Assembly (NCBI GenBank): GCA_002705085.1
Contig: PAHO01000049.1
Location: forward strand, 6,160 to 70,159
Length of the DNA stretch: 64,000 bases
DNA from: Phycisphaerae bacterium
GTDB taxonomy: Bacteria; Planctomycetota; Phycisphaerae; Phycisphaerales; SM1A02
Direction of reading: 5' to 3'
The notes beneath the pieces were generated by a model that did no database searches, was not told the DNA's origin, and saw only the letters and a list, made by a program, of their open reading frames with translations. The translations under genes were made by a program, and so were the position numbers. This document shows, piece after piece, positions 1-64,000 of this stretch. Each line of letters begins with the position of its first letter. Position 1 is the first letter of the stretch.

Positions 1-1110
1 TGGGCCCGAAGACGAGCGGGATTCAACGCAGCCCCCAAGGGCAAAAACCAACTTCAACAACATGGCTTCGACCACGGCTCGCGGAGTGGCGCTACTTTTG
101 GCTGCTCGAGCAGCCTCATCCGCCAAGCCAACGCCTGAAGCCAAGTAATCGGGAGGCAAAGCGTTGACCATCGCTTCGAGGTCTTCTCGCCGGCCATCGC
201 TGAGATGAATCCCAACCGCCTCGGCACCACCGACAGAGAACAGCATGGCGTCCCGGAAACAAGCCGCCAAATCAGAGGCGACCTCTTCAGGCTCGGCACC
301 ACTCTGAAAAGCCTCCGCAAGTGTTTGCAAAACACCGGCCGCATCCGCTTCAGCCACCGAACGGGCAACCAGTTGTGCCGGTGAAACCGTGGCCAAGCCC
401 AAGAGTTCACGGACGCCGGCCAGCGTCACGGCCTCAGAGTCGGCTGACAGGACCCGGTCCAAGAGAGACAAAGCATCACGAACAGATCCCCGGCCAGCTT
501 CGGCCACGAGGGTTAAGGCATCCATCTCGGCCTTCACGCCTTCCTGCTGCAAGACATCATGAAGATGGTCCGTCAAACGCTCACGAGACACCGGCCGGAA
601 GTCATACCGCTGACACCGGCTCAAAATGGTCGTCGGAACCTTCTCGGGGTCCGTGGTGCAAAGAATGAACATGGCGTGAGATGGAGGTTCCTCCATCGTC
701 TTCAACAAGGCATTGAACGCCTCGCGGGTGAGCATGTGTACTTCGTCGATGATGCAGATGCGCTTCCGCCCGCCCAATGGGGCAACCACAGATCGAGCGA
801 TCACCTCTTTGGCTTCATTGATACCACGGTTGGAGGCACCGTCGAGCTCTTGAACATCGAGGTCTTCCCCCCGGAAAATCGCATCACGCACATTCGCCAG
901 ATCTGGCTCACCTTCAGGGGCATTGATCGCAGCAGCAAAAATACGAGCGCTCGTGGTTTTGCCGACGCCGCGGGTGCCGCAGAACAAATAAGCATGAGCA
1001 ATCCTTTGTGACTCAATCGCCTTGCTCAACGTGGCCGAAACGGCTTCTTGACCGACGAGATCTTCGAAGCGGCGGGGTCGGTAACGACGAGCAAGAACGG
1101 TGTACGACAC
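1..1110 (-). CDS. dnaX: DNA polymerase III subunit gamma/tau (3' part missing)
   Basis: Clamp-loader ATPase of the replisome, which loads the beta clamp. The reading frame is open from a GTG at 1110 to the left edge (370 codons), so the C-terminal tau part lies outside the window. Seen: N-terminus SYTVLARRYRPRRFEDLVGQ, Walker A GTRGVGKTTSARIF, Walker B-like CIIDEVHMLTREAFNALLKTMEEPP, sensor 1 ILCTTDPEKVP and the arginine-finger region SRCQRYDFRP, all textbook DnaX. The zinc-binding Cys cluster usually found between Walker A and Walker B of DnaX is absent. The SRP RNA lies 13 bases upstream on the same strand, so the two are probably cotranscribed. The GTG start is chosen because family homology begins exactly there. 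Confidence 0.95.
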   Translation of the reverse strand, partial: MSYTVLARRYRPRRFEDLVGQEAVSATLSKAIESQRIAHAYLFCGTRGVGKTTSARIFAAAINAPEGEPDLANVRDAIFRGEDLDVQELDGASNRGINEAKEVIARSVVAPLGGRKRICIIDEVHMLTREAFNALLKTMEEPPSHAMFILCTTDPEKVPTTILSRCQRYDFRPVSRERLTDHLHDVLQQEGVKAEMDALTLVAEAGRGSVRDALSLLDRVLSADSEAVTLAGVRELLGLATVSPAQLVARSVAEADAAGVLQTLAEAFQSGAEPEEVASDLAACFRDAMLFSVGGAEAVGIHLSDGRREDLEAMVNALPPDYLASGVGLADEAARAAKSSATPRAVVEAMLLKLVFALGGCVESRSSSGP

Positions 1111-1123
1111 AAAAAATCCTTTA

Positions 1124-1252
1124 CTGAGTCCCAGGGAGGACGGCCAGGCGATCCACGGCCTGGCCGGTCCGCTTATGGCTGCTGCGGTCAGGCCCTGACC
1201 AGGTTCACGGCCGTGCCACCCGCGGGGCCCGACCGTCCTCTCCAGGAGTCAG
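1124..1252 (-). ncRNA. ffs: Signal recognition particle RNA (4.5S-type)
   Basis: The minus strand carries the conserved SRP domain IV: ACCTGGTCAGG, then a short hairpin, then GCAGCAGCCATAAGCGG. The termini (1233-1252 and 1124-1143) pair in a long, nearly continuous helix (CTGACTCCTGGAGAGGACGG with CCGTCCTCCCTGGGACTCAG), giving an RNA of about 129 nt. The apical loop, aligned to the family form GCC-GGAA-GGC, reads GCC-TGAC-CGC. That is a URRC-type rather than GNRA tetraloop, with one C-C mismatch. The RNA binds Ffh and targets nascent membrane proteins. It sits directly upstream of dnaX, an arrangement also known in Firmicutes. A possible -10 (TAGGAT) lies at 1259-1264 on this strand. Exact ends are inferred from the helix. 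Confidence 0.85.
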
Positions 1253-1295
1253 TTTGCATCCTAGTCGAGGTTGGCCAGCGGTACACTCGATCATC

Positions 1296-2426
1296 ATGGC
1301 TTCTGACCCTCAACCGTCTGTCCCGACTCTGGAAGATGCCCGCCGGGCCGCTCAGACTGCACGACGACGACTGCTGATTGCCTTACGGCTGACGTACCTC
1401 CTGCTCCTGGCCACCGCCGCACTCCTTCCATTTGTAGGGGACATGACTGACACCTCCACCTCTGATGCAGTGGTGGTTTCGGACTACGCCGGCGCGTTCG
1501 TCCTCCTGGTGGGGCTTGGATCTTTGGTCGTGCTGGTCGACGTCTTCACTCCAGAAAAACGTCTGGCCAATGTCATAGCCATCTACTTCGGCGTGGTGGT
1601 GGGATTGGTGAGTGCCTACGCACTTTCAGGTCTGATCGATCTGGCGGCACGAACGTGGTACCTCACGTCGCCGCCGTGGCCAGCGTATTTGCTGATGGGC
1701 AAGCTCGCCCTCGGGATTACCTTTTGCTACCTCGCGGTATCCATTGTGCTGGCCACGAAAGACGATTTTCGGATTGTGCTGCCCTACGTCGAATTTTCGC
1801 GTCGATCGAGAGGAAGTCGCCCGCTGGTGGTCGACACCTCCGTCTTGGTCGACGCAAGATTTGCCAAGTTCCTGCAGTCAGGCATGGTGGACACATCGAT
1901 CGTGGTGCCTGAATTTGTACTTGGAGAATTGCAAGAACTGGCCGACTCTTCAGAAAGCAGCAAGCGCGATCGTGGACGCCGAGGCTTCAAATCACTTCAA
2001 GCCATACGCGAATACCGCGGGGGATCCAATGTTGTGCTTGAACCATACGACCCTCCGGGACATGGCGTCGATGAAAAGCTCGTCGCGTTGTCCGAGCGGC
2101 TCCAGGGTCGACTTCTGACCCTCGATTCCAACCTACGAGCGATCGCCAAAGTACGCGGCTTGGCAACGGTAGACCTCGAACTCGCCTCTCAAGCTCTTCG
2201 ACCTTTGGGGAATCCTGGATCTGAATTCGAGCTGCGTTTGGAAAAAGCAGGAGAACAACCCGGCCAAGCGGTAGGGCGACTTCCTGATGGGACCTTGGTG
2301 GTAGTCGAAGACGCTGCAGACCAGATCGGAGAAATGGTTTCATGCCAGACAACGAATACCGTTCGCACGAATGCTGGGAACCTGGTCTTTGCCCGACTCA
2401 GGGACACGGCCGACCGACGCACATAA
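1296..2426 (+). CDS. PIN/TRAM domain integral membrane protein (YacL family)
   Basis: 376-residue protein. Four hydrophobic segments lie in the first ~150 residues (from about residue 24 on). A cytoplasmic PIN nuclease domain follows, from VVDTSVLVDAR with Asp180 as the first acidic metal ligand through LLTLDSNLRAIA. A C-terminal TRAM domain (PGQAVGRLPDGTLVVVEDA) completes the YacL/PIN-TRAM architecture widespread in bacteria. It is presumed to be an RNase or RNA-binding protein at the membrane; its substrate is unknown. The ATG at 1296 is preferred over an in-frame ATG at 1254, which would run into the SRP RNA gene. Only ~43 bases separate this start from the divergent SRP RNA, so the promoters must share that gap. 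Confidence 0.85.
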   Translation: MASDPQPSVPTLEDARRAAQTARRRLLIALRLTYLLLLATAALLPFVGDMTDTSTSDAVVVSDYAGAFVLLVGLGSLVVLVDVFTPEKRLANVIAIYFGVVVGLVSAYALSGLIDLAARTWYLTSPPWPAYLLMGKLALGITFCYLAVSIVLATKDDFRIVLPYVEFSRRSRGSRPLVVDTSVLVDARFAKFLQSGMVDTSIVVPEFVLGELQELADSSESSKRDRGRRGFKSLQAIREYRGGSNVVLEPYDPPGHGVDEKLVALSERLQGRLLTLDSNLRAIAKVRGLATVDLELASQALRPLGNPGSEFELRLEKAGEQPGQAVGRLPDGTLVVVEDAADQIGEMVSCQTTNTVRTNAGNLVFARLRDTADRRT

Positions 2427-2490
2427 AGAAGTCAAAATAAACCAAGAAGAGTTTGAACAGGACCCACCTTGGAAATCAAGAAAGAGTCAC

Positions 2491-4068
2491 TCACTCCCAT
2501 TCGATGGTCGCTGGCGGCTTCGAGCTGATGTCGTACACCACGCGATTGACCCCTTTGACCTCGTTTGAAATTCGACTGCTCACCTCAGCCAGCACCTCAT
2601 AAGGCAAGCGCGACCAATCGGCGGTCATGAAATCTTGGGTTTCCACACTCCTCAAGGCCACGACGGATTCATAGGAACGCCCATCCCCCATCACCCCTAC
2701 CGATTGAATGGGAAGCAGCACGGCGAAGACCTGGCTGGTGGTGCGGTACAGATTGGCACTCACAATTTCTTCAAGCAAGATCTCGTCACACTCTCGGAGC
2801 AGATCCAAACGATCCTTGGTGATGTCACCAATGATGCGCACCGCCAGACCAGGGCCCGGGAATGGGTGGCGCCAAACGATCTGATCTGGCACGCCCAGAA
2901 CTTCACCAAGCTTCCGGACCTCATCTTTGAACAGATCCCGAAGTGGCTCCACCAGTTCAAAACCGAGATCCTCCGGCAGGCCCCCCACATTGTGGTGCAA
3001 CTTGATGTTGGCGGCGGTGCCCGCATGACCATGGCCAGATTCAATGACATCGGGATACAGGGTGCCTTGGGCGAGGAATTTCACCGGGCCCTCGACATCA
3101 GCAGCGGCCTCCTTGAACACCTCAATAAAGCGGTGTCCAATGCGGCGACGTTTCTCTTGGGGTTCAGTGATGCCTTCGAGATCTTTCAGAAAGGCCTCCG
3201 ACGCATCCACCACCCGCAGGTCGACATCAAAGTGATCGCGGAATGTGGTCTCCACCAGGTCACGCTCATTTTTTCGGAGCAGCCCGTTGTCGACAAAAAT
3301 GCACGTCAACTGGTTCCCGATGGCTTTGTGCAAGAGAGCGGCCACCACCGAAGAATCCACCCCGCCCGACAGACCACAAATAACGCGAGCCCCCTGAACC
3401 TTGGCGCGGACTTCGGCCGCCGCGGTTTCGACGAAATCGCTCATTCGCCAGGTACCTTCGCACCCACAAATTTCGTACAGGAAGTTTCGCAACATCTCCA
3501 CGCCGTGCGGTGTGTGGGTCACTTCGGGGTGGAACTGGACGCCGTGCAGATTTCGGGAAGGATGCCGAACCGCCGCAAAGGGACAAGTTGGGGTTGCCGC
3601 CACCGTCTCAAACCCTTCGGGCAACTCAACAATCTGATCGCCATGGCTCATCCACACACTGGTGTCCGACGGAATGCCATGGAACATGCCCCCCCGGCCC
3701 TCCACCGCCAGCTTGGCGCGTCCGTACTCGCGTTTGTCTGCAGGCACGACACGCCCCCCCAACAAACTGCACATCAACTGAAGCCCGTAGCAGACCCCAA
3801 GCACCGGCACGCCCATGTCCAAAATTCGGGGGTCGCAGGTCGGCGCGTTCTCACCGTCAACACTGGATGGCCCCCCAGACAGAATGATGCCCTTGGGCCG
3901 AAGTGCGCGAAGCACCTCCACCGGGGTGTCTGGAGCAAGCAAGATGCTGAAGGCCCCTGCCTCCCGGACCCGGCGAGCGATCAATTGGACAAACTGCGAG
4001 CCAAAATCAAGGATCGGGACGACTTCAACACCAGCAGGGACACGGGGGATGTTTGTGGAATCAGACAC
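2491..4068 (-). CDS. guaA: GMP synthase (glutamine-hydrolysing)
   Basis: Converts XMP to GMP with glutamine and ATP, the last step of GMP synthesis. 525 residues, the normal length. The class I glutamine amidotransferase domain begins [18 protein letters not shown], with nucleophile Cys in GVCYGLQLM and the His/Glu pair in [11 protein letters not shown]. The ATP pyrophosphatase P-loop is [14 protein letters not shown]. The C-terminal dimerisation domain ends at PPATIEWE. The frame is open further upstream, but the GTG at 4068 gives the family length and leaves a 55-base gap for divergent promoters toward the ATP-grasp gene. Confidence 0.95.
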
Positions 4069-4123
4069 AGGTACTCCAGGGAATCGATCGTCTTGGAAGA
4101 CCGCACAGGATACCCTCGAACGC

Positions 4124-4996
4124 ATGACGACCCGGTTGGCCCTTGCTCGCTGCCAAAATCTCCCCGAATGGGAAGTGGACGACCAACCACTGCACACGGC
4201 CCTGCGCCAGCTTGGGGCACACCTTGAGACCCCCAACTGGGAAGAGGACGCTGATTGGGACTCCTACGATCTCGTGGTCCCCCGGCTGACTTGGAACTAT
4301 CAGGAGCACCCGGAAGCCTTCGCCAAGTGGATCGATGCCCGCGAACATGAAGGCAACCTCTGCAATACCGCCTCCACCCTGCGCTGGAACATGCACAAGC
4401 GCTACTTGCGGGATTTGGCTGAGGCCGGAGTGCCCACCATGCCCACCATCTGGTTGACACCCCAGAATCTCCACCGCATCGAAGATGCCAAGGGCTTTGG
4501 ACGGGACCGAGCTTTTCTCAAGCCAGCCATTGGTGCGACCGCCAGCGGAACCCTCCCCTTTGCCGTGCCTGGCGAATGGAACCGAGCCCGCCAACACGCC
4601 GAATCCCTGCTCCAAACCTTTGATGAAGTGTTGCTGCAACCTTTTTGTCCCAGCGTGATGGTCGAAGGCGAATACTCCGTGCTCTATTGGGGCGGAAAGC
4701 CGTCCCATGGCGTACAGAAAATTCCGGTGCCGGGCGATTACCGGGTTCAGGATGATTTTGGCGCCCAGGACAAACCCTGGACGCCTTCCCCAGAAGTCTT
4801 GGACATCGCCCAGAGGGCCATTGCGGTCGCGCCTGGAGGGTGGACCTACGCTCGGGTCGACCTCCTTCGAGACCCCGACCACGGCTGGTGTGTGATCGAG
4901 CTGGAAATGCTTGAACCCAGTTTGTTCCTCCGGCACGCCCCCGCGGAGCAAATCACCCGACTGGCCGAAGTCTTGCTGGCGCGAGCCCGCGGCTGA
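4124..4996 (+). CDS. ATP-grasp domain protein, glutathione-synthetase-like
   Basis: 290 residues with an ATP-grasp layout. The N-terminal part contains [16 protein letters not shown] lid/nucleotide lysine stretch follows ([14 protein letters not shown]). [24 protein letters not shown] carries the family E-x-S strand, and the C-terminus has the metal-binding [15 protein letters not shown]. It resembles the RimK/DcsG/prokaryotic glutathione-synthetase-like ligases that join a carboxylate to an amine with ATP. The substrates cannot be read from sequence. It lies divergent to guaA and 65 bases upstream of the proline dehydrogenase gene on the same strand. A functional link to either is not established. 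Confidence 0.75.
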
Positions 4997-5010
4997 AAGC
5001 AAGCGCAACC

Positions 5011-5016
5011 TATACT
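5011..5016 (+). promoter_or_regulatory. Possible -10 box upstream of the proline dehydrogenase gene
   Basis: TATACT stands alone in the short gap after the ATP-grasp stop codon, 46 bases before the putA-like start. No good -35 is visible at the usual spacing. Confidence 0.3.
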
Positions 5017-5061
5017 TTTCCGTCAAAGCCACGTCCCCTCGTGGCCCGATGTGGAGTGCTC

Positions 5062-8055
5062 ATGGGTCTCTTCTCTCGCCGTTCGAAATCAACCCCACCG
5101 GCCGCTGTAAACACGGGTGGTGGCCTTTCTGGTGGACCCTCAGAGGCTTTGGTGGCCAAGCATGGGATTCGCATCTTGGATGCCAGCCAACGCCATCGAG
5201 GCGGGTTGCTGTCCAGCGGACTGTGGCAAGACAAACTCATGCAGTGGACGCTGAAGGATGAAGCATTCAAAGTGCAATTGTTCCGCTTCGTGGATGTCTT
5301 TCCGCGACTGAACACACCCGAGTCGGTGCACGAGCACCTCATGGATTACCTGACCCAACCAGGGGTCAAGCTGCCACCATTTCTGGGAACCGCCGTTTCC
5401 GCAGGCGGTCTGGCCAAAGGCGTGTTCCGCAATGCCGTGACGAGCCAAGTCGAAGCCATGGGCAAACAATTCATCGCCGGGGTTGATGCCGAAAGTGCCA
5501 AGAAGAGCCTCAGCAAACTTTGGAAGAATGGGATTGGCTTCTCCGTGGATCTTCTTGGTGAAGCATGTGTACGTGATGCCGAAGCCGACGTGTACTTGCA
5601 GCGGTACCTCGACATGATCGAGGGTTTGGCCAAGATTGCTTCCACGTGGGAAGCCAATGAACGCCTTGACCGCGACCATATCGAGTCAGTTCCCCGGGCC
5701 AACGTCTCGGTCAAAATCAGTTCACTCTCCGCGACCCTTGACCCCATCGACACCGAAGGTTCCATCCGGGACTTGTTGTTCAAAATGCGTCCCATCCTGC
5801 AAGCGGCCGCGAAGCACAACGTCCTCATCAACTTCGATATGGAGTCACACGAGTCCAAAGATCTGACGCTTGAGTTGGTGCGACGGGCCTGTGAACTTGA
5901 GGACTTCCCCGCCGGTATGGCCATGCAGGCCTACCTGAGATCTGGAAGCGAAGACGCCCAAAGCATGATCGACTGGGCCAAGGCCACCGGCCGCAGGCTC
6001 ACCGTCCGTTTGGTCAAGGGGGCCTACTGGGATTACGAAACCATTCATGCCGAAGAGATGGGCTGGCCCGTCCCCGTCTGGAGCCGCAAGCAAGACAGCG
6101 ACGCATGCTTTGAGCGGATGGCTTGGCAATTCCTCCAGTCCACCCCCCGCTCCACCGACGAAGGCGGCATCAAACTGGCCTTGGGCTCCCACAATGCCCG
6201 CTCCATTGGATTCGCCTTGGCTTCCTGCGAGCACCTTGGGCTCCCAGAGTCGGCTCTGGAACTGCAAATGCTCTACGGCATGGCCGACGAACTCAAAGCG
6301 GCCAGTGTGGGGGAAGGATTGCGCCTCCGAGAGTATGTCCCGGTTGGCGAAATGATTCCCGGGATGGCCTACCTCGTACGGCGCTTGCTGGAAAACACAT
6401 CCAATGAATCGTGGCTCTTGGCCGCTGGTTCGGAACAGCCAGATCCCAACAAGTTGCTGGCTTCTCCTCACGTCACCAACAACCAACCCGATCCCGGTCA
6501 AGTCCTGCTGGCTGACGCACCAGAACGTCACCAACTGACCGAAGGTGTTGAAGGCGTTGGCGATGATCGGCCTTACGTCAATGAAGCCCCCCGTGATTTT
6601 GCTCACGCCTCTGTCCGAAGTGCCTTCCAGAAGGCCATCGACACCACAACCGTTCCCCATCAACCCGTAGACGCCACCAAGAACGACGGTGAAAGAGCGC
6701 TTGCTGCGGCTCACGAAGCATTTCCCCGTTGGCGGGACGAGAACCCCAGGGTCCGCGCGGCGGTTCTGACCAAGGCCGCAGCCATCATGCGCAGTCGACG
6801 TGATGAATTGACGGCAGTGATCGTCCATGAAAACGGAAAAGGATGGCGTGATGCCGATGCGGAGACCTGCGAAGCCATTGACTTCTGCGAGTTTTATGCT
6901 CGAGAAGCCATCGGGTTGTTTGAAGAACAAAGGCTGGGTGAGTACGTCGGTGAACACAACGCCCTGACCCACGAAGGTCGTGGGCCTTGCGCAGTCATCG
7001 CCCCTTGGAATTTCCCCCTGGCCATCTTGTGCGGGATGTCGGTGGCCGCTCTGGTGACGGGAAATCCTGTGATCATGAAGCCCGCCGAGCAAACGACGGG
7101 CATCGCCCGAATCCTCTTTGACATCCTGCACGAAGCTGGAGCCCCGGAGGATGTGCTGCATTTCCTGCCGGGACGGGGTGAAACCGTGGGGGTGCAACTG
7201 GTCAGCGATCCTAGGGTGGCGCTGATTGCCTTCACTGGTTCCAAAGCCGTGGGCTTGAACATCATCGAGACCGCCGGATTGACCAGCGAAGCACAAAACC
7301 AAGTCAAGAAAGTGGTCTGCGAAATGGGCGGCAAGAACGCCATCATCGTCGATGCCTCCGCCGACCTCGACGAAGCCGTGCTTGGCGTCAGATCCAGCGC
7401 CTTTGGGTTTCAAGGCCAAAAGTGCTCCGCATGTTCGCGATGCATCGTGGTTGATGAAACATGGGATGAATTCCTCGAACGATTCCTTGGCGCGACTGAA
7501 GCGCTCATCATTGGCGACCCCCGTTCTTCAAGTACGGATGTCGGACCCGTCATTGATAAAGACGCAGCCGCCATGATTCAACAGCGAATTGAACAGGCGA
7601 AGAAAGAGGACACATTGCTCCTCGGCATGGAGCTTCCCGAAGAAGGCCTGATGCCCGATCGGTCCTACATCGCTCCTCATGTCTTTGTGACAGATGATCC
7701 GAAGTCCAAACTCATGCAAGAAGAGATCTTCGGCCCTGTCTTGGGACTGATTCGGGCACGAGATTTCGATCACGCTCTGGCGTTGGCGAACGATGGTCGA
7801 TACCGCCTCACCGGCGGGGTCTACAGCCGGAAACCGGCCCACCTCACCCAAGCCCGTCGCGAGTTCCGCGTCGGCAACCTCTATCTCAACCGAAGCATCA
7901 CCGGCGCCATCGTCGGTCGCCAACCCTTTGGTGGTGCCGGCATGAGTGGCGTCGGATCCAAAGCTGGAGGACGCGATTACTTGCTGCAGTTTGTGGAACC
8001 CCGAGTCATCACGGAGAACACCATGCGCCGCGGCTTTGCCCCTGGTCTTGGCTGA
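5062..8055 (+). CDS. putA: Bifunctional proline dehydrogenase / delta-1-pyrroline-5-carboxylate dehydrogenase
   Basis: Oxidises proline to glutamate in two steps (FAD, then NAD). 997 residues. The N-terminal proline dehydrogenase barrel (about 70-480) has VSVKISSLSATLDP, RLVKGAYWDYE, LALGSHNARSIGFALA and REYVPVGEMIPGMAYLVRRL, the substrate and FAD-binding motifs. The C-terminal aldehyde dehydrogenase has VIAPWNFPLAI, FTGSKAVG, general base Glu754 in CEMGGKNA and nucleophile Cys788 in GQKCSACSR. No N-terminal DNA-binding domain is present, so it is not an autoregulatory PutA of the E. coli type. The ATG at 5062 has a purine-rich GTGGAG 5 bases upstream. A GTG at 5041 in frame would add 7 residues. 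Confidence 0.93.
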   Translation: MGLFSRRSKSTPPAAVNTGGGLSGGPSEALVAKHGIRILDASQRHRGGLLSSGLWQDKLMQWTLKDEAFKVQLFRFVDVFPRLNTPESVHEHLMDYLTQPGVKLPPFLGTAVSAGGLAKGVFRNAVTSQVEAMGKQFIAGVDAESAKKSLSKLWKNGIGFSVDLLGEACVRDAEADVYLQRYLDMIEGLAKIASTWEANERLDRDHIESVPRANVSVKISSLSATLDPIDTEGSIRDLLFKMRPILQAAAKHNVLINFDMESHESKDLTLELVRRACELEDFPAGMAMQAYLRSGSEDAQSMIDWAKATGRRLTVRLVKGAYWDYETIHAEEMGWPVPVWSRKQDSDACFERMAWQFLQSTPRSTDEGGIKLALGSHNARSIGFALASCEHLGLPESALELQMLYGMADELKAASVGEGLRLREYVPVGEMIPGMAYLVRRLLENTSNESWLLAAGSEQPDPNKLLASPHVTNNQPDPGQVLLADAPERHQLTEGVEGVGDDRPYVNEAPRDFAHASVRSAFQKAIDTTTVPHQPVDATKNDGERALAAAHEAFPRWRDENPRVRAAVLTKAAAIMRSRRDELTAVIVHENGKGWRDADAETCEAIDFCEFYAREAIGLFEEQRLGEYVGEHNALTHEGRGPCAVIAPWNFPLAILCGMSVAALVTGNPVIMKPAEQTTGIARILFDILHEAGAPEDVLHFLPGRGETVGVQLVSDPRVALIAFTGSKAVGLNIIETAGLTSEAQNQVKKVVCEMGGKNAIIVDASADLDEAVLGVRSSAFGFQGQKCSACSRCIVVDETWDEFLERFLGATEALIIGDPRSSSTDVGPVIDKDAAAMIQQRIEQAKKEDTLLLGMELPEEGLMPDRSYIAPHVFVTDDPKSKLMQEEIFGPVLGLIRARDFDHALALANDGRYRLTGGVYSRKPAHLTQARREFRVGNLYLNRSITGAIVGRQPFGGAGMSGVGSKAGGRDYLLQFVEPRVITENTMRRGFAPGLG

Positions 8056-8088
8056 GGCACACTGGACATTTGAATTGACGTTTGCAAC

Positions 8089-8913
8089 ATGTTGATGCTC
8101 CTCGCGATCTTAAGCCTCCCCCCCACCGCTGACACCGCGGTGCCTATTCATTCCCACAACGACTATTGGCGAAGCCGCCCCTTGACTGAAGCCCTTGAAG
8201 CAGGCTGCCTGTCCATTGAAGCGGATGTGCTGGTCCATGAGGGGAAGTTCATGGTGGGTCATGGGCCCGGGGAATTGACCCCTGACCGAACACTCACGTC
8301 AATGTATTTGAACCCCCTGGCAGAAATCGTCCGCAAGCGAAGCCGCGTGTACCCGCAAGACCAGCGTGCATTGATCCTTCTGGTGGACCTCAAATCTGAT
8401 TGGCAGTCCAGCAAGCAGGCACTGCAAGACGTGCTTCACGAATTCGCGGACATCCTCAAAGCGCCAGCCGGTCGCCACCAAGGTGATGGCGGGATTCTGC
8501 TGGCGGTTTCAGGTTCAGGCTCTGACCGAATAGGCGCCCCGTGCGGGGTCGACGGACGCGTCAGTGGACTTGGTGGCCAGCAATCGTTCTTCGAGAAGCC
8601 GTTGATCAGCCAATCTTTCCGGAGCCGGTTCCGATGGTCAGGACTGGGCACACTGGCCCCCGAGCAACAAACCGAACTTCGATCTCTTTCCCAACGGGTC
8701 AAGGAAGAAGGGCGTCTGCTTCGTTTGTGGGCCGCACCAGATACACCGGAAGCGTGGAAGACCTTGCTGGATTGTGGCGTCGGCGTTGTCAACACCGACC
8801 AACCCACCAAAGCATCGATGTTTGTTCGAGCGTTGCAGCCAACCCCCCAAACAGCGTCCGGTAAGAGTGGCGAGCAAGCGCCGTCACCCCCCCATTCAGA
8901 CCCGGACAACTGA
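8089..8913 (+). CDS. Exported glycerophosphodiesterase/PLC-like protein (AIM6-type)
   Basis: 274 residues with a short hydrophobic N-terminus (MLMLLAILSLPPTADT) suggesting export. The core IHSHNDYWRSRPLTEALEAGCLSIEADVLV has the His/Glu/Asp pattern of the PI-PLC-like/GDPD TIM-barrel superfamily. LLVDLKSDWQSS, RLWAAPDTPEAWKTLLDCGVGVVNTD continue the barrel. The closest named group is the altered-inheritance-of-mitochondria-6-like family, widespread as secreted bacterial proteins of unknown substrate. It starts 33 bases after the proline dehydrogenase gene and may be cotranscribed. The substrate is not known. Confidence 0.75.
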   Translation: MLMLLAILSLPPTADTAVPIHSHNDYWRSRPLTEALEAGCLSIEADVLVHEGKFMVGHGPGELTPDRTLTSMYLNPLAEIVRKRSRVYPQDQRALILLVDLKSDWQSSKQALQDVLHEFADILKAPAGRHQGDGGILLAVSGSGSDRIGAPCGVDGRVSGLGGQQSFFEKPLISQSFRSRFRWSGLGTLAPEQQTELRSLSQRVKEEGRLLRLWAAPDTPEAWKTLLDCGVGVVNTDQPTKASMFVRALQPTPQTASGKSGEQAPSPPHSDPDN

Positions 8914-9003
8914 CCGGTCGATAAACGAAGCCGGGGCGAATTTGATGTGATCTTCGTCCCAACTCTTTGTCACCAGCCATTTTCGGCTGCCTGGAGTTGC
9001 TTC

Positions 9004-9903
9004 ATGCGTTACGCAAATCAACAACGTGCATTCACAATCATCGAATTGCTGGTGGTGATCGCGGTCATCGCGGTGCTTTCGGCAATTTTGCTTCCGGCCA
9101 TTCGCACCGTCCAGAACAACGCGAAGACCACCACCGCGACCTCAAACTTGCGGCAAATCGGTACGGCAGTTGGCAAGTACCGCAACCAATACAAAGATCG
9201 GTTTATCGACAACAAATACAACCTAGGTCGATGGCTCGCCCCACAAACGAACGCAAGTCCTGATGCGCTGGATTGCACCACCCCCTGGGACTACAGATCA
9301 GCACCAGGTGCGGCCTACTGGGGCCTGCCCCTCTCTGATTTCACTGGCATTGGTAAGGAAGCTTGGCACGATCCCATGACGACATACGCCGATGTTGATA
9401 CCGCGGACATCCCGATGAACTTTCCGGACAACAACTTCAATGGTGCGCTTGCTGAGCCCAACCCCTGCATCGACAAGTGGTATTTGTCCTTTGGGCTCAA
9501 TGCGGTCAACAAAGACACCCCGTTCAATGCCCCACCACGGGGTTGGTACGACGACCCCAGCGGAGACCGTATCTGTCTCTTTTACCGCAGCGGCGCCCGG
9601 GCGGGCAAGAGTCGGGCCCTGAGTGGTCTCAAACATCCCGACAAAGCATTGATCTGCCAGTCTCATCTGGAAGCCAGAATTGAGGGAACTGGAGACCACT
9701 GCTGGGATAAGAACGGGGATGGCACCATCAATGGTGCCGACATGCCCCAGTGGAGCGAGCACTGGAAAGAGTGCTTCCGGCATGTCGGAGACCGCACGGT
9801 CACCCTTTGGGTAGATGGACACACGGATGCCATCGCCCGAACCGACTGGCGGGAGGATTACTACTTCGGAGTACCAGCTCCCAACGGATTTGCCAATCCG
9901 TAA
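9004..9903 (+). CDS. Pseudopilin-type secreted protein with prepilin cleavage/methylation signal
   Basis: 299 residues. The N-terminus MRYANQQRAFTIIELLVVIAV is a class III signal: basic leader, cleavage before Phe, Glu at +5, then a single hydrophobic helix. The rest is a planctomycete-type soluble C-terminal domain with a Ca-loop-like DKNGDGTINGAD and a terminal VTLWVDGHTDAIARTDW, matching the H-x9-DG end typical of planctomycete type II secretion-like pilins. It is probably processed by a prepilin peptidase and sits in the inner membrane or extracellularly. The ATG at 9004 puts the signal at the N-terminus; an upstream ATG at 8947 would bury it. An intrinsic hairpin follows. Confidence 0.85.
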   Translation: MRYANQQRAFTIIELLVVIAVIAVLSAILLPAIRTVQNNAKTTTATSNLRQIGTAVGKYRNQYKDRFIDNKYNLGRWLAPQTNASPDALDCTTPWDYRSAPGAAYWGLPLSDFTGIGKEAWHDPMTTYADVDTADIPMNFPDNNFNGALAEPNPCIDKWYLSFGLNAVNKDTPFNAPPRGWYDDPSGDRICLFYRSGARAGKSRALSGLKHPDKALICQSHLEARIEGTGDHCWDKNGDGTINGADMPQWSEHWKECFRHVGDRTVTLWVDGHTDAIARTDWREDYYFGVPAPNGFANP

Positions 9904-9933
9904 CGGATCTGAAAAGAGACTCATTTTGAACCT

Positions 9934-9964
9934 ATAGACCCGCAGGCCCAGCCTGCGGGTCTAT
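9934..9964 (+). terminator. Perfect 14-bp inverted repeat after the pseudopilin gene
   Basis: ATAGACCCGCAGGC / GCCTGCGGGTCTAT with a 3-base loop, 30 bases after the stop codon. No T-run follows, so it is either a hairpin terminator of weak intrinsic type or an mRNA 3' stabiliser. Confidence 0.6.
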
Positions 9965-9981
9965 CAATTGGCGAGATGGTC

Positions 9982-10010
9982 TTGACGATGATGGCCTGAT
10001 TCGACAAACT
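9982..10010 (+). promoter_or_regulatory. Candidate tRNA promoter
   Basis: TTGACG at 9982-9987, a 17-base spacer, and CAAACT at 10005-10010, placing the start a few bases before the tRNA. The -35 is good and the -10 is weak. Confidence 0.35.
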
Positions 10011-10019
10011 CACCACAAC

Positions 10020-10092
<73 letters not shown>

Positions 10093-10109
10093 TTTCAGGG
10101 AGACGAGAG

Positions 10110-11327
10110 TCACTGCCCGGAGGATGCAGAGCACGTGATCAACAGACGATCAAAGATCTCTGCCGAGTGATCGGCAATTCCACCCGATCCCACCCGTGAG
10201 CCATCAACCCAGCATTGGTAGTTGTGGCATTGGTAGCAGATGAGGTACTCCGTCAAGGAATCAGTCGTCGAGATGCGAATGGCGTGTCTCGGCTGAAAGC
10301 AATCAACCGGAATCCCCTTGTACCCCTGAGCCATGTCCGCGTTGATCGATCTGAGCAGACGCATCGACCGGGCATTCTGCTCCAGAGGGCAAGATTGCAG
10401 GACGAGCCAACCATGCAATCGATCTTCACCCGAAGCATCGGTCCCGGTCGAATACACGCTCGGATACGTATCGCCGTTCAAAGACAAGATTGTGAGCTGC
10501 ACCGATGAGGCATTCTCGATGCCAAGGAGCGGATAGGAAGCGCTTTGAGGAGGCCCAGCGCATCCCGCCAACATGAATGCAGCCATCAGGGCCATGGTCC
10601 CATTTTCGACCAAAGTGACCTTGGTCATCGGGAGGTTGAGAGCGGTCCCCAGACAGGCACACCGAATGGTTCTCTTCTGCTGAAGCGATTGCAGGACGCC
10701 CACCCCCCCAACAGACATCAGCACAAAGGTGATGGCGTTGGTCACGAATGGTTGCCACGACATCAAATACGCCACGCCGAGCAGCAACTCAACATACGGA
10801 TAAATCCAGGCCCAGCCGGGGATGAACTTGGCCAATGGGTCATACATCTTGAATGCGGAAGCAAATCCAGGAGCATCTAGGAGTTTGAAGAACGAGAAAA
10901 CCAAAAAGAATCCCGCCATGAAGTGACGCATCATGCTGCCCACGGACCAATCGAAAGTCGACCACGCAACCAACACGGTGGCAAATGAGATGTAACCAAC
11001 GATCAAAAACAAAGGGAAAAGACTTTGAGACCGGGGCTCCTCTGGGGAGAAGTCAGATTCGCCAGTGGTCAAAGTGACGCTTCCTGCATGGGCCGATGAA
11101 CTGCCCTCAAACCGCATTTCAGCCAAGGTGAAATCCCCCGCTTGACCCAACGCCAATTGGACCCGCTCAGCCTCGAGAGGCTCTCGAACGGAAATGGAGG
11201 CTGAATTCAGTTGGTGATGCACTTCAACAGATTCGATCTCACGTATAGATAAGAGCGCACTATGCACTTTGGCAGAGCATGCGTTGCATCGCATCCCACT
11301 GATCTGAAGAAGATATCGATCCATCAA
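10110..11327 (-). CDS. HMA-MauE/DoxX-like membrane protein with lipoprotein-like C-terminal domain
   Basis: 405 residues in three parts. Residues 1-72 form a heavy-metal-associated domain with the CxxC pair Cys14/Cys17 in ISGMRCNACSAKVHS. Residues ~100-244 form a four-helix MauE/DoxX-like membrane domain with a CACLG motif. From ~245 on, MALMAAFMLAGCAGPPQS looks exactly like a lipoprotein signal with lipobox Cys256. It is followed by a ~150-residue domain rich in Cys (PVDCFQPRHAIRI, YLICYQCHNYQCW). The first two parts are known together as redox/metal-linked membrane proteins. The last part resembles small planctomycete lipoproteins of unknown function. It may be a fusion, or an internal start at 10595 may also be used. 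Confidence 0.75.
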   Translation of the reverse strand: MMDRYLLQISGMRCNACSAKVHSALLSIREIESVEVHHQLNSASISVREPLEAERVQLALGQAGDFTLAEMRFEGSSSAHAGSVTLTTGESDFSPEEPRSQSLFPLFLIVGYISFATVLVAWSTFDWSVGSMMRHFMAGFFLVFSFFKLLDAPGFASAFKMYDPLAKFIPGWAWIYPYVELLLGVAYLMSWQPFVTNAITFVLMSVGGVGVLQSLQQKRTIRCACLGTALNLPMTKVTLVENGTMALMAAFMLAGCAGPPQSASYPLLGIENASSVQLTILSLNGDTYPSVYSTGTDASGEDRLHGWLVLQSCPLEQNARSMRLLRSINADMAQGYKGIPVDCFQPRHAIRISTTDSLTEYLICYQCHNYQCWVDGSRVGSGGIADHSAEIFDRLLITCSASSGQ

Positions 11328-11475
11328 AAGTTCCTCGATTCAAGGCTGTAGGCAGAAATTGGGGAGGCCGTACATGGGGCACAGTAGAAAATATCGAGAA
11401 CAGTGGCACAACGCCCAAACTGCTTTTTTCTTACTGTCAAATTTTGAAAGTCTCGAAAAATGCTAAAATGAAGGA
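11328..11475. other. Intergenic region, no gene seen
   Basis: AT-richer gap between the divergent HMA-MauE gene and the small 60-residue frame. It contains TGCTAAAAT at 11461-11469, which could be an extended -10 for the rightward genes. No convincing -35 or hairpin is seen. Confidence 0.4.
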
Positions 11476-11658
11476 ATGGAGATCTATCTGGTTGTTTTCC
11501 TACAGATCCTTCTGCCGATAGCGTTTGCCCTGTGGGTTCGAAGGCAAGGCCAACGCTTCCAAAGCAACGCCCTCAAAATCATGTTGGTGCTGGGCCTTGG
11601 AAGCACTCCACTTCTCCTGTGGTGGCTCAATTCGATTTTGGGTCAATCAACTTCATGA
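11476..11658 (+). CDS. Possible small membrane protein (60 aa)
   Basis: MEIYLVVFLQILLPIAFALWV, a basic loop RRQGQRF, then KIMLVLGLGSTPLLLWWLNSIL: two predicted membrane helices joined by a positive loop. That composition is unlikely by chance in an intergenic frame. An AAGGA precedes the ATG but only one base away, so the ribosome-binding site is poor. The gene would lie 76 bases upstream of the first TPR-sulfotransferase gene on the same strand. No family is recognised. Confidence 0.45.
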   Translation: MEIYLVVFLQILLPIAFALWVRRQGQRFQSNALKIMLVLGLGSTPLLLWWLNSILGQSTS

Positions 11659-11734
11659 CCGAAGCAGACCAAGTCATTCCAGCCGCCCAGCGTGGGCACT
11701 GGCTGGCCTCCACGGACACGAGAGGGTTCTAAGA

Positions 11735-13219
11735 ATGAACGGATCAGAGATTGGCCCATTGGAAGCCACCATGTCACAGGCATTTGCCCAAGGGAACTTG
11801 GGCGCGGCGCTTCAAGCCAGTCTTCAACTGCTGCAGCACCTTCCCGATCACCACAAGGCTCATCTGACTGCGGCGAAAGTTCGCCACGCTCAAGGGCTCT
11901 ACAGCCAAGCCAAGATTCACGCCGAGCAGGCCAACCGTGTGATGCCGTCCGACCTCGAATCGCTTCTGCTTTTGGCCATGATCTACGGATCACTGGGTGA
12001 ATCGGAAAAAGCAATCAGTCTCAACCGACAGGTACTTGAAGCCCAACCCGGCAACCGACAGGCATTGGTCTCACTCGCTTCGGTTCTTGAACGAAGAGGG
12101 CAGACTCAAGAAGCCCTTGAAACACTTGAAGAGGCCGATCTCCCCAAAGAAGAGCCTGCATCTGGCATGATTCGAGCCAAATGCCATCTTGCGGCTGGGG
12201 AGCTGGAAAAGGCAAAAAGTATTCTGGACGTCTGCCTGGCAAACCCATTGCTGATCCAAGGCCCATCTGGCAATCGGCAGAAAAGACGCCTTCAACTGCA
12301 ACGTTCACTCGTCAACGACAAACTGCAACAGTTTGACGCCGCGTTCCATGACGCAATCGATGCCAAAAAAGACGATGCCGATCAATTTGAGCCGAACGCT
12401 TTTTCAAAAAGCATTGACAGCATCATTGAGTGCTTTGATGCTGGCCAATTTCAGAACGTCTCCGAGAGCCAGACAAGTACAAAAGAGCACGTCTTTATTG
12501 TAGGAATGCCGAGATCTGGAACGACCTTGGTGGAGCAGATCATTGATGCTCACCCAGAGGCGACAGGTGTTGGTGAATTTAAAAACATTCACGTCATGAG
12601 CTCAAAAATTCAACAGGTCATTGGCTCATGGGCCGCTTGGCCAGCCAGCGCGAAGGGCATGTCGATCGAAAACCGGCAACGATTTGCTGAAGCGTACGAA
12701 GCTGACCTCGTCAATCATGGCTTTCTCGATGGTCGAGTGTTTGTCAATAAAAACTTGATGAATATGAGGCTCCTTGGCCTCATCGCCATGTTCTTTCCAA
12801 ACGCGAAAGTGATCTACACCCATCGCTCCGCTCGAGATGTAGCGGTCTCATGCATGCTCGGAAACTTCTCGGGACAAGTCCACCCGGAGCTTCAATCGCT
12901 CTCGGGGATTTCAACCTTGCTTGAGCAACACAACAAGCTCCGAGCACACTGGGACCAGGTCCTGCCTTTGCAGACACTTGATGTGAGTTATGAAGAACTC
13001 ATTGGAAACCAGAATGAAGTCACCAAGTCCATCTTGGACTTTTGCGACCTCGAATGGTCTGACAAGTGTGTCGAATTTTACAACTCAGATCGAACCGTGA
13101 TGACACTGAGCTACGACCAAGTCCGTCAACCCGTCTATACCTCTTCGATCAATCGAGCGGACCACTATGCCTCACATCTCGAAGGGCACATCTGGCACGA
13201 GACCATGCCACAAGCATGA
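11735..13219 (+). CDS. TPR-repeat sulfotransferase family protein (copy 1)
   Basis: 494 residues. The N-terminal ~230 residues are tetratricopeptide repeats (e.g. LLLAMIYGSLGESEKAISLNRQ, LASVLERRGQTQEALETLEEA). From ~255 a PAPS-dependent sulfotransferase domain starts with the 5'-phosphosulfate loop GMPRSGTTLVEQIIDAHPEA. The 3'-phosphate-binding IYTHRSARDVAVSC follows, and it ends in the family's DRTVMTLSYDQVRQPVY. It would transfer sulfate from PAPS to an unknown acceptor, possibly a protein or glycan recognised by the repeats. The frame is open upstream, but the ATG at 11735 begins the homologous part. It is a paralogue of the gene at 14434. Confidence 0.85.
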   Translation: MNGSEIGPLEATMSQAFAQGNLGAALQASLQLLQHLPDHHKAHLTAAKVRHAQGLYSQAKIHAEQANRVMPSDLESLLLLAMIYGSLGESEKAISLNRQVLEAQPGNRQALVSLASVLERRGQTQEALETLEEADLPKEEPASGMIRAKCHLAAGELEKAKSILDVCLANPLLIQGPSGNRQKRRLQLQRSLVNDKLQQFDAAFHDAIDAKKDDADQFEPNAFSKSIDSIIECFDAGQFQNVSESQTSTKEHVFIVGMPRSGTTLVEQIIDAHPEATGVGEFKNIHVMSSKIQQVIGSWAAWPASAKGMSIENRQRFAEAYEADLVNHGFLDGRVFVNKNLMNMRLLGLIAMFFPNAKVIYTHRSARDVAVSCMLGNFSGQVHPELQSLSGISTLLEQHNKLRAHWDQVLPLQTLDVSYEELIGNQNEVTKSILDFCDLEWSDKCVEFYNSDRTVMTLSYDQVRQPVYTSSINRADHYASHLEGHIWHETMPQA

Positions 13220-13233
13220 AGCAACCGTAAGTC

Positions 13234-14268
13234 CTAGAGACACGGCCCCCAGTTGCTCAACACCTGCAGCAACTCATTGATCCCCACCGACGCCCCCCAC
13301 GAAGCCAAGACCATGGTCAGATCTCCAAAGTTGACCTCCCCATCCCCATCTTCGTCACCGGCACAGTTCTGAATGGGATCGCGATTCAAGAAATTGCGAG
13401 CATATTGCTCATGTCCGGGAGACATCCCATGCTGGGCCAGACCTCGGAGGTGGGTCACCTGTCCATCGAGATAGATGTATTCCCAAATCGGCTCTCCGGG
13501 GACTTGGGGCTGGGCTCCAGAGAGTGGCTTTCCGAGAAAGCCTTGGCTTTGGGCGACCTTGTAGATGGCGTCGGTCGCGGAAAGGAACGTCACTCCGACC
13601 GGCGAAGGCCCACCTTCGTATGGGATCAGACCGTCATTGACATTGCTCATGCTGAGATAGCGACGGCCAGTAGCCGGAGTAACCGGACTGGAATAACCGC
13701 ACCAGTCGGCAGTGGGGTCCGTCTCGTCGGGCGCTTGATGAAAAGAGTCTTGGTGGTACTGGGCCTCATTGAAATGAGAAACCACCGCGACAAACGCTTC
13801 GATTGGCAAAGGAGGATCCATGACAAAGGCTGTATTCACCAAGGCCGCACCGTTGGAGACCCCTAATATTTGCAGGCGGTTGGGATTGATATTTTCATAC
13901 TCATGCAGGCGTCCCACCAGCATTCGAATCATTTCCCAATCGGGAGCATCACTGGATTCAGCACAAATGTTCCAACTGTTCTGGTAACCCGTCGGCGCCA
14001 CCAAGGCGTGATCGGGCAAGATAGACCGGAATTGATTCAACATTGGGTCCCCAGAACCACCATTACCATGCAGCAAAATGCAGAGAGGGAACCCGCCTTC
14101 CGGGACAGGGCTTTCGGGGACGGAAACTGCCAGCGGATACGTCCACCCATCAGGCTGCTGGGACCAAGCTTGTGAAATCTCTATTGCTGTAGCGTTGGTC
14201 AACACCTCAGCACTGCTCGAACAGCTCAAGAACAACGCAACAATCAGCGATTTATGACTCAGAGACAT
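13234..14268 (-). CDS. Secreted alpha/beta-hydrolase (esterase/PHB depolymerase-like) with GC-type dockerin
   Basis: 344 residues with a signal peptide (MSLSHKSLIVALFLSCSSSA). The hydrolase core has the oxyanion strand FPLCILLHGNGGSGDP and a nucleophile elbow GVSNGAALVN with Ser in G-x-S-x-G. VSHFNEAQ, a likely acid near YLSMSNVNDGLIPYEGG, and a His in DGQVTHLRGL follow. The layout resembles feruloyl esterase/PHB depolymerase lipases. The last ~45 residues are a dockerin-like Ca-binding pair (DEDGDGEVNFGDLTMVLASWG, then NWGPCL), probably a surface-sorting tag. It is convergent with the first sulfotransferase gene, with 14 bases between the stops, and divergent from the second. Confidence 0.8.
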   Translation of the reverse strand: MSLSHKSLIVALFLSCSSSAEVLTNATAIEISQAWSQQPDGWTYPLAVSVPESPVPEGGFPLCILLHGNGGSGDPMLNQFRSILPDHALVAPTGYQNSWNICAESSDAPDWEMIRMLVGRLHEYENINPNRLQILGVSNGAALVNTAFVMDPPLPIEAFVAVVSHFNEAQYHQDSFHQAPDETDPTADWCGYSSPVTPATGRRYLSMSNVNDGLIPYEGGPSPVGVTFLSATDAIYKVAQSQGFLGKPLSGAQPQVPGEPIWEYIYLDGQVTHLRGLAQHGMSPGHEQYARNFLNRDPIQNCAGDEDGDGEVNFGDLTMVLASWGASVGINELLQVLSNWGPCL

Positions 14269-14433
14269 ATCGTCAAAAGTACGACGCCTGGCGATAGAAG
14301 TCCAGACGCGTTCCGGGAGAAATTCAGGAAGAGCAATACGAAGAGTGAAAGATCACCAGCATGGGCCGACACAGACGTAAGGAGCTTCATTTGAGAAGCG
14401 AGACTCTCGGAAAGATGGATGTAGAATAACGGT

Positions 14434-15921
14434 ATGGCCCAGCGCCCCTTCACCACGGCCACGCCGAAACTACAACAAGCCATCAAAGCGTTTGCCCAGA
14501 ATGACTTCTTGCAAGCCATTCACCTGTGCGATGAATGCCTGAGAGCGAACCTGAATGATGTCAATGCCTGGCACCTCAAAGGGCGATGCTTAACCGCCGG
14601 CGGCCTCTACGAATTGGCCAGGAAGCACCTGGACAATGCCCTGCTTCTGTCACCCAACGAGGCAACCATAATGGTCTCCCTGGGCAGGCTTGAAGTCGCC
14701 CAGGGGGATGCAGAGGCGGCCCTGAAGTGGTTGAACGACACACTCCAACACCATCCAGAATGTACGGAAGCATCTCTGGAGAGAGGGAAGTTGCTTGAGC
14801 GAATGGGTGAATACACATCAGCATTGGAAGATTTCCGAAGCATCAACTCTGGGGATGCTTGGGCGGATGAGGCGGAAAGATCGATCGCACAATTGCATCT
14901 GCATTCTGAAGATTTTCCGAAAGCCGTTGACCAGTCCCAGGCCATTATGGATCGATCAGACAACCAAAGCACGGTTTATCGGCAAGCTGCGTTTGTTCAA
15001 GGAAAAGCACTGGACAAGCTTGGCGAATTCGACCAAGCCATGGCGGCCTGGAAGAAGGCAAACGCGAACTGCCAGACCAACTTCGATCGCTCTGAATTTC
15101 TCGCTCGTATTGATGCCTATATCGAAACCTACAATCAAGAAAGCTTCCCCAATCTCCCAAGGAGCACGTGCGAAAGCACCCGCCCGGTCTTCATTGTCGG
15201 CATGCCGAGATCAGGGACGACTCTGGTCGAGCAAATTCTTGGATCACACAACAGTGTCTTTAGCGCTGGGGAACTTCGCCATATTGAAATTCTGAGCAAC
15301 TCGATCCCAAACTTGATTCAGAGCTCCAACCCAATGCCACTGTGCTTGGGGGAGATCCAGCCAGAGACGTTGGATCAAATTGCCGAGCGACACCTCTCAG
15401 AGCTCGACGCCCTCAGTTGTGATCAGAACTTGCATGTTGTAAACAAAAGCCTTGAGAACTATTGGTCCGTGGGACTGCTTCACCAAATGTACCCGATGGC
15501 GAAGTTTATCTTTGTGCGCCGAAACCCATTCGACAACGCACTCTCGGTATTCAGCAACTGGTTCAACCCCCACAAATACTCCTACTCATACACGACTGAC
15601 CTCGGGGACATCGGCTTCGTCTATCGTCAAATTGAGAAGCTCATGAATCACTGGGCAAAGCTCCTTCCGAACCACTGCGTAGAAATCCAATATGAAAACC
15701 TGCTGGCCAATCCGGAACACGAGTCACGAAAGATGATTTCGCACTTGGGCCTGGAGTGGGATCCACAATGCTTGAATTTTCACCAGAACAAACGATTGGT
15801 ACTGACACTCAGTTACGCCCAGGTCAACCGACCGATCTACCACTCTTCACAAGACCGGTGGAAGCCCTACGAAAAACACCTCGGAGAGCTGCAAGAATCA
15901 CTGGCTCAGAGTGGCAGTTAA
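14434..15921 (+). CDS. TPR-repeat sulfotransferase family protein (copy 2)
   Basis: 495 residues, collinear with the protein at 11735. The TPR region (AIHLCDECLRANLNDVNAWHL, LGRLEVAQGDAEAALKWL) is followed from ~255 by FIVGMPRSGTTLVEQILGSH, the PAPS loop. The 3'-phosphate motif FIFVRRNPFDNALSVFSNW and the terminal KRLVLTLSYAQVNRPIYHSS complete the domain. The P-loop falls at the same residue number as in copy 1, so the two are tandem-type paralogues now separated by the esterase gene. The acceptor substrate is unknown. The stop lies 6 bases from the convergent glycosylase gene. Confidence 0.85.
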   Translation: MAQRPFTTATPKLQQAIKAFAQNDFLQAIHLCDECLRANLNDVNAWHLKGRCLTAGGLYELARKHLDNALLLSPNEATIMVSLGRLEVAQGDAEAALKWLNDTLQHHPECTEASLERGKLLERMGEYTSALEDFRSINSGDAWADEAERSIAQLHLHSEDFPKAVDQSQAIMDRSDNQSTVYRQAAFVQGKALDKLGEFDQAMAAWKKANANCQTNFDRSEFLARIDAYIETYNQESFPNLPRSTCESTRPVFIVGMPRSGTTLVEQILGSHNSVFSAGELRHIEILSNSIPNLIQSSNPMPLCLGEIQPETLDQIAERHLSELDALSCDQNLHVVNKSLENYWSVGLLHQMYPMAKFIFVRRNPFDNALSVFSNWFNPHKYSYSYTTDLGDIGFVYRQIEKLMNHWAKLLPNHCVEIQYENLLANPEHESRKMISHLGLEWDPQCLNFHQNKRLVLTLSYAQVNRPIYHSSQDRWKPYEKHLGELQESLAQSGS

Positions 15922-15927
15922 AGCAGT

Positions 15928-16536
15928 TCAGTCCGGGAGCACATTGGAGTCCACCGCTCGCCACAACGCCATGGCCAATCGAGAACGCCAAGGGGAAAAT
16001 GAAGCGGCAACCCGGATGGTGGTCGATCGCCTACCCACCAGTTGCTGCAGAGTTCTCTGGGCGACCAGATCTCCGTCCGGCCAAATATCTGGATCGCCGC
16101 AATAAAAAATGCCAATCATGTCGGCTGTCCACGGACCAACTCCACGGATCTTTGTCAGGCACGCAGTGCGTTCAACGTGGTCCAGCCGCATGACACGATC
16201 GGCTTCCAGTTGGCCGCTTTTGGCGGCCTCACCGATCGCGCGAATCGACCGTACTTTGGCAAAAGACAAGCCACAGCCACGGAGCTCCTGATCGTCCACC
16301 CGGGAAAGAAATGTCACCAATGGACGACCATCGCGCAGATCCTCAAAGCGGGTCCAAATGGTGTGTGCTGCCGAAACCGACAACTGCTGACCGGCGACAG
16401 CCTGGCACAGCTTTTCGGGAAGTGGCAAGCTGCGTCTGGCTTGGCGTCGAATTGGGCCGACAGCAGACAGTACCCGATGCAGTTTCGGCCAACGAGCCGC
16501 AGTCTCAAGAAGAAATCGATGGGCTTTGGTACTCAA
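15928..16536 (-). CDS. DNA-3-methyladenine glycosylase, AlkA-type HhH-GPD
   Basis: 202 residues, a short AlkA-like glycosylase that removes alkylated purines. Seen: LCQAVAGQQLSVSAAHTIW, the helix-hairpin-helix LTKIRGVGPWTADMIGIF (127-144) and the catalytic Asp156 in DIWPDGDLVAQ. It begins with TTG at 16536, 5 bases after the stop of the TPR gene, which makes it the last gene of the long TonB-type operon. No ATG or GTG start lies nearby in frame. Its repair role has no obvious link to TonB transport. Confidence 0.85.
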   Translation of the reverse strand: MSTKAHRFLLETAARWPKLHRVLSAVGPIRRQARRSLPLPEKLCQAVAGQQLSVSAAHTIWTRFEDLRDGRPLVTFLSRVDDQELRGCGLSFAKVRSIRAIGEAAKSGQLEADRVMRLDHVERTACLTKIRGVGPWTADMIGIFYCGDPDIWPDGDLVAQRTLQQLVGRRSTTIRVAASFSPWRSRLAMALWRAVDSNVLPD

Positions 16537-16541
16537 AAGAT

Positions 16542-17924
16542 TCAGCCGCCGCGACCAGCCCTCTTTTCAATCTGTTCAAGGAACTTTTGGACCGGTTCCC
16601 GCGGTTCAATTTGTTGGGCCCGTCGAAGTTTGGGCAAGGCTTCAGCATATTTTCCTTGAGAAGCCAGCAGTTTCCCCAGTTCCAGATTGGCATCAGCTTC
16701 GGAGGAATCGATGGCCACCGCTCGGTCGAAGTAAAAAACAGCTTGAGCATCATCGGATGAGCGGACCGCGTGACGTCCCAAGAGGAGCAGTGCATCACCA
16801 TCTAACGGATCAAGCTCAACGATCTGCTTCAGTATTGTCGCCTCCCTCTCACCGTCGCCCTCGGCCAAAGCGATTCGAGCTGAAAGACGAAGCACGTCTT
16901 TTTGCAGATCTGGATCAGTGGAATCTTCATCCAATGTCGACTGAATGGCCCGCAACAAACGCTTGGCCTGGTCATTGGCATTCCGTGCCGAAAGGATCTT
17001 TGCACTACGAATGATTCGACGGAAGTCGGCCGCCTTGGCTTCCAAGACACGCATGTAGGCGTCCACTGCTGGAGAGTAGAGTTCACTGTTGAGGTAGATA
17101 TCACCCAAAAGCGCCAGCGAATCAGGGGTAGCCTTTCCGAGCCGATCAACAATCTCAAAATTTTCCGCGGCTTTCATTGGCTTGTCGAGACCGATGTACG
17201 CGTTCGCCTGGAGGGTCCACAACTGTGCTGACTCCGGATCTTCCTCCAGCATTGTTCCGGTCAGTGCTACGGCATCGTCCCATCGCTTCAGGTCAAAGAA
17301 TGCCCGCGCCAAGCCCATCTGCCAGTCTTTGGTCGATGGATCCAAAAGGATCGCCATCCGGAAGGCTGATTCTGCCGAAAGGTGGTGACCTTCACTGGAG
17401 TGAGCAAATCCGAGAAGGCCGTAGCAAATGGCAGTACCACCCCCCATCTCGATGACTTTGACGAACGCAGGAATGGCTTTCGAAAATTCACCTCGCTTGA
17501 TTTGGACAATGCCCAAGTTCTGCCAAGCCTGGCGATATCGAGGCCATTTCCGGGTCGCTGACTCATACGTGACCGCCGCAAGGTCAAGCTTGTCATCCTG
17601 AAAGTACAGGTTCGCCAACAAGTAGTCATAGACCGCGCTGGAGGCCAAACCAAGATTCTCTTTTAGGAGCGCCTCTGCCTCGTCACGGCTGTCTTCAGAG
17701 AGCAGTTGTTGGACTTCTTGGACAACCATTTGCTCATCAGCAGAGACGGCGGGAACAACATCGTTCTCGGCAAGATAACTTTCAGCAAATCGCTCAGCGA
17801 ATCCCGAGGAGGAAAAGACATTCTGCAGAGCATCGCGCTGCAGCTCGGGACCATTCTCCAAGGGAAGGCCGCCGCATGCGGCGGACACCAGAAGACCAAT
17901 ACTCAGGGTGAAATTTGAAATCAT
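16542..17924 (-). CDS. TPR protein of the TonB2-type system
   Basis: 460 residues. The N-terminus MISNFTLSIGLLVSAACGG is a lipoprotein-like signal (lipobox VSAAC), and the rest is ~10 tetratricopeptide repeats (LGIVQIKRGEFSKAIPAFVKV, LELGKLLASQGKYAEALPKL). Periplasmic or lipid-anchored TPR proteins are regular partners of TonB2-TtpC systems in marine bacteria, for example TtpB in Vibrio. It lies 27 bases downstream of tonB. An upstream in-frame start at 17948 would displace the signal peptide, so the ATG at 17924 is chosen. Confidence 0.8.
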   Translation of the reverse strand: MISNFTLSIGLLVSAACGGLPLENGPELQRDALQNVFSSSGFAERFAESYLAENDVVPAVSADEQMVVQEVQQLLSEDSRDEAEALLKENLGLASSAVYDYLLANLYFQDDKLDLAAVTYESATRKWPRYRQAWQNLGIVQIKRGEFSKAIPAFVKVIEMGGGTAICYGLLGFAHSSEGHHLSAESAFRMAILLDPSTKDWQMGLARAFFDLKRWDDAVALTGTMLEEDPESAQLWTLQANAYIGLDKPMKAAENFEIVDRLGKATPDSLALLGDIYLNSELYSPAVDAYMRVLEAKAADFRRIIRSAKILSARNANDQAKRLLRAIQSTLDEDSTDPDLQKDVLRLSARIALAEGDGEREATILKQIVELDPLDGDALLLLGRHAVRSSDDAQAVFYFDRAVAIDSSEADANLELGKLLASQGKYAEALPKLRRAQQIEPREPVQKFLEQIEKRAGRGG

Positions 17925-17951
17925 GAGTGGGATTCCTGCATGAGACAATGC

Positions 17952-18623
17952 TTAGTTATTTTTCTCAAAAGAAAATGACTGTCGGAGACGGCTGGACACC
18001 GCACGACCTTGGACTTTGGCGGGCTCAAACTTCCATTGCCGAATCGCAGCCAGAGCGGATCGATCAAACGATGGATTTGTTGTGCGCTGGATTTTGGGAT
18101 CTTGCACCCGACCATTCTCATCAACAATGAAGATCACGACGACGGTCGCGGGAGTTTGACGCAGCAGCGAGGAAGTGAGTCTCGGCTGAACAACGCTCAG
18201 ACGCCGAGCTTTCTGATCCAGTTCAGAAGAAGAGAAAATGTCTTTCATTTCCTCACTGGTGGCCATCGCGCTCTTCAACTGGACTCCAAAGTCACCACCG
18301 AGAAAATCTCCGAAGCCTGGATTCAGCATCACTTCCAATTGACTGATATCGAGTGGCTCAGGGTTGGATTCCATTTGAGGTGGTTCAGGTTCAGGTTCGG
18401 GCTCTGGCTCGTCCGGCTCGTCCATCGGTGGCGGTGGAGGCGGCGGAACGGTCACCACTTCCATGGCTAGGCCAACCGCGTCACCCTGAAATGGAGAATT
18501 GATGGCTTGAAGCAAAGGCAGAACCATGAAGAAGAAAGCGGTACATCCCAAAGCGAGAATGAAAGCCAGCGAGGATCGGCCAAGTCGGGAAATCCACGAT
18601 GAGGCGGTGGACTCGTGTGTCAC
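17952..18623 (-). CDS. tonB: Energy transducer TonB
   Basis: 223 residues. A single N-terminal membrane anchor (about 20-40, LAFILALGCTAFFFMVLPLL), then a Pro/Glu-rich periplasm-spanning stretch (VPPPPPPPMDEPDEPEPEPE). The C-terminal TonB domain carries VVVIFIVDENGRVQDPKIQ and SALAAIRQWKFEPAKVQG, the YP-like/W motif region that touches the receptor TonB box. The GTG start at 18623 overlaps the exbD stop by 4 bases, indicating translational coupling. It transmits proton-motive energy from ExbB/ExbD to the outer-membrane receptor. Confidence 0.92.
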   Translation of the reverse strand: MTHESTASSWISRLGRSSLAFILALGCTAFFFMVLPLLQAINSPFQGDAVGLAMEVVTVPPPPPPPMDEPDEPEPEPEPEPPQMESNPEPLDISQLEVMLNPGFGDFLGGDFGVQLKSAMATSEEMKDIFSSSELDQKARRLSVVQPRLTSSLLRQTPATVVVIFIVDENGRVQDPKIQRTTNPSFDRSALAAIRQWKFEPAKVQGRAVSSRLRQSFSFEKNN

Positions 18624-19051
18624 GATCCCCCACCTTTCCGCGTGGCCACTGAAACCTTCAGGTCAGGTTTGCCCGCGGCCATCGCGCCGATCTTGGCTTC
18701 GTCGATCACTCGCATGAGATCACCCGCATCAGCAGACCGATCGGCCTCGACGATCACCGGAAGTTCTTCGCGTTGAAGTTTTCGACGAATCAATGGCTGA
18801 ATACCACTGAACCCGATGGGCTTTTCATTGAAGATCACCTCGCCCTCCTCGGTCAGGGCGATGATGATGCTCTGCTTCTCTAAGTTGACACTGGAAGCCG
18901 CCTGCGGCTTGTCCACCTCGACCCCAGTCTCTTCAACAAAGGTGGTGGTCACGATGAAGAAGATCAAAAGAATGAACACACAGTCGATCAACGGGGACAT
19001 GTCGATCAGTGTTTCTTCACCAGAATCTGTGTTGTCTCGGAATCGTCCCAT
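18620..19051 (-). CDS. exbD: Biopolymer transport protein ExbD/TolR
   Basis: 143 residues. Classic ExbD: a short cytoplasmic N-terminus, DMSPLIDCVFILLIFFIVTTTF with the essential membrane Asp, then a periplasmic domain ending in ADRSADAGDLMRVIDEAKIGA. It forms the proton channel with ExbB. The frame is open upstream, but the ATG at 19051 starts the homologous region. It begins 16 bases after the exbB stop. Confidence 0.92.
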   Translation of the reverse strand: MGRFRDNTDSGEETLIDMSPLIDCVFILLIFFIVTTTFVEETGVEVDKPQAASSVNLEKQSIIIALTEEGEVIFNEKPIGFSGIQPLIRRKLQREELPVIVEADRSADAGDLMRVIDEAKIGAMAAGKPDLKVSVATRKGGGS

Positions 19052-19067
19052 GGCATGGTCTCCAGAA

Positions 19068-19694
19068 TCAAGCCGCCATCGACCGGCGAAGCAATCGCTG
19101 CCGGCACATCGTCTCAAGTCGATCGAGGAAGTAGCGGTACTCCGCAAACTTTCGACCAAGCACGTATTGGAAGAAAAGCCCCGGCAGGGCAATGACCAGC
19201 CCAGTCATGGTGGTCACCAACGCTTCGGAAATCCCGCCGGCGATCGCGCTCATCGTCTGGTCGCCACCCGAACCTTCTGACAGGGCCGCGAAGGTCGTGA
19301 GCATGCCGGTGACCGTGCCCAACAAGCCGAGCAGTGGGGCCGCGCTGACACACACCTTCATCAGCTTCAACTCACGCTCCAAGGGACGAATTTGACTGGC
19401 CTGGACGCTGGCGAGGCGGCTCTGAACGGCGTCCAAGGAATCGCAGGCCGCAAAATCAGAAACCAGATCACCCACCCGTCCCTCCCGGAGGTGGGCCTGC
19501 TCCAGCCACTTAGGAAGATCTGACAACTTGACGCCGCGGTGACCAAAGGCCGCCACCTCCAGCCAGACCCGAAGCCCCAAACCAAACATCGCCAACGCGG
19601 TCAGCGCAATGGCAATCATGGCCCAACCACCCGTATTCCAGGTCTGAAGGGCTTCCTGCCACAGGGAACTAGGTTGGAGACTCGGGCTGGTCAA
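19068..19694 (-). CDS. exbB: MotA/TolQ/ExbB proton channel family protein (ExbB2)
   Basis: 208 residues with three membrane helices: one near residue 25 and a pair containing LLGLLGTVTGMLTTFAALS and GGISEALVTTMTGLVIALPGLFFQYVL, the proton-channel signature. It is a second, shorter member of the family next to the TtpC-like gene; the two stop/start within 2 bases. Together with ExbD and TonB it forms the energising complex. Confidence 0.92.
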   Translation of the reverse strand: MTSPSLQPSSLWQEALQTWNTGGWAMIAIALTALAMFGLGLRVWLEVAAFGHRGVKLSDLPKWLEQAHLREGRVGDLVSDFAACDSLDAVQSRLASVQASQIRPLERELKLMKVCVSAAPLLGLLGTVTGMLTTFAALSEGSGGDQTMSAIAGGISEALVTTMTGLVIALPGLFFQYVLGRKFAEYRYFLDRLETMCRQRLLRRSMAA

Positions 19695-19696
19695 GA

Positions 19697-21193
19697 TCAG
19701 TCCTCACCGTCTTCCTGAGTGCTTTCCTCAGCTGCAGCGCTGGTCGGAGTCATCTCTTCGGGTTCTGGATCAACCGCTTCCTCCGCGGGCTTGCCTTGGA
19801 GGATGGCTAAAACGTTGGTGAAAGAAATGGCCGCTTGCTCCATGCCATCGATCTTTCCTTTCGCAGTCCGGCTTAGGAAGGCATGAATGATCAGCGAGGG
19901 GATGGCCACCACAAGACCGAACTTGGTGGTGATCAAAGCTTCAGAGATACCACCCGAAAGGGTTTTTGGATCACCAGTACCAAAGACCGTAATCATCTTG
20001 AAGGTGTTGATGATGCCGGTCACGGTGCCCAACAGCCCCATGAGCGGGGCCGCCGCGGCAATGATGGCCACCAGAGGCAGCAGCCGTTGCAGCTTCAGTT
20101 TGGTCTCAAGGACGGACTCGTACATGATCTCTTCGACGAGTTCCTTCGGATGGTCCATGTGCTCAATGCCATCCGCCAGCATGCGCCCAGTCGGGCCGCC
20201 GATACGGCGGGCCTCGGCCAATGCGGATTCTGAGTCGTTCGCCAGGACCGCAGCTCCCAGACGCTTGATCCGGCGCTTGCTGGCTCTGGGGGTGAACAGC
20301 ATGGAAAAGTATTTCAGAATCGAAACCAGCATCGCGGCCACGAACATCCCGGCGATGGGATACATCACCGGCCCACCTTTTTGGACGTGCTCCAAGAAGG
20401 TCTCTTCCGTTTCCTCGATCTTTCTGGCGTTCAACAGGGTGGGGTCGAGAGGGAAGGTGCCGGCACCGTCTTGCACGAGAGCCTGAGCGGCTTCGGCATC
20501 GGCGGGATTGATAAAGGAAAGCATGGAAGGTTCGAGCGAGTTCGCCCGGGGGTCGGGATGGGATGCACCCGTTCGCCCATCATCCGCCAGGAAGACCCCC
20601 GCCGGGCCGATCAAAACGAATTGACCAGCCAAGACCGAGCCATCGTCATCGACGGCCGTACCGCCGAAGCGCGTGCCCCCGAAGGAATCTTCCAGTCGCT
20701 CAAGGGCCAGATCAAGGATCTTGATCTGCTCGGCGTAGATCTCGGCCGGAGTCAAATTGGAACTTTCCGGTGCGATCCGTGCCGCTTCAATCCGGTCGCC
20801 GTAACGCTGCACCTCGGCGATATGAAGCCGGGGCTCAAAGTTGCGAATGAACTCGCTCAGGAGATTGTTGAGATAGCTGGCCTCATCATTTCGGCTTTTG
20901 ATGTCGGCCGCGAGGTTGGTGAGATCCAAGGTCCGGCCATCGAGAAGACGAACCGTGCTGTCGTATTCGGATCGAACCTCTTGCAGCTCGGTTTCCAAAG
21001 CCGACAGTTCCCGGCTCAAGGGAACGGTTTCAGAAGCAATCCGATCTCGAAGTTCGGCCAGTTCAGCAATCGCCACTTCCAACTGGTTTTGGATGTCGGC
21101 GGACGCAGAATCGAAAGTGACCTCATCGGATTGAGCGATGGAGGGAAGCGCCAAGAAGGCAGCCACGAGGAGCGAAGCAAAGTTGCAATGCAT
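19697..21193 (-). CDS. TtpC-like TonB2-system protein (coiled coil + ExbB/TolQ domain)
   Basis: 498 residues with a signal peptide (MHCNFASLLVAAFLALPSIA). A periplasmic coiled-coil part follows (~25-130), with a middle domain similar in layout to DUF3450 partners. The C-terminal half is a MotA/TolQ/ExbB channel domain (PLMGLLGTVTGIINTFKMITV, GGISEALITTKFGLVVAIPSL) and an acidic tail. This is the architecture of TtpC, the third membrane component required by TonB2 systems of Vibrio. The ATG at 21193 has an AAGGA ribosome-binding site 8 bases upstream. Confidence 0.88.
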   Translation of the reverse strand: MHCNFASLLVAAFLALPSIAQSDEVTFDSASADIQNQLEVAIAELAELRDRIASETVPLSRELSALETELQEVRSEYDSTVRLLDGRTLDLTNLAADIKSRNDEASYLNNLLSEFIRNFEPRLHIAEVQRYGDRIEAARIAPESSNLTPAEIYAEQIKILDLALERLEDSFGGTRFGGTAVDDDGSVLAGQFVLIGPAGVFLADDGRTGASHPDPRANSLEPSMLSFINPADAEAAQALVQDGAGTFPLDPTLLNARKIEETEETFLEHVQKGGPVMYPIAGMFVAAMLVSILKYFSMLFTPRASKRRIKRLGAAVLANDSESALAEARRIGGPTGRMLADGIEHMDHPKELVEEIMYESVLETKLKLQRLLPLVAIIAAAAPLMGLLGTVTGIINTFKMITVFGTGDPKTLSGGISEALITTKFGLVVAIPSLIIHAFLSRTAKGKIDGMEQAAISFTNVLAILQGKPAEEAVDPEPEEMTPTSAAAEESTQEDGED

Positions 21194-21207
21194 CAGTCTG
21201 ATCCTTC

Positions 21208-22011
21208 TTAGTCGATACGAATGGGAAGCCCGACGTACGCCGCAGGCTCGGTGTTCTGCAAAATGGCAATGACCCGGCGAATGGCATCCGCTTCCGCGGG
21301 GGCTTCGGACCACACCCACCCATCAGGACCAGCGGTCCCGGTCCCGGCGACCGCCCCCCGTTCGGCGGCGTAATAGGCTTGCCCCAGACCCAGGTAGACG
21401 ACGGTGACCTCGGCCGAAGCACCGCTTTCAAAGTCTCGCCGCTCGGTCGCGGTGGTGATGGCACGATTGGCTTTGTTCAGCTCGTTGAGGAGGCCCACGA
21501 CGTTCTGGAACCGCTCGCCCAGACCAACTTTGGTGTCTGATTCCGGTTCAGGAATACGGGCCGAAAGAGGTCGGAGACGATCAGCCAACACCGGAGGCAC
21601 CCGGTCCAACAGACGAAGCGTCCTCGACTCGAGTGCGGCAATGGAATCGACCAGGGAGACCGAGGCGGCCTTGAGGGCATCACGTTCGGTTTCGAGTTCG
21701 GTTCTTCGGGTGTCCGCTTCGGTAATGCTGGCCGAGGTCTCGGTGGTTCGTGCCTTGAGGTCCGCGATATCTCGCTGGTAGACCTCCGCACGCTGCATCA
21801 GCATCTCTCGGCCAATCTTCCAGTTGGCCATCTCTTCGGAATACACCCTTCGGGTCTCGACCCACTCGGCAATCATGCTTCGGGTGTCCTCCAGATTGGC
21901 GCCGTCATCCTGGGGAACCAAGGTGGCGGAGGCACCGAAGGCCATCAGCAACAGCGACGTCGGGAGGAGCAGACGCAAGACTCGGGTTTGAGGTAATCGA
22001 GGGGGTTGCAT
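21208..22011 (-). CDS. DUF3450 family periplasmic protein
   Basis: 267 residues with a signal peptide (LRLLLPTSLLLMAFGASA), a long coiled coil (~35-125) and the conserved C-terminal VTVVYLGLGQAYYA...GWVWSEAP of DUF3450. The family is consistently encoded beside ttpC-exbB-exbD-tonB clusters and is thought to be a periplasmic accessory of that complex; its exact role is not known. It lies 17 bases after the receptor gene and 14 before the TtpC-like gene. Confidence 0.88.
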   Translation of the reverse strand: MQPPRLPQTRVLRLLLPTSLLLMAFGASATLVPQDDGANLEDTRSMIAEWVETRRVYSEEMANWKIGREMLMQRAEVYQRDIADLKARTTETSASITEADTRRTELETERDALKAASVSLVDSIAALESRTLRLLDRVPPVLADRLRPLSARIPEPESDTKVGLGERFQNVVGLLNELNKANRAITTATERRDFESGASAEVTVVYLGLGQAYYAAERGAVAGTGTAGPDGWVWSEAPAEADAIRRVIAILQNTEPAAYVGLPIRID

Positions 22012-22028
22012 AAATCAATCCTGCAGAT

Positions 22029-25000
22029 TCAAAACTCGATTTTGGTCGAGAGGCTTAAGGAAAAGTCAATGCCCTTGGAATAGGCATTGGCGATGATGTT
22101 TTGCTGGTCGATGTACTCAGAGCGGTACACCTCTTTGATCAGCGGATTCAACAAATTTCGTGCCCCCAGGCTCAGCGTGAGATAGCGGCCAAGACGCTGG
22201 GAGAAGGTGACGTTGAGCGTGTCGTAGGGCACGCTGAAGATGTTGGGAATGTAGTTGTCGTTTTCGACGGTCGCCCCGGCAACCAGACTGGTGCCCTGGC
22301 GGGTGTAATACACGCCGAACTGTGAACCAGTCTCCTCATTGTCGTAATTGAGGAAGAGGTTCAGAAGGTATTCCGGCGCATTGGCCATCTGGCGTTCACT
22401 CATCGGCGCCTGGATCACCGGAGAGTCAAACGTGGCGGCCTCGTCCGCCGGAAGGGTGACCACCGAGTCGATAAAGGTGGCATTGAAGCCAACCGAAAGA
22501 CCCGCCCATTCGTCGTTGAATTCACCCAGCTTCTGACGCACTTCGAGTTCAATGCCGTTGAGGGTGCCCTCGTCGTAATTCGTGACCGTCGTGTAACCAA
22601 AACCATTCTGCCGCCGCTGAACGGTTTCGATGGGATCGGTCAGATCCTTGTAAAACCAAGAACCAGAGACCAAGCCACCTTCATACGGGGTCCAGTCCAT
22701 GCGAAGGTCGAGATTGGACAACGTCGAAATGCCAAGCCGTTGGTTGCCAATAAAGATTGGCCCCCCCAGATACTCCTGCTGAATCAGCGGCGTCAGTTCT
22801 TTGTAGGTCTGGCGGGCAATGGTTTGGGACCAGCTCGAGCGGAAGCTGATGTCGTCCTTGATGGACCATCTCAGACTGGCGGCGGGCAAAAAGTCGGAGC
22901 GGGAGAAATTAACATCCGCTACTCCGGGCTCCAGTTCAATCGGCCCCCCCAGCACATAGTCGTAGTACACCGCAAAATCAGACTGTGGCGTGACGGTGAT
23001 CCCAAGATCGGTCTGCTCCAACCGAGCCCCGACCGTAGCCGACATGGTTGGAGAGATCGGGTAATCCATCATCAGATAAGCGGCATCAATGGCTTGCGTT
23101 CCCACGTAATCAGCACCAACTTGAGCATCACGCAGGTAGTAGGGGTTGTCTTCAAAAAAGTCGGAGTATGAGCCGTCGAATCCCGCGCCATTCAAGATTT
23201 GAGAGGCTTGCTCGTAGTTGATGTCAGACGGGTCAAGGCCATTGTCGAAGCCGAGATCACCCGTGTTGGACAAGGCAAAATTGTCAAAGGTACGGTCGGT
23301 CCGATCGGCAAACAATCCCGCCGAGACCGCCCCAGATCGCTTCCGATCGACCTCAAAGGGCAAGGACAGGTCCAACGAAAGTTGATCACTGGTTTCTTCA
23401 ATGTCCTCCCACGTACGAGTGAGATTGCCGAAGTTCACATTCGCCCCGGGCTGGAACAACGTCCAGCCACCGTTCGAATTGCCATCGGTACCACCGTCGC
23501 GCCAGATCCCGGCCAATCGCCTGGAGTCTGGGGTGTACGAAGAGGCAATAGAGGAAGAAGCACTGAAGGTGAGTTCAGGCGTCAGCCACTGAACTCCTGG
23601 CAGGTTGGGTTGCCAGCCGGCGAGTCGGTGGGTCACCAAAAGTTGCAGGGTCTGGGTGTACCGTTCGTTGTACGTCAGCGCTTCCGAACGCACGTACGGG
23701 GAAACGTCAGGGTTGGCGTCGACACCTCCGGGGAAATCTGGTGAACCGTCACCATTCCCGTCGAACGCAGGATCAAGATAGAAGTCACGGCCCCGCGTGT
23801 TGGTGGCCAAGACGGCGGTGTCCTTGACATCTCGGGTGTAGAGATAATTCAGAGCAACATCCGTGTTGTCCAGCTCCAAGGTCAAGGACGCAAAGCCGCC
23901 CCAGTTCACCGACTGACTGGCGCGGGTGACGTCATAGACGCGGGTCAAAAATTCTTCCGGAGCGGTCTGCTGGGTATCGGCCGGAGCCATGACGGCATCG
24001 AGACCTTCACGCGACCAACGGTCGTTGATGCCGTCGTCGTAATAAGAGGCGTCTCGGTTGTAGAAGACGGAAGTGTTCAAGCCAAGCAGCCCCCCGCCAA
24101 TCAGTGGGATGCTGCTCGACAGTTCTTCTCGTCCTCCGGCCGCCAGAGTGAACCCCCCTTGGATGGGCGACTGGATGGTTGAAACGCCAAGCGCCCCTGG
24201 CCGGTCCACCACGAAATTGAAATCTGGAGTGCCCCCACCGAGACCTTCAAAATACGGGCCAACCCGGCTGGTGGTGCGGCTGTCACTTTCAAATCCAAAG
24301 TCACCCACACCTCCACCGTCGTACGACAAGAAGTCGCTTCGACCACTCGCTTGGGAATTCCAGCGGGTGGAGGCTTTGAAGGAAAAATAGGTGACATCCG
24401 GGACACCCTTCAGCACCATGTTCACCGCCCCGCCGGAGGCATCACCCTGCTGATCGGGGGTAAACGTTTTGCTGACTTCGATGGTCCGGATCACCGTGGA
24501 GGGGAACTGGTCCAGTTCGACCGCACGTTTGTCAGCATCGGCGGTGGGCAAACGGATACCGTTCAGTTGGCTGTTCACGTAACGGTCAGGAAGACCTCGC
24601 ACCACGGCGTATTTGCCGTCTTGAACCGTGGCACCAGAAATAAGCTTCAGGGCCGCTCCGGCATCGCCGGCACCCGCACGACTGATGAGTTCAGAGCTGA
24701 TCGAGTCCAGAAGGGCGGGGCTTTCTGCTCTCAATTGAAGCAGGCCCAATTCGGTCCCACCAACGGTCTCCACTTTTTCAACGACGAACTCTTCTTGATC
24801 GTCGAACTGCCCCATCAGTTCGAAGTTCACATCCGAGGGGGTGCCGGATCGAACAACTACGTCACCCCGTAGGCTTTGGATGAATCCAGCCTTGGAGACC
24901 ACAATGGTGTACACCCCAGGCGGGACATCATTCAAAAGCCAGTTTCCGTCCGAGCCCGATTGGGCGGTGCGTTCAAGCTCCGAAACCACAATCCTTGCGT

Positions 25001-25115
25001 CGGCCAGAGGAAGACCAAAATCGCCATCCATCACTCTTCCGCGCAGTGCCCCAGCATCTTGCGCAAAGCTCCAAGATGCGAGAACGAGCGCGAAAATATG
25101 GGTGGGATGGAGCAT
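22029..25115 (-). CDS. TonB-dependent outer-membrane receptor with carboxypeptidase-regulatory-like N-terminal domain
   Basis: 1028 residues. A signal peptide is followed by a beta-sandwich of the CarboxypepD_reg type (LRGRVMDGDFGLPLADARIVV...GVYTIVVSKAGF, ~22-100). The plug domain has KYAVVRGLPDRYVNSQLNGI and ASGGAVNMVLKG. A 22-strand barrel ends in aromatic FSLSLSTKIEF. It is the only receptor in the operon, so the ExbB/D/TonB set may be dedicated to it. The ligand is unknown. Neither siderophore nor SusD-like partner genes are nearby. The gene begins 3 bases after the upstream TPR-like gene. Confidence 0.92.
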   Translation of the reverse strand: MLHPTHIFALVLASWSFAQDAGALRGRVMDGDFGLPLADARIVVSELERTAQSGSDGNWLLNDVPPGVYTIVVSKAGFIQSLRGDVVVRSGTPSDVNFELMGQFDDQEEFVVEKVETVGGTELGLLQLRAESPALLDSISSELISRAGAGDAGAALKLISGATVQDGKYAVVRGLPDRYVNSQLNGIRLPTADADKRAVELDQFPSTVIRTIEVSKTFTPDQQGDASGGAVNMVLKGVPDVTYFSFKASTRWNSQASGRSDFLSYDGGGVGDFGFESDSRTTSRVGPYFEGLGGGTPDFNFVVDRPGALGVSTIQSPIQGGFTLAAGGREELSSSIPLIGGGLLGLNTSVFYNRDASYYDDGINDRWSREGLDAVMAPADTQQTAPEEFLTRVYDVTRASQSVNWGGFASLTLELDNTDVALNYLYTRDVKDTAVLATNTRGRDFYLDPAFDGNGDGSPDFPGGVDANPDVSPYVRSEALTYNERYTQTLQLLVTHRLAGWQPNLPGVQWLTPELTFSASSSIASSYTPDSRRLAGIWRDGGTDGNSNGGWTLFQPGANVNFGNLTRTWEDIEETSDQLSLDLSLPFEVDRKRSGAVSAGLFADRTDRTFDNFALSNTGDLGFDNGLDPSDINYEQASQILNGAGFDGSYSDFFEDNPYYLRDAQVGADYVGTQAIDAAYLMMDYPISPTMSATVGARLEQTDLGITVTPQSDFAVYYDYVLGGPIELEPGVADVNFSRSDFLPAASLRWSIKDDISFRSSWSQTIARQTYKELTPLIQQEYLGGPIFIGNQRLGISTLSNLDLRMDWTPYEGGLVSGSWFYKDLTDPIETVQRRQNGFGYTTVTNYDEGTLNGIELEVRQKLGEFNDEWAGLSVGFNATFIDSVVTLPADEAATFDSPVIQAPMSERQMANAPEYLLNLFLNYDNEETGSQFGVYYTRQGTSLVAGATVENDNYIPNIFSVPYDTLNVTFSQRLGRYLTLSLGARNLLNPLIKEVYRSEYIDQQNIIANAYSKGIDFSLSLSTKIEF

Positions 25116-25118
25116 GAT

Positions 25119-26330
25119 TTACCAAGGGGACGAAAGCGTGTCCCCAACTGAGCGAAGCCGCGCCGACACCTCTTTGTTTTCGGATTCGGCATGAATCGCG
25201 TACGAGCAAGCAACTTGAACAATGGCTTGCATTTGGGGGCGACCATTGGGGTTTGACGCCGAATGTTCAAAGCCTGCCAGATACGCTGAGAATGCTTCAG
25301 AAGACGCTCCTACCGACAGGTACCCCTCGGCAAGGGCAACCATGGTCCGGTTGCGATATACAGGATTGATCTCATTGTTTGCCGCATCAAAAAGGCCGCG
25401 ACACTCGTCAAGCATCTGGCGTGCTGCGCCTTCTTGACCAGCAGCATGTTTGAGAGACGCTACTGGAGCCAGCAAACGGATAAACCACTGGGGAGTGAAG
25501 TTGGCGGAACGAACCATCCCATCGGCCTCAGCGGCGAGTCGCTGGGCATTTTCAAGGTCGCTGTTTTGGACCGCGTGATTCCCGAGAGTGATCAAGGTGC
25601 GGATCTGGATTTCAATCGGGACGCCCTTCCAGCCCGCTTTGATGGAAGACTCAATCTCGCTCCGGATCTTCTCGTCGCTGTAGAACTGCAAATGCAACCC
25701 AAGCAGTGACCGAATGGCCGTCTGACTTCGATCCATCAATTGCAATCGCATCGTCTCTTGCAGCTCCAAAAGCCTCTCATTGACATTGCTAGAAGTAACA
25801 CCTTTTGCCTGTGCGACCGCCGAATCCACAACGCCGACTTGGTAGTCCTCCAGTTGCTCACCTTCAATGAGAGCCTTGGCCTTTTGAAAATCGCCCACCG
25901 CAGTCCAAGCCTTGGAAATGGCTATCAAAATGTCGGTGCGATGCCACTCTTGCTCAACCCGCTCAGGGGCCGCGAGGTTGTTTGCGATCTCGAGGGAAGG
26001 ACGAACGAGATCAAGACTCGACTTCCCGTCTCTGAGCAGCACCGCTTCGGCGTAACGGGCGTGGGCCATCCCACGACGCCAGTCGGGAATGCGGTCGCCA
26101 AGCTGCTTCGCTTCACTTGTGGCTCCAAGTTCCAGCAAAGCATCCACCACATCGAGCATGGCGACTGAACGGTTTCTGATGTGAGGATCGAGGGGCAACT
26201 TCTCCGCCGAGGCTCCCGCGAACTCCAGCAAATCCACTCGCCAAGCGTCAGCAGAATGGTGAGAAATCACAGCGAGAAAACCAGCCAAAACAGAGTCAAT
26301 AACCATTGCAAAACGATATCTCGGGCCCAT
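25119..26330 (-). CDS. Exported TPR-like protein of unknown function
   Basis: 403 residues. The N-terminus (MVIDSVLAGFLAVISHHSADA if started at 26306) looks like a signal peptide. The remainder is alpha-helical with repeat-like segments (DVVDALLELGATSEAKQLGDRI, LITLGNHAVQNSDLENAQRLA, ALAEGYLSVGASSEAFSAYL), i.e. degenerate TPRs. It is the first gene of the TonB operon, only 3 bases upstream of the receptor. It could handle the imported ligand or its polymeric source, but this is inference. No named family is recognised. Confidence 0.7.
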   Translation of the reverse strand: MGPRYRFAMVIDSVLAGFLAVISHHSADAWRVDLLEFAGASAEKLPLDPHIRNRSVAMLDVVDALLELGATSEAKQLGDRIPDWRRGMAHARYAEAVLLRDGKSSLDLVRPSLEIANNLAAPERVEQEWHRTDILIAISKAWTAVGDFQKAKALIEGEQLEDYQVGVVDSAVAQAKGVTSSNVNERLLELQETMRLQLMDRSQTAIRSLLGLHLQFYSDEKIRSEIESSIKAGWKGVPIEIQIRTLITLGNHAVQNSDLENAQRLAAEADGMVRSANFTPQWFIRLLAPVASLKHAAGQEGAARQMLDECRGLFDAANNEINPVYRNRTMVALAEGYLSVGASSEAFSAYLAGFEHSASNPNGRPQMQAIVQVACSYAIHAESENKEVSARLRSVGDTLSSPW

Positions 26331-26404
26331 TTGGGCGGATGTGCAGGTGATAAGGGAAGTGTTAAGGTTGTGTTAGAGAGCCGCCCCTAGGACACCATAA
26401 ACGT

Positions 26405-26436
26405 AAAAAAAGGGGCCGCCTTGCGGCGGCCCCTTT
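26405..26436 (-). terminator. Strong rho-independent terminator
   Basis: Reading the minus strand: AAAGGGGCCGCC, loop GCAA, GGCGGCCCCTTT, then a T-tract (26405-26411 as A on +). A 12-bp GC-rich stem with a T-tail separates the beta-helix gene from the TonB operon. Confidence 0.92.
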
Positions 26437-26493
26437 ACTGAATCCAAATAGAACGACTTTTCAAGCAAGCCGTTCTCTCGGAGAGCAACCAGA

Positions 26494-28104
26494 TCAGTTG
26501 CCGGTGCAGCCCCAGTCAGCGAGGACGGAGGTGAGGTCGGAGAAGCCAACCTCGCCGTCACCGTTGACATCGCCGGAGCATGTGCCACCGAGGAAGAAGC
26601 CGAACTCATCAGCCGCGGTCCATCCCAAGCACCAGTTCTCGCTTTGAGAGAAGCCACCGCGGTATGCCACTGGAGAGTAGAAGCCATCGGATGGAGGAGC
26701 ATCGGTGGCTTGGTTGATACCAAGTCCAAGAGGACGAGGATCAATACCCACGACAGGGTTCACGTTCTTACCACCAGCAACAACGACTGGTCCACGAACC
26801 AAAGCGTTGATGGGGAGGGCGTCGGTTTCAACGTTGGTGTCACGCATGGACTGCGGAAGCAAGCTGTTGTAAGGGTCGCCGGAAATGTCACCAAATCCGG
26901 AGATGACGCAGTCGGTGATTTCGCAAAGCTTGCCACCAACGGTTTGGGCCTGGTACATGCCGTCCATAAAGGCAGCGTCTGCGGAAGCGTTGACGCTGTC
27001 AACGTACGGAGAGCCGTCGGCCTCGTAGGCGTCGGTGGTGAATCGGTCAGCCAAGCTCAGGGTGCCGTTGTGACCGTAGCCAGAAGAACCGTCGCCGTCA
27101 TCACCGTCGGCACGAACGAGCTTGTCACCCTTACCGATGAAGATGCAGTTGCGGTATTGGACGCTCGCGTTGTCACGCCAGGTGGTGGTGCCGTCACCGG
27201 ACTCGGTGTTGGCCACGGTGGTGAAGTTGTAGAAGGTGCAACGGGTACGAGGCTGAGCATCAGAGTTTTCAGCACCGTCGAGTTCGAAGATGTTGTCACC
27301 CAAGCCCGAACCTTGGGAAGCATCACGGGAGTACCCTTGGACGATCAGGCCAAACTGAGCGCGGCCACGCCATCCCATGTCGCAGTCGAAGGAATCATCA
27401 CCGATGTTCCAGATGGCCACGTACTTCAGGGAGACGGTGCCGCCCCAGATTTCGATGCCATCATCAACGTTGTTCATGATTTCAACGTGGTCGATCTGGG
27501 TGTTGCGACCCAACGCGCCCAAAGAAAGACCGTTGAGTTCGTTGGCCAAACCAAGCACTCGACCGCCGTAGCGGAGAGACAGGTAAGAAATATTGCCAGC
27601 GTCGTAGTCATCATCGCCACCGCCATAGTTGTTGAGCGACGGGTTTCCAGCTTCTTCGACCAAGCCTTCCATGTTGGCTTCGTTGGAGGCACTTGGCGCG
27701 AGGGTGTTGCCAGGGAAGCCACCAGAGTTGGTCACACCATCAAAGCCGATGTAAGCATCGCCACAGATGGTCAAGTTGCCCCATTCGTTGCAAGACGCAC
27801 GCCAGTTGCCGTTGTCTTCACTGGAAGTCATCACAACGGGAGCGTTTGAGTCACCGTTGACGAAGATTTGACCACCATTCACAACGCAAAGAGCGCCGGA
27901 GCCGTTGGCGGTTGCAGTGGAGACAACCCGAGTTCCAGCTTCGATGGTCAGGGTTGCACCTGGTCGAACGTAGATCTGGGTGGTCAGGTTGTATTCGTTG
28001 TCAGCCGTCCAGGTGACAGAGGATTCGATGTCGGAAGTGACATCAACGGTTGCGGCCATTGCGGCACCAGATGCTGCAAGGGCAATGAACATTGCATTTT
28101 TCAC
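26494..28104 (-). CDS. Secreted beta-helix-like protein with GC-type dockerin
   Basis: 536 residues with a signal peptide (KNAMFIALAASGAAMAATVDV). Then a right-handed parallel beta-helix-like domain with short repeating strands (IYVRPGATLTIEAGTRVV, IDHVEIMNNVDDGIEIWGGTV, YVAIWNIGDDSFDCD). A C-terminal dockerin repeat ends the protein (SGDVNGDGEVGFSDLTSVLADWGC). GTG at 28104 is chosen because GGAG lies 8 bases upstream; a longer frame to 28179 has no such site. It is encoded just upstream of, and on the same strand as, the TonB operon but is separated from it by a strong terminator. Many low-complexity GGT/GTC codons suggest strong expression. Confidence 0.8.
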   Translation of the reverse strand: MKNAMFIALAASGAAMAATVDVTSDIESSVTWTADNEYNLTTQIYVRPGATLTIEAGTRVVSTATANGSGALCVVNGGQIFVNGDSNAPVVMTSSEDNGNWRASCNEWGNLTICGDAYIGFDGVTNSGGFPGNTLAPSASNEANMEGLVEEAGNPSLNNYGGGDDDYDAGNISYLSLRYGGRVLGLANELNGLSLGALGRNTQIDHVEIMNNVDDGIEIWGGTVSLKYVAIWNIGDDSFDCDMGWRGRAQFGLIVQGYSRDASQGSGLGDNIFELDGAENSDAQPRTRCTFYNFTTVANTESGDGTTTWRDNASVQYRNCIFIGKGDKLVRADGDDGDGSSGYGHNGTLSLADRFTTDAYEADGSPYVDSVNASADAAFMDGMYQAQTVGGKLCEITDCVISGFGDISGDPYNSLLPQSMRDTNVETDALPINALVRGPVVVAGGKNVNPVVGIDPRPLGLGINQATDAPPSDGFYSPVAYRGGFSQSENWCLGWTAADEFGFFLGGTCSGDVNGDGEVGFSDLTSVLADWGCTGN

Positions 28105-28397
28105 GGGTCTAACTCCATAAGTGTGGGGTGAATAAGGAACCACTACATTGAGCAAGGAAAACCGGGGAACATTCCCCAATCTTTCCTACAGGTGAGAAAA
28201 TAGGGCGAGACAGTAAAGATTCCGTTCAGACTCTTAGTCATCTCCATTAAGAACTACTGGTTGTTGAAAAGTCGTCCGGTTCGATTCTTCGGTGCGAAAA
28301 ATATCGCCTAAGACATCCCCTGCCTGAGTCCAAGATCTACGATTGAATTCAAAATGCGGCGAATTAACCAGTCACTTGCAAATTCTGAACATTTCCC
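28105..28397. other. Intergenic region between divergent genes
   Basis: About 290 bases upstream of both the beta-helix gene (leftward) and the nitrilase gene (rightward). Apart from the ribosome-binding site of the leftward gene and a 14-base inverted repeat at 28164-28177, no gene or RNA is apparent. Confidence 0.5.
28164..28177. promoter_or_regulatory. Inverted repeat, possible operator
   Basis: GGGGAA-CA-TTCCCC, a perfect 6-bp dyad 60 bases upstream of the beta-helix gene start. It could be a dimeric regulator site. No second copy was noticed in the window. Confidence 0.3.
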
Positions 28398-29225
28398 ATG
28401 AAAATTGCACTCGTCTCCAGCGTGTTCCCTAAGGGCTCTAGTGAACTGCGGGAAAGGCTTCACTCCGTCAAATCCAACGGTGCCGCCCTGGCCTTGCTCC
28501 CCGAATGTCCCGCCCAGCCCTGGGTGGCAGCCACCTCCAAGGCCTCCCCGCACGACGCCGAACCCGCAGGCGGTCCGAGGGAGTCCCGGCAAGCCGCAGC
28601 AGCCCGAGCCGCCGAAATCGCCCTGTTGGGTGGATCGATCGAGCAGATGGAAGACGGTGGCCGCCTCAACACCGCAGTCTTCTGGGACCACCACGGCCGG
28701 GAGCAACTTCGGTACAGCAAAATGCACATCCCCGATGAACCGGGGTTCCGAGAAGCCGCCCATTACGACCCCAGCACCAACGCCGTGCGGTGTGTGGAGT
28801 ACCACGGCTGGCGTATCGGCGTACAGATCTGCTCGGACAACCAGCGTCCCACCGGATGCCAAATGCTTGCCGCCCAAGGTTGCGATTTGATCCTGAACCC
28901 CAGAGCCACCGAACGCACCTTTCTGGACACCTGGATCACAGTCTGGCGGGCCAACGCCATCACCACGGGATGCTGGGTAGCCAGTGTGAACCGACCAGAC
29001 ACTGAATCTGGTGTGCCATTAGGAGGCCCCTCGGTGATCATCGATCCCTTTGGCGAAGTGCAACTGTTTGAAGACCCATTGGCGGTGGTCACGCTGGATC
29101 AATCTCGGGTGGTCGAAGCGCGGCAAGCGTACCCCGGGTACCTCGCCATCCCATCCGCGACCTATGCCCAACTGTGGCGAACCATCCCTTCTCGTCCAGC
29201 ATGGCCGCACGGGGAGCCGAGTTGA
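28398..29225 (+). CDS. Carbon-nitrogen hydrolase (nitrilase superfamily)
   Basis: 275 residues. The catalytic triad is visible: Glu36 in ALLPECPAQPW, Lys in RYSKMHIPDEPGF and Cys in IGVQICSDNQRP. The amidase-type Asn/Arg stretch ILNPRATERTF and SGGS-like GVPLGGPSVIIDPFGEV also fit. It likely hydrolyses an amide or N-carbamoyl compound in the cytoplasm. It is closest in layout to the N-carbamoylputrescine/beta-ureidopropionase-like branches, but the substrate cannot be fixed. It stands alone between two exported-protein genes. Confidence 0.88.
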   Translation: MKIALVSSVFPKGSSELRERLHSVKSNGAALALLPECPAQPWVAATSKASPHDAEPAGGPRESRQAAAARAAEIALLGGSIEQMEDGGRLNTAVFWDHHGREQLRYSKMHIPDEPGFREAAHYDPSTNAVRCVEYHGWRIGVQICSDNQRPTGCQMLAAQGCDLILNPRATERTFLDTWITVWRANAITTGCWVASVNRPDTESGVPLGGPSVIIDPFGEVQLFEDPLAVVTLDQSRVVEARQAYPGYLAIPSATYAQLWRTIPSRPAWPHGEPS

Positions 29226-29334
29226 CCGATAACGGATCGTTTCAGGCTTAATTTGTCGCAATGGAATACCCCCGGCAGATGAATTTGCCTGAACTGGCAA
29301 GAAAGCGTCACTACCCCTTGCACTCCGTCCGATG

Positions 29335-29362
29335 TTGCCAATGATGTAGGTACGTATTAAAT
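29335..29362 (+). promoter_or_regulatory. Candidate sigma70-type promoter
   Basis: TTGCCA at 29335-29340, a 16-base spacer and TTAAAT at 29357-29362, followed 30 bases later by GGAG (29392-29395) and the ATG at 29403. Confidence 0.4.
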
Positions 29363-29402
29363 CGTTCCTGTTTGCATTCCTTGTGACAATTGGAGATACC
29401 AC

Positions 29403-31013
29403 ATGAATCGCATTGCGCTTGGCCTTTCTCTGGCCGCCTCTAGCATCGCTTTCGGCCAAGTTTTGGCCTACGAGCCTTTTGAATACCCCGCCGGAAACCT
29501 GAGTGGCAAAGACGGCGGAATTGGATTCGCTGAATCTTGGCAGCAGTCGGTGACCACGAACTCAGTCACCACATCGAGCCTCGAGATCGCGGGCATCACC
29601 ACCTCTGGCAATCGTCTCACTGAAGGTGGCGGTTATGTCGAGAGCTTCCGAACTCTTTCACAAACCTGGGCTCCGGCTGATGCTGACAACCCCGTGGCCA
29701 CTGAAATTTGGTTCTCGGTCCACGCTGCGTTGAATGAAAACAACAGCCACGACCCATTCTTCGAATGCTTTACTGGAGTCACGCTCATTCGTGAAAACGG
29801 AGATGAAGCATTGCGACTTGGCCAAGCCTGGTCTGATGGTGTCTGGGGATACAGCCAACCCTTCGTCACCGATATTAGTTCCACCGTCAACATTGATACG
29901 ACTGCACGACTGCTCGTGGTCAGAATGCTTGACCCTGGGACTGGGGCACAAGATTGCCAAGTGGATTTCTGGGTCGACCCCCCATTGTCTGGTGGTGAAC
30001 CCGCTGCTGACCCAACACTCAGCGGCATCATCTATGGCGGAGGGTTCAACAGAATCAAGGTGGCGGCCGGCCAAAATGGCGGCGCGACCTGGTTGACCGA
30101 CTATGACGAAATCAAAATTGGCCTGAGCTTTGAAGAAGTCACGACCGGCACCCCCTCGATCGCGTACGAAGGCTTTGACTACGCTGAAAATGACATCGAC
30201 GGCACCATGAATGGTGGCTCTGGCTTCGCGAGCGCGTGGTCCGATGCCCCCCCTGTCAACCGCACCGTGGATGAAGGCATTGCCTCAGCATGCGCAACTG
30301 GCCTCGGCGGCTCCGGCCAGACCGGTGGAAACGGGGCCGGTGCTTTCCGGTACCTCGACGCTTCATACGGCACATCTGGAGACCCAGAAACCGTTTACTA
30401 CTCACTGGTCGCACGAACCAATCCGGACAACCCGGTGGCCGAAGGTGACTTGGGATGGTACGCCGGCGCTTCCCTGTTCAATGGCGATGCCGAAGTCTTG
30501 TTCTTGGGCAAACCATGGGCCTCGAGTTCATGGGGCTTTGACGCCCAGGACGGCGCTTGTGATGGCGAAGTGAATGGTTGCGGTTTCAGTGCCGTCGAAC
30601 TCAGCGACACCCCAAGTCTCATCGTCGTCAAGATGGACTTTGATGGGATCGGCGGGGCCACCACATCCTTGTGGGTTGATCCAACCGACTGCCTTGAGGG
30701 AACACCTGAAGTTGTCTACGAAGATGCCAACAACCCAGGCTTCAACCGCATCCGCTTCCAAGCTGGAAATGGCCCCGCATACATGGACTTTGATGAAGTC
30801 CGCGTCGGTCGCACTTGGAATGATGTGGTGCCCAACGATGGCGGCAGCGATTGCCCAGAAGACATCAATGGAGACGGCATTGTCGGCTTCGGCGACGTCC
30901 TCTCGGCACTGTCCGCTTGGGGAGACACTGGTGGTGATGCTGACGTCGACGGTGACGGTGTCGTTGCCTTCGGCGATGTGCTCGCCGTGTTGTCTTCATT
31001 CGGGCCCTGCTAA
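29403..31013 (+). CDS. Secreted protein with two homologous domains and a GC-type dockerin
   Basis: 536 residues with a signal peptide (MNRIALGLSLAASSIAFGQ). Two ~230-residue modules are visible: ~20-250 starting AYEPFEYPAGNLSGKDGGIGFAESW, and ~252-480 starting AYEGFDYAENDIDGTMNGGSGFASAW. They end in matching GFNRIKVAAGQNG...YDEIKIG and GFNRIRFQAGNG...FDEVRVG. They look like jelly-roll/lectin-type repeats. The C-terminus is a double dockerin-like Ca loop (DINGDGIVGFGDVLSAL, DVDGDGVVAFGDVLAVLSSFGPC). Function unknown; probably cell-surface or extracellular. Confidence 0.8.
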   Translation: MNRIALGLSLAASSIAFGQVLAYEPFEYPAGNLSGKDGGIGFAESWQQSVTTNSVTTSSLEIAGITTSGNRLTEGGGYVESFRTLSQTWAPADADNPVATEIWFSVHAALNENNSHDPFFECFTGVTLIRENGDEALRLGQAWSDGVWGYSQPFVTDISSTVNIDTTARLLVVRMLDPGTGAQDCQVDFWVDPPLSGGEPAADPTLSGIIYGGGFNRIKVAAGQNGGATWLTDYDEIKIGLSFEEVTTGTPSIAYEGFDYAENDIDGTMNGGSGFASAWSDAPPVNRTVDEGIASACATGLGGSGQTGGNGAGAFRYLDASYGTSGDPETVYYSLVARTNPDNPVAEGDLGWYAGASLFNGDAEVLFLGKPWASSSWGFDAQDGACDGEVNGCGFSAVELSDTPSLIVVKMDFDGIGGATTSLWVDPTDCLEGTPEVVYEDANNPGFNRIRFQAGNGPAYMDFDEVRVGRTWNDVVPNDGGSDCPEDINGDGIVGFGDVLSALSAWGDTGGDADVDGDGVVAFGDVLAVLSSFGPC

Positions 31014-31049
31014 AGCAAGACCGAATCCACAGATCAATTGATCTCATCC

Positions 31050-31082
31050 CACGGCCCCGCTTCGGCGGGGCCGTGTTTGTTT
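31050..31082 (+). terminator. Rho-independent terminator after the duplicated-domain gene
   Basis: CACGGCCCCGC, loop TTCG, GCGGGGCCGTG, then TTTGTTT. The 11-bp stem and T-rich tail lie between convergent genes. Confidence 0.92.
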
Positions 31083-31816
31083 CAGGCTGACCAGACGCCC
31101 TGCTCGATCAACTGCTGGGTCACGGTGCCCGACCAATCACGATTGGCTGCGGGTGAAGCTGGCGAAGGGTGAAGAATGCTTGTCACACGCACCCCATCTG
31201 GGAGAGCCCTCCTCGCCGAGGCTTCCGCAACCTTCCCCACCCCAATGACGTGGGGGACATTGAGGATCTCCACCAATTCGCGCAAACACGAATCACAAGG
31301 TGCAGTCAAAGCCGCCCGCTCGTCCGCGGGAAGTTTGTCCGGCGTGCGGTTGCGTCCACTTTCTTCCATGAAGGCCAGAGGGCACCAATTCCAGACAAAG
31401 TGAGACGCGGCAAACGCATCGGCGGTGCCGAACTTCTCCTGCATGAGCCCCCAAAACCGGCGCCCCGACACCTCACTCTTGGCACAAGAGAATCCCTCGA
31501 TTGGCCGATTGGGATGGGCATCCTTGGGCGAGACCACTTTCCCCTCCAGCCCCAGAAAACACCGGACTGCGCCAACCTCGCCAAATGGCACTCCGGTCTG
31601 AGACATCCCCCATGGACCTGGGTTCATGCCTAGAAACAAACTGCTTATGCCGGTACGGGAGTACTGCTTTAAATATGCCTCATGTGGCTCTCTGGCATGA
31701 TCCAAGGGGCGAGAAACATGAGTTACTGGTTTCGAGAAATGAAGAGTTCTTGTTGCGGAAGCAACATGTCGAGAACAGGACAAAACCCTTTGTGTGATGG
31801 TGGCAGAGTTGGTCAT
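31082..31816 (-). CDS. Uracil-DNA glycosylase, SMUG1-like
   Basis: 244 residues. The SMUG1 motifs GMNPGPWGMSQTGVPFGEV (water-activating/uracil pocket) and HPSPASPAANRDW (DNA-intercalating His loop) are present, with NWCPLAFM and VIGVGKVAEA between. It removes uracil and hydroxymethyluracil from DNA. The ATG at 31816 gives ~40 residues before the core; a shorter start is possible. It is convergent with the duplicated-domain gene and shares the terminator region. Confidence 0.88.
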   Translation of the reverse strand: MTNSATITQRVLSCSRHVASATRTLHFSKPVTHVSRPLDHAREPHEAYLKQYSRTGISSLFLGMNPGPWGMSQTGVPFGEVGAVRCFLGLEGKVVSPKDAHPNRPIEGFSCAKSEVSGRRFWGLMQEKFGTADAFAASHFVWNWCPLAFMEESGRNRTPDKLPADERAALTAPCDSCLRELVEILNVPHVIGVGKVAEASARRALPDGVRVTSILHPSPASPAANRDWSGTVTQQLIEQGVWSA

Positions 31817-32013
31817 ATCAAATCGAGCCGAATCTACATAAACGAGGCTGCCTATGAGGTGGGAATAACCTTCCCAATCCCATAGTCTGCAGAGTGTGAG
31901 ACAGAGTTCTGCTTGATTTCATCCATTTTATCATGGCATGAGACCAAAAATGACCGACTATGGATTGATACTCGCGGCCAGTGAAGTATGTACTGAACTC
32001 AGGAGAACCATCG

Positions 32014-33087
32014 ATGTTCCTTACCACCTGCTTCTTCCTTCTTGCCCAATCCAACGGACTGGGCTGTGCAACCGACCTTTCTGAAGACGGCAGCGTTGGC
32101 TTTGACGATCTCACCGTGGTACTGAGCCAATGGAACACCCCAAATGGTGATGCAAATCAAGATGGCACCACCAACTTCCCTGACCTCGTTTTGGTCTTGA
32201 GCGAGTTCAACCGAGTGTGCCACCCATTTTCTTCGAATGTCGACGTGCAATTCGATTACGACAACCGGATGGTGACCATTTCCGCCAGCGGCTTGGCCGA
32301 TCACGTGATGGGGCCCTTCTCAGGACCCGATGCGACCTGCCAAAACCCCAATACGCCGAGCAACCAAAACCGGACCATCATGCTCCCCATGAATCCCGTG
32401 TTCACTCCAAATCCTTCGGTCGATTTGCTCAACACGCTCGGTCCCGTTGGCATCGCAATCAATGGAGTGGCGTTGTACAACCCGTACGACGGTGGTGGTG
32501 TCGACGCCCCTTCAACCATCTGCATGGACGCCTTCAAGGGCCATCCGAGTCCAGATGGCTCCTACCACTATCACCAATGGAGCCCCCGCTTTGATGGCAC
32601 CCTCAGCAATGGTCATTCTGAGTTGATTGGGTATGGCTACGACGGGTTCCCCGTATTTGGCCCCTGGGAGTCCGCAGGCGTTTTGGCCAAAGACCTGACC
32701 GGTGAGAACCAGTTGGACGCCTGCAACGGGCACTACGACCCCGTCTTGGGGTGGCACTATCACGCTGTTGCTTACGGGCCCGTGAAAGATATCGATGCTG
32801 GCGAAGATCCTGATGGATTCCCATGGATCTTTGGCTGCTTCCATGGCGAACCTGTTGCCGGCAACTTTGGCGGTGGCGGCGGTGGCGGCGGTGGCGGCGG
32901 AGGCGGCGGCGGAGGCGGCGGAGGCGGCGGCGGAGGCGGCGGAGGCGGCGGCTGCAATGGATGTGCGCAGAACACCATCCCACCACCAATCTGCAATTGC
33001 GTCCACACCATGCCCGGGTACGAGTCTTGCTGCATGGTTTGGACCCCCGCATGCCAAGCCGCAGCCGAGCAATTCTGTGGCTTCTAA
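32014..33087 (+). CDS. YHYH-domain secreted protein with N-terminal dockerin and poly-glycine tract
   Basis: 357 residues. Short signal peptide (MFLTTCFFLLAQS), then an N-terminal dockerin-like pair (~18-66: DLSEDGSVGFDDLTVVLSQW, DANQDGTTNFPDLVLVLSEF). The YHYH domain has GSYHYHQWSPRFDG with Tyr184-His187, plus GYGYDGFPVFGPWE and GHYDPVLGWHYHAV. A run of 28 glycines (~286-313) follows, then a Cys-rich tail (CNGCAQN...CNC...CCMVW...CGF). The YHYH family is of unknown function, often near metal or redox proteins. AGGAG lies 10 bases before the ATG at 32014. It overlaps the next gene by 11 bases. Confidence 0.8.
   Translation: MFLTTCFFLLAQSNGLGCATDLSEDGSVGFDDLTVVLSQWNTPNGDANQDGTTNFPDLVLVLSEFNRVCHPFSSNVDVQFDYDNRMVTISASGLADHVMGPFSGPDATCQNPNTPSNQNRTIMLPMNPVFTPNPSVDLLNTLGPVGIAINGVALYNPYDGGGVDAPSTICMDAFKGHPSPDGSYHYHQWSPRFDGTLSNGHSELIGYGYDGFPVFGPWESAGVLAKDLTGENQLDACNGHYDPVLGWHYHAVAYGPVKDIDAGEDPDGFPWIFGCFHGEPVAGNFGGGGGGGGGGGGGGGGGGGGGGGGGGGGCNGCAQNTIPPPICNCVHTMPGYESCCMVWTPACQAAAEQFCGF
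32869..32952 (+). repeat. GGN microsatellite encoding 28 glycines
   Basis: 84 bases of GGC/GGT/GGA codons with no interruption. A 9- or 12-base sub-pattern (GGC GGC GGA) recurs. It is prone to slippage and lies in frame inside the YHYH gene. Confidence 0.95.
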
Positions 33088-33622
33088 ACGTCTGGTGTTG
33101 GTTTGGCTCTGCCTGACCGCCAGTTGCCAAAGTCTCAAACCCGCACACCAAATGCAGGCCCGAGATGGGTTTGATTCAAAAATTCGCTGTGCCGTTTTTC
33201 TCAGCCCTGACTGCCCCATCGCCAATGCCATGGCCCCCAGCTTGGGGCGGCTGGGTCAATATGCACAGCAACACGACATAGAAACACTATTGATTTACCC
33301 CAGAAAAGGCCTGACAACACGGCAAGTGAGCAACCATGCCCAAAGCTATGGACTGGTTGGGCATGTCGTACTGGATCCAGATCACCGATGGGTCAATTCC
33401 CTTGACGCAACGGTGACCCCGGAAGCTTTTGTCTTCTCTGGTGGGATCGAAAATCCAAATGTGCTGTATCAAGGACGCATCAATGATCTCTACCGGGGTG
33501 TCGGCAACCGGCAAGAGCAAGCAAGGAACCACGACTTCAGAAATGCCATCGAGAGAAGCATTGCTGGCAACCGGGAATCAGTCTCAGGCCCCCCTGCGGT
33601 CGGCTGTACCATCGAGCGGTGA
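33077..33622 (+). CDS. Redoxin-like lipoprotein (thioredoxin fold, single Cys)
   Basis: 181 residues. GTG start, then ASKRLVLVWLCLTASCQS, a lipoprotein signal with lipobox TASC. The thioredoxin-fold part has FLSPDCPIANAMAPSLGRL, where the usual CxxC is DCPIAN, as in planctomycete redoxin-cytochrome c proteins. VLDPDHRWVNSLDATVTPEAFVF and GGIENPNVLYQGRINDLY follow. It ends PPAVGCTIER, exactly where related proteins continue into the cytochrome domain that here is a separate gene, overlapped by 4 bases. It starts 11 bases before the YHYH stop. Redox partner unknown. Confidence 0.8.
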   Translation: MASKRLVLVWLCLTASCQSLKPAHQMQARDGFDSKIRCAVFLSPDCPIANAMAPSLGRLGQYAQQHDIETLLIYPRKGLTTRQVSNHAQSYGLVGHVVLDPDHRWVNSLDATVTPEAFVFSGGIENPNVLYQGRINDLYRGVGNRQEQARNHDFRNAIERSIAGNRESVSGPPAVGCTIER

Positions 33623-34866
33623 TTGATCCCCCCCCTCCAACATTTGAGGACGTTCGGGACCTGCTCAGCCAGAACTGTGTCGCATGCCACCAACAAGAGG
33701 GCCCTGCCCCGTTTTCGTTGACCAAATCCACGGATTACCAACGTCGTTCAGCATTCATTCAGGCCCTGATCCAAGAGGACCGAATGCCTCCCCACTTGGT
33801 GGCCTCAGAACGATGGAGCGATCAAGAAAAAGATGTGGTGTTGCGGTGGCTTGCTGCAGCCTCCCGCGATGAAGATTCCCAGACGGTTCCTGCACCAAAA
33901 GTGCCGTCATTTCGGAAGGATCGATCATTCCGAATCCCGGAGGGATTTGTGATTCCCAAGGAAGGTGGGGAGAGATGGCATCGAGGGGATCGGGATGTTC
34001 GGACATTCAGACTTGCACCAAGAGCCGATCAATTGCTTCGGGTCCAAGCTTGGCGTTTTCACTCATCAGCCCCCAGAGAAGTCGAAAGTATTGGCCTCGT
34101 CCACGATGACGGGACCATCGCACGCTACGGCGACCTCCAAGAGCCAAACACTCCGGGATACGAAATGACGGGCGACATGGGATGGCGTCCAGCTGGCATG
34201 CTGGGCGTTCTGGGCGTCGCAAACTCCACCTTCCGAATTCCTGATGGATTCCATTTTGAAGTCCCCCAAGATCATGAGATCGACTTTGAACTTCGATTCC
34301 GTCCGAGTGGAATTGACAAGCCCTTGGCGGCAACCCTCGAAGCTGAACTTGTCCCAGATCAGCAAAAGAGCCGGGCCTTGCATCTGATCCCACTCAGTAT
34401 CCGTTCATGGCGAGTGAAGGCGGGCGAATCCGGGACCCTCGAACAGCGATGGGTCAGTCCAATTGATATCGACGTTCCTCTGGTTTCCGTACGAGCGGGG
34501 CGAAGGATCAGAGGTGTCAGCCTCAGTGTGGATGGCAAAAGGGTCTTCGACATCCCGGATTGGGATCCACACTGGCAGCAAACTTGGGAGATTCCCGATC
34601 TACGGATGACCAAAGGCATGCAAGTTGTGGCCACATTCAACGTTGACAATTCTGAAGAGAACCCCAGAAATCCAGAGACCCCTCCCCGAGATATCCAATT
34701 CGGAAGACGAACCGGAGCACTCGGAATTTGGCTTCATGCCGCAGCAATTGACCCTGTTGATCAAGGCACGCTTCAGCAGATCCACCGAAGCATCTTTGAG
34801 GCCCAGCAGTCCGAACCTGTTGAGACGCCGAGGCAAATCGAGCAGAGTCCAAAAGCTTCGCCGTAA
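33619..34866 (+). CDS. Cytochrome c-like protein, C-terminal half of a redoxin/cytochrome c system
   Basis: 415 residues. It begins PPPPTFEDVRDLLSQNCVACHQQEGPAPFSL with a CxxCH haem site and RMPPHL as probable axial Met region, matching the cytochrome part of planctomycete/deltaproteobacterial redoxin-cytochrome-monooxygenase-type proteins. The rest is a beta-rich domain resembling the PHM-type fold partner (LRVQAWRFHSSAPREVESIGLVHDDG). No signal peptide of its own is present, so export would depend on fusion to the preceding redoxin or on some other route. The GTG start forms GTGA with the redoxin stop. Confidence 0.75.
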   Translation: MIDPPPPTFEDVRDLLSQNCVACHQQEGPAPFSLTKSTDYQRRSAFIQALIQEDRMPPHLVASERWSDQEKDVVLRWLAAASRDEDSQTVPAPKVPSFRKDRSFRIPEGFVIPKEGGERWHRGDRDVRTFRLAPRADQLLRVQAWRFHSSAPREVESIGLVHDDGTIARYGDLQEPNTPGYEMTGDMGWRPAGMLGVLGVANSTFRIPDGFHFEVPQDHEIDFELRFRPSGIDKPLAATLEAELVPDQQKSRALHLIPLSIRSWRVKAGESGTLEQRWVSPIDIDVPLVSVRAGRRIRGVSLSVDGKRVFDIPDWDPHWQQTWEIPDLRMTKGMQVVATFNVDNSEENPRNPETPPRDIQFGRRTGALGIWLHAAAIDPVDQGTLQQIHRSIFEAQQSEPVETPRQIEQSPKASP

Positions 34867-34926
34867 GTGTTCCCCGACTTGAGGGCCCCTCAAAGTTGAA
34901 CAGCCATTCGCTGACGAGTGCAGAAG

Positions 34927-37900
34927 TTAGCCGGAGCAAATACCCCAGTCGGCAAGCCCCTGAAGGATGTCGGCGAAGTCAACGATCCCGTCGATATTGA
35001 CATCTTCAGGAATCCAGTCGCCGTCTGAACCGTACGCCGCCAAGATACTGAGGATGTCGTTGAAGTCGACAGTGCCACTGAGATCCACGTCAGCTGGGCA
35101 ATCCAAACGACCATCGCAATCCGGGAACAACTCGACTTCCTCGATGCTGGTCAAGCCACTGCTGTCGGTGGCCGTGGCGACGATGCGATACCAGAACGGC
35201 TCGAAACCACAGCCCAACGGACTGATGACGGCGTTGGCTTCGCTGGTTTCCACGACCAACTCGGGATGGGTATGGTCGTTGTGATGCAGAATCACCTGCA
35301 TGGTCAACACCAAATCTTCATCGGGCGTCTCGCCATCAGTCGCAACTGAACGGAAAGGCACTTCCGTTTGAGCGTCAATGCGATACGGCTGCAAATTCAC
35401 CGGTTGAAGAATCTGCAAACTCGGCGGCGAGTCGTTCACCACCACCTGGAAAGTCTCCTCATCGCTCAGACCACCTGGGTCACTGACCCGGAGGGTCACG
35501 TCAAAGGTTTCAGGTTCTCCAGGGGTAGAAGCAACAAACACATGGCTTCCGTCAGGGTATCCATCAGTCTGCCCGTCGCCAAAGTCCCACTCCCAGTACA
35601 CGACCCCTCCGTTGGGGTCGTAAGAACTCGACCCCTCAAAGTTGACCACCAATGGACTGGTGCCCCACTGCACATCAAGACTGGCCACCGCCACTGGGGG
35701 CTGATTGCCCGAGGGTGAATACTTCCAGGCGGTCATGTAATCCGGCCAACGAATATGCCACATTTCGTCGGAGTATGGGTTGTCGAACAAGCCCACAATG
35801 TTGCCCATACCGGTTCGGAATTCTTCCACCGAAACCAAGTTGCCATCGTCGTCTTCGCGGAGCACTCGAATCCAACCTGAGCTGTAATCCGCAATGAAGC
35901 AACTCCCACGATAGGACTCTGGATACAGATCGCCCATGGAGAAGCTGACCCCACCCGCGCAGTTGCCTGCAAATGGATCACCAGAAACGGGAGAACCATT
36001 GGCTCCCACCATGGTCTCGGTTGCGTTCCCGGCGGAGTCGTACAACGGCACTTCGGCCCGCGGGGTACCAAAATACGAATGCAACCAGGAGAGCATGGGT
36101 CGCTTGTGCACAAACGTTGGAACCGTGGTGATGGGATTGTCGCCTCCGGGCCCGGACGGTGAACTGGATTCGCCGACAATCAAGGCGTCGAAGTTCGCAC
36201 CACTCTGGCCAATCGCGGTGATACGAACCGTATTGTCCCCTTCGATGAAGGGCACTTCGACGGAGACCGTTTGCCAATCGGACCATCCAGCGGTGGAAGG
36301 GAAGTTCAAACTGGACTCAACGACCACCCCATTGATTTTGAGTTCCAATGGTCGCGGGGCGTTTCCTAAGGCATAACGGAAGGCGATCGTCTCCAAACCC
36401 TCGGCACCAGAAGGAACTGTCCATTCGATCCAGTCATCGAAAGGATTCTGGAAATCAAGCAGGCCGGTCCCAGTAGCGCCGCCAGAAGTGCCTTCGTAGT
36501 ACTCCGGACCATCCCACGTGGCGTCCTCAGCCTGCAAGACCTGTTGCACCTCAAGAACACTTGCATCATCAAACCAAACCGCTCCACCTTCGAAGAATGG
36601 CTGGTCGAATGACAGAACAATTCTCCCCGTAACGGCAAAATCGGGGGCAACCGCAAACGCCGATCTTCCGATCACAATGTCATCGCCAGTGCTTCCGGTG
36701 ATGACATCATTTTCAGAATTACGAACCAAAACTCCATCAGCATTAAAAAACTGAAGCGCGATTTTGGTTGAGTTTGATGTCCCAGAGATAGAGTCCCAAG
36801 AAGGGGTCACGGCCTTGACACTTGCCACGTAACTCTTGCCCCCGACAACTTGGAAATCTTGCCAGATCCGGGTTTCAGTCTCCCCGGAGATGAAAGGGCC
36901 GTACAACTTGGCGGCGTTGAAAGCGAAGACCGAAGTCGGGTCTAGGAAGGCACTGAACTCTGATCCCCAAGGGAAGAATTCCGAAGAATTGAAGTTGCCG
37001 TTGACGAGCAATTCATCGCCTGACACACCACCGCTATCGCAGGGATTACCCCAATAAGGCTCATTGGTGGTGTCTTGCACCAACAGATCTTGATAGCGGA
37101 AGAAATCGATACCGCAGTTGGATCCGAGTGGATTGGGGGCGGAAGGATTCTCGGTCAACACCGGGGCATACCCGGGCTCCAAATGATTGCCTTCATAGAT
37201 CGGCCAGCCGAAGTTCTGGGCCGGACCATCGCACACGTTGAGCTCTTCCCAAGTGACATAACCCACATCACCGATGTACAGGGCCCCGGGGTTCCCGTCT
37301 TCGGGATCGTGGCTTCCTGAGTCAGGCTTCAGCGCCATCCGGTAGGGATTGCGAAGCCCCAAAGCCCAAACACGACTGCGTGGTGCTCGCGGCGCTGACG
37401 GATCAAAAAACGGATTGGACGACAGGCCATCACCGTTGATGGGATTCAACCGCAAAATCTTGCCACAGTGAGAATCAACAGTTTGGGCACGGAAAGCTCC
37501 AACATTTTCATGGGGCTTCAGAATGCCTTCATTCAGTGCGACATTGACATAGGTTCCGGGTTGCTGCCCACCATTGTCGGTACCGTTGTAACTGGCACAG
37601 TCACCCACAGAAAGCAGCAGAGTGCCATCGGTACCGAAAACCAACGAACCCACAGCATGCGATTCATGGACAATCGGTATTCCGGTCTGGGCGGATTCGC
37701 CCAACAGCACCAAACGACTCTGGGGGTCAACACTGTTGAACCCATCAGAGGATCGCACGGTGTATCGAGTGACTCGGCCAATGGTCGCACCGTAGTACTC
37801 ATCAGTACCCGCGTCGTACTTCGGCGTACCGGCATACAACAGATGATGCCGGTCGACGGCATACAAGAGATAAATCCATCCGTTTTGCCGGAAGCCAGGG

Positions 37901-38223
37901 TGCAAAGCCACACCAAGCAGACCATGATCACGCCACCCTCCAACTTCGTCAGAGATGTCGAGGATCGGTTCAGTCCCACGGGTGCCATCGGTTTCGACCG
38001 CCCAGATCTTCCCTGAACGCTCCCAAGGGTAAGCACGGCCCGTTGAATCAAAAGCAACCCCCACCAATTGGTCCCAGCCCGTGGCGACTCCTTGCTCATA
38101 AAAACCTGGCGGGAGAAATCCCGAACCGCCCTCTGAGCCATCGTGCGCGATCGCTTGAGTGCTGCAGATGCTGTAAACGATCGCCGTTGTAGTGGTCACC
38201 AGAATCGACTGAAAGTCAGGCAT
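34927..38223 (-). CDS. Secreted PQQ/sorbosone-dehydrogenase-like protein with CBM inserts, PKD and dockerin domains
   Basis: 1098 residues with a signal peptide (MPDFQSILVTTTTAIVYSICSTQAIA). A six-bladed glucose/sorbosone dehydrogenase propeller (GLLGVALHPGFRQNGWIYLLY, ALGLRNPYRMA, LYIGDVGYVTWEELN) runs to ~390. At ~392-690 it is interrupted by two carbohydrate-binding-module-like domains (ELLVNGNFNSSEFFPWG; QAEDATWDGPEYYEGTSGG). The final blade then resumes (FIADYSSGWIRVLREDDDGN). A PKD domain sits at ~839-930 (YWEWDFGDGQTDGYPDGSH), and a GC-type dockerin ends the protein (ADVDLSGTVDFNDILSILAAYG, IDGIVDFADILQGLADWGIC). It probably oxidises sugars of bound polysaccharide outside the cell. Confidence 0.85.
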   Translation of the reverse strand: MPDFQSILVTTTTAIVYSICSTQAIAHDGSEGGSGFLPPGFYEQGVATGWDQLVGVAFDSTGRAYPWERSGKIWAVETDGTRGTEPILDISDEVGGWRDHGLLGVALHPGFRQNGWIYLLYAVDRHHLLYAGTPKYDAGTDEYYGATIGRVTRYTVRSSDGFNSVDPQSRLVLLGESAQTGIPIVHESHAVGSLVFGTDGTLLLSVGDCASYNGTDNGGQQPGTYVNVALNEGILKPHENVGAFRAQTVDSHCGKILRLNPINGDGLSSNPFFDPSAPRAPRSRVWALGLRNPYRMALKPDSGSHDPEDGNPGALYIGDVGYVTWEELNVCDGPAQNFGWPIYEGNHLEPGYAPVLTENPSAPNPLGSNCGIDFFRYQDLLVQDTTNEPYWGNPCDSGGVSGDELLVNGNFNSSEFFPWGSEFSAFLDPTSVFAFNAAKLYGPFISGETETRIWQDFQVVGGKSYVASVKAVTPSWDSISGTSNSTKIALQFFNADGVLVRNSENDVITGSTGDDIVIGRSAFAVAPDFAVTGRIVLSFDQPFFEGGAVWFDDASVLEVQQVLQAEDATWDGPEYYEGTSGGATGTGLLDFQNPFDDWIEWTVPSGAEGLETIAFRYALGNAPRPLELKINGVVVESSLNFPSTAGWSDWQTVSVEVPFIEGDNTVRITAIGQSGANFDALIVGESSSPSGPGGDNPITTVPTFVHKRPMLSWLHSYFGTPRAEVPLYDSAGNATETMVGANGSPVSGDPFAGNCAGGVSFSMGDLYPESYRGSCFIADYSSGWIRVLREDDDGNLVSVEEFRTGMGNIVGLFDNPYSDEMWHIRWPDYMTAWKYSPSGNQPPVAVASLDVQWGTSPLVVNFEGSSSYDPNGGVVYWEWDFGDGQTDGYPDGSHVFVASTPGEPETFDVTLRVSDPGGLSDEETFQVVVNDSPPSLQILQPVNLQPYRIDAQTEVPFRSVATDGETPDEDLVLTMQVILHHNDHTHPELVVETSEANAVISPLGCGFEPFWYRIVATATDSSGLTSIEEVELFPDCDGRLDCPADVDLSGTVDFNDILSILAAYGSDGDWIPEDVNIDGIVDFADILQGLADWGICSG

Positions 38224-38492
38224 GCGCTTTACTCCTCATGCTCGTTACCAAGATACGTTGGAATCCTCCTCAGGCCTTGAAAATCCGCGGGGAACTCCGA
38301 GAACATGGACGTTTTTATGGGCTAAATGCATGACTGGTTCCGCAGACTGCAGTTGGACCGGCTGATCGTGGAACTCCTCATGAAAGACCCCCTCCCCGAG
38401 GGCCGCGGTGGTTGTTGAAAATGAGGAGGATCGCCCGCCGCTACGGACCGATCTGGCGGGGTCGACCGGTAAGGACGCCTTGGGCTGGTACC

Positions 38493-39389
38493 ATGACTCG
38501 TATGCAACGCAAGGCCTTTACGTTGGTTGAACTGCTGGTGGTGGTTGCCGTCATTGCGGTTTTGATTTCATTGCTTTTGCCCGCGATCAACAGGTTCCGG
38601 GTGCAAGCTCAATCGACCGAGTGCTTGACCAACCAACGCAATCTCATCGCTGCCTACACCCAATATTCGATTGACCGGAACGGAAAGGTCCCTGGGACAG
38701 ATACGGGGGCATATTCGTATGACTGGATGCAAACCGTCGGCGGTCAACACAACCCCCCCGGGACTTGCTGTTCTGGCTACCAAACCAACGTGGTGAACTG
38801 GGACCAAGCTGGAGACGAGGCCAACCCCAACACGGAGTATCTCACCGCTTTCACCAAAGGGTCTCTTTGGGATTACATCGGTGACCTTGACGTGTACAGC
38901 TCGCCCCAAGACCCCCGACTGATCAACGACCCCGAAACGTACGCACTGCGGAGCTATTCATTCTCAGCATTTGCAGGGAAGGAAGCGTATTGCCGATTTT
39001 GTGACTCGGCCTCAGCTGCCGACAGCTACTCGCAGTTCCGCGATCCATCCAACCAATTGTCCACCTTGTGTGAAGCCGATACCCGGGGCGCAAACTTGAA
39101 CGGCTTTCTTCTGCCGAAGGAGTGGGTCGATCCTGATTTTGCACCTTGCTCAGAATCATTCAACTGGACCGATGAGCCTGTGGTCTGGAACCCTGGCCGA
39201 TGGAACGTTTCGTTCATCGATGGATCTGTCATCTCCTACCAACTCAAGATGTCTGAAGAAACCGCAGAGACCCATTTTGGAGTGGAAAGACCAAATGGAC
39301 CGTACAACAACATCCCGAGCGGTACGGCCTGCGAAGACGCGGCGTGGCTGGGCAGCAAACTGCAGCCCAAAATGCTTCGGTCACAATGA
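38493..39389 (+). CDS. Pseudopilin-type secreted protein (second copy)
   Basis: 298 residues. MTRMQRKAFTLVELLVVVAVI is a class III signal with Glu at +5 after cleavage before Phe. The C-terminal part is a soluble planctomycete-type domain with several Cys and the ending RWNVSFIDGSVISYQLKM, corresponding to the H-x9-DG end. It is related in plan, not closely in sequence, to the protein at 9004. A 269-base gap precedes it with no gene visible. It is divergent from the sugar dehydrogenase gene. Confidence 0.85.
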   Translation: MTRMQRKAFTLVELLVVVAVIAVLISLLLPAINRFRVQAQSTECLTNQRNLIAAYTQYSIDRNGKVPGTDTGAYSYDWMQTVGGQHNPPGTCCSGYQTNVVNWDQAGDEANPNTEYLTAFTKGSLWDYIGDLDVYSSPQDPRLINDPETYALRSYSFSAFAGKEAYCRFCDSASAADSYSQFRDPSNQLSTLCEADTRGANLNGFLLPKEWVDPDFAPCSESFNWTDEPVVWNPGRWNVSFIDGSVISYQLKMSEETAETHFGVERPNGPYNNIPSGTACEDAAWLGSKLQPKMLRSQ

Positions 39390-39463
39390 TCGGCAGACAA
39401 GGAGATCGACAGGCAAGTACCCGTCACATCTGAACGCTGAATCAACGACCAACGTGGATGGAA

Positions 39464-40213
39464 TCAGAAGGACTGCTTGAAGCCAAACTCAATGGTGTCA
39501 GCGGTCAACGCTGGGCCACTGCCCTGCAAATCGGCGGAACCATAGTCCGCGGCCCGCCAGCCGACGTACAAAGTACTTTTGCGATTGATTTCGTATTCGA
39601 CACCGGCTCGCCAATGCCAGCAGAAATCCCAAGTGTCATCGGTGGCCAACGGGACCGTGGCATCAATCGAATCACCAGGTGCTGAACCCTCGGTTTCAAA
39701 GAAGGTCTCAGAGACGGTGAGATCAAGGGTGTTGCGAGAGAACCCAGCCCCAACACCACCGTAGACCCCAAAGCCAGATTCACCGAACTGGTAATCAAAA
39801 TGAAGGTTTGCCGTCAAGGCCAGAGCCTTGAATTCACCACTGGCGCCATCCAAACGGAAAAAACCAGGGACCGTCCCATCATTGGGATCAAAGGGGTAGA
39901 GCCCCCCATTGCCTGTGGTGGTCGGGGTGAACGAATCGAGATCCAATTGCAAAGACTGGACCTCCCATTCAAAAGCGATGTTCTCGGTCAGCTTTTCACC
40001 GAGAGCAAACTGGAAATTCCAACCATCAAAATCCAGAGAAGGTTCAAAGGTTTGCAAAATTTGACGAATCAAAACGGATTCATTGGCACCGGTCAGCGTG
40101 AAGTCGGCTGGGGAAGAGGTGGAAAACCCTGCGCCGAAGCGGGCATAGAGATCCTCGATGGAATCAGCGGCGGGGAGCACCAGAGGGAGGCAAAGAATCG
40201 GACTCGAAATCAT
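39464..40213 (-). CDS. Outer-membrane beta-barrel protein
   Basis: 249 residues with a signal peptide (MISSPILCLPLVLPAADS). Alternating amphipathic strands follow (FQFALGEKLTENIAFEWEVQSLQLDL, ALTANLHFDYQFGESGFGVYGGVGAGF, RAGVEYEINRKSTLYVGWRAADY), ending in aromatic FGFKQSF as in OmpA/OmpW-like barrels. Ligand or function unknown. Its start overlaps the end of the preceding gene on the same strand by 50 bases, so they are probably cotranscribed. Confidence 0.8.
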   Translation of the reverse strand: MISSPILCLPLVLPAADSIEDLYARFGAGFSTSSPADFTLTGANESVLIRQILQTFEPSLDFDGWNFQFALGEKLTENIAFEWEVQSLQLDLDSFTPTTTGNGGLYPFDPNDGTVPGFFRLDGASGEFKALALTANLHFDYQFGESGFGVYGGVGAGFSRNTLDLTVSETFFETEGSAPGDSIDATVPLATDDTWDFCWHWRAGVEYEINRKSTLYVGWRAADYGSADLQGSGPALTADTIEFGFKQSF

Positions 40214-42788
40214 GGCCTAAGGATACTCCAGCTGGGAGCAATCCGTCATGGGAACCTGCCTGAACCAGCCACGAGATGGCTTCACGCACCGGGGTCTCAA
40301 ATGGGAATACCGCTGCCGCCCTGAGATCGAGCGGCAAATCAGGCAGCAGTTCCAACCTGTCCAATGGAGATTTGGGCGCCACGCCGGACAGCCACTCCCC
40401 ACGGGCCACCGTCTCACCGCCAACCAACACCGAAATGTTCAGGCCCTGTGAAGACTGCTGCAAGACCAAGTGGAAGACACTCTCGCGCGACCAATTGTGT
40501 CCTTCCAAGATGCCGAGCAAGGGGAACTGGAAGCCCTGGGTGGTCTGAGTCAATTCAACGCGGCCCGCCAGAAGATCCCAGCGCACATTGAGTGATTCTC
40601 CGTGATCGTTTTTGAATGAACCAAGGTTGTACTTCCAACCCAACTCACGAAGAAAAACATCCAAACCACCGCTGGGCACACCAAGCTCAACCACCGTGGT
40701 GCTTTTATCCATGTTGTTGCCAAAGGATTGGATCAATTTTTCCCCCGAAGACGAGGACTCTGCCACGTCCGCCGAAACGACTCCCGGAGAATGAGAATCA
40801 ACCAATTGCTCAGGTGCGATAAGCACATCAACCATCCCCCGGCCCGCATCAATGTCTTCCACCACAACCTTCACGATTGACTCACCTTCTGGATTCTCAA
40901 TCGTGACTGGTAGGACAATGGGCCGCCATCCATCAGCGCACGTCAGTCGCCTCTGTACCACCTCCAACACATCCTGCTGACCTCGGATCGACCATCGGGT
41001 TGCCAGAGGATCGGGGCCAAGTGATTGAACCATGCACCGCATCGCGTACGTGCCTGCGGGGATGGATGCCCCTTCAGCAAGCAAACCGAAAGAAACGAGT
41101 TTCGGAGTCGGGCTACCGGCAAGCCGGCGCATGCGGAGAACGGGACCAGGTGTCACCGCATCTACGGAGAAACCATCAGAAAAATCAATCAAGCCGTCAG
41201 TTGGGAGACCAACTTCCAGATCAACATCAGGCCCAGGCGACAACAACGGCCAAGTTCCTGCGACAGGACCCGACAAATTGAAGACTCCAGGTTCAGCCCG
41301 TACCCCCCGGGTTGATCGACGGGCAACCTGCCACCCCGCCAACGCTCGAAGTCCCCCGTCTTTGACCGAGTCGGAGTCCCAAGGAACAGCCAAAATCGTG
41401 CCGGAAGACGGCCGAACGGTGACGTGAGATTTCGGCGACCAGCCCTCAGGAAGTTGGCCTAGGTTGGCAAAATGGATCGCATCTTCAGAAGCGAAGATTC
41501 GGCCAAAAGTATTCGTCCAATCGGACGGATGGAAGCTTCGAAAAACAACCTTGGTGGAAACCTCAGGTGCCGGCCTTCGGATCACCCCAACCACATGCGT
41601 CAAATTGCTTGGCCCCCCGGGATGAGTTCCTGCGAGCCGACGAAATGTTGGAGGCTCCTCAGGTTTCATGGAAGCTTCATAGACGGCGCCTTCGTTGATA
41701 TCTCCCCCCAAGAGGAGATCGTTGATGGTGGCCCCTGGTGCGACACCCCAAAATTGGAACGCTGGAGCAGACCCAAGATCAGATCTCATGGCGCCCTGAA
41801 CACGTTCTACGGTCCACTGCGCAGGGTCGTCGTATCGGTCCCAGTCCGCGCAGCGAAGCCATTCCACAGCGTTGTGCTCAGCGGTATCACCCAGACTGAG
41901 AAGCAGCCCGTTGGGGGTCCACCCAGCGCTGTGAAAATGCATGTCCCCCAACAGTTCACGGACCATCAATGTCTCGCCAAAAGACCAAGCTTCCCCCCTC
42001 GAACTGCGAGTGGCCTGTACCAAGAAGCACTGGCCACCATGAGGATCTGGCTGGCTCATGTAATCGACAAATGGAATCCATGCCTTGGTGAAATCGGGAC
42101 CCGCCAGACCCTCACCATTCTGGCCTTCGGGAAAGTACGACGACATGCACCAGGGGCCCGCTCGAGTGATCCCTAGTGCTCGATCGTCGCCTCCCAACCG
42201 TGGGCCATCGTAAAGATGCTCCCAATGCCATTGACCAGATTCATCTTCCTGAAGCACGACCAGACTGACGCCTTCGGATTGCCATTGAACATCTGGGCCG
42301 GAGTCAACATCCACCATTCGTTCACACAACGTGACCACACATCCAGGAAGGATCACCAATGCTTTTGGGACAAAAGCTTGCCCAGGACGACTCCCTTGCA
42401 AACAGTCTTGGATGGTGACCCCAGCCTCTTGAAACAAGATGGACTGCTGAAACAACTTCTGGTGGGCGTATGCACCACTTCGAATCTCTAGTACCCCTTG
42501 GTCGGCCGCCAGCACAACGACGATTTCCTCAAGACCATCTCGGCGGTACCCCGTTTCCAGGTGGTAAGAACGGCCTGGACCACGGAGCCAACGCTCCCAC
42601 TGTCCTGAAAACCCTGAGACCATGGCATCGCCCGCTCTGGCTTCGTCGGGAAGGCACAGTGTTCCAAGGGCATCCATCGCGGGGACGTCTCGAACAACTT
42701 GCACTGGCGGCAAAGTGCCCACCGGCTCCGGCTGGTACCGGATCCACTCATCACTGCAAAGCAAACAAGCAAGAAACCATGATGGCAT
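40164..42788 (-). CDS. Large hypothetical protein, beta-propeller-like (874 aa)
   Basis: No family recognised. A short hydrophobic start (MPSWFLACLLCSDEW) may be a signal. The sequence is rich in short beta strands with recurring W/G-D turns (HWEHLYDGPRLGGDDRALGI, WTVERVQGAMRSDLGSAP, EDAIHFANLGQLPEGWSP), suggesting a sialidase-like propeller in the first ~480 residues. Beta-sandwich-like parts follow (QSFGNNMDKSTTVVELGVPSGG). The ATG at 42788 is chosen because the longer frame to 42998 would run into mnmC. It lies 65 bases downstream of mnmC and overlaps the barrel gene by 50 bases. Confidence 0.7.
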   Translation of the reverse strand: MPSWFLACLLCSDEWIRYQPEPVGTLPPVQVVRDVPAMDALGTLCLPDEARAGDAMVSGFSGQWERWLRGPGRSYHLETGYRRDGLEEIVVVLAADQGVLEIRSGAYAHQKLFQQSILFQEAGVTIQDCLQGSRPGQAFVPKALVILPGCVVTLCERMVDVDSGPDVQWQSEGVSLVVLQEDESGQWHWEHLYDGPRLGGDDRALGITRAGPWCMSSYFPEGQNGEGLAGPDFTKAWIPFVDYMSQPDPHGGQCFLVQATRSSRGEAWSFGETLMVRELLGDMHFHSAGWTPNGLLLSLGDTAEHNAVEWLRCADWDRYDDPAQWTVERVQGAMRSDLGSAPAFQFWGVAPGATINDLLLGGDINEGAVYEASMKPEEPPTFRRLAGTHPGGPSNLTHVVGVIRRPAPEVSTKVVFRSFHPSDWTNTFGRIFASEDAIHFANLGQLPEGWSPKSHVTVRPSSGTILAVPWDSDSVKDGGLRALAGWQVARRSTRGVRAEPGVFNLSGPVAGTWPLLSPGPDVDLEVGLPTDGLIDFSDGFSVDAVTPGPVLRMRRLAGSPTPKLVSFGLLAEGASIPAGTYAMRCMVQSLGPDPLATRWSIRGQQDVLEVVQRRLTCADGWRPIVLPVTIENPEGESIVKVVVEDIDAGRGMVDVLIAPEQLVDSHSPGVVSADVAESSSSGEKLIQSFGNNMDKSTTVVELGVPSGGLDVFLRELGWKYNLGSFKNDHGESLNVRWDLLAGRVELTQTTQGFQFPLLGILEGHNWSRESVFHLVLQQSSQGLNISVLVGGETVARGEWLSGVAPKSPLDRLELLPDLPLDLRAAAVFPFETPVREAISWLVQAGSHDGLLPAGVSLGHDFESDSLPPSGAPRR

Positions 42789-42853
42789 CACAACCGTATT
42801 TTGACCCAAAAGAGAAGCGGGGCCAAATTCCAGATCGCCTTTCTCATCAAGAT

Positions 42854-44593
42854 TTATGTGTCGAAACGTCCAACCCTGAGTCGATGGGCAAAAACCGAAG
42901 GCAGCACCCCTGGTACTCCTTCTAGGAGATCTGCCAAAAAAGCCCCCAAAAAAGGCCCGGTTGAAGCCCCACGTGACCCGTGAGCCAGGCTGAACCAATG
43001 TCGACCCTCGGGATCTGGACCAACCAGTGGCAATCGATCCCGTGACGAGAGCCGAAAGCTCGTGCGTCCTCCAGTGCGATGCATCGAAAGTCCCGGGAAA
43101 GCAACCTGAGCGATGGCCAAAGATGCTTCCGCCGTATCTTCACGAACCTCTGGATCATGGTCATCGTGGTCGTAACTTGCCCCCAGAACCGCACAGTCGT
43201 CGCCCGGCAAAAGGTAATGACCAAAGCAAATCGCGTGATTCAAGCCTGGGATCGGCTTCAACACTTCCAGTTGTCCACGAATCTGATGCAACCCACGCCA
43301 GTCCAAAGCTTTCTTGGCCGCTGAACCAGTGCACCACACCAGTGGCGCTTCTCCAGAAGGCTCCATCACGGCTTCTTGGTTGCGGAGTTCAATGTTGCCA
43401 TGGTCAAGAAGGGCAGCAACATATTCTGGCCCCGAAACTGATCGGGCAGAGGGAAACCACGCGCCCGGTCCCACGGAACCACCCGCCAAACTGGACGCTT
43501 CACCCCCATCAACCGATCGAACCAACGTCTCAGGCAGCCCCTCATGCCCCAGTGCAGCGTCAACCTTGTCCGCATGATGACCAACCCGAAGATGTAAAGC
43601 ACCTTGCGCCGCGGGAACGCCAAGTTGATCCATCTGCCGCGCAGCAAAAAGGGCGGCATGCAGATGCAGGTGACTTGCCGCATCCAACCCCTTCGCCAAG
43701 CGAGGTTGGACCAAACTTCGAGGATTTCCCGAAGCCCCTGAGGCTGGCGCATGGGAATCGAACACCGTGACCGACCAGCCGCGCTCGGCGAATGCACGAG
43801 CCACACCCGCACCGGCGAATCCGGCCCCGGCAACATGGATGTTTCTTGGTGGAGAGCGCTGGGGCAAAGTGCCTGAACGACGAGCTTGCACGCGGTGCCG
43901 CTTCTTTGAATATCCCGGCAAACGTTCGACGGACCAGCCCAGTTCTTCGAGTCCGCGACGAACACCACCCGCTGAACACCAAGTCCCCAATCGAGCCCCC
44001 GGAGCGCTGCGTTGCGTCACCATTTCCAAGACCTCAGGGGTCCAGAGGTCTGGATTCTTCTGTGGGGAGAATCCATCCAAGAACCAAGCATCAGCTTCAA
44101 AGTCCAGCGTAGGCAACAACTGAGCAGCGTCCCCAAACCCAAGCGTCAGATGCACACGTCCCCCAAGAAATGACAAACGGTGCCACCCCCCAATATGAAT
44201 CGGCCACTGATCAATCAACGCCGAAACCAAATCCGTGGCCGCCCCATCATGAATCAACATCTCTCTTGCAGATTCGGGGTCGATGGGAAACTTCTCGCAT
44301 GAAACCAGACAAAGTCGTGCACGCGATGAGGCAACCTTTCGGAATCGTTGAATGGTCTCCAGCATGGACAGTCCCGCACCAAATCCCAATTCCGCAACCA
44401 CGGAGATCGGGGTTTGGAACAACTCATCCAACCCACAGGCATCATGAAAAACCGATGCGATCTCTTCCCGACCATCACCACCGCCCCGGTACCCATCCTC
44501 ATGCTGATCGCTCAGCCAACGGCCATCAAGCCGCTGTGGCTGGGCCGTGGTCAGCGGAGTCAGGTGATCGGGAATCCCAGGTTCTCGCATCAT
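42854..44593 (-). CDS. mnmC: tRNA 5-methylaminomethyl-2-thiouridine biosynthesis bifunctional protein
   Basis: 579 residues, acting on the wobble uridine of tRNAs. The N-terminal methyltransferase (~1-230) has VVAELGFGAGLSMLETIQ for SAM binding and DAWFLDGFSPQKNPDLWTPEV. From ~250 a FAD-dependent oxidoreductase has IHVAGAGFAGAGVARAFAER, SGASGNPRSLVQPRLAKG and a terminal GGRTSFRLSSRDRLPLVGP. The double ATG at 44593 overlaps the batE stop by 4 bases, tying this tRNA-modification gene to the MoxR/Bat operon. Confidence 0.92.
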   Translation of the reverse strand: MMREPGIPDHLTPLTTAQPQRLDGRWLSDQHEDGYRGGGDGREEIASVFHDACGLDELFQTPISVVAELGFGAGLSMLETIQRFRKVASSRARLCLVSCEKFPIDPESAREMLIHDGAATDLVSALIDQWPIHIGGWHRLSFLGGRVHLTLGFGDAAQLLPTLDFEADAWFLDGFSPQKNPDLWTPEVLEMVTQRSAPGARLGTWCSAGGVRRGLEELGWSVERLPGYSKKRHRVQARRSGTLPQRSPPRNIHVAGAGFAGAGVARAFAERGWSVTVFDSHAPASGASGNPRSLVQPRLAKGLDAASHLHLHAALFAARQMDQLGVPAAQGALHLRVGHHADKVDAALGHEGLPETLVRSVDGGEASSLAGGSVGPGAWFPSARSVSGPEYVAALLDHGNIELRNQEAVMEPSGEAPLVWCTGSAAKKALDWRGLHQIRGQLEVLKPIPGLNHAICFGHYLLPGDDCAVLGASYDHDDHDPEVREDTAEASLAIAQVAFPGLSMHRTGGRTSFRLSSRDRLPLVGPDPEGRHWFSLAHGSRGASTGPFLGAFLADLLEGVPGVLPSVFAHRLRVGRFDT

Positions 44594-45315
44594 GGTGCTA
44601 GGGCATCTTGCGGCAACAGCAAGTCCTTCTGGCGGACCCAACCCCGTCGCCAATCTGCCCCAGGCAAATCGATCTCGCACCACTGTCCAACGGTCCTGAT
44701 CAATCGGATCTCGTCACCGGGCTGCAACAAAGCATTTGTGGTGGAGTAACCATCCCCAGGGCCCTCTACGGGGATCAGTGTCTTGGCCGAAATTGCCCCT
44801 GGGATGGTGAATTGTCGAGAAAGCAGAGGAATGGAAAGCACTAGGGCAGCCACCAGGGTAAGACCAGCGGGCCCCAGACGACGCAGCCCCGCAAGGAGAC
44901 CAGCCAGCGCCCACAATCCACCCGCAAACACAAAGACGCCAGGAAAGAGCGTCGAAATCACAACCCCGAGCCGGGCCAGCGGGGTGTACCAAGGCATGGC
45001 TTCTTGCACCGCATCTGGACCATCTTCGGCTCGGACAAGTTGAAGGGCACGCCACGCTTCAGGAGTACCGCCTCGTGCAATCGCAAATTGGAGCATCTGC
45101 TTCGCTTTAGGACGGTTCCCGGCCTGGGCCCAAGCCAATCCAGCATTGAACATCAAATTGGGGTCGCTATTGAGGTCGGCACCATCCACGAACGCCGCGG
45201 CAGCCTCCGCGAAGACAACTTGCGCTTGGTCACCTTCAAGAGACATTGCCTGCTCGAACAAGGCTTCTCCAGAATCAACGGAGCACAACAAAGTGAGCCA
45301 AAGACAAATCATCAT
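44590..45315 (-). CDS. batE: BatE-like protein (TPR + membrane + SH3-like)
   Basis: 241 residues with a signal sequence. TPR-type helices follow (DPNLMFNAGLAWAQAGNRPKAKQML), then two membrane helices (LGVVISTLFPGVFVFAGGLWALAGL; GLTLVAALVLSIPLL). The end is an SH3-like domain (GDEIRLIRTVGQWCEIDLPG...GWVRQKDLLLP). This matches BatE of the Bacteroides aerotolerance operon. It overlaps batD by 4 bases and mnmC by 4 bases. Confidence 0.85.
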   Translation of the reverse strand: MMICLWLTLLCSVDSGEALFEQAMSLEGDQAQVVFAEAAAAFVDGADLNSDPNLMFNAGLAWAQAGNRPKAKQMLQFAIARGGTPEAWRALQLVRAEDGPDAVQEAMPWYTPLARLGVVISTLFPGVFVFAGGLWALAGLLAGLRRLGPAGLTLVAALVLSIPLLSRQFTIPGAISAKTLIPVEGPGDGYSTTNALLQPGDEIRLIRTVGQWCEIDLPGADWRRGWVRQKDLLLPQDALAP

Positions 45316-46997
45316 GAGCGACCCTCGGGAAGGCGGCGAAGCAAGCCAACGACCTGCTGGCTGGCATCTCCTGAACCACCACCAAAATCGGCACGATCAA
45401 GTGAAGCAAACGCCGATTGAATCTCGCTGGCCAAAGCAGAATCAATCTCCCGCAACACCGCGATTGGGTCAGAGGCGTGATTCGACCAAGCCGACAAATA
45501 AGCACGAGCAGCCTGGCCCATTTCCGCACGACCTTGAGCTTGGTGGAGGGCCCGAAGAAGTCGGTCAAGTTTTTGCTTCCGGCTCAACCCACGGCGAGGG
45601 AAAAGCAGCGGCGCCCAGCGGAGCACACCGGCCGTCAATACTCCCAAAACAATGCCACCGGCAACAGGCAGAACCGCAGCCGAAGGGACCGGGTTGATCT
45701 CAGCAAGACCCGGCCACGTTTCAGGCCCCACATCCACCGGGCGCTGGGGAGGGGCCGCGCCCACCACCGGCAAGTCTTCAATGTCCAATTGATTGACGGC
45801 GGACACTTGCACCGGAATCGCCTCAGCCACCGCGACCCCCCAGGTGCTGGCCTCCGGATCAAAAAAAGGCAAACGCAAACTGGGAAGTTCGACGGCACTT
45901 TCCGTGGGTCGAATGCTCCGACGGATAATTCGAACGTCAGCTTCAACTTTTCCTGGGGCGGGATCAGGCGAAAGTTGCCATCCGGAATCTTCCAAAGGCT
46001 GGTCAATTGGCGGATCTGGGAGACGTGCGAGATCTGCCATTCCATCGACATCTTCCATCCGCAAGGTCAATGTCACTGGTTCACCAACGTTGAGGTTCAC
46101 GCGGTCAAGCGACGTGGACAATTCAAAGCAGCCGACCGCGCCGACCCAATCTTCAGGCTGACCTTCTTGAGGCGGAGGGCGCACTTGAATCTGAAGCGGA
46201 CTCGTATCCACCCGTACGGGGCTACGCCGTCCTATCCGAATACTCGGACCGAAGACCGTATTGGTCCGGACCAACGAGATGGGATACGTGCCCACAATTC
46301 GAACCGGTTCTACGACCGCTTCACCTGCTGAACGGAACCGTTTGGACACCATCCAGCGAAACCCCTCCCACCCTTGCTGTTCACCACGACCAAGCGCAAA
46401 CTTTCCTCGACGTCGGTCTTGATCATCGACAATGTTGGAAAAGGGGCCCAATGCACTTCGCCCCCAATCGATCAACTGCACCAAATCCTGACTGCTGACA
46501 CGGGTTCCTAAATCTTCGTCCTGAAACGGCCGGAACAACACGGTCAGTTCCAAGTCAATCACCTGATCCACCCATGGGCTTGAGTTGGAACAGCGAAGTT
46601 CGACAAAGACATCTTCACTTGGCTTCAACTCCCGGACCACCACGGATTGGCTCTGGGCTTGGAGGTCAACCCCGGAACCCTTCACCACGAGTTCGGGAAG
46701 TTCGTAGATGCCTGCACGTTCAGCCACTACGGTCCAAGTGAATGTTCTTGTCCAAGCCGCAGAAGTTTTTCCGTTCACAATGCTGAGGTTGGATCCCGAT
46801 CGAATATCGGGACCATCCAAGACCTCCAAGCCCTCAACTTCGGGCGAAGAGACATCAAGATCGGGGGCATTCCGACCCTCCGCTTGAACACGAAGCTGAA
46901 CCGTGAACGGAATCCCTGCATCCGCAATTGATGGGGAAACCGTCCATTCAACATCGGCCAGAACCGACAAGATTGCAACAACCGGGGTCATCCACAT
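45312..46997 (-). CDS. batD: BatD-like protein
   Basis: 561 residues: a signal sequence, then repeated immunoglobulin-like beta domains (VEWTVSPSIADAGIPFTVQLRVQ, WTRTFTWTVVAERAGIYELPELVVKG, VNLNVGEPVTLTLRMEDVDG). A single membrane helix (~435-460) and a helical cytoplasmic tail (KQKLDRLLRALHQAQGRAEMGQAARAYLSAW) follow. This is typical BatD architecture. ATG at 46997 overlaps the previous stop by one base (TGATG). Confidence 0.85.
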   Translation of the reverse strand: MWMTPVVAILSVLADVEWTVSPSIADAGIPFTVQLRVQAEGRNAPDLDVSSPEVEGLEVLDGPDIRSGSNLSIVNGKTSAAWTRTFTWTVVAERAGIYELPELVVKGSGVDLQAQSQSVVVRELKPSEDVFVELRCSNSSPWVDQVIDLELTVLFRPFQDEDLGTRVSSQDLVQLIDWGRSALGPFSNIVDDQDRRRGKFALGRGEQQGWEGFRWMVSKRFRSAGEAVVEPVRIVGTYPISLVRTNTVFGPSIRIGRRSPVRVDTSPLQIQVRPPPQEGQPEDWVGAVGCFELSTSLDRVNLNVGEPVTLTLRMEDVDGMADLARLPDPPIDQPLEDSGWQLSPDPAPGKVEADVRIIRRSIRPTESAVELPSLRLPFFDPEASTWGVAVAEAIPVQVSAVNQLDIEDLPVVGAAPPQRPVDVGPETWPGLAEINPVPSAAVLPVAGGIVLGVLTAGVLRWAPLLFPRRGLSRKQKLDRLLRALHQAQGRAEMGQAARAYLSAWSNHASDPIAVLREIDSALASEIQSAFASLDRADFGGGSGDASQQVVGLLRRLPEGRS

Positions 46998-47746
46998 CAC
47001 CAGTCGCGCTCCACCAACCGTCGCCTTGATTGCCTCGCACTCAATTCATCTTGCCGTTCTTCGGACCGGTCACGAATCTCTTGCAACATCCGGCGTGCCT
47101 CTTCTTCCGTAAGAGATTCCACTGAACGATTGGGGGCTTCAGAACTTGACGTTTGGGTCGAGGATGAATCTTGGGACAAACCATCTTGATCTTGACCACC
47201 TGATTCGCCTTCTGAAGAATCGGATGCATCTTCGGACGACGAGCTATCGGCAGGATCGCCATCGGAAGGTTCGGGTTCATCTGGAGATGCATTCTGATCG
47301 TCACCTTCCCCTCCCGATGATTGCGGAGGGGGCGGAGGGACCCGGGAAGCGAATTGCGCTGCACGCTCGCCATTGCGACGCGCTGGCTCAAGTTCGGGGT
47401 CGTACTCCAAAGCTTGCGCATAGTTTGCCATGGCCGACGCAATCATTTCTTTGGCAAGAGTTGGATTCTGGGTGACCTGGGACATCGCAGCTTGATGTTG
47501 GGCCACGGCCACCGCATGGTGCGCTCGGGCGAGGTCGTCAGGATTCTCCAGCAACTCGACCGCATCGTTGAACGCAGACATGGCCTCTGCCAACTGGCCA
47601 GCATTCAACGCCAATTGGCCTTCGGTAAAGGCCAGTCGGCCATTGGCGGGATCTTCCGCTCGAAGTCCACGGACTCTTCCGAGTTCATCCGTCACGGGTG
47701 ATTCGGTGACTTGAATCAGCATCGCCAACACAAAAATTGCACGCAT
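46997..47746 (-). CDS. batC: BatC-like TPR protein
   Basis: 249 residues with a signal sequence (MRAIFVLAMLIQV). TPR helices follow (RLAFTEGQLALNAGQLAEAM, NYAQALEYDPELEPARRNGERA), then a Pro stretch and a long Ser/Asp/Glu-rich linker (~130-215). The end is a charged helix (LTEEEARRMLQEIRDRSEERQDEL). BatC-type TPR proteins have this TPR plus disordered tail. ATG at 47746 overlaps the batB stop (TGATG); a longer frame is not needed. Confidence 0.82.
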   Translation of the reverse strand: MRAIFVLAMLIQVTESPVTDELGRVRGLRAEDPANGRLAFTEGQLALNAGQLAEAMSAFNDAVELLENPDDLARAHHAVAVAQHQAAMSQVTQNPTLAKEMIASAMANYAQALEYDPELEPARRNGERAAQFASRVPPPPPQSSGGEGDDQNASPDEPEPSDGDPADSSSSEDASDSSEGESGGQDQDGLSQDSSSTQTSSSEAPNRSVESLTEEEARRMLQEIRDRSEERQDELSARQSRRRLVERDW

Positions 47747-48702
47747 CAAGCGATCCTCGGCCTTCCCACTGCGCCCAATCCAAGCAACAGCACTCCGGGA
47801 ACCGCAAACCATCGCCACTCGGGACGATCCATGGTGATGTGCTGAACCTCTCCAGATCCCCCGACCAAGGGCGCCAAACGTTGATGCCACAGTGCTTGTG
47901 CATCCACCACGGACGTCCCCAACGGAACGTGGATACCCCCGGTTGCCTGTGACAAGGCTTTCATCTCTTTGTCATTGCGAACAGACCACACTTCAGAATC
48001 ATCGTAAACCACCCAGCCACCTTCATTGTCAGGAATACGTGCCCCTCTTTCCGCATCACCCAATGTGATGGTGACCACCGGAACGCCAAGTCCTCGGGCC
48101 GCCTCAACCGGCCAAGAACCCATGTCATCACCATCACTGACCAGGAGGACCAAGCCATCGTCACGGTCATCAGTCAGGAAGGACGCTGCTTCTCGCAAAG
48201 CATCTCCGGGGAGCGAACCACCAACCGGCATGCGATCGGGGTCCACTTGCCGCAAAGCACGTCGGAACGCTCGTGGGTCTGCGGTCGGAGGACACTTGGG
48301 AACGGGTGATCCAGCAAAGGCAATCAAACCAAATCGATCACCGACGGCTGATTCCGCCAACTCACCCAGAATGGTTTTGGCCACTTCAAGACGATCGGGG
48401 GCCGCATCCTGACAACGCATCGAACGTGAAGCGTCCAAAAGGACCACCACATTCCGACCCCGAAACGGCAGTTCAATGGTCTCGCTGGACCAGCGCGGAT
48501 CCAAGACCGCAACGCCCACCAACAACGAACCAAGAAACGACAGGGTGGAACGACTCGAAGACGTGGATCCAAAAACCCCTGGCACCAAAGACCGTTGTTT
48601 CCGTCGCAACCGATGGTTCAAGATCAACACCATGGCCCCAACCCCAACCAATCCGGCAAAGATCGGCCACCAAGATGCATTGTGCCAAACCCACCCGTTC
48701 AT
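47746..48702 (-). CDS. batB: BatB-like VWA-domain membrane protein
   Basis: 318 residues. N-terminal and C-terminal membrane helices flank a von Willebrand A domain with MIDAS VVLLDASRSMRCQDAAP (DxSxS) and LVLLVSDGDDMGSWPVEAA. Next to batA and batC this is BatB. Its start overlaps the batA stop by 4 bases. It is presumed to be part of a membrane complex energised by the MoxR ATPase. Confidence 0.88.
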   Translation of the reverse strand: MNGWVWHNASWWPIFAGLVGVGAMVLILNHRLRRKQRSLVPGVFGSTSSSRSTLSFLGSLLVGVAVLDPRWSSETIELPFRGRNVVVLLDASRSMRCQDAAPDRLEVAKTILGELAESAVGDRFGLIAFAGSPVPKCPPTADPRAFRRALRQVDPDRMPVGGSLPGDALREAASFLTDDRDDGLVLLVSDGDDMGSWPVEAARGLGVPVVTITLGDAERGARIPDNEGGWVVYDDSEVWSVRNDKEMKALSQATGGIHVPLGTSVVDAQALWHQRLAPLVGGSGEVQHITMDRPEWRWFAVPGVLLLGLGAVGRPRIA

Positions 48703-49754
48703 GACGCCACCTCTGGCCAGAACAACGCGCCCGAGAGTCGAGCAAAAAGCCCAAGCATCAACCCGAATCCCAGCACCAGGGGACCATCGTCCCGGACCTC
48801 TTCCCAACGGGTCTCCTGATACTTGGTCCGCTCAAGCGCATCGATCTCAGCGTAAATGTCCACCAAAGAATTCTCATCGGTGGCTCGGAACGCTTGGCCC
48901 CCGGTTTGATCCGCGATGGCTTCCAAAGTCTCCATGTCCAGAGTCACGGGCCTGTTCACAATACGTTCGCGCCCCGTAAAAGGATCGGTCATTGGAATCG
49001 GAGCCGTGGCGGAAGCGGTTCCCGCACCGATGGTGTACACCCTGACGTCAAGGGCTCTGGCCAATTCAGCTGCTTCAAGGGGAGAAATCGCTCCCGCGTT
49101 GCTTTCCCCATCGGTCAACAGAATGATGATTCGATCACCAACGGTCTCATTGACATCTTGAGTTTCTAGGGCGTCCAAACGCTCCACGGCCAGACCAAGG
49201 GCATCACCAATTGCGGTAGCTCGCTCTGTTTCCAGCGGGGACACTTCCAACCCGGCAACCGCTTGAGCCAGATATTCATGATCAAAAGTTGGAGGTGCAA
49301 CTTCATCCGCATACGTACCGAATTGAACGATGGACAACAAGTCGCCACGACGCCCGGACATGGTTTCATCCCCTCGGATAAACCGGTCCACCACATCCTT
49401 GACCACATCCAGCCGCGTCCGTCGAACCACGGAGTCGGCCAGATCAAGAGCCAACATGGACCCAGATCGATCAACGCACAAAGTGATGGCCAATCCCTCT
49501 CCAGTGACCTCACGATGTTCGCGAACCCCGCGGGGACCAGCAAGTCCAATCAGAAGCAGCAGCAAAGCCAACCAGCCAAGAAGACGGGGAAACCATCGAG
49601 TTCGTTGTCGCCATGACCGGGGCAACCCCCCGGGGACCCCCGTCCAATGGATACTGGAACGATGGCGAGAAGCCCACCACGCCGAGGTGAGTGCGACCAA
49701 AAGACCAATGGGGATCCACCAGACGTGCAGACCATCGAAGAACTCTTGCCTCAC
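48699..49754 (-). CDS. batA: BatA-like VWA-domain membrane protein
   Basis: 351 residues. Two N-terminal membrane helices, the VWA domain with ITLCVDRSGSMLALDLA (MIDAS DxSxS), IIILLTDGESNAGAISPLEAA and VYTIGAGTASATAPIP, and a C-terminal helix. The GTG start at 49754 gives GTGA with the previous stop. It is the first of the two tandem VWA genes of the operon. Confidence 0.9.
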   Translation of the reverse strand: MRQEFFDGLHVWWIPIGLLVALTSAWWASRHRSSIHWTGVPGGLPRSWRQRTRWFPRLLGWLALLLLLIGLAGPRGVREHREVTGEGLAITLCVDRSGSMLALDLADSVVRRTRLDVVKDVVDRFIRGDETMSGRRGDLLSIVQFGTYADEVAPPTFDHEYLAQAVAGLEVSPLETERATAIGDALGLAVERLDALETQDVNETVGDRIIILLTDGESNAGAISPLEAAELARALDVRVYTIGAGTASATAPIPMTDPFTGRERIVNRPVTLDMETLEAIADQTGGQAFRATDENSLVDIYAEIDALERTKYQETRWEEVRDDGPLVLGFGLMLGLFARLSGALFWPEVAS

Positions 49755-50599
49755 ACCGACCCCTTTGACTCGGGAGCGGGCTCCGTCAGGTCGATGATTT
49801 TGCCGGCGGTCTCCACCACACCTCTGGCATAGGCCGGCATGGCGGCCCGGGCGAACTTGGCTCGATCAGAGGCACGGAGCAGTTGCTCAAGAGGTTCTCG
49901 GCTCGCCAGAGGCAAGAAGGGCAAGGCCTCAGCGAGAAACTCTGGAGTGGTGGAACGAGAGGCTGGGGCCTCCAACGCGTCCTCAAGATAAATGCGAATG
50001 ACATCGGAAAGTTCCGAGAGGAAAGCGATTGCTTCAACCTCATTCTTTGGTAAGTCTAAAGCCAATTCGGCCACTGCACTTCGCGCACGATCAGCAGGAG
50101 AAAGGGGATGGACCAATCCTGAACGGGAACGGCGTGCGCGCCAAATCAACCACATGATCAACAAGATGAAGACAACGACGAAGCCGAGCCAAGATTTGGA
50201 AGCCCATTGCGTCAATTGTTCGCCAATGGTGGGCGGCAATCCCACCACCCCTTCGATCGCGTCAAGACGATCATCTTCCGACAACGATGAACCAACATCC
50301 AATCTGATCTGTTCTGAACGTGCTTCAAAGGAAAGAACCAGCACTCCCGCGGTGAAGGTTCGAAGTACCAAATCGCCATTGTCAGATTTCGATCGTTCGA
50401 CCCCTTCAGGGAGCTGGACCGACCAGTCTTTGGCTTGTTCAGGAAGCCGCACAACGAAAGAGTCACCGACCTGTGGAGAAGCTGGAATGACCACCGCCTC
50501 GAGGCCTTCGGACCCCAAAGGAAGAACGGACGTCTCAGGAACTTCGGAGGCGCATCCAACAAACAAGATCGGCAAAATCAGGACCAAAACCAACCTCAC
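49751..50599 (-). CDS. Lipoprotein with DUF4381-like domain
   Basis: 282 residues. Lipoprotein signal MRLVLVLILPILFVGCASEV, a beta-rich periplasmic segment, one membrane helix (~140-160: WLGFVVVFILLIMWLIW) and a cytoplasmic helical domain (VEAIAFLSELSDVIRIYLEDAL). The latter matches the DUF4381-type protein that sits between DUF58 and BatA genes in many MoxR operons. A lipobox together with a downstream membrane helix is unusual. GTG start with a 4-base overlap. Confidence 0.78.
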   Translation of the reverse strand: MRLVLVLILPILFVGCASEVPETSVLPLGSEGLEAVVIPASPQVGDSFVVRLPEQAKDWSVQLPEGVERSKSDNGDLVLRTFTAGVLVLSFEARSEQIRLDVGSSLSEDDRLDAIEGVVGLPPTIGEQLTQWASKSWLGFVVVFILLIMWLIWRARRSRSGLVHPLSPADRARSAVAELALDLPKNEVEAIAFLSELSDVIRIYLEDALEAPASRSTTPEFLAEALPFLPLASREPLEQLLRASDRAKFARAAMPAYARGVVETAGKIIDLTEPAPESKGSV

Positions 50600-51483
50600 G
50601 CTGTGCCTCCACGAGCTCGACGTTGGTAATGACGGTCAATCGCCTCAATAGCATCTTGATCTGTTTGAAGAGGCAACAGGTCTCCGCCAATCGACCGGGC
50701 GGTCGCATGCAGTTCGCGCTGGCGGGCCAGAGCGGCAGATTCCCAAGCTTGGAATACACCTGGGGAAGACATGTCAACCAATTGCGAAGCCCCGGTCTCT
50801 GGGTCACCGACTCGAACCAATCCCACAGGAGGTGGTGTGAGCTCAGCCGGATCAACAATGGGAAGCAGCAACACTTCACAACGTCGACCGAGCCGCCGCA
50901 AGGCTTCCATCCAACCGTCGCATTGGAAATCTGAACAGATCGCCACGATGCCACCACCCGACATCACTCGGGTCGCTTCTTCAATCGGCGGGATCAAATC
51001 GGTGCCCTTGCCTTGACCTCGGCACCCCAAGGCGGCACGGGCCAAGCGAAGGAGGTGGCTGGGGCCACTTCGAAGCGGGATACGAGTTTGAACCTTGTGA
51101 TCAAAGGTCAACAACCCGGCTCGATCACCACCACGTGTCGCCGCGGCAGCCAAAGCAACGGCAGCATGTGCTCCGGTGCGAATTTTGGCATCAGCATTCC
51201 CTCCAAACGCCTGGCTGGCGCTGTCGTCGAGGAGAACCAGCAGACGAAGTTCCCGCTCTTCTTGGAACACTTTGACATGGGGATCACCGGCGCGGGCCGT
51301 GACGTTCCAATCAATAAAGCGCACTTCATCGCCCGGGATGTAAGGCCGAACTTCTTCGAAAGCCATACCGCGACCTCGATGCACGCTCCGCCACGCCCCG
51401 GCCAAGCCAGTGCGGGCAACGCGGCGGGCTCGCAGATCAAGTCGACGAACCCGGCGAATCAGTTCGGCGGTTTCTTGATTCAC
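50596..51483 (-). CDS. DUF58 domain protein of the MoxR operon
   Basis: 295 residues, no membrane helix. Seen: the DUF58 signature FEEVRPYIPGDEVRFIDWNVTARAGDPHVKVF and a degenerate VWA fold (LLVLLDDSASQAFGG). It regularly follows moxR and is thought to link the ATPase to the VWA proteins. GTG start overlapping the moxR stop by 4 bases. Confidence 0.9.
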   Translation of the reverse strand: MNQETAELIRRVRRLDLRARRVARTGLAGAWRSVHRGRGMAFEEVRPYIPGDEVRFIDWNVTARAGDPHVKVFQEERELRLLVLLDDSASQAFGGNADAKIRTGAHAAVALAAAATRGGDRAGLLTFDHKVQTRIPLRSGPSHLLRLARAALGCRGQGKGTDLIPPIEEATRVMSGGGIVAICSDFQCDGWMEALRRLGRRCEVLLLPIVDPAELTPPPVGLVRVGDPETGASQLVDMSSPGVFQAWESAALARQRELHATARSIGGDLLPLQTDQDAIEAIDRHYQRRARGGTA

Positions 51484-52487
51484 GGGACCGGGAGGTGTCC
51501 AAGCAGGCGTTCTAGGATGGCTTCCACGTCAAGTCCTTCCGCTTCAGCTTCAAAACTGGCGCGAATTCGGTGACGGAGGACTGCTGGTGCCATTGTTTTG
51601 AAATCTTGTGGCACGCAATACCCTCGACCATCCAAAAAAGCCATGGCTTGCGCTGCCGCAACCAAACCAAGGGTCGCGCGGGGCGAAGCCCCAATCTCAA
51701 TCAACGCATCCATCGGCAGACCAAATTGGCCCGGATGCCGCGTGGCTTGCACAATGCTGACGGCATAATCCCGAAGCCGAGGATCGCAATAAATCTGACG
51801 GGTAATCGAGCGAGCCTCCACCACCGCTTCAGGACGCAGCGAAGTTTGGCTGGCGGCAAAATGACCATCTTGGCTCATGGAACGATCCAAGATTTCACGC
51901 TCTTCCTCAACCGAAGGCGGTGACAACAAGATTTTCAGCAAAAATCGATCGGTTTGGGCCTCGGGAAGAGGGTAGGTGCCCTCTTGCTCGATCGGATTCT
52001 GAGTCGCCATCACCAAAAAGGGTTGGGGCAAAGGATGGGTTTCTGTGCCAATGGTGACTTGACGCTCCTGCATTGCTTCAAGGAGAGCGCTTTGCACTTT
52101 TGCCGGGGCACGGTTGATCTCGTCCGCCAGAACCAAATGCGCGAAGACCGGGCCCTTTCGCACGGCAAAGGTCTTCTCGGCGGGTTCGTACACCAAGGTG
52201 CCCACCACATCTGCGGGCAACAAATCCGGAGTGAACTGAATACGTTGGAAGGATGCATCAAAGCCTTGAGCAAGTGTGGAAACGGCCGTGGTCTTCGCCA
52301 AACCGGGCAGACCTTCAAGCAAGACATGGCCGTCAGCGAGCAGCGCCACCAGCAAGCCATCCAGCATCTCTTGCTGCCCCACGATCACCGAAGCCAAATG
52401 ATCCCGCAGGCAGATAAAGGCTGGTGCCACACGTTGGATCTCCGCGGACAGTTGTTCAATCTCGGCCGAAGTCATGGTGCTTGACAT
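51480..52487 (-). CDS. moxR: MoxR-family AAA+ ATPase
   Basis: 335 residues. Walker A LLEGLPGLAKTTAVSTLAQG, Walker B LVLADEINRAPAKVQSALLEAM, sensor VMATQNPIEQEGTYPLPEAQTDRF, all diagnostic of MoxR chaperone ATPases. The ATG at 52487 has GGAGG 5 bases upstream; longer in-frame starts run into the divergent methyltransferase gene. First gene of the nine-gene operon ending in mnmC. Confidence 0.93.
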   Translation of the reverse strand: MSSTMTSAEIEQLSAEIQRVAPAFICLRDHLASVIVGQQEMLDGLLVALLADGHVLLEGLPGLAKTTAVSTLAQGFDASFQRIQFTPDLLPADVVGTLVYEPAEKTFAVRKGPVFAHLVLADEINRAPAKVQSALLEAMQERQVTIGTETHPLPQPFLVMATQNPIEQEGTYPLPEAQTDRFLLKILLSPPSVEEEREILDRSMSQDGHFAASQTSLRPEAVVEARSITRQIYCDPRLRDYAVSIVQATRHPGQFGLPMDALIEIGASPRATLGLVAAAQAMAFLDGRGYCVPQDFKTMAPAVLRHRIRASFEAEAEGLDVEAILERLLGHLPVP

Positions 52488-52544
52488 GGCATCCTCCAAA
52501 TCATCATTCTCCCATGAAACCACCACTTGAGGCAAACTACGCCT

Positions 52545-53720
52545 ATGGACGACTCGGGTTCGCCGAACGATTTCGATTCTTGGCAAGCCGTGGCGGCATC
52601 CGGGGCTTTGTTGGAACGGGTCGAAGCTGAGCAAAATCGAACTCCAGCCGTCTTGGAACGCTGGCGGAGTGAGTTCGGTGCCGAATCGGTCCGGATTGCT
52701 CTGGAGCTCTGCGAGGCCCGAAGAAGGCTGATCCTCAAGTGGCCCGAGGCCTCGGGTTGGATCGCCGATCGGTCGGGCGCGGAGCAAGCCTCATCGAAGG
52801 CCGCCGCACTGCACAAGGCCAACCAACTCCAACTGTGTGAGGTGACCCATGTGACCGACTTGATGTGCGGAATTGGTGGAGACACCGCTGCCTTTCGCAA
52901 AGCCCAATTTGAAGTCCGGGCGATCGACCGTGATCCATTTCGTGCTCAATGTGCGGCCCACAATGCCAACTGTCCCTCCACCATCCAAGACATCCGCGAG
53001 TACGTCGATGACGGATCCTTTGTGCATTTGGACCCTCCCCGTCGTGATTCATCCGGCAAACGGCGCCACCATTGGAATGAACTGCTTCCTTGCCCCGTCG
53101 TACTTCGCGAACTCCAAACCAACATTTCACGCGGGATGTACAAACTCGCACCTGGGACCAATCCCAATGAACCTGATTTGTCGCAATGCCGTTTGGAATG
53201 GCTGTCCGAACGTGGACGCTTAACGCAATGTCTTGCTTGGTGGGGAGAGACGCCGACCGATGAGCGTTCCGTGGTTCGACTTGACGATGGGTGGACCTTC
53301 CGCGGGGTTCCGACCCCCGAGTTGAACCATCGTGGCGAATTTGGTTCTTACTTGATCCGCGCCGATCCCCTTCTGGAGCGTTCCGAATTGCAATGGACAT
53401 ACGCTCGGTCGCTTGCTTCAATGGAAGGCGTTTGCCCTGGCCTCGGCCTTCTCACCGCGGACACACTTCCCAAGGGAAGCGGACTTGATGTGTGGGAGAT
53501 CGAAGAAGTTCTGCCTTGGCGGGACAAAAAATTAAAAGCGGCCATCCGCACTCGTGAGGGTGGAGAAGTGATTGTCCACACGCGGGGTCGAGCCGTCGAT
53601 CCCGATCAGGCCGCATTGACACTTCGAGCAGAAGGCAAGAACCAAATTCATCTTTGGTGCATCCGGGTTGGAACGCGCCGAGTGGGCATCTTTGTCAGGC
53701 GACCAACTTCACATTCGTGA
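52545..53720 (+). CDS. Class I SAM methyltransferase with THUMP-like C-terminal domain
   Basis: 391 residues. A helical N-terminal part is followed by VTHVTDLMCGIGGDTAAFRKA (SAM motif I), EVRAIDRDPFRAQCAAHNA and VHLDPPRRDSSGKRRHHW, with DPPR as catalytic-type motif. The C-terminal domain (KGSGLDVWEIEEVLPWRDKKLKAAI) matches the THUMP-like methyltransferase group found in actinobacteria and planctomycetes. RNA is the likely substrate, by inference. The ATG at 52545 has GAGG 12 bases upstream. The 3' end overlaps the convergent Nudix gene by 26 bases. Confidence 0.8.
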   Translation: MDDSGSPNDFDSWQAVAASGALLERVEAEQNRTPAVLERWRSEFGAESVRIALELCEARRRLILKWPEASGWIADRSGAEQASSKAAALHKANQLQLCEVTHVTDLMCGIGGDTAAFRKAQFEVRAIDRDPFRAQCAAHNANCPSTIQDIREYVDDGSFVHLDPPRRDSSGKRRHHWNELLPCPVVLRELQTNISRGMYKLAPGTNPNEPDLSQCRLEWLSERGRLTQCLAWWGETPTDERSVVRLDDGWTFRGVPTPELNHRGEFGSYLIRADPLLERSELQWTYARSLASMEGVCPGLGLLTADTLPKGSGLDVWEIEEVLPWRDKKLKAAIRTREGGEVIVHTRGRAVDPDQAALTLRAEGKNQIHLWCIRVGTRRVGIFVRRPTSHS

Positions 53721-54171
53721 CGGGGTCAAATGCCTCAAGGACTTGCTGAAGCCCCGAGAACCGATCGAGTTCCCGAATCGCGTCCTCGATGGAGAACCAG
53801 GCCCGGCGTCGACGTTGGGCCTCCGGCCAGTCGCTCGCCAACCCCTGGGCTTCCACCGAATACAACTGCACCAGTTGGTCACGTCCTCGTTTGATGTACC
53901 GCATCTGTCCAACTTGTTGGATTCTCGGCTTTGCTTCAACGCCAGCTTCTTCCCAAGCTTCTCGCAAGGCGGCGTCTGTTGAGCTTTCACCACGCTCGAT
54001 GCCGCCTTTGGGAATGCCCCAACCCCGTCCACTGGAACGTTCGACCAAGAGGACCTGAAGGCCCAGAGAGGTCGCCTGCCAGACAATGGCCCCGGCTTGG
54101 TGTCTTGGACACTTGCCCACTGGGACATCCGGGAGCAACGCTGGACAGGCAGAAGATTCAATGTGAAACAT
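53695..54171 (-). CDS. Nudix hydrolase
   Basis: 158 residues. The Nudix box is GIERGESSTDAALREAWEEAG, preceded by HQAGAIVWQA and GRGWGIPKGG, consistent with a diadenosine-polyphosphate or nucleoside-diphosphate-X hydrolase. The ATG at 54171 has GGAGG 6 bases upstream and is preferred over the in-frame TTG two codons earlier. Substrate not determined. Confidence 0.88.
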   Translation of the reverse strand: MFHIESSACPALLPDVPVGKCPRHQAGAIVWQATSLGLQVLLVERSSGRGWGIPKGGIERGESSTDAALREAWEEAGVEAKPRIQQVGQMRYIKRGRDQLVQLYSVEAQGLASDWPEAQRRRRAWFSIEDAIRELDRFSGLQQVLEAFDPVTNVKLVA

Positions 54172-54221
54172 GCTCAACCTCCAGCGGGTGAAGAGAGCAT
54201 CGGCTCAATCGGTCTCGACCA

Positions 54222-55427
54222 TCAGGGTAACTGTGTTGATTTGTCGGAAACGCGAAGCCAAGGGAGCATCAGCGCTGGCCCGGCCAGCAACACGGCCGCG
54301 GCCACTCCAGGAGAGGTTCCCAGCAGCAGCGCCACGGGAATTCCCAACAATCCCGCCGCTGGCCCCCCCGCGTACCCCAGACCAATAAGGGCCTCAAACG
54401 TCCCCCCCGCATCCACCTCAGCTTCACCAACCACCATGCCATAAGCCAAAGCGGCGTGGTAACTCGCGCCAGCACCAAGACCAAACAAAATGAAGCCAAG
54501 AACCATCCACGGCAGTGCAGGACCCGGCATGAATCCTGCGCCCAGGGCCAAGGCAAATCCCACGGTCCCTGCGAGCCCGGCCCCAATCAAGAACAATCGA
54601 TGCCCCTGCCAGAACGTGGTTCGCCACAGGAGTGCCACAAACAAAACCCTGACCACCATCCAAGTTCCAGTCAACGGTGTTTCCAACGTCGGAGCGATGC
54701 CAGAGGCCTCAAACGCATACGGCAAAAGTGGAGGGAAGGCACTCATAAACAGATACGTGACGATCAGCCACCGGCGGGATCGCACGAGCAGGGCATGCCA
54801 TTCACGATGGCTAGACGAAGCATTCGGGGAGGGATCAACAAACGCCTTTGGGGTCATCCGAGGCAGTCGCAGGGCAAGTGGCAGCACCATCAAGAGTGTG
54901 CACGCTGAGATCAAGAACACTCCACGAGCCCCAGTGTCCAAAAACGGGGGGAGAATAAACATGGGGATAGTGACCGAGGTCATCCAGATCAGATTGAAAA
55001 CCCCTTGCACTTTGGCGACGTGATCCGGCGGACGGCCGCCGGCCAGATAGGCATGAACCACGGGCCACAAAAGTGCAGAAACGGCCGAGACCCAGATGCC
55101 GGCCACCCAAAGCCCCAACTTGGTGGGCCAAATGGCCGGGATGGCGAGCCCAACCGCCATACCAAAGACACAACCAAGAACGCCACCTCGGTCCGACCAG
55201 CCAAAGGTCTGGCCGACCGAGCCTGCTTTCCACGCAGATGCGGCATAGACCAGACCCATAGCAAGGTAGAGGGACAGATTTTCGATCCGAGAAAATCCGT
55301 AAGCATGCTTGGCAATGAAGCTCAATGCGTTCCAAAACAGCCCGGTGGATGACGAGCCAGCAATTGTGATGGCAAAGATGACCCACACAGGGGTCAGCGA
55401 TACATTAATGGTGGGTCTGTCCGTCAC
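54222..55427 (-). CDS. Major facilitator superfamily transporter
   Basis: 401 residues, about 12 membrane helices (e.g. WVIFAITIAGSSSTGLFWNAL, GVLGCVFGMAVGLAIPAIW, LGFILFGLGAGASYHAALAYG) with a central charged loop (~190-215). It begins with GTG at 55427 inside a 12-base palindrome (55425-55436). Substrate cannot be inferred. It is divergent from the WXG100 operon. Confidence 0.82.
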   Translation of the reverse strand: MTDRPTINVSLTPVWVIFAITIAGSSSTGLFWNALSFIAKHAYGFSRIENLSLYLAMGLVYAASAWKAGSVGQTFGWSDRGGVLGCVFGMAVGLAIPAIWPTKLGLWVAGIWVSAVSALLWPVVHAYLAGGRPPDHVAKVQGVFNLIWMTSVTIPMFILPPFLDTGARGVFLISACTLLMVLPLALRLPRMTPKAFVDPSPNASSSHREWHALLVRSRRWLIVTYLFMSAFPPLLPYAFEASGIAPTLETPLTGTWMVVRVLFVALLWRTTFWQGHRLFLIGAGLAGTVGFALALGAGFMPGPALPWMVLGFILFGLGAGASYHAALAYGMVVGEAEVDAGGTFEALIGLGYAGGPAAGLLGIPVALLLGTSPGVAAAVLLAGPALMLPWLRVSDKSTQLP

Positions 55428-55452
55428 TTCGAAGTGGAATAGTACCCCTCAT

Positions 55453-55476
55453 CTCAGAAGTCGAACTGCTTCTGAG
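55453..55476. promoter_or_regulatory. Inverted repeat upstream of the WXG100 operon
   Basis: CTCAGAAG-8 bases-CTTCTGAG, perfect 8-bp arms, ending about 10 bases before the AAAGGAG ribosome-binding site of the WXG100 gene. It could be an operator or a leader hairpin. No T-run follows, so a terminator is unlikely. Confidence 0.45.
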
Positions 55477-55497
55477 TTGGATTGAAAGGAGCGTCTC

Positions 55498-55770
55498 ATG
55501 GCAAAAGCAGTTGTGGATCCCAACGAACTCCGGCAGTTCGCCAATGACCTCCGCCGATTCAACCAAGATCTGGACAACCACATGCGGATTCTGCAGACTC
55601 GAATGCAGACGCTGGCCCAAAGTTGGCGGGATCAAGAGCAGACGAAATTTACTGCCGAGTTTGAAGAAGCCCTCCGGTCTCTTAGTCGGTTCCGAGAAGC
55701 TTCGGAAGTCCACGCGCCGTTCTTGTTGCGGAAGGCCGAACGCATTGAAGAGTATTTGAAGCAACGCTGA
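55498..55770 (+). CDS. WXG100-like small helical protein (type VII secretion substrate/partner)
   Basis: 90 residues, two helices with the turn QSWRDQEQTKF, where Trp43-Arg44-Asp45 replaces the canonical W-x-G, as in many non-actinobacterial WXG100 proteins. Length (90-100), Leu/Phe heptads before the turn, and the C-terminal helix EASEVHAPFLLRKAERIEEYL fit the family. AAGGAG lies 7 bases before the ATG. It is first of a four-gene operon with an FtsK/SpoIIIE ATPase, which strongly supports the call. The stop overlaps the next ATG by one base. Confidence 0.82.
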   Translation: MAKAVVDPNELRQFANDLRRFNQDLDNHMRILQTRMQTLAQSWRDQEQTKFTAEFEEALRSLSRFREASEVHAPFLLRKAERIEEYLKQR

Positions 55771-56294
55771 TGCCCGGGCAAGGACCATCTGCGAACGTAC
55801 GAGATGTCACAACACTCGAAAAGGCCCAGTGGGCCTTGGTGGCGTATCGCGAAGAAATCCAACAAGGCCTGATTGAAGCACAAGCAGAAGTCGCCCGATT
55901 CACCAATTGGCTCGAACAACAAAGGCCTCAAGAATTGGCTTCCCAAATGCAACGAACCAAGAGAGAACTTGAAAACGCCAAGGCCGATTTGACCCGAGCC
56001 GAAATGATGCAATCAAACATGGGAACCAGTGCTGACACTGAGAGAAAACGAGTGCAACGGGCCAAGCGAAAAATCGATGAACTTCTCCGGCAGCGAGAAG
56101 CATTAAAACGATGGTCTCACAAACTTCAACAAGAACGTTCCTTGTTCACTGCCGCAACCAGTCAACTGGCTTTCCGAGTGGACTCCATCTTCCCGGCGCT
56201 TGAAGCCGACATCAAAAATCGTCGAGATGCATTGGCGGCCTACTTGGCCACTCTGGCCCCAAGGTCCCCAGAGAGGGAGGACCCGAAATCATGA
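55770..56294 (+). CDS. Coiled-coil protein of the WXG100/FtsK operon
   Basis: 174 residues, almost entirely alpha-helical and charged (MQRTKRELENAKADLTRAEMMQ, RKIDELLRQREALKRWSHKLQQERSL). No membrane helix, signal peptide or known domain. TGATG overlap with the WXG100 gene and 4-base overlap with the next gene show tight coupling. It may be a chaperone, adaptor or secreted partner of the WXG100-like protein. No family recognised. Confidence 0.75.
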   Translation: MPGQGPSANVRDVTTLEKAQWALVAYREEIQQGLIEAQAEVARFTNWLEQQRPQELASQMQRTKRELENAKADLTRAEMMQSNMGTSADTERKRVQRAKRKIDELLRQREALKRWSHKLQQERSLFTAATSQLAFRVDSIFPALEADIKNRRDALAAYLATLAPRSPEREDPKS

Positions 56295-56518
56295 GTCTTC
56301 CGGCCGCCAAAACCAGAGCAGAAGCCGCCACCAAGGAACTGAAGCGCACATGGCAAGATTTGTTGTCCAGCTGGGACGATGAGGTCTCAAGATCCATCAC
56401 GAAAACCGGCATCGAACCGATTGATCAAGAACTGTCCCGAACCCTCGAAGCTTTTGAGCGGATGGATGCCCTTATTCGGAAAGCGATGAGCGAGTGCCAA
56501 GAGGAATCAACCTGGTGA
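56291..56518 (+). CDS. Small helical protein of the WXG100/FtsK operon
   Basis: 75 residues, helical, with a W-x-D-type turn (LLSSWDDEVSRS) reminiscent of a WXG-like hairpin, then GIEPIDQELSRTLEAFERMDALI. No signal peptide. ATGA overlap with the upstream gene and GTGA overlap with the ATPase. It could be a second small substrate or an adaptor for the ATPase. No family recognised. Confidence 0.7.
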   Translation: MSLPAAKTRAEAATKELKRTWQDLLSSWDDEVSRSITKTGIEPIDQELSRTLEAFERMDALIRKAMSECQEESTW

Positions 56519-59500
56519 GCTTACGAGAGGACACGGTTGAAATTCTTCGCCACCTTCGAGCGGCTGACGAAGAAGCTGCGTCGGTGGGTCCTGAATCCAA
56601 GGCCCGATTCGACCGAAAGGTTGCTGCGCTTGAGGTCACACACTCAGATCAGCGTGAGTCCCTGCAAGAAGCCCAGAAAGAGGCCAAAGATCAAGGGATT
56701 CAGGACATTGAAAGCACCTATCGACAACAACGAGCGGACGTTGAGGAACAAGCTCGCGAACAGTACGAAGCCCTGAAGGAAGAGGGCACCCAATCCCAGC
56801 AGGAAGCCCAAAGAAAGCGGGCCGCTTTTCTAGAAGCCAAGAAAGAACAAATATGGCTGGCTGAAACGGTGTACGAGTCCTCAGAAGAGAAACCCAACGA
56901 AAAATACGCTCTTGCTGCTTCGACGATCCGGAACCAATGCCGATCCCTAAAGTCGCAAGAAGCCGAACTCGCCAAAAGAATCAGCCGGATTTGGGGAAGG
57001 GGATCGCCACCATCTGAAACCGAATGCCCCGATTCACTGGATACTTTCGTCCAGCAATATCAAGAGGTCATCAGAGCAGCCGATGCCAGCAAAGCGGTTC
57101 GGCTCCTCACCGGCATGACGCCCATCCTCTCGGTCATCATCTTTACGGCCATTGGGGCCGGAGCAGGCTTGGCTTCAGGCTCTCTGGAAAGTTCGTCTGG
57201 GATTGGATTCGGACTGGGCGTGATCATGATTGGCGCCGCGTGGAGAGCAAAAAACAAGCACACGCTCCAACTTCAACATCTCGCCGCCACCACCAATCAT
57301 CATCTTGAGCATATGGAGAACCAGCAACTGGATGTTGCCGCTCAAGTTCGAGATGAAGAAGCACAGTTGTTGATCTCGACCCGAGATCAAGAAATTAAAA
57401 ATGCCGCGGAGAAATATGACCCGAGAATCAAACAACTCGAGGTCCGTCTCGCCGAATCACAAGTCGAGTTCAAGGCAAAGCGAGAGGCCGCCCAGCAAAC
57501 CTACACCGATGCGATTCAGGAGTGCCAAAACCGCCGAGAGCAAGATCTTGAAGCCCTCAACGACCGGCTGGGCCTCGAGCATTTGGAGCAACGGGCACAC
57601 TTGCACCAAAGCCAAGAAAAAGAGGCAAGGGAAGTTCAATCTGCGCGGGAGGCGCAACTCGAGGAGGTGCAGAATTCATGCAAAAGCCACGCCCTCGCGA
57701 TTGCCAATCTGGACCAGAAGTTGCGTCAAGCAACCACGCAATCTCCCGATCCATTGACCAGCCCAACCGACTCATTGGTCCACCGTGCGTATCCAGGAGC
57801 ATCACCCGCAGCTCTCACCCTTGATCTCAGAACACTTCCGGGAGTTCAAGCGGGTTCAGAGTTGACCAAGCAATTTGGCGATTCTCTTGCCCTCCCCTTG
57901 GCCTTGGAATTCCCTGATGCTGCAAGTGTCCTCATTCGCACCGAGGATTCGGGGCGAGCATGGGCGCAGCGATTCATCCGCCGCTCAATGATGAGGATCC
58001 TGACCAGCCTTCCTCCGGGCAAAGTGAGATTCACCATCGTCGACCCCGTTGGTCTGGGACAGTCACTTTCATCGTTTATGCACTTGGCTGATGCCGATGA
58101 ACGACTGGTCAGCAGCCGAATCTGGACCGATCAACGACACATTGAGCAAGCCCTGGTGGACCTGACCGAACATCTTGAAAATGTCATTCAGAAGTACCTC
58201 AGGAACGATTACGAAACCATTGCCCAATACAACGAGGCCGCCGGAGAAATCGCCGAACCGTATCGATTCCTGGTCCTGCAAGACTTCCCAACCAACCTTT
58301 CCGAAGTTGCGGCCAAGCGGCTTGCATCACTACTGACTTCCGGCCCTCGCTGTGGCATCTTCACACTGATTCACCAAGATCGGCGCCATCCGCTCCCGCG
58401 GGGCTTCGATGAGGCAGTCTTGGCACGCGGAACATGGATTTTGGAACAACAGGGCGACCATTTCCATCCCGCTGATCCTGAACTCTCCGACTTCAAAGTG
58501 GAGTTGCAGGAGGAAATCAGCGATGACCAAGCCACCCGTGTCATTCAAGCCATCGGGACGGCCGCGATAGATGCATCACGAGTCGAGGTGCCATTCGCAG
58601 CCGTACAACCAGATGACGGACAAGTCTGGAGCCGAACCTGTGAGGATGAATTGGTCATCCCCCTCGGTCGTTCAGGCGCCAAGAATCTCCAAGAACTTCG
58701 CTTGGGGCGCGGGACCAACCAACACGCGTTGATTGCAGGTCGAACCGGATCAGGCAAATCAACTTTGCTGCACGTTCTCGTCACCAATGCTGCATTGTGG
58801 TATCCCCCAGAAGAACTCTCGTTGTACTTGGTTGACTTCAAGAAAGGTGTGGAATTCAAAACCTACGCCACCCGTGATCTCCCCCATGCCAAGGCCGTCG
58901 CGGTCGAATCTGATCGAGAGTTTGGCCTGTCGGTCCTCGAGCGGATCGATAAAGAACTGGTTGAGCGAGGTGAAATCTTCCGACGACTTGGCGTCCAGAA
59001 TCTCCCGGGATATCGGGCGCTTCCTGAACAACCAGACATGCCTCGAATTCTTCTGGTCATCGATGAATTCCAAGAGTTGTTTGTTGAAGATGACAAGTTG
59101 GCCCAAGATGCCTCCTTGCTGCTGGACCGAATTGTCCGGCAAGGTCGTGCATTTGGTGTTCATGCCATCATGGGATCCCAAACTTTGGGAGGGGCATACG
59201 CACTCGCCAGAAGCACCATGGGCCAAATGCAAATTCGTGTGGCCCTGCAATGCTCAGAGTCAGATTCGTATTTGATCCTTGGTGAGGAAAACGGAGCCGC
59301 TCGGCTTCTGGGTCGACCAGGCGAAGCGATCTACAACGATGCGGGCGGTGATGTTGCTGCCAACTCACCGTTCCAAATTGTTTGGCTTGGTGATGAAGAA
59401 CGGGATGTGACTTTGTCGAAAATCCGGGAACACGCAGGGCCGACGTTCGACCGTCCGGAACCCATGGTGGTCTTCGAAGGCTCTGCTCCGGTCCGAATTG

Positions 59501-60264
59501 AAGATTCAGTCGGCCTCCTTGGGGCAAGCCCGGACCAGGGGCCACAAATTTGGCTGGGCGAACCGGTCGCAATCCGTGGCCCCGTGGGGCTCCCTCTCAA
59601 ACGTCAAGGTGGGGCAAACCTCTTGATGGTCGGTCAACAGCCCGAGCCGGCAACCGGCTTGGTCGCCGCCACCATCGAATCGCTGGCCCGAACCCTCCCG
59701 GAATCAACCTCTGACCGACTGGTGGTGGTGGACGGAACTCCGGTAGAAGATGCTCTGGCTGGGCGATTGTCCTCAGTGGCGCAGGCCCACTCTGGAATCA
59801 CGATCAAATCATGGCGTGAAGCCGATGAAGCAGTGGGCACTTTCCACACCGAACTGAAGGCTCGCTTGGAGAATGGTCGCGAAGATGACCCGACCAGAGT
59901 GCTTATCTTGCACGGGCTGCATCGGTTCCGGGGCCTCCGCACCGTCGAAGATTTCTCATTCAGCGCGAGCGAAGAACCCGCCACCCCTGACAAGCAATTT
60001 GAAGAGTTGCTTCGCGATGGACCCACTGTGGGTCTGCACGTGATCACATGGTGTGACTCTGTCACGAACCTCAATCGAACAATTGCCCGTGGCACCTTGC
60101 GTGACTTTGAACTCAAGGTGTTGTTACAAATGAGCGCGGCCGATTCCAGCTTGCTGGTCGATGCCCCAGCGGCCGCCCAGTTGGGGGGATCCCGGGCCCT
60201 GCTCTCGATCGAGGAAACCAATCAACTTGAGAAATTCCGGCCCTACCGACTCCGCGGCTCCTGA
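56515..60264 (+). CDS. FtsK/SpoIIIE-type ATPase of a type VII secretion-like system (EccC/EssC-like)
   Basis: 1249 residues. N-terminal coiled coil (~1-165), a membrane hairpin (~197-242: LLTGMTPILSVIIFTAIGAGAGL, IGFGLGVIMIGAAW) and a second coiled coil (~250-410). A degenerate first ATPase-like module (~430-700) lacks a P-loop. The active module has Walker A GRTGSGKSTLL (742-752) and Walker B RILLVIDEFQEL (from 843). A third degenerate module (~1010-1249: NLLMVGQQPEPATGL, LLQMSAADSSLLVDAPAA) follows. A multi-module FtsK ATPase beside a WXG100 gene is the hallmark of ESX/T7SS, but the coiled-coil N-terminus replaces FHA/ubiquitin-like parts. GTG start with a GTGA overlap. Confidence 0.88.
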   Translation: MSLREDTVEILRHLRAADEEAASVGPESKARFDRKVAALEVTHSDQRESLQEAQKEAKDQGIQDIESTYRQQRADVEEQAREQYEALKEEGTQSQQEAQRKRAAFLEAKKEQIWLAETVYESSEEKPNEKYALAASTIRNQCRSLKSQEAELAKRISRIWGRGSPPSETECPDSLDTFVQQYQEVIRAADASKAVRLLTGMTPILSVIIFTAIGAGAGLASGSLESSSGIGFGLGVIMIGAAWRAKNKHTLQLQHLAATTNHHLEHMENQQLDVAAQVRDEEAQLLISTRDQEIKNAAEKYDPRIKQLEVRLAESQVEFKAKREAAQQTYTDAIQECQNRREQDLEALNDRLGLEHLEQRAHLHQSQEKEAREVQSAREAQLEEVQNSCKSHALAIANLDQKLRQATTQSPDPLTSPTDSLVHRAYPGASPAALTLDLRTLPGVQAGSELTKQFGDSLALPLALEFPDAASVLIRTEDSGRAWAQRFIRRSMMRILTSLPPGKVRFTIVDPVGLGQSLSSFMHLADADERLVSSRIWTDQRHIEQALVDLTEHLENVIQKYLRNDYETIAQYNEAAGEIAEPYRFLVLQDFPTNLSEVAAKRLASLLTSGPRCGIFTLIHQDRRHPLPRGFDEAVLARGTWILEQQGDHFHPADPELSDFKVELQEEISDDQATRVIQAIGTAAIDASRVEVPFAAVQPDDGQVWSRTCEDELVIPLGRSGAKNLQELRLGRGTNQHALIAGRTGSGKSTLLHVLVTNAALWYPPEELSLYLVDFKKGVEFKTYATRDLPHAKAVAVESDREFGLSVLERIDKELVERGEIFRRLGVQNLPGYRALPEQPDMPRILLVIDEFQELFVEDDKLAQDASLLLDRIVRQGRAFGVHAIMGSQTLGGAYALARSTMGQMQIRVALQCSESDSYLILGEENGAARLLGRPGEAIYNDAGGDVAANSPFQIVWLGDEERDVTLSKIREHAGPTFDRPEPMVVFEGSAPVRIEDSVGLLGASPDQGPQIWLGEPVAIRGPVGLPLKRQGGANLLMVGQQPEPATGLVAATIESLARTLPESTSDRLVVVDGTPVEDALAGRLSSVAQAHSGITIKSWREADEAVGTFHTELKARLENGREDDPTRVLILHGLHRFRGLRTVEDFSFSASEEPATPDKQFEELLRDGPTVGLHVITWCDSVTNLNRTIARGTLRDFELKVLLQMSAADSSLLVDAPAAAQLGGSRALLSIEETNQLEKFRPYRLRGS

Positions 60265-61617
60265 TCAATCTGAGTCAAAGAGGGATTGAAGGATGGCATC
60301 ACGGACGAATGCCATTGGCTGCTCCGGGCCCACACCATTGCAACCAAGCAGCACTGGACGGTGCATGGGGTCGACCTGAACGCGGCCATGGGACCCCCCG
60401 ACCAGTTCGGGGCGCAGCGGAATCACATCAAACAACGTCCGGAAGCCCATCTTTTTGGCCATCAATTTTTGAATCACTTTGGCTTTGGTGAGCAGACCAG
60501 GCTCCATGAACAATTCACAGGGGTCATACCCAGGCTTCCGGTGGATATCGACGGTACGGGCATAGTCAGGCGCTCGCACATCCTGCTCCCACCAGTCATA
60601 GGTGAACCATGCACCGGGCTCAGCCACCAAAACCAGATCTCCGGCCCGGGGATGATCCAAATCGCCTCGGGCTGCTCCACGAAGAACCTCGGCAACACCA
60701 TCAACCTCCGCCAGATGGCTGGCCAAAGCGTCAAGATCTCCTCCACCGGGGCAATACACCTGAGCCACCTGGTGATCGGCCACGGCGAAGGCCTTGGACT
60801 CTCCGGGATCCAAATACTCCCGGCCCTCTTCAAGGCGGAATGCAACCTGGCCCAGTTGGCGAAGAACCTGATTGATTCGAATGGGCCGCTGAACCGGCTC
60901 GATCCCGTATTCAGAAACCACCAAGATGCGTCGCCCCATTCGACGCAAATCAGTGATCAATCCTCCAACCACTTGGTCCAAATCTTGGGCCGACTGCACC
61001 GAACGAGGGTCTTCAGGGCCAAAGCGCTGGAAGTCATAGTCCAGATGGGGCAAATACGTCAACGTCAATGTGGGATCGTGCTGTTCCACCACGTACTTGG
61101 TGGCTTGGGCGATCCACTCGGTTGATTTCAGATTGGCGGTTGGCCCCCAGAAATTGAACAATGGAAAAACACCCAACTCGCGTTGCAGAGCATCGCGGAG
61201 TTCCATCGGCTTGGTGTGAATATCAGGAAGCTTCCGGCCGTCCGCGCGGTATTGGGGACGAGGCGTGGCCGCAAACTCGACCGAAGCGTGCATGTTGAAC
61301 CACCAAAACAACTTGGCCGTGGTGACCGAAGGATCACGACGACGGGCGGTTTCCCAAACTTTCTCCCCCTTCACCAAGTGATTGGATTGCTTCCAAAAAC
61401 GAACTTCCGCTTGTTCACGTTCAAACCACCCATTGCCGATCACGCCATGCTCAGCAGGAGAGAGCCCCGTCAGCATGGTGGCTTGAGCACTGCACGTGAC
61501 GGCGGGAAGGACCGGAACCAAATCGGTGACGGCTCCCACACTGGCCAGATTCGGCATGTGCTTGAGGGCGGCCCGGTCAAGGCCCACCACATTCAGAACC
61601 ACAGTTGGATGGGGCAT
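60265..61617 (-). CDS. eboF: EboF-type alkaline phosphatase superfamily / type I phosphodiesterase
   Basis: 450 residues. The alkaline-phosphatase-superfamily metal and nucleophile region is NVVGLDRAALKHMPNL, then VTCSAQATMLTGLSPAEHGVIGNGW with the Thr/Ser near the nucleophile, plus LTYLPHLDYDFQRFG and AVADHQVAQVY for metal His/Asp. This nucleotide-pyrophosphatase-like family forms the eboF member of ebo clusters. No signal peptide is seen. It lies 12 bases after eboC. Its stop is back-to-back with that of the ATPase gene. Confidence 0.85.
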   Translation of the reverse strand: MPHPTVVLNVVGLDRAALKHMPNLASVGAVTDLVPVLPAVTCSAQATMLTGLSPAEHGVIGNGWFEREQAEVRFWKQSNHLVKGEKVWETARRRDPSVTTAKLFWWFNMHASVEFAATPRPQYRADGRKLPDIHTKPMELRDALQRELGVFPLFNFWGPTANLKSTEWIAQATKYVVEQHDPTLTLTYLPHLDYDFQRFGPEDPRSVQSAQDLDQVVGGLITDLRRMGRRILVVSEYGIEPVQRPIRINQVLRQLGQVAFRLEEGREYLDPGESKAFAVADHQVAQVYCPGGGDLDALASHLAEVDGVAEVLRGAARGDLDHPRAGDLVLVAEPGAWFTYDWWEQDVRAPDYARTVDIHRKPGYDPCELFMEPGLLTKAKVIQKLMAKKMGFRTLFDVIPLRPELVGGSHGRVQVDPMHRPVLLGCNGVGPEQPMAFVRDAILQSLFDSD

Positions 61618-61629
61618 GACACCAGTCTC

Positions 61630-62499
61630 TCAGGTTGCGGGCAGAAATCGTTGCAAGAGGCGAGAAAGAACAAAACAAATGGTGGCCAAAGCCATCGAAG
61701 GCACATGAAGCACCAAAGAGGCAACGACCAAATCAACGGCCGAGAAGCCAGCAATCCACGCGCCAACCGCTTGCCCCGGCTGATCGCTCCGCCGCTTTCT
61801 CTCGCAAGCGAATTCCCAAACCAGCCACCCCAACATGGCCAACAGCCCGGGATCTGCGATCCAATCCATCAGGGCAGTTCCTGGCGGATCGAGCAGAATG
61901 AAGGTTCCGAGGGGGAGAAGCCTCGTCAAAGGAACCAACCCACCCGGCCCCGGCCGTTGCCGGTGTTCCTGACTTGCCGCCATCGTAATGGCCGCACCTG
62001 CCGCCCCGTGGGCCAATGTCAAGGTCAATACAATTGGCGTTGAAATACCACTGGCGCCATCTCCCAGCATCGCCGCGGCCACCAGCACCGCCATACCCCG
62101 GCAGGTGCCAAGCAACAACGCAGCCAACCACACCGAAGACTTGTGGCACCATGAATACAAGACGATGGCGGTAAGCAAGATCACCGCTTCGGTCTGGGCC
62201 AAGTTCCAAGCCAATCCCAAACAAAGGATGCCGCAGAAGATCGCCGCCAAGATGACCTGCGATCGCGGCACCAATTCTTGGGGAAGGGGACGCTGCGGAT
62301 GATGTTCTAGGTCAAATGAGAGGTCAAAAACATCATTGAGGAGCATGCCACCGACATAGGCCGCAACGATGGCCAACCCCACGCACGCGACTTCAGAGGA
62401 TTCACCGCCATACAGAGCCCACGCACCCGCAATGGAAGAAAGGGCCGTGGGAGCATTTCCCAGCCTCATCAAACGCAGCCAAGCTTGGATGATGCTCAC
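61630..62499 (-). CDS. eboC: EboC-type UbiA-family prenyltransferase
   Basis: 289 residues, eight to nine membrane helices. The UbiA metal-diphosphate motif is LLNDVFDLSFDLEHHPQRPLP (N-D-x-x-D type); the second motif is weaker (ALMDWIADPG). In the ebo cluster this enzyme is thought to prenylate or handle a lipid-linked metabolite at the membrane. GTG start with GTGA overlap with eboE. Confidence 0.88.
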   Translation of the reverse strand: MSIIQAWLRLMRLGNAPTALSSIAGAWALYGGESSEVACVGLAIVAAYVGGMLLNDVFDLSFDLEHHPQRPLPQELVPRSQVILAAIFCGILCLGLAWNLAQTEAVILLTAIVLYSWCHKSSVWLAALLLGTCRGMAVLVAAAMLGDGASGISTPIVLTLTLAHGAAGAAITMAASQEHRQRPGPGGLVPLTRLLPLGTFILLDPPGTALMDWIADPGLLAMLGWLVWEFACERKRRSDQPGQAVGAWIAGFSAVDLVVASLVLHVPSMALATICFVLSRLLQRFLPAT

Positions 62500-63551
62500 G
62501 ACAAAGACTCCAATTCCAAAGCAATGCCTTCCACCAGATCCGGACGCACCAAATCAGGGAGGGCAGACCAAGCGTAGGTCTCGACTTCGACAATGCGATC
62601 TTCGTCATGTGGCAATGCCGCCAACACGGAAAAGATCTCATCTCGAGTGGTTCCCAGTGGCCCCAACTGTTCCAAGTGCACGGGAACATGGAAATGCACC
62701 CGGGCCAACCCTTCTTGTTCCTTGAAGACATCAGCGAGATCCTCAAACCTCGCCAATCCAGTCGCCGTCTCGACGGAAGTTTGGTGCAGCCAACGTGGCT
62801 CATCCAACTGCCTCAAAAAATCTCGCTGCTCGGGAACCGACAAATCAACAACCGGGATACTGGAACATTGCACTTTCCCAATACGGATGTTCGCCTGTTG
62901 GTACGCAGATACTGCTTGGTCTTGAGGTTCACGGACCACCGCGGCATGGCAAGTGTCATGGCACACACCGAGATATCGACGGATGGAAGGATCATCGCCG
63001 AGCCGGTCAAACAGGCCGATCACATCCGAGGAACATTCAAGAAGACAGTCCGGCTCTGGCTCCACATCCACCACCACGCGGATGCCCGATTCGTCTTCAA
63101 GAGTCGACAGAAATCTGGCCAAAGCGCGAAGATGTTCCACGGCGGCGGAGAAAATGTTGGGGCCGAGTTCTTGATGGCCAATGGGGACCGTTGAAATCTC
63201 ACGCACGGGTCCATGACCAATTTTGACCAACACTTCGGCCAAGCGCTGGGTGTATCGCAAACGTTCTGGGTCTCCCCAGTGGGGCCGGTAAACCGATCTC
63301 TTCACCACTGGGGCATGAAAGGAAGACTGGGGAAATCCGTTGCAGCCACGCACCACCGCCCCCACCCGAGCCAAATCGTCGGCCAAGCATTCAACCGCAG
63401 GGTCAAATACGACAGCATCATTGATCCAAAGCCCCACTTCCAATGCATCGAGACCCAAACGCTGACGAACCGATCGCACCGGTCCGTTCAACATCGAGCG
63501 AATATCCGGCAGAGACTCCGCCGCGTGCACGTTGGTGCAATAACCAATCAC
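62496..63551 (-). CDS. eboE: EboE-like TIM-barrel metabolite traffic protein
   Basis: 351 residues of the xylose-isomerase/endonuclease IV-like TIM-barrel fold. Start GYCTNVHAAESLPDI, NGFPQSSFHAPVVKRSVYRPHW, VDVEPEPDCLLE, GVCHDTCHAAVV, RVHFHVPVH and IVEVETYAWSAL carry the metal-ligand His/Glu/Asp series. This pattern defines EboE. GTG start with GTGA overlap with eboD. Confidence 0.88.
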   Translation of the reverse strand: MIGYCTNVHAAESLPDIRSMLNGPVRSVRQRLGLDALEVGLWINDAVVFDPAVECLADDLARVGAVVRGCNGFPQSSFHAPVVKRSVYRPHWGDPERLRYTQRLAEVLVKIGHGPVREISTVPIGHQELGPNIFSAAVEHLRALARFLSTLEDESGIRVVVDVEPEPDCLLECSSDVIGLFDRLGDDPSIRRYLGVCHDTCHAAVVREPQDQAVSAYQQANIRIGKVQCSSIPVVDLSVPEQRDFLRQLDEPRWLHQTSVETATGLARFEDLADVFKEQEGLARVHFHVPVHLEQLGPLGTTRDEIFSVLAALPHDEDRIVEVETYAWSALPDLVRPDLVEGIALELESLS

Positions 63552-64000
63552 ACCTGAAGGGTACGAACCATTGATCGATGGCGTTCAATGGCGCCGGAGA
63601 TCGAAGCAAAATCAGCGTCGTGGATGTCAAAAGAGACACCAGGCTCTGCCACCAACGTCAGGACCAGAGCCCCCCCCAAATGGGCACGGAACTGTTCAAT
63701 CCCCACAAAAAGCTCGGATGGGTCGTCGAGTTGAGGATGATCGAGCGTGAACCCGAACTTGTGAAGCACACTCAGCACGCGACGTTGGAAATCTGGAGTA
63801 GACCGCCCCAGTTCAACCGCCAAGGCCGCGTCGATGCCCAGACCGATGGCAACCGCCTCACCATGCTTGAGTTCACCTTGGGTCAAACGTTCGAGGCGAT
63901 GCGCGGACCAATGACCGTAGTCCAGAGGGCGAGCAATCTCATCTTCGAAGGGATCGCCACCTTCGACAATATGTTGCCAATGGAGTTCAGCACTGCGAAC
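63548..64000 (-). CDS. eboD: EboD-type 3-dehydroquinate synthase-like protein (5' part missing)
   Basis: The frame is open from the right edge (151 codons). Seen: ARPLDYGHWSAHRLERLTQ and LKHGEAVAIGLGIDAALAVELG, the metal-binding His and Lys-His-Gly-Glu motif of dehydroquinate synthase. The ebo context indicates a sugar-phosphate cyclase rather than the housekeeping aroB. The N-terminal NAD-binding half lies outside the window, as eboA and eboB, if present, would also. Confidence 0.88.
   Translation of the reverse strand, partial: VRSAELHWQHIVEGGDPFEDEIARPLDYGHWSAHRLERLTQGELKHGEAVAIGLGIDAALAVELGRSTPDFQRRVLSVLHKFGFTLDHPQLDDPSELFVGIEQFRAHLGGALVLTLVAEPGVSFDIHDADFASISGAIERHRSMVRTLQV

What the first reader, a model, noticed from the sequence alone, without database searches (positions are those of the whole stretch)
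55498..60264. Minimal four-gene WXG100/FtsK secretion-like system
A WXG100-like protein with WRD, two small helical proteins and an FtsK/SpoIIIE ATPase with one intact and two degenerate modules are joined by 1-4 base overlaps. The ATPase carries long coiled coils on both sides of its membrane hairpin. EccB/D/E, EssA/B, EsaA, YukD, mycosin and toxin genes are absent nearby. In a two-membrane organism this needs a different outer-membrane route, or the system may move WXG proteins only across the inner membrane. The 75-residue protein also has a W-x-D turn and may be a second substrate.
Basis: partly seen in the sequence, partly recalled or inferred. Interest (0 to 1): 0.72.

Follow-up and report, generated by a model that had tools for sequence, protein, structure and literature searches.

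The report
Membrane-anchored WXG100–ATPase operon of planctomycetes
This is a conserved four-gene unit of planctomycetes and their relatives that resembles the core of the type VII secretion machine of Gram-positive bacteria (an ATPase motor plus two small WXG-type proteins and a helical hairpin protein); it is a membrane-anchored stand-alone version of an operon type already described elsewhere, and whether it exports anything across the two-membrane envelope is untested.

Summary
At 55498-60264 a WXG100 protein (PF06013, above cut-off), a 174-aa long helical hairpin, a 75-aa protein and an FtsK/SpoIIIE-family ATPase are translationally coupled. The 75-aa protein is a second WXG-type protein (invariant W-x-D). 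The ATPase has three RecA-like modules, only the central one intact; its fold matches EccC/EssC best, but by sequence it is a branch apart from FtsK/SpoIIIE and EccC. The set is conserved: 60 of 62 loci with enough upstream DNA carry all four genes. The WXG gene is single-copy in 116 of 394 Planctomycetota genomes. In 12 genomes with a split cassette, all 12 encode the ATPase elsewhere. A membrane hairpin at a fixed distance from Walker A is found in 56 of 59 PVC ATPases, but in none of six plasmid/phage-contig relatives. The kind is not new: Zhang 2012 noted WXG plus ATPase with only the middle module active in planctomycetes, and the CoCoNuT paper (2024) describes two WXG proteins, a coiled-coil-nuclease and this ATPase, soluble. 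New here: the membrane-anchored, nuclease-free stand-alone branch and its four-gene definition. Most likely it exports WXG-type proteins across the inner membrane; export is not shown and the canonical YxxxD/E signal is absent.

The parts
55498..55770 (+). WXG100-type protein, 90 aa, motif W43-R-D45 instead of WxG; invariant C-terminus P-[FY]-L-L-R-K-A..[IV]-[ED]..Y-L-x-Q-R
   Evidence: PF06013 above cut-off; alignment A1 of 34 relatives; Shine-Dalgarno AAAGGAG upstream
55770..56294 (+). P174: long two-helix hairpin (helices 14-80 and 87-162) with a disordered tail
   Evidence: AF2 pLDDT 90.4, helices about 97; alignment A2; no family hit above cut-off
56291..56518 (+). P75: second, shorter WXG-like protein, invariant W28-x-D30
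   Evidence: P75 profile matches 29 of 34 WXG proteins and 0 of 1020 shuffles; hhalign A3 vs A1 E 2.9e-4 with W-x-D aligned
56515..60264 (+). Membrane-anchored EccC/EssC-like ATPase (longest frame from GTG 56494, likely start GTG 56515)
   Evidence: PF01580, PDB sequence matches EccC, fold match 4nh0 E 1e-30
57100..57243 (+). Membrane hairpin (residues about 203-250 of the longest frame), flanked by charged helical, coiled-coil-like stretches
   Evidence: hydropathy; same place in 56 of 59 relatives
57883..58518 (+). RecA-like module 1, degenerate (no Walker A/B)
   Evidence: AF2 model, alignments A4 and A5
58648..59430 (+). RecA-like module 2, intact: Walker A 58738-58761 (GRTGSGKS), Walker B around 59050-59082 (LLVIDEFQELF)
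   Evidence: PF01580 match 718-897; invariant residues
59578..60255 (+). RecA-like module 3, degenerate
   Evidence: AF2 model; fold match to EccC/EssC ATPases 2 and 3

Best explanation
A stand-alone, membrane-anchored branch of the WXG100/EssC-like ATPase operon, acting as a reduced type VII-like exporter. The ATPase would form a ring (inferred, as for FtsK-superfamily ATPases) held in the inner membrane by six hairpins. The central module hydrolyses ATP (motifs shown, activity inferred). The WXG protein and P75 pair like EsxA/EsxB and bind the degenerate C-terminal module (inferred from EccC/EssC). P174, a long hairpin, is adaptor or cargo; in plasmid and CoCoNuT relatives the protein in its place carries a C-terminal nuclease, and in some planctomycetes an Imm33-like domain. 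Product: movement of WXG-type proteins across the inner membrane. How, or whether, they reach the outside is not known. Shown here: gene set, co-inheritance, membrane hairpin, fold, ATPase class, relation of P75 to WXG. Inferred: ring, pairing, export, cargo role.
For: WXG100 match. P75 related to WXG. Three-module fold closest to EccC/EssC, with FtsK motors far behind. ATPase branch separate from FtsK/SpoIIIE. Conserved membrane hairpin. Four-gene set in 60 of 62 loci and 28 of 40 further genomes, with the ATPase elsewhere in all 12 split ones. P174 family aligned to the N-terminal part of a 314-aa protein in a Rhodococcus plasmid cassette (E 3.9e-6). In a Helicobacter plasmid cassette the P174-slot protein ends in a WHH nuclease (E 1e-11) and is followed by a SUKH immunity gene, the layout of an exported toxin.
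Against: No YxxxD/E in any of 34 WXG and 34 P75 proteins. No other T7SS component found in the genome. No outer-membrane route known. No toxin or WXG-fused substrate; exactly one WXG gene per positive planctomycete genome, odd for a toxin exporter. P174 homology to the Helicobacter and Caballeronia slot proteins is not significant by profile; there it is positional. Soluble relatives lack the hairpin, so export is not the family's only possible role.
Confidence: 0.52

Rival explanations
1. A membrane-bound conflict or defence module that does not export: the WXG pair and P174 act as sensors or adaptors on the ATPase, as the related cassettes sit inside CoCoNuT/TerY-P defence islands.
For: Closest non-PVC cassettes lie with VWA, CARF, PP2C and kinase genes or TerD genes; PVC genomes G427 and G601 carry that form as a second copy; Imm33-like domain on some P174.
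Against: The PVC unit stands alone, shows no conserved defence neighbours, is single-copy and nearly universal in its family (35 of 37 genomes), unlike patchy defence genes; no defence model matches beyond the ATPase module.
Confidence: 0.18
2. A housekeeping envelope or cell-organisation machine of PVC bacteria: the WXG/P75/P174 proteins are structural partners of the ATPase, not cargo.
For: Single copy in every positive planctomycete genome sampled, kept in genomes of about 2 Mb; the WXG protein is the most conserved of the small proteins (mean column identity 65%, against 39% and 23%); unlinked but always co-occurring in 12 of 12.
Against: Absent from most order-level relatives and about 70% of sampled Planctomycetota, so not essential to the phylum; kinship to WXG100/EccC points to export.
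Confidence: 0.22
3. A DNA translocase: an FtsK-type DNA pump with coiled-coil partners.
For: Family PF01580; long coiled coils recall SMC-type proteins.
Against: Sequence and fold nearer to EccC/EssC; the tree separates it from FtsK/SpoIIIE (99/97); the genome has its own FtsK; constant WXG partners.
Confidence: 0.06

Closest known systems
[quoted passage not shown] its stand-alone mobile form attributed there to Anantharaman 2012)
   Same: ATPase with three modules of which only the central is active, N-terminal coiled coil, two WXG100-type proteins (one lacking the usual motif), a coiled-coil protein between them
   Different: PVC unit has a conserved membrane hairpin, no nuclease domain, no DNA-mimic or immunity-like gene, no VWA/PP2C/kinase partners; both forms occur side by side in genomes G427 and G601
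Solo WXG with a distinct YueA-like ATPase, only the middle HerA/FtsK domain active (PMC3482391, Table 1 note 6: planctomycetes and verrucomicrobia named)
   Same: Same pair in the same phyla; our unit is very probably among what was meant
   Different: That note names no P174, P75, membrane hairpin or four-gene structure and calls it mobile; in this family it is near-universal and single-copy
Type VII secretion systems (T7SSa, T7SSb and T7SSc-j; PMC11217815)
   Same: WXG100 protein plus multi-module EccC/EssC-type ATPase anchored in the membrane
   Different: Different active module and membrane anchor position, no YukD/EssB, no YxxxD/E, ATPase on a separate branch
Rhodococcus sp. AH-ZY2 plasmid cassette (L113)
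   Same: ATPase (38% identical over 94% of the query), P174-like N-terminus, W-R-D small protein, WXG protein
   Different: Gene order inverted, P174 homologue has an unassigned C-terminal domain, no hairpin at the PVC position, TerD neighbours

Membership tests
[quoted passage not shown]
   PF06013 above cut-off, though the motif is W-R-D; below the TIGR03930 cut-off
Type VII secretion system (T7SS) | EccC/EssC-family membrane ATPase | tested here: inconclusive
   Fold matches EccC best, but below EccC/EssC equivalog cut-offs and on a separate branch
Type VII secretion system (T7SS) | C-terminal YxxxD/E export signal | tested here: not met
   0 of 34 WXG, 0 of 34 P75
Type VII secretion system (T7SS) | Further core parts (YukD, EssB; EccB) | tested here: not met
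   YukD and YukC/EssB absent from genome; EccB search uninformative
Type VII secretion system (T7SS) | ATP-dependent secretion of WXG proteins | not testable with these tools
   needs experiment
WXG100/FtsK-like operon with middle-active ATPase (PMC3482391, PMC11090510) | Three-module ATPase, only the central module active | tested here: met
WXG100/FtsK-like operon with middle-active ATPase (PMC3482391, PMC11090510) | Two WXG100-type proteins and a coiled-coil protein | tested here: met
CoCoNuT-associated form of that operon | Coiled-coil-nuclease fusion, ATPase without membrane segment, VWA/TerY-P neighbours | tested here: not met
   P174 ends without a nuclease; hairpin present; neighbours unrelated
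Chromosomal FtsK/SpoIIIE | Motor groups with FtsK/SpoIIIE | tested here: not met
   tree 99/97 separation; separate FtsK on contig C20

The most novel reading that the evidence does not exclude
A functional type VII-like protein exporter of true two-membrane bacteria, built from four genes, recognising substrates by a signal other than YxxxD/E, and used for a conserved, non-toxin purpose in planctomycetes and verrucomicrobia.
Probability: 0.3. Interest if true: 0.82.

Novelty: new variant of a known kind. Interest (0 to 1): 0.52.

Why it matters
[quoted passage not shown] This unit is a defined, minimal, single-copy, widely conserved case in phyla with cultivable members, so the question whether a type VII-like machine works in a diderm envelope becomes directly testable. 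The contrast within one genome between a membrane-anchored nuclease-free copy and a soluble nuclease-bearing copy may also show how secretion parts and defence modules turn into one another.

Tried and rejected
Viral contigs: six pattern matches, none a relative. Fold search with the P174 model gave only generic coiled coils, no E below 0.001. Conserved neighbours beyond the four genes: none (frequent antisense 'genes' there are frame artefacts). PADLOC: SspH, mad8 and HerA matches over the ATPase module only, read as superfamily kinship. P174 versus Helicobacter and Caballeronia slot proteins by profile: not significant. P75 versus the small proteins of those plasmids: not significant; Rhodococcus weak, E 0.005 with W-R-D aligned. 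Searching the literature for WXG100 together with planctomycetes and type VII secretion found nothing; the decisive prior notes came from full-text reading. Sutcliffe 2011 and Unnikrishnan 2017 are not held, so what they say of planctomycetes could not be read.

Full report
What is there. Four overlapping plus-strand genes lie at 55498-60264 between a divergently oriented MFS gene and a convergent minus-strand operon. The first encodes a 90-aa WXG100 protein (PF06013, E 1.2e-8). The second encodes a 174-aa protein that AF2 models as two long helices, 14-80 and 87-162. The third encodes a 75-aa protein. The fourth encodes an FtsK/SpoIIIE-family ATPase of 1249-1256 aa. The genome (1.98 Mb, 53 contigs, about 90% complete) holds exactly two FtsK-family genes, the chromosomal FtsK and this one, and one WXG100 gene. 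Its nearest named relatives are marine Phycisphaeraceae/Phycisphaerae MAGs.

The small proteins. In 59 relatives the WXG protein keeps W and D in W-x-D (mostly W-R-D) and an invariant C-terminal patch (P74, L76, R78-K79-A80, Y86). P75 has its own invariant W-x-D in 59 of 59, with the same spacing to a following hydrophobic residue. A P75 profile matches 29 of 34 WXG proteins at E<0.01 and none of 1020 shuffled sequences; the reverse search finds 7 of 34. P174 diverges fast (mean column identity 23%), with an acidic or disordered tail. In some Phycisphaerae it has an Imm33-like domain there: PF24719 above cut-off in L036, L039, L139 and L140, below it in L055 and L145.

The ATPase. Sequence searches put EccC first (4nh0, E 8e-32), but the curated EccC/EssC equivalog cut-offs are not reached. 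AF2 of residues 430-1256 (pLDDT 83.5) gives three RecA-like modules. Foldseek matches the EccC and EssC cytoplasmic domains over several modules (E 1e-30 to 1e-17) and FtsK motors over one (E 1e-15). Only the central module has Walker motifs, invariant in 31 relatives. A tree of that module places PVC and plasmid WXG/FtsK ATPases together (91/92), apart from FtsK/SpoIIIE plus SspH-like (99/97) and EccC; several branches are long and the deep order is weak. A hydrophobic hairpin about 550 and 523 residues before Walker A is present in 56 of 59 PVC ATPases, but at that place in none of six plasmid or phage-contig relatives. Of the three not counted, the Walker pattern was missed in two (L094 does have a hydrophobic pair there).

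Conservation. 35 of 37 genomes of the same family carry the ATPase, together with a minority of the order. A single scan of named genomes found 216 relatives; the 80 kept are mostly Planctomycetota and Verrucomicrobiota (some MAG labels differ and may be misassigned). Of 62 loci with at least 1.5 kb upstream, 60 have all three small genes (a few genomes are counted twice, from two collections). The WXG profile is found in 116 of 394 Planctomycetota genomes, always once, and in 14 of 241 genomes of a verrucomicrobial locus's phylum. Of 40 further planctomycete loci, 28 have the four genes adjacent. The other 12 lack an adjacent ATPase, and all 12 genomes encode it elsewhere. This is strong evidence that WXG protein and ATPase work together.

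Relatives that inform function. Five plasmids carry related cassettes. In a Helicobacter plasmid the protein between WXG and the small pre-ATPase protein ends in a WHH nuclease, followed by a SUKH immunity gene. In Rhodococcus the P174-like N-terminus (E 3.9e-6) precedes an unassigned domain. In Caballeronia, and as second copies in PVC genomes G427 and G601 (L206, L207), the cassette sits among VWA, PP2C and kinase genes. This is the layout described as an extension of CoCoNuT systems, with two WXG100 proteins, a coiled-coil-restriction-endonuclease protein, a DNA-mimic-like protein and a three-module ATPase with only the centre active and no transmembrane segments (PMC11090510). Zhang et al. 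had noted solo WXG with a middle-active YueA-like ATPase in planctomycetes and verrucomicrobia (PMC3482391).

Mechanism. I favour inner-membrane export of the WXG-type proteins, with P174 as adaptor or cargo carrier. Shown: components, fold, membrane hairpin, co-inheritance. Inferred: hexamer, WXG:P75 pairing, binding to the third module, export. Against it: the canonical YxxxD/E signal is absent from all 68 small proteins examined; YukD, EssB and LXG are missing genome-wide; the single copy and lack of toxins fit a fixed physiological role better than warfare.

Verdict. Real, conserved, and a new variant of a known kind: the membrane-anchored, nuclease-free, stand-alone branch. It should not be filed as a T7SS proper, since one tested defining feature (YxxxD/E) and the accessory core components are not met; it may still work like one.

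Noticed in passing
window 60265-64000, minus strand: Convergent neighbour operon looks like an Ebo-type metabolite traffic operon: EboE (NF035939 over cut-off), EboC-like UbiA prenyltransferase, AroB-like protein, alkaline-phosphatase-family protein.
   Followed up: partly
L117 9131-13536 (Helicobacter plasmid NZ_AP024820.1): A Gram-negative plasmid WXG/ATPase cassette with a WHH nuclease protein and SUKH immunity gene between the WXG and ATPase genes.
   Followed up: partly
L206 3616-15004 and L207 5666-17001: Second, nuclease-type WXG/ATPase cassettes with VWA, PP2C and kinase genes in PVC genomes that also hold the stand-alone unit.
   Followed up: partly
L036, L039, L139, L140 (P174 C-terminus); weaker in L055, L145: Imm33-like domain fused to P174 in several planctomycete loci, without an obvious toxin partner.
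   Followed up: partly
L118 2037-7371 (human gut 'phage' contig MT836827.1): Related three-module ATPase followed by a protein with a WXG-like N-terminus and a HELGH metallopeptidase-like stretch; a serine-recombinase-like gene is nearby, so probably a mobile element.
   Followed up: no
L159, L161, L164, L168, L169: Genomes where the WXG gene stands alone, far from its ATPase; where P174 and P75 lie there was not resolved.
   Followed up: partly
L208 6524-8341: WXG-like match inside a long frame with a P75-like end, and a VWA gene downstream; possibly a degraded or misframed cassette.
   Followed up: no
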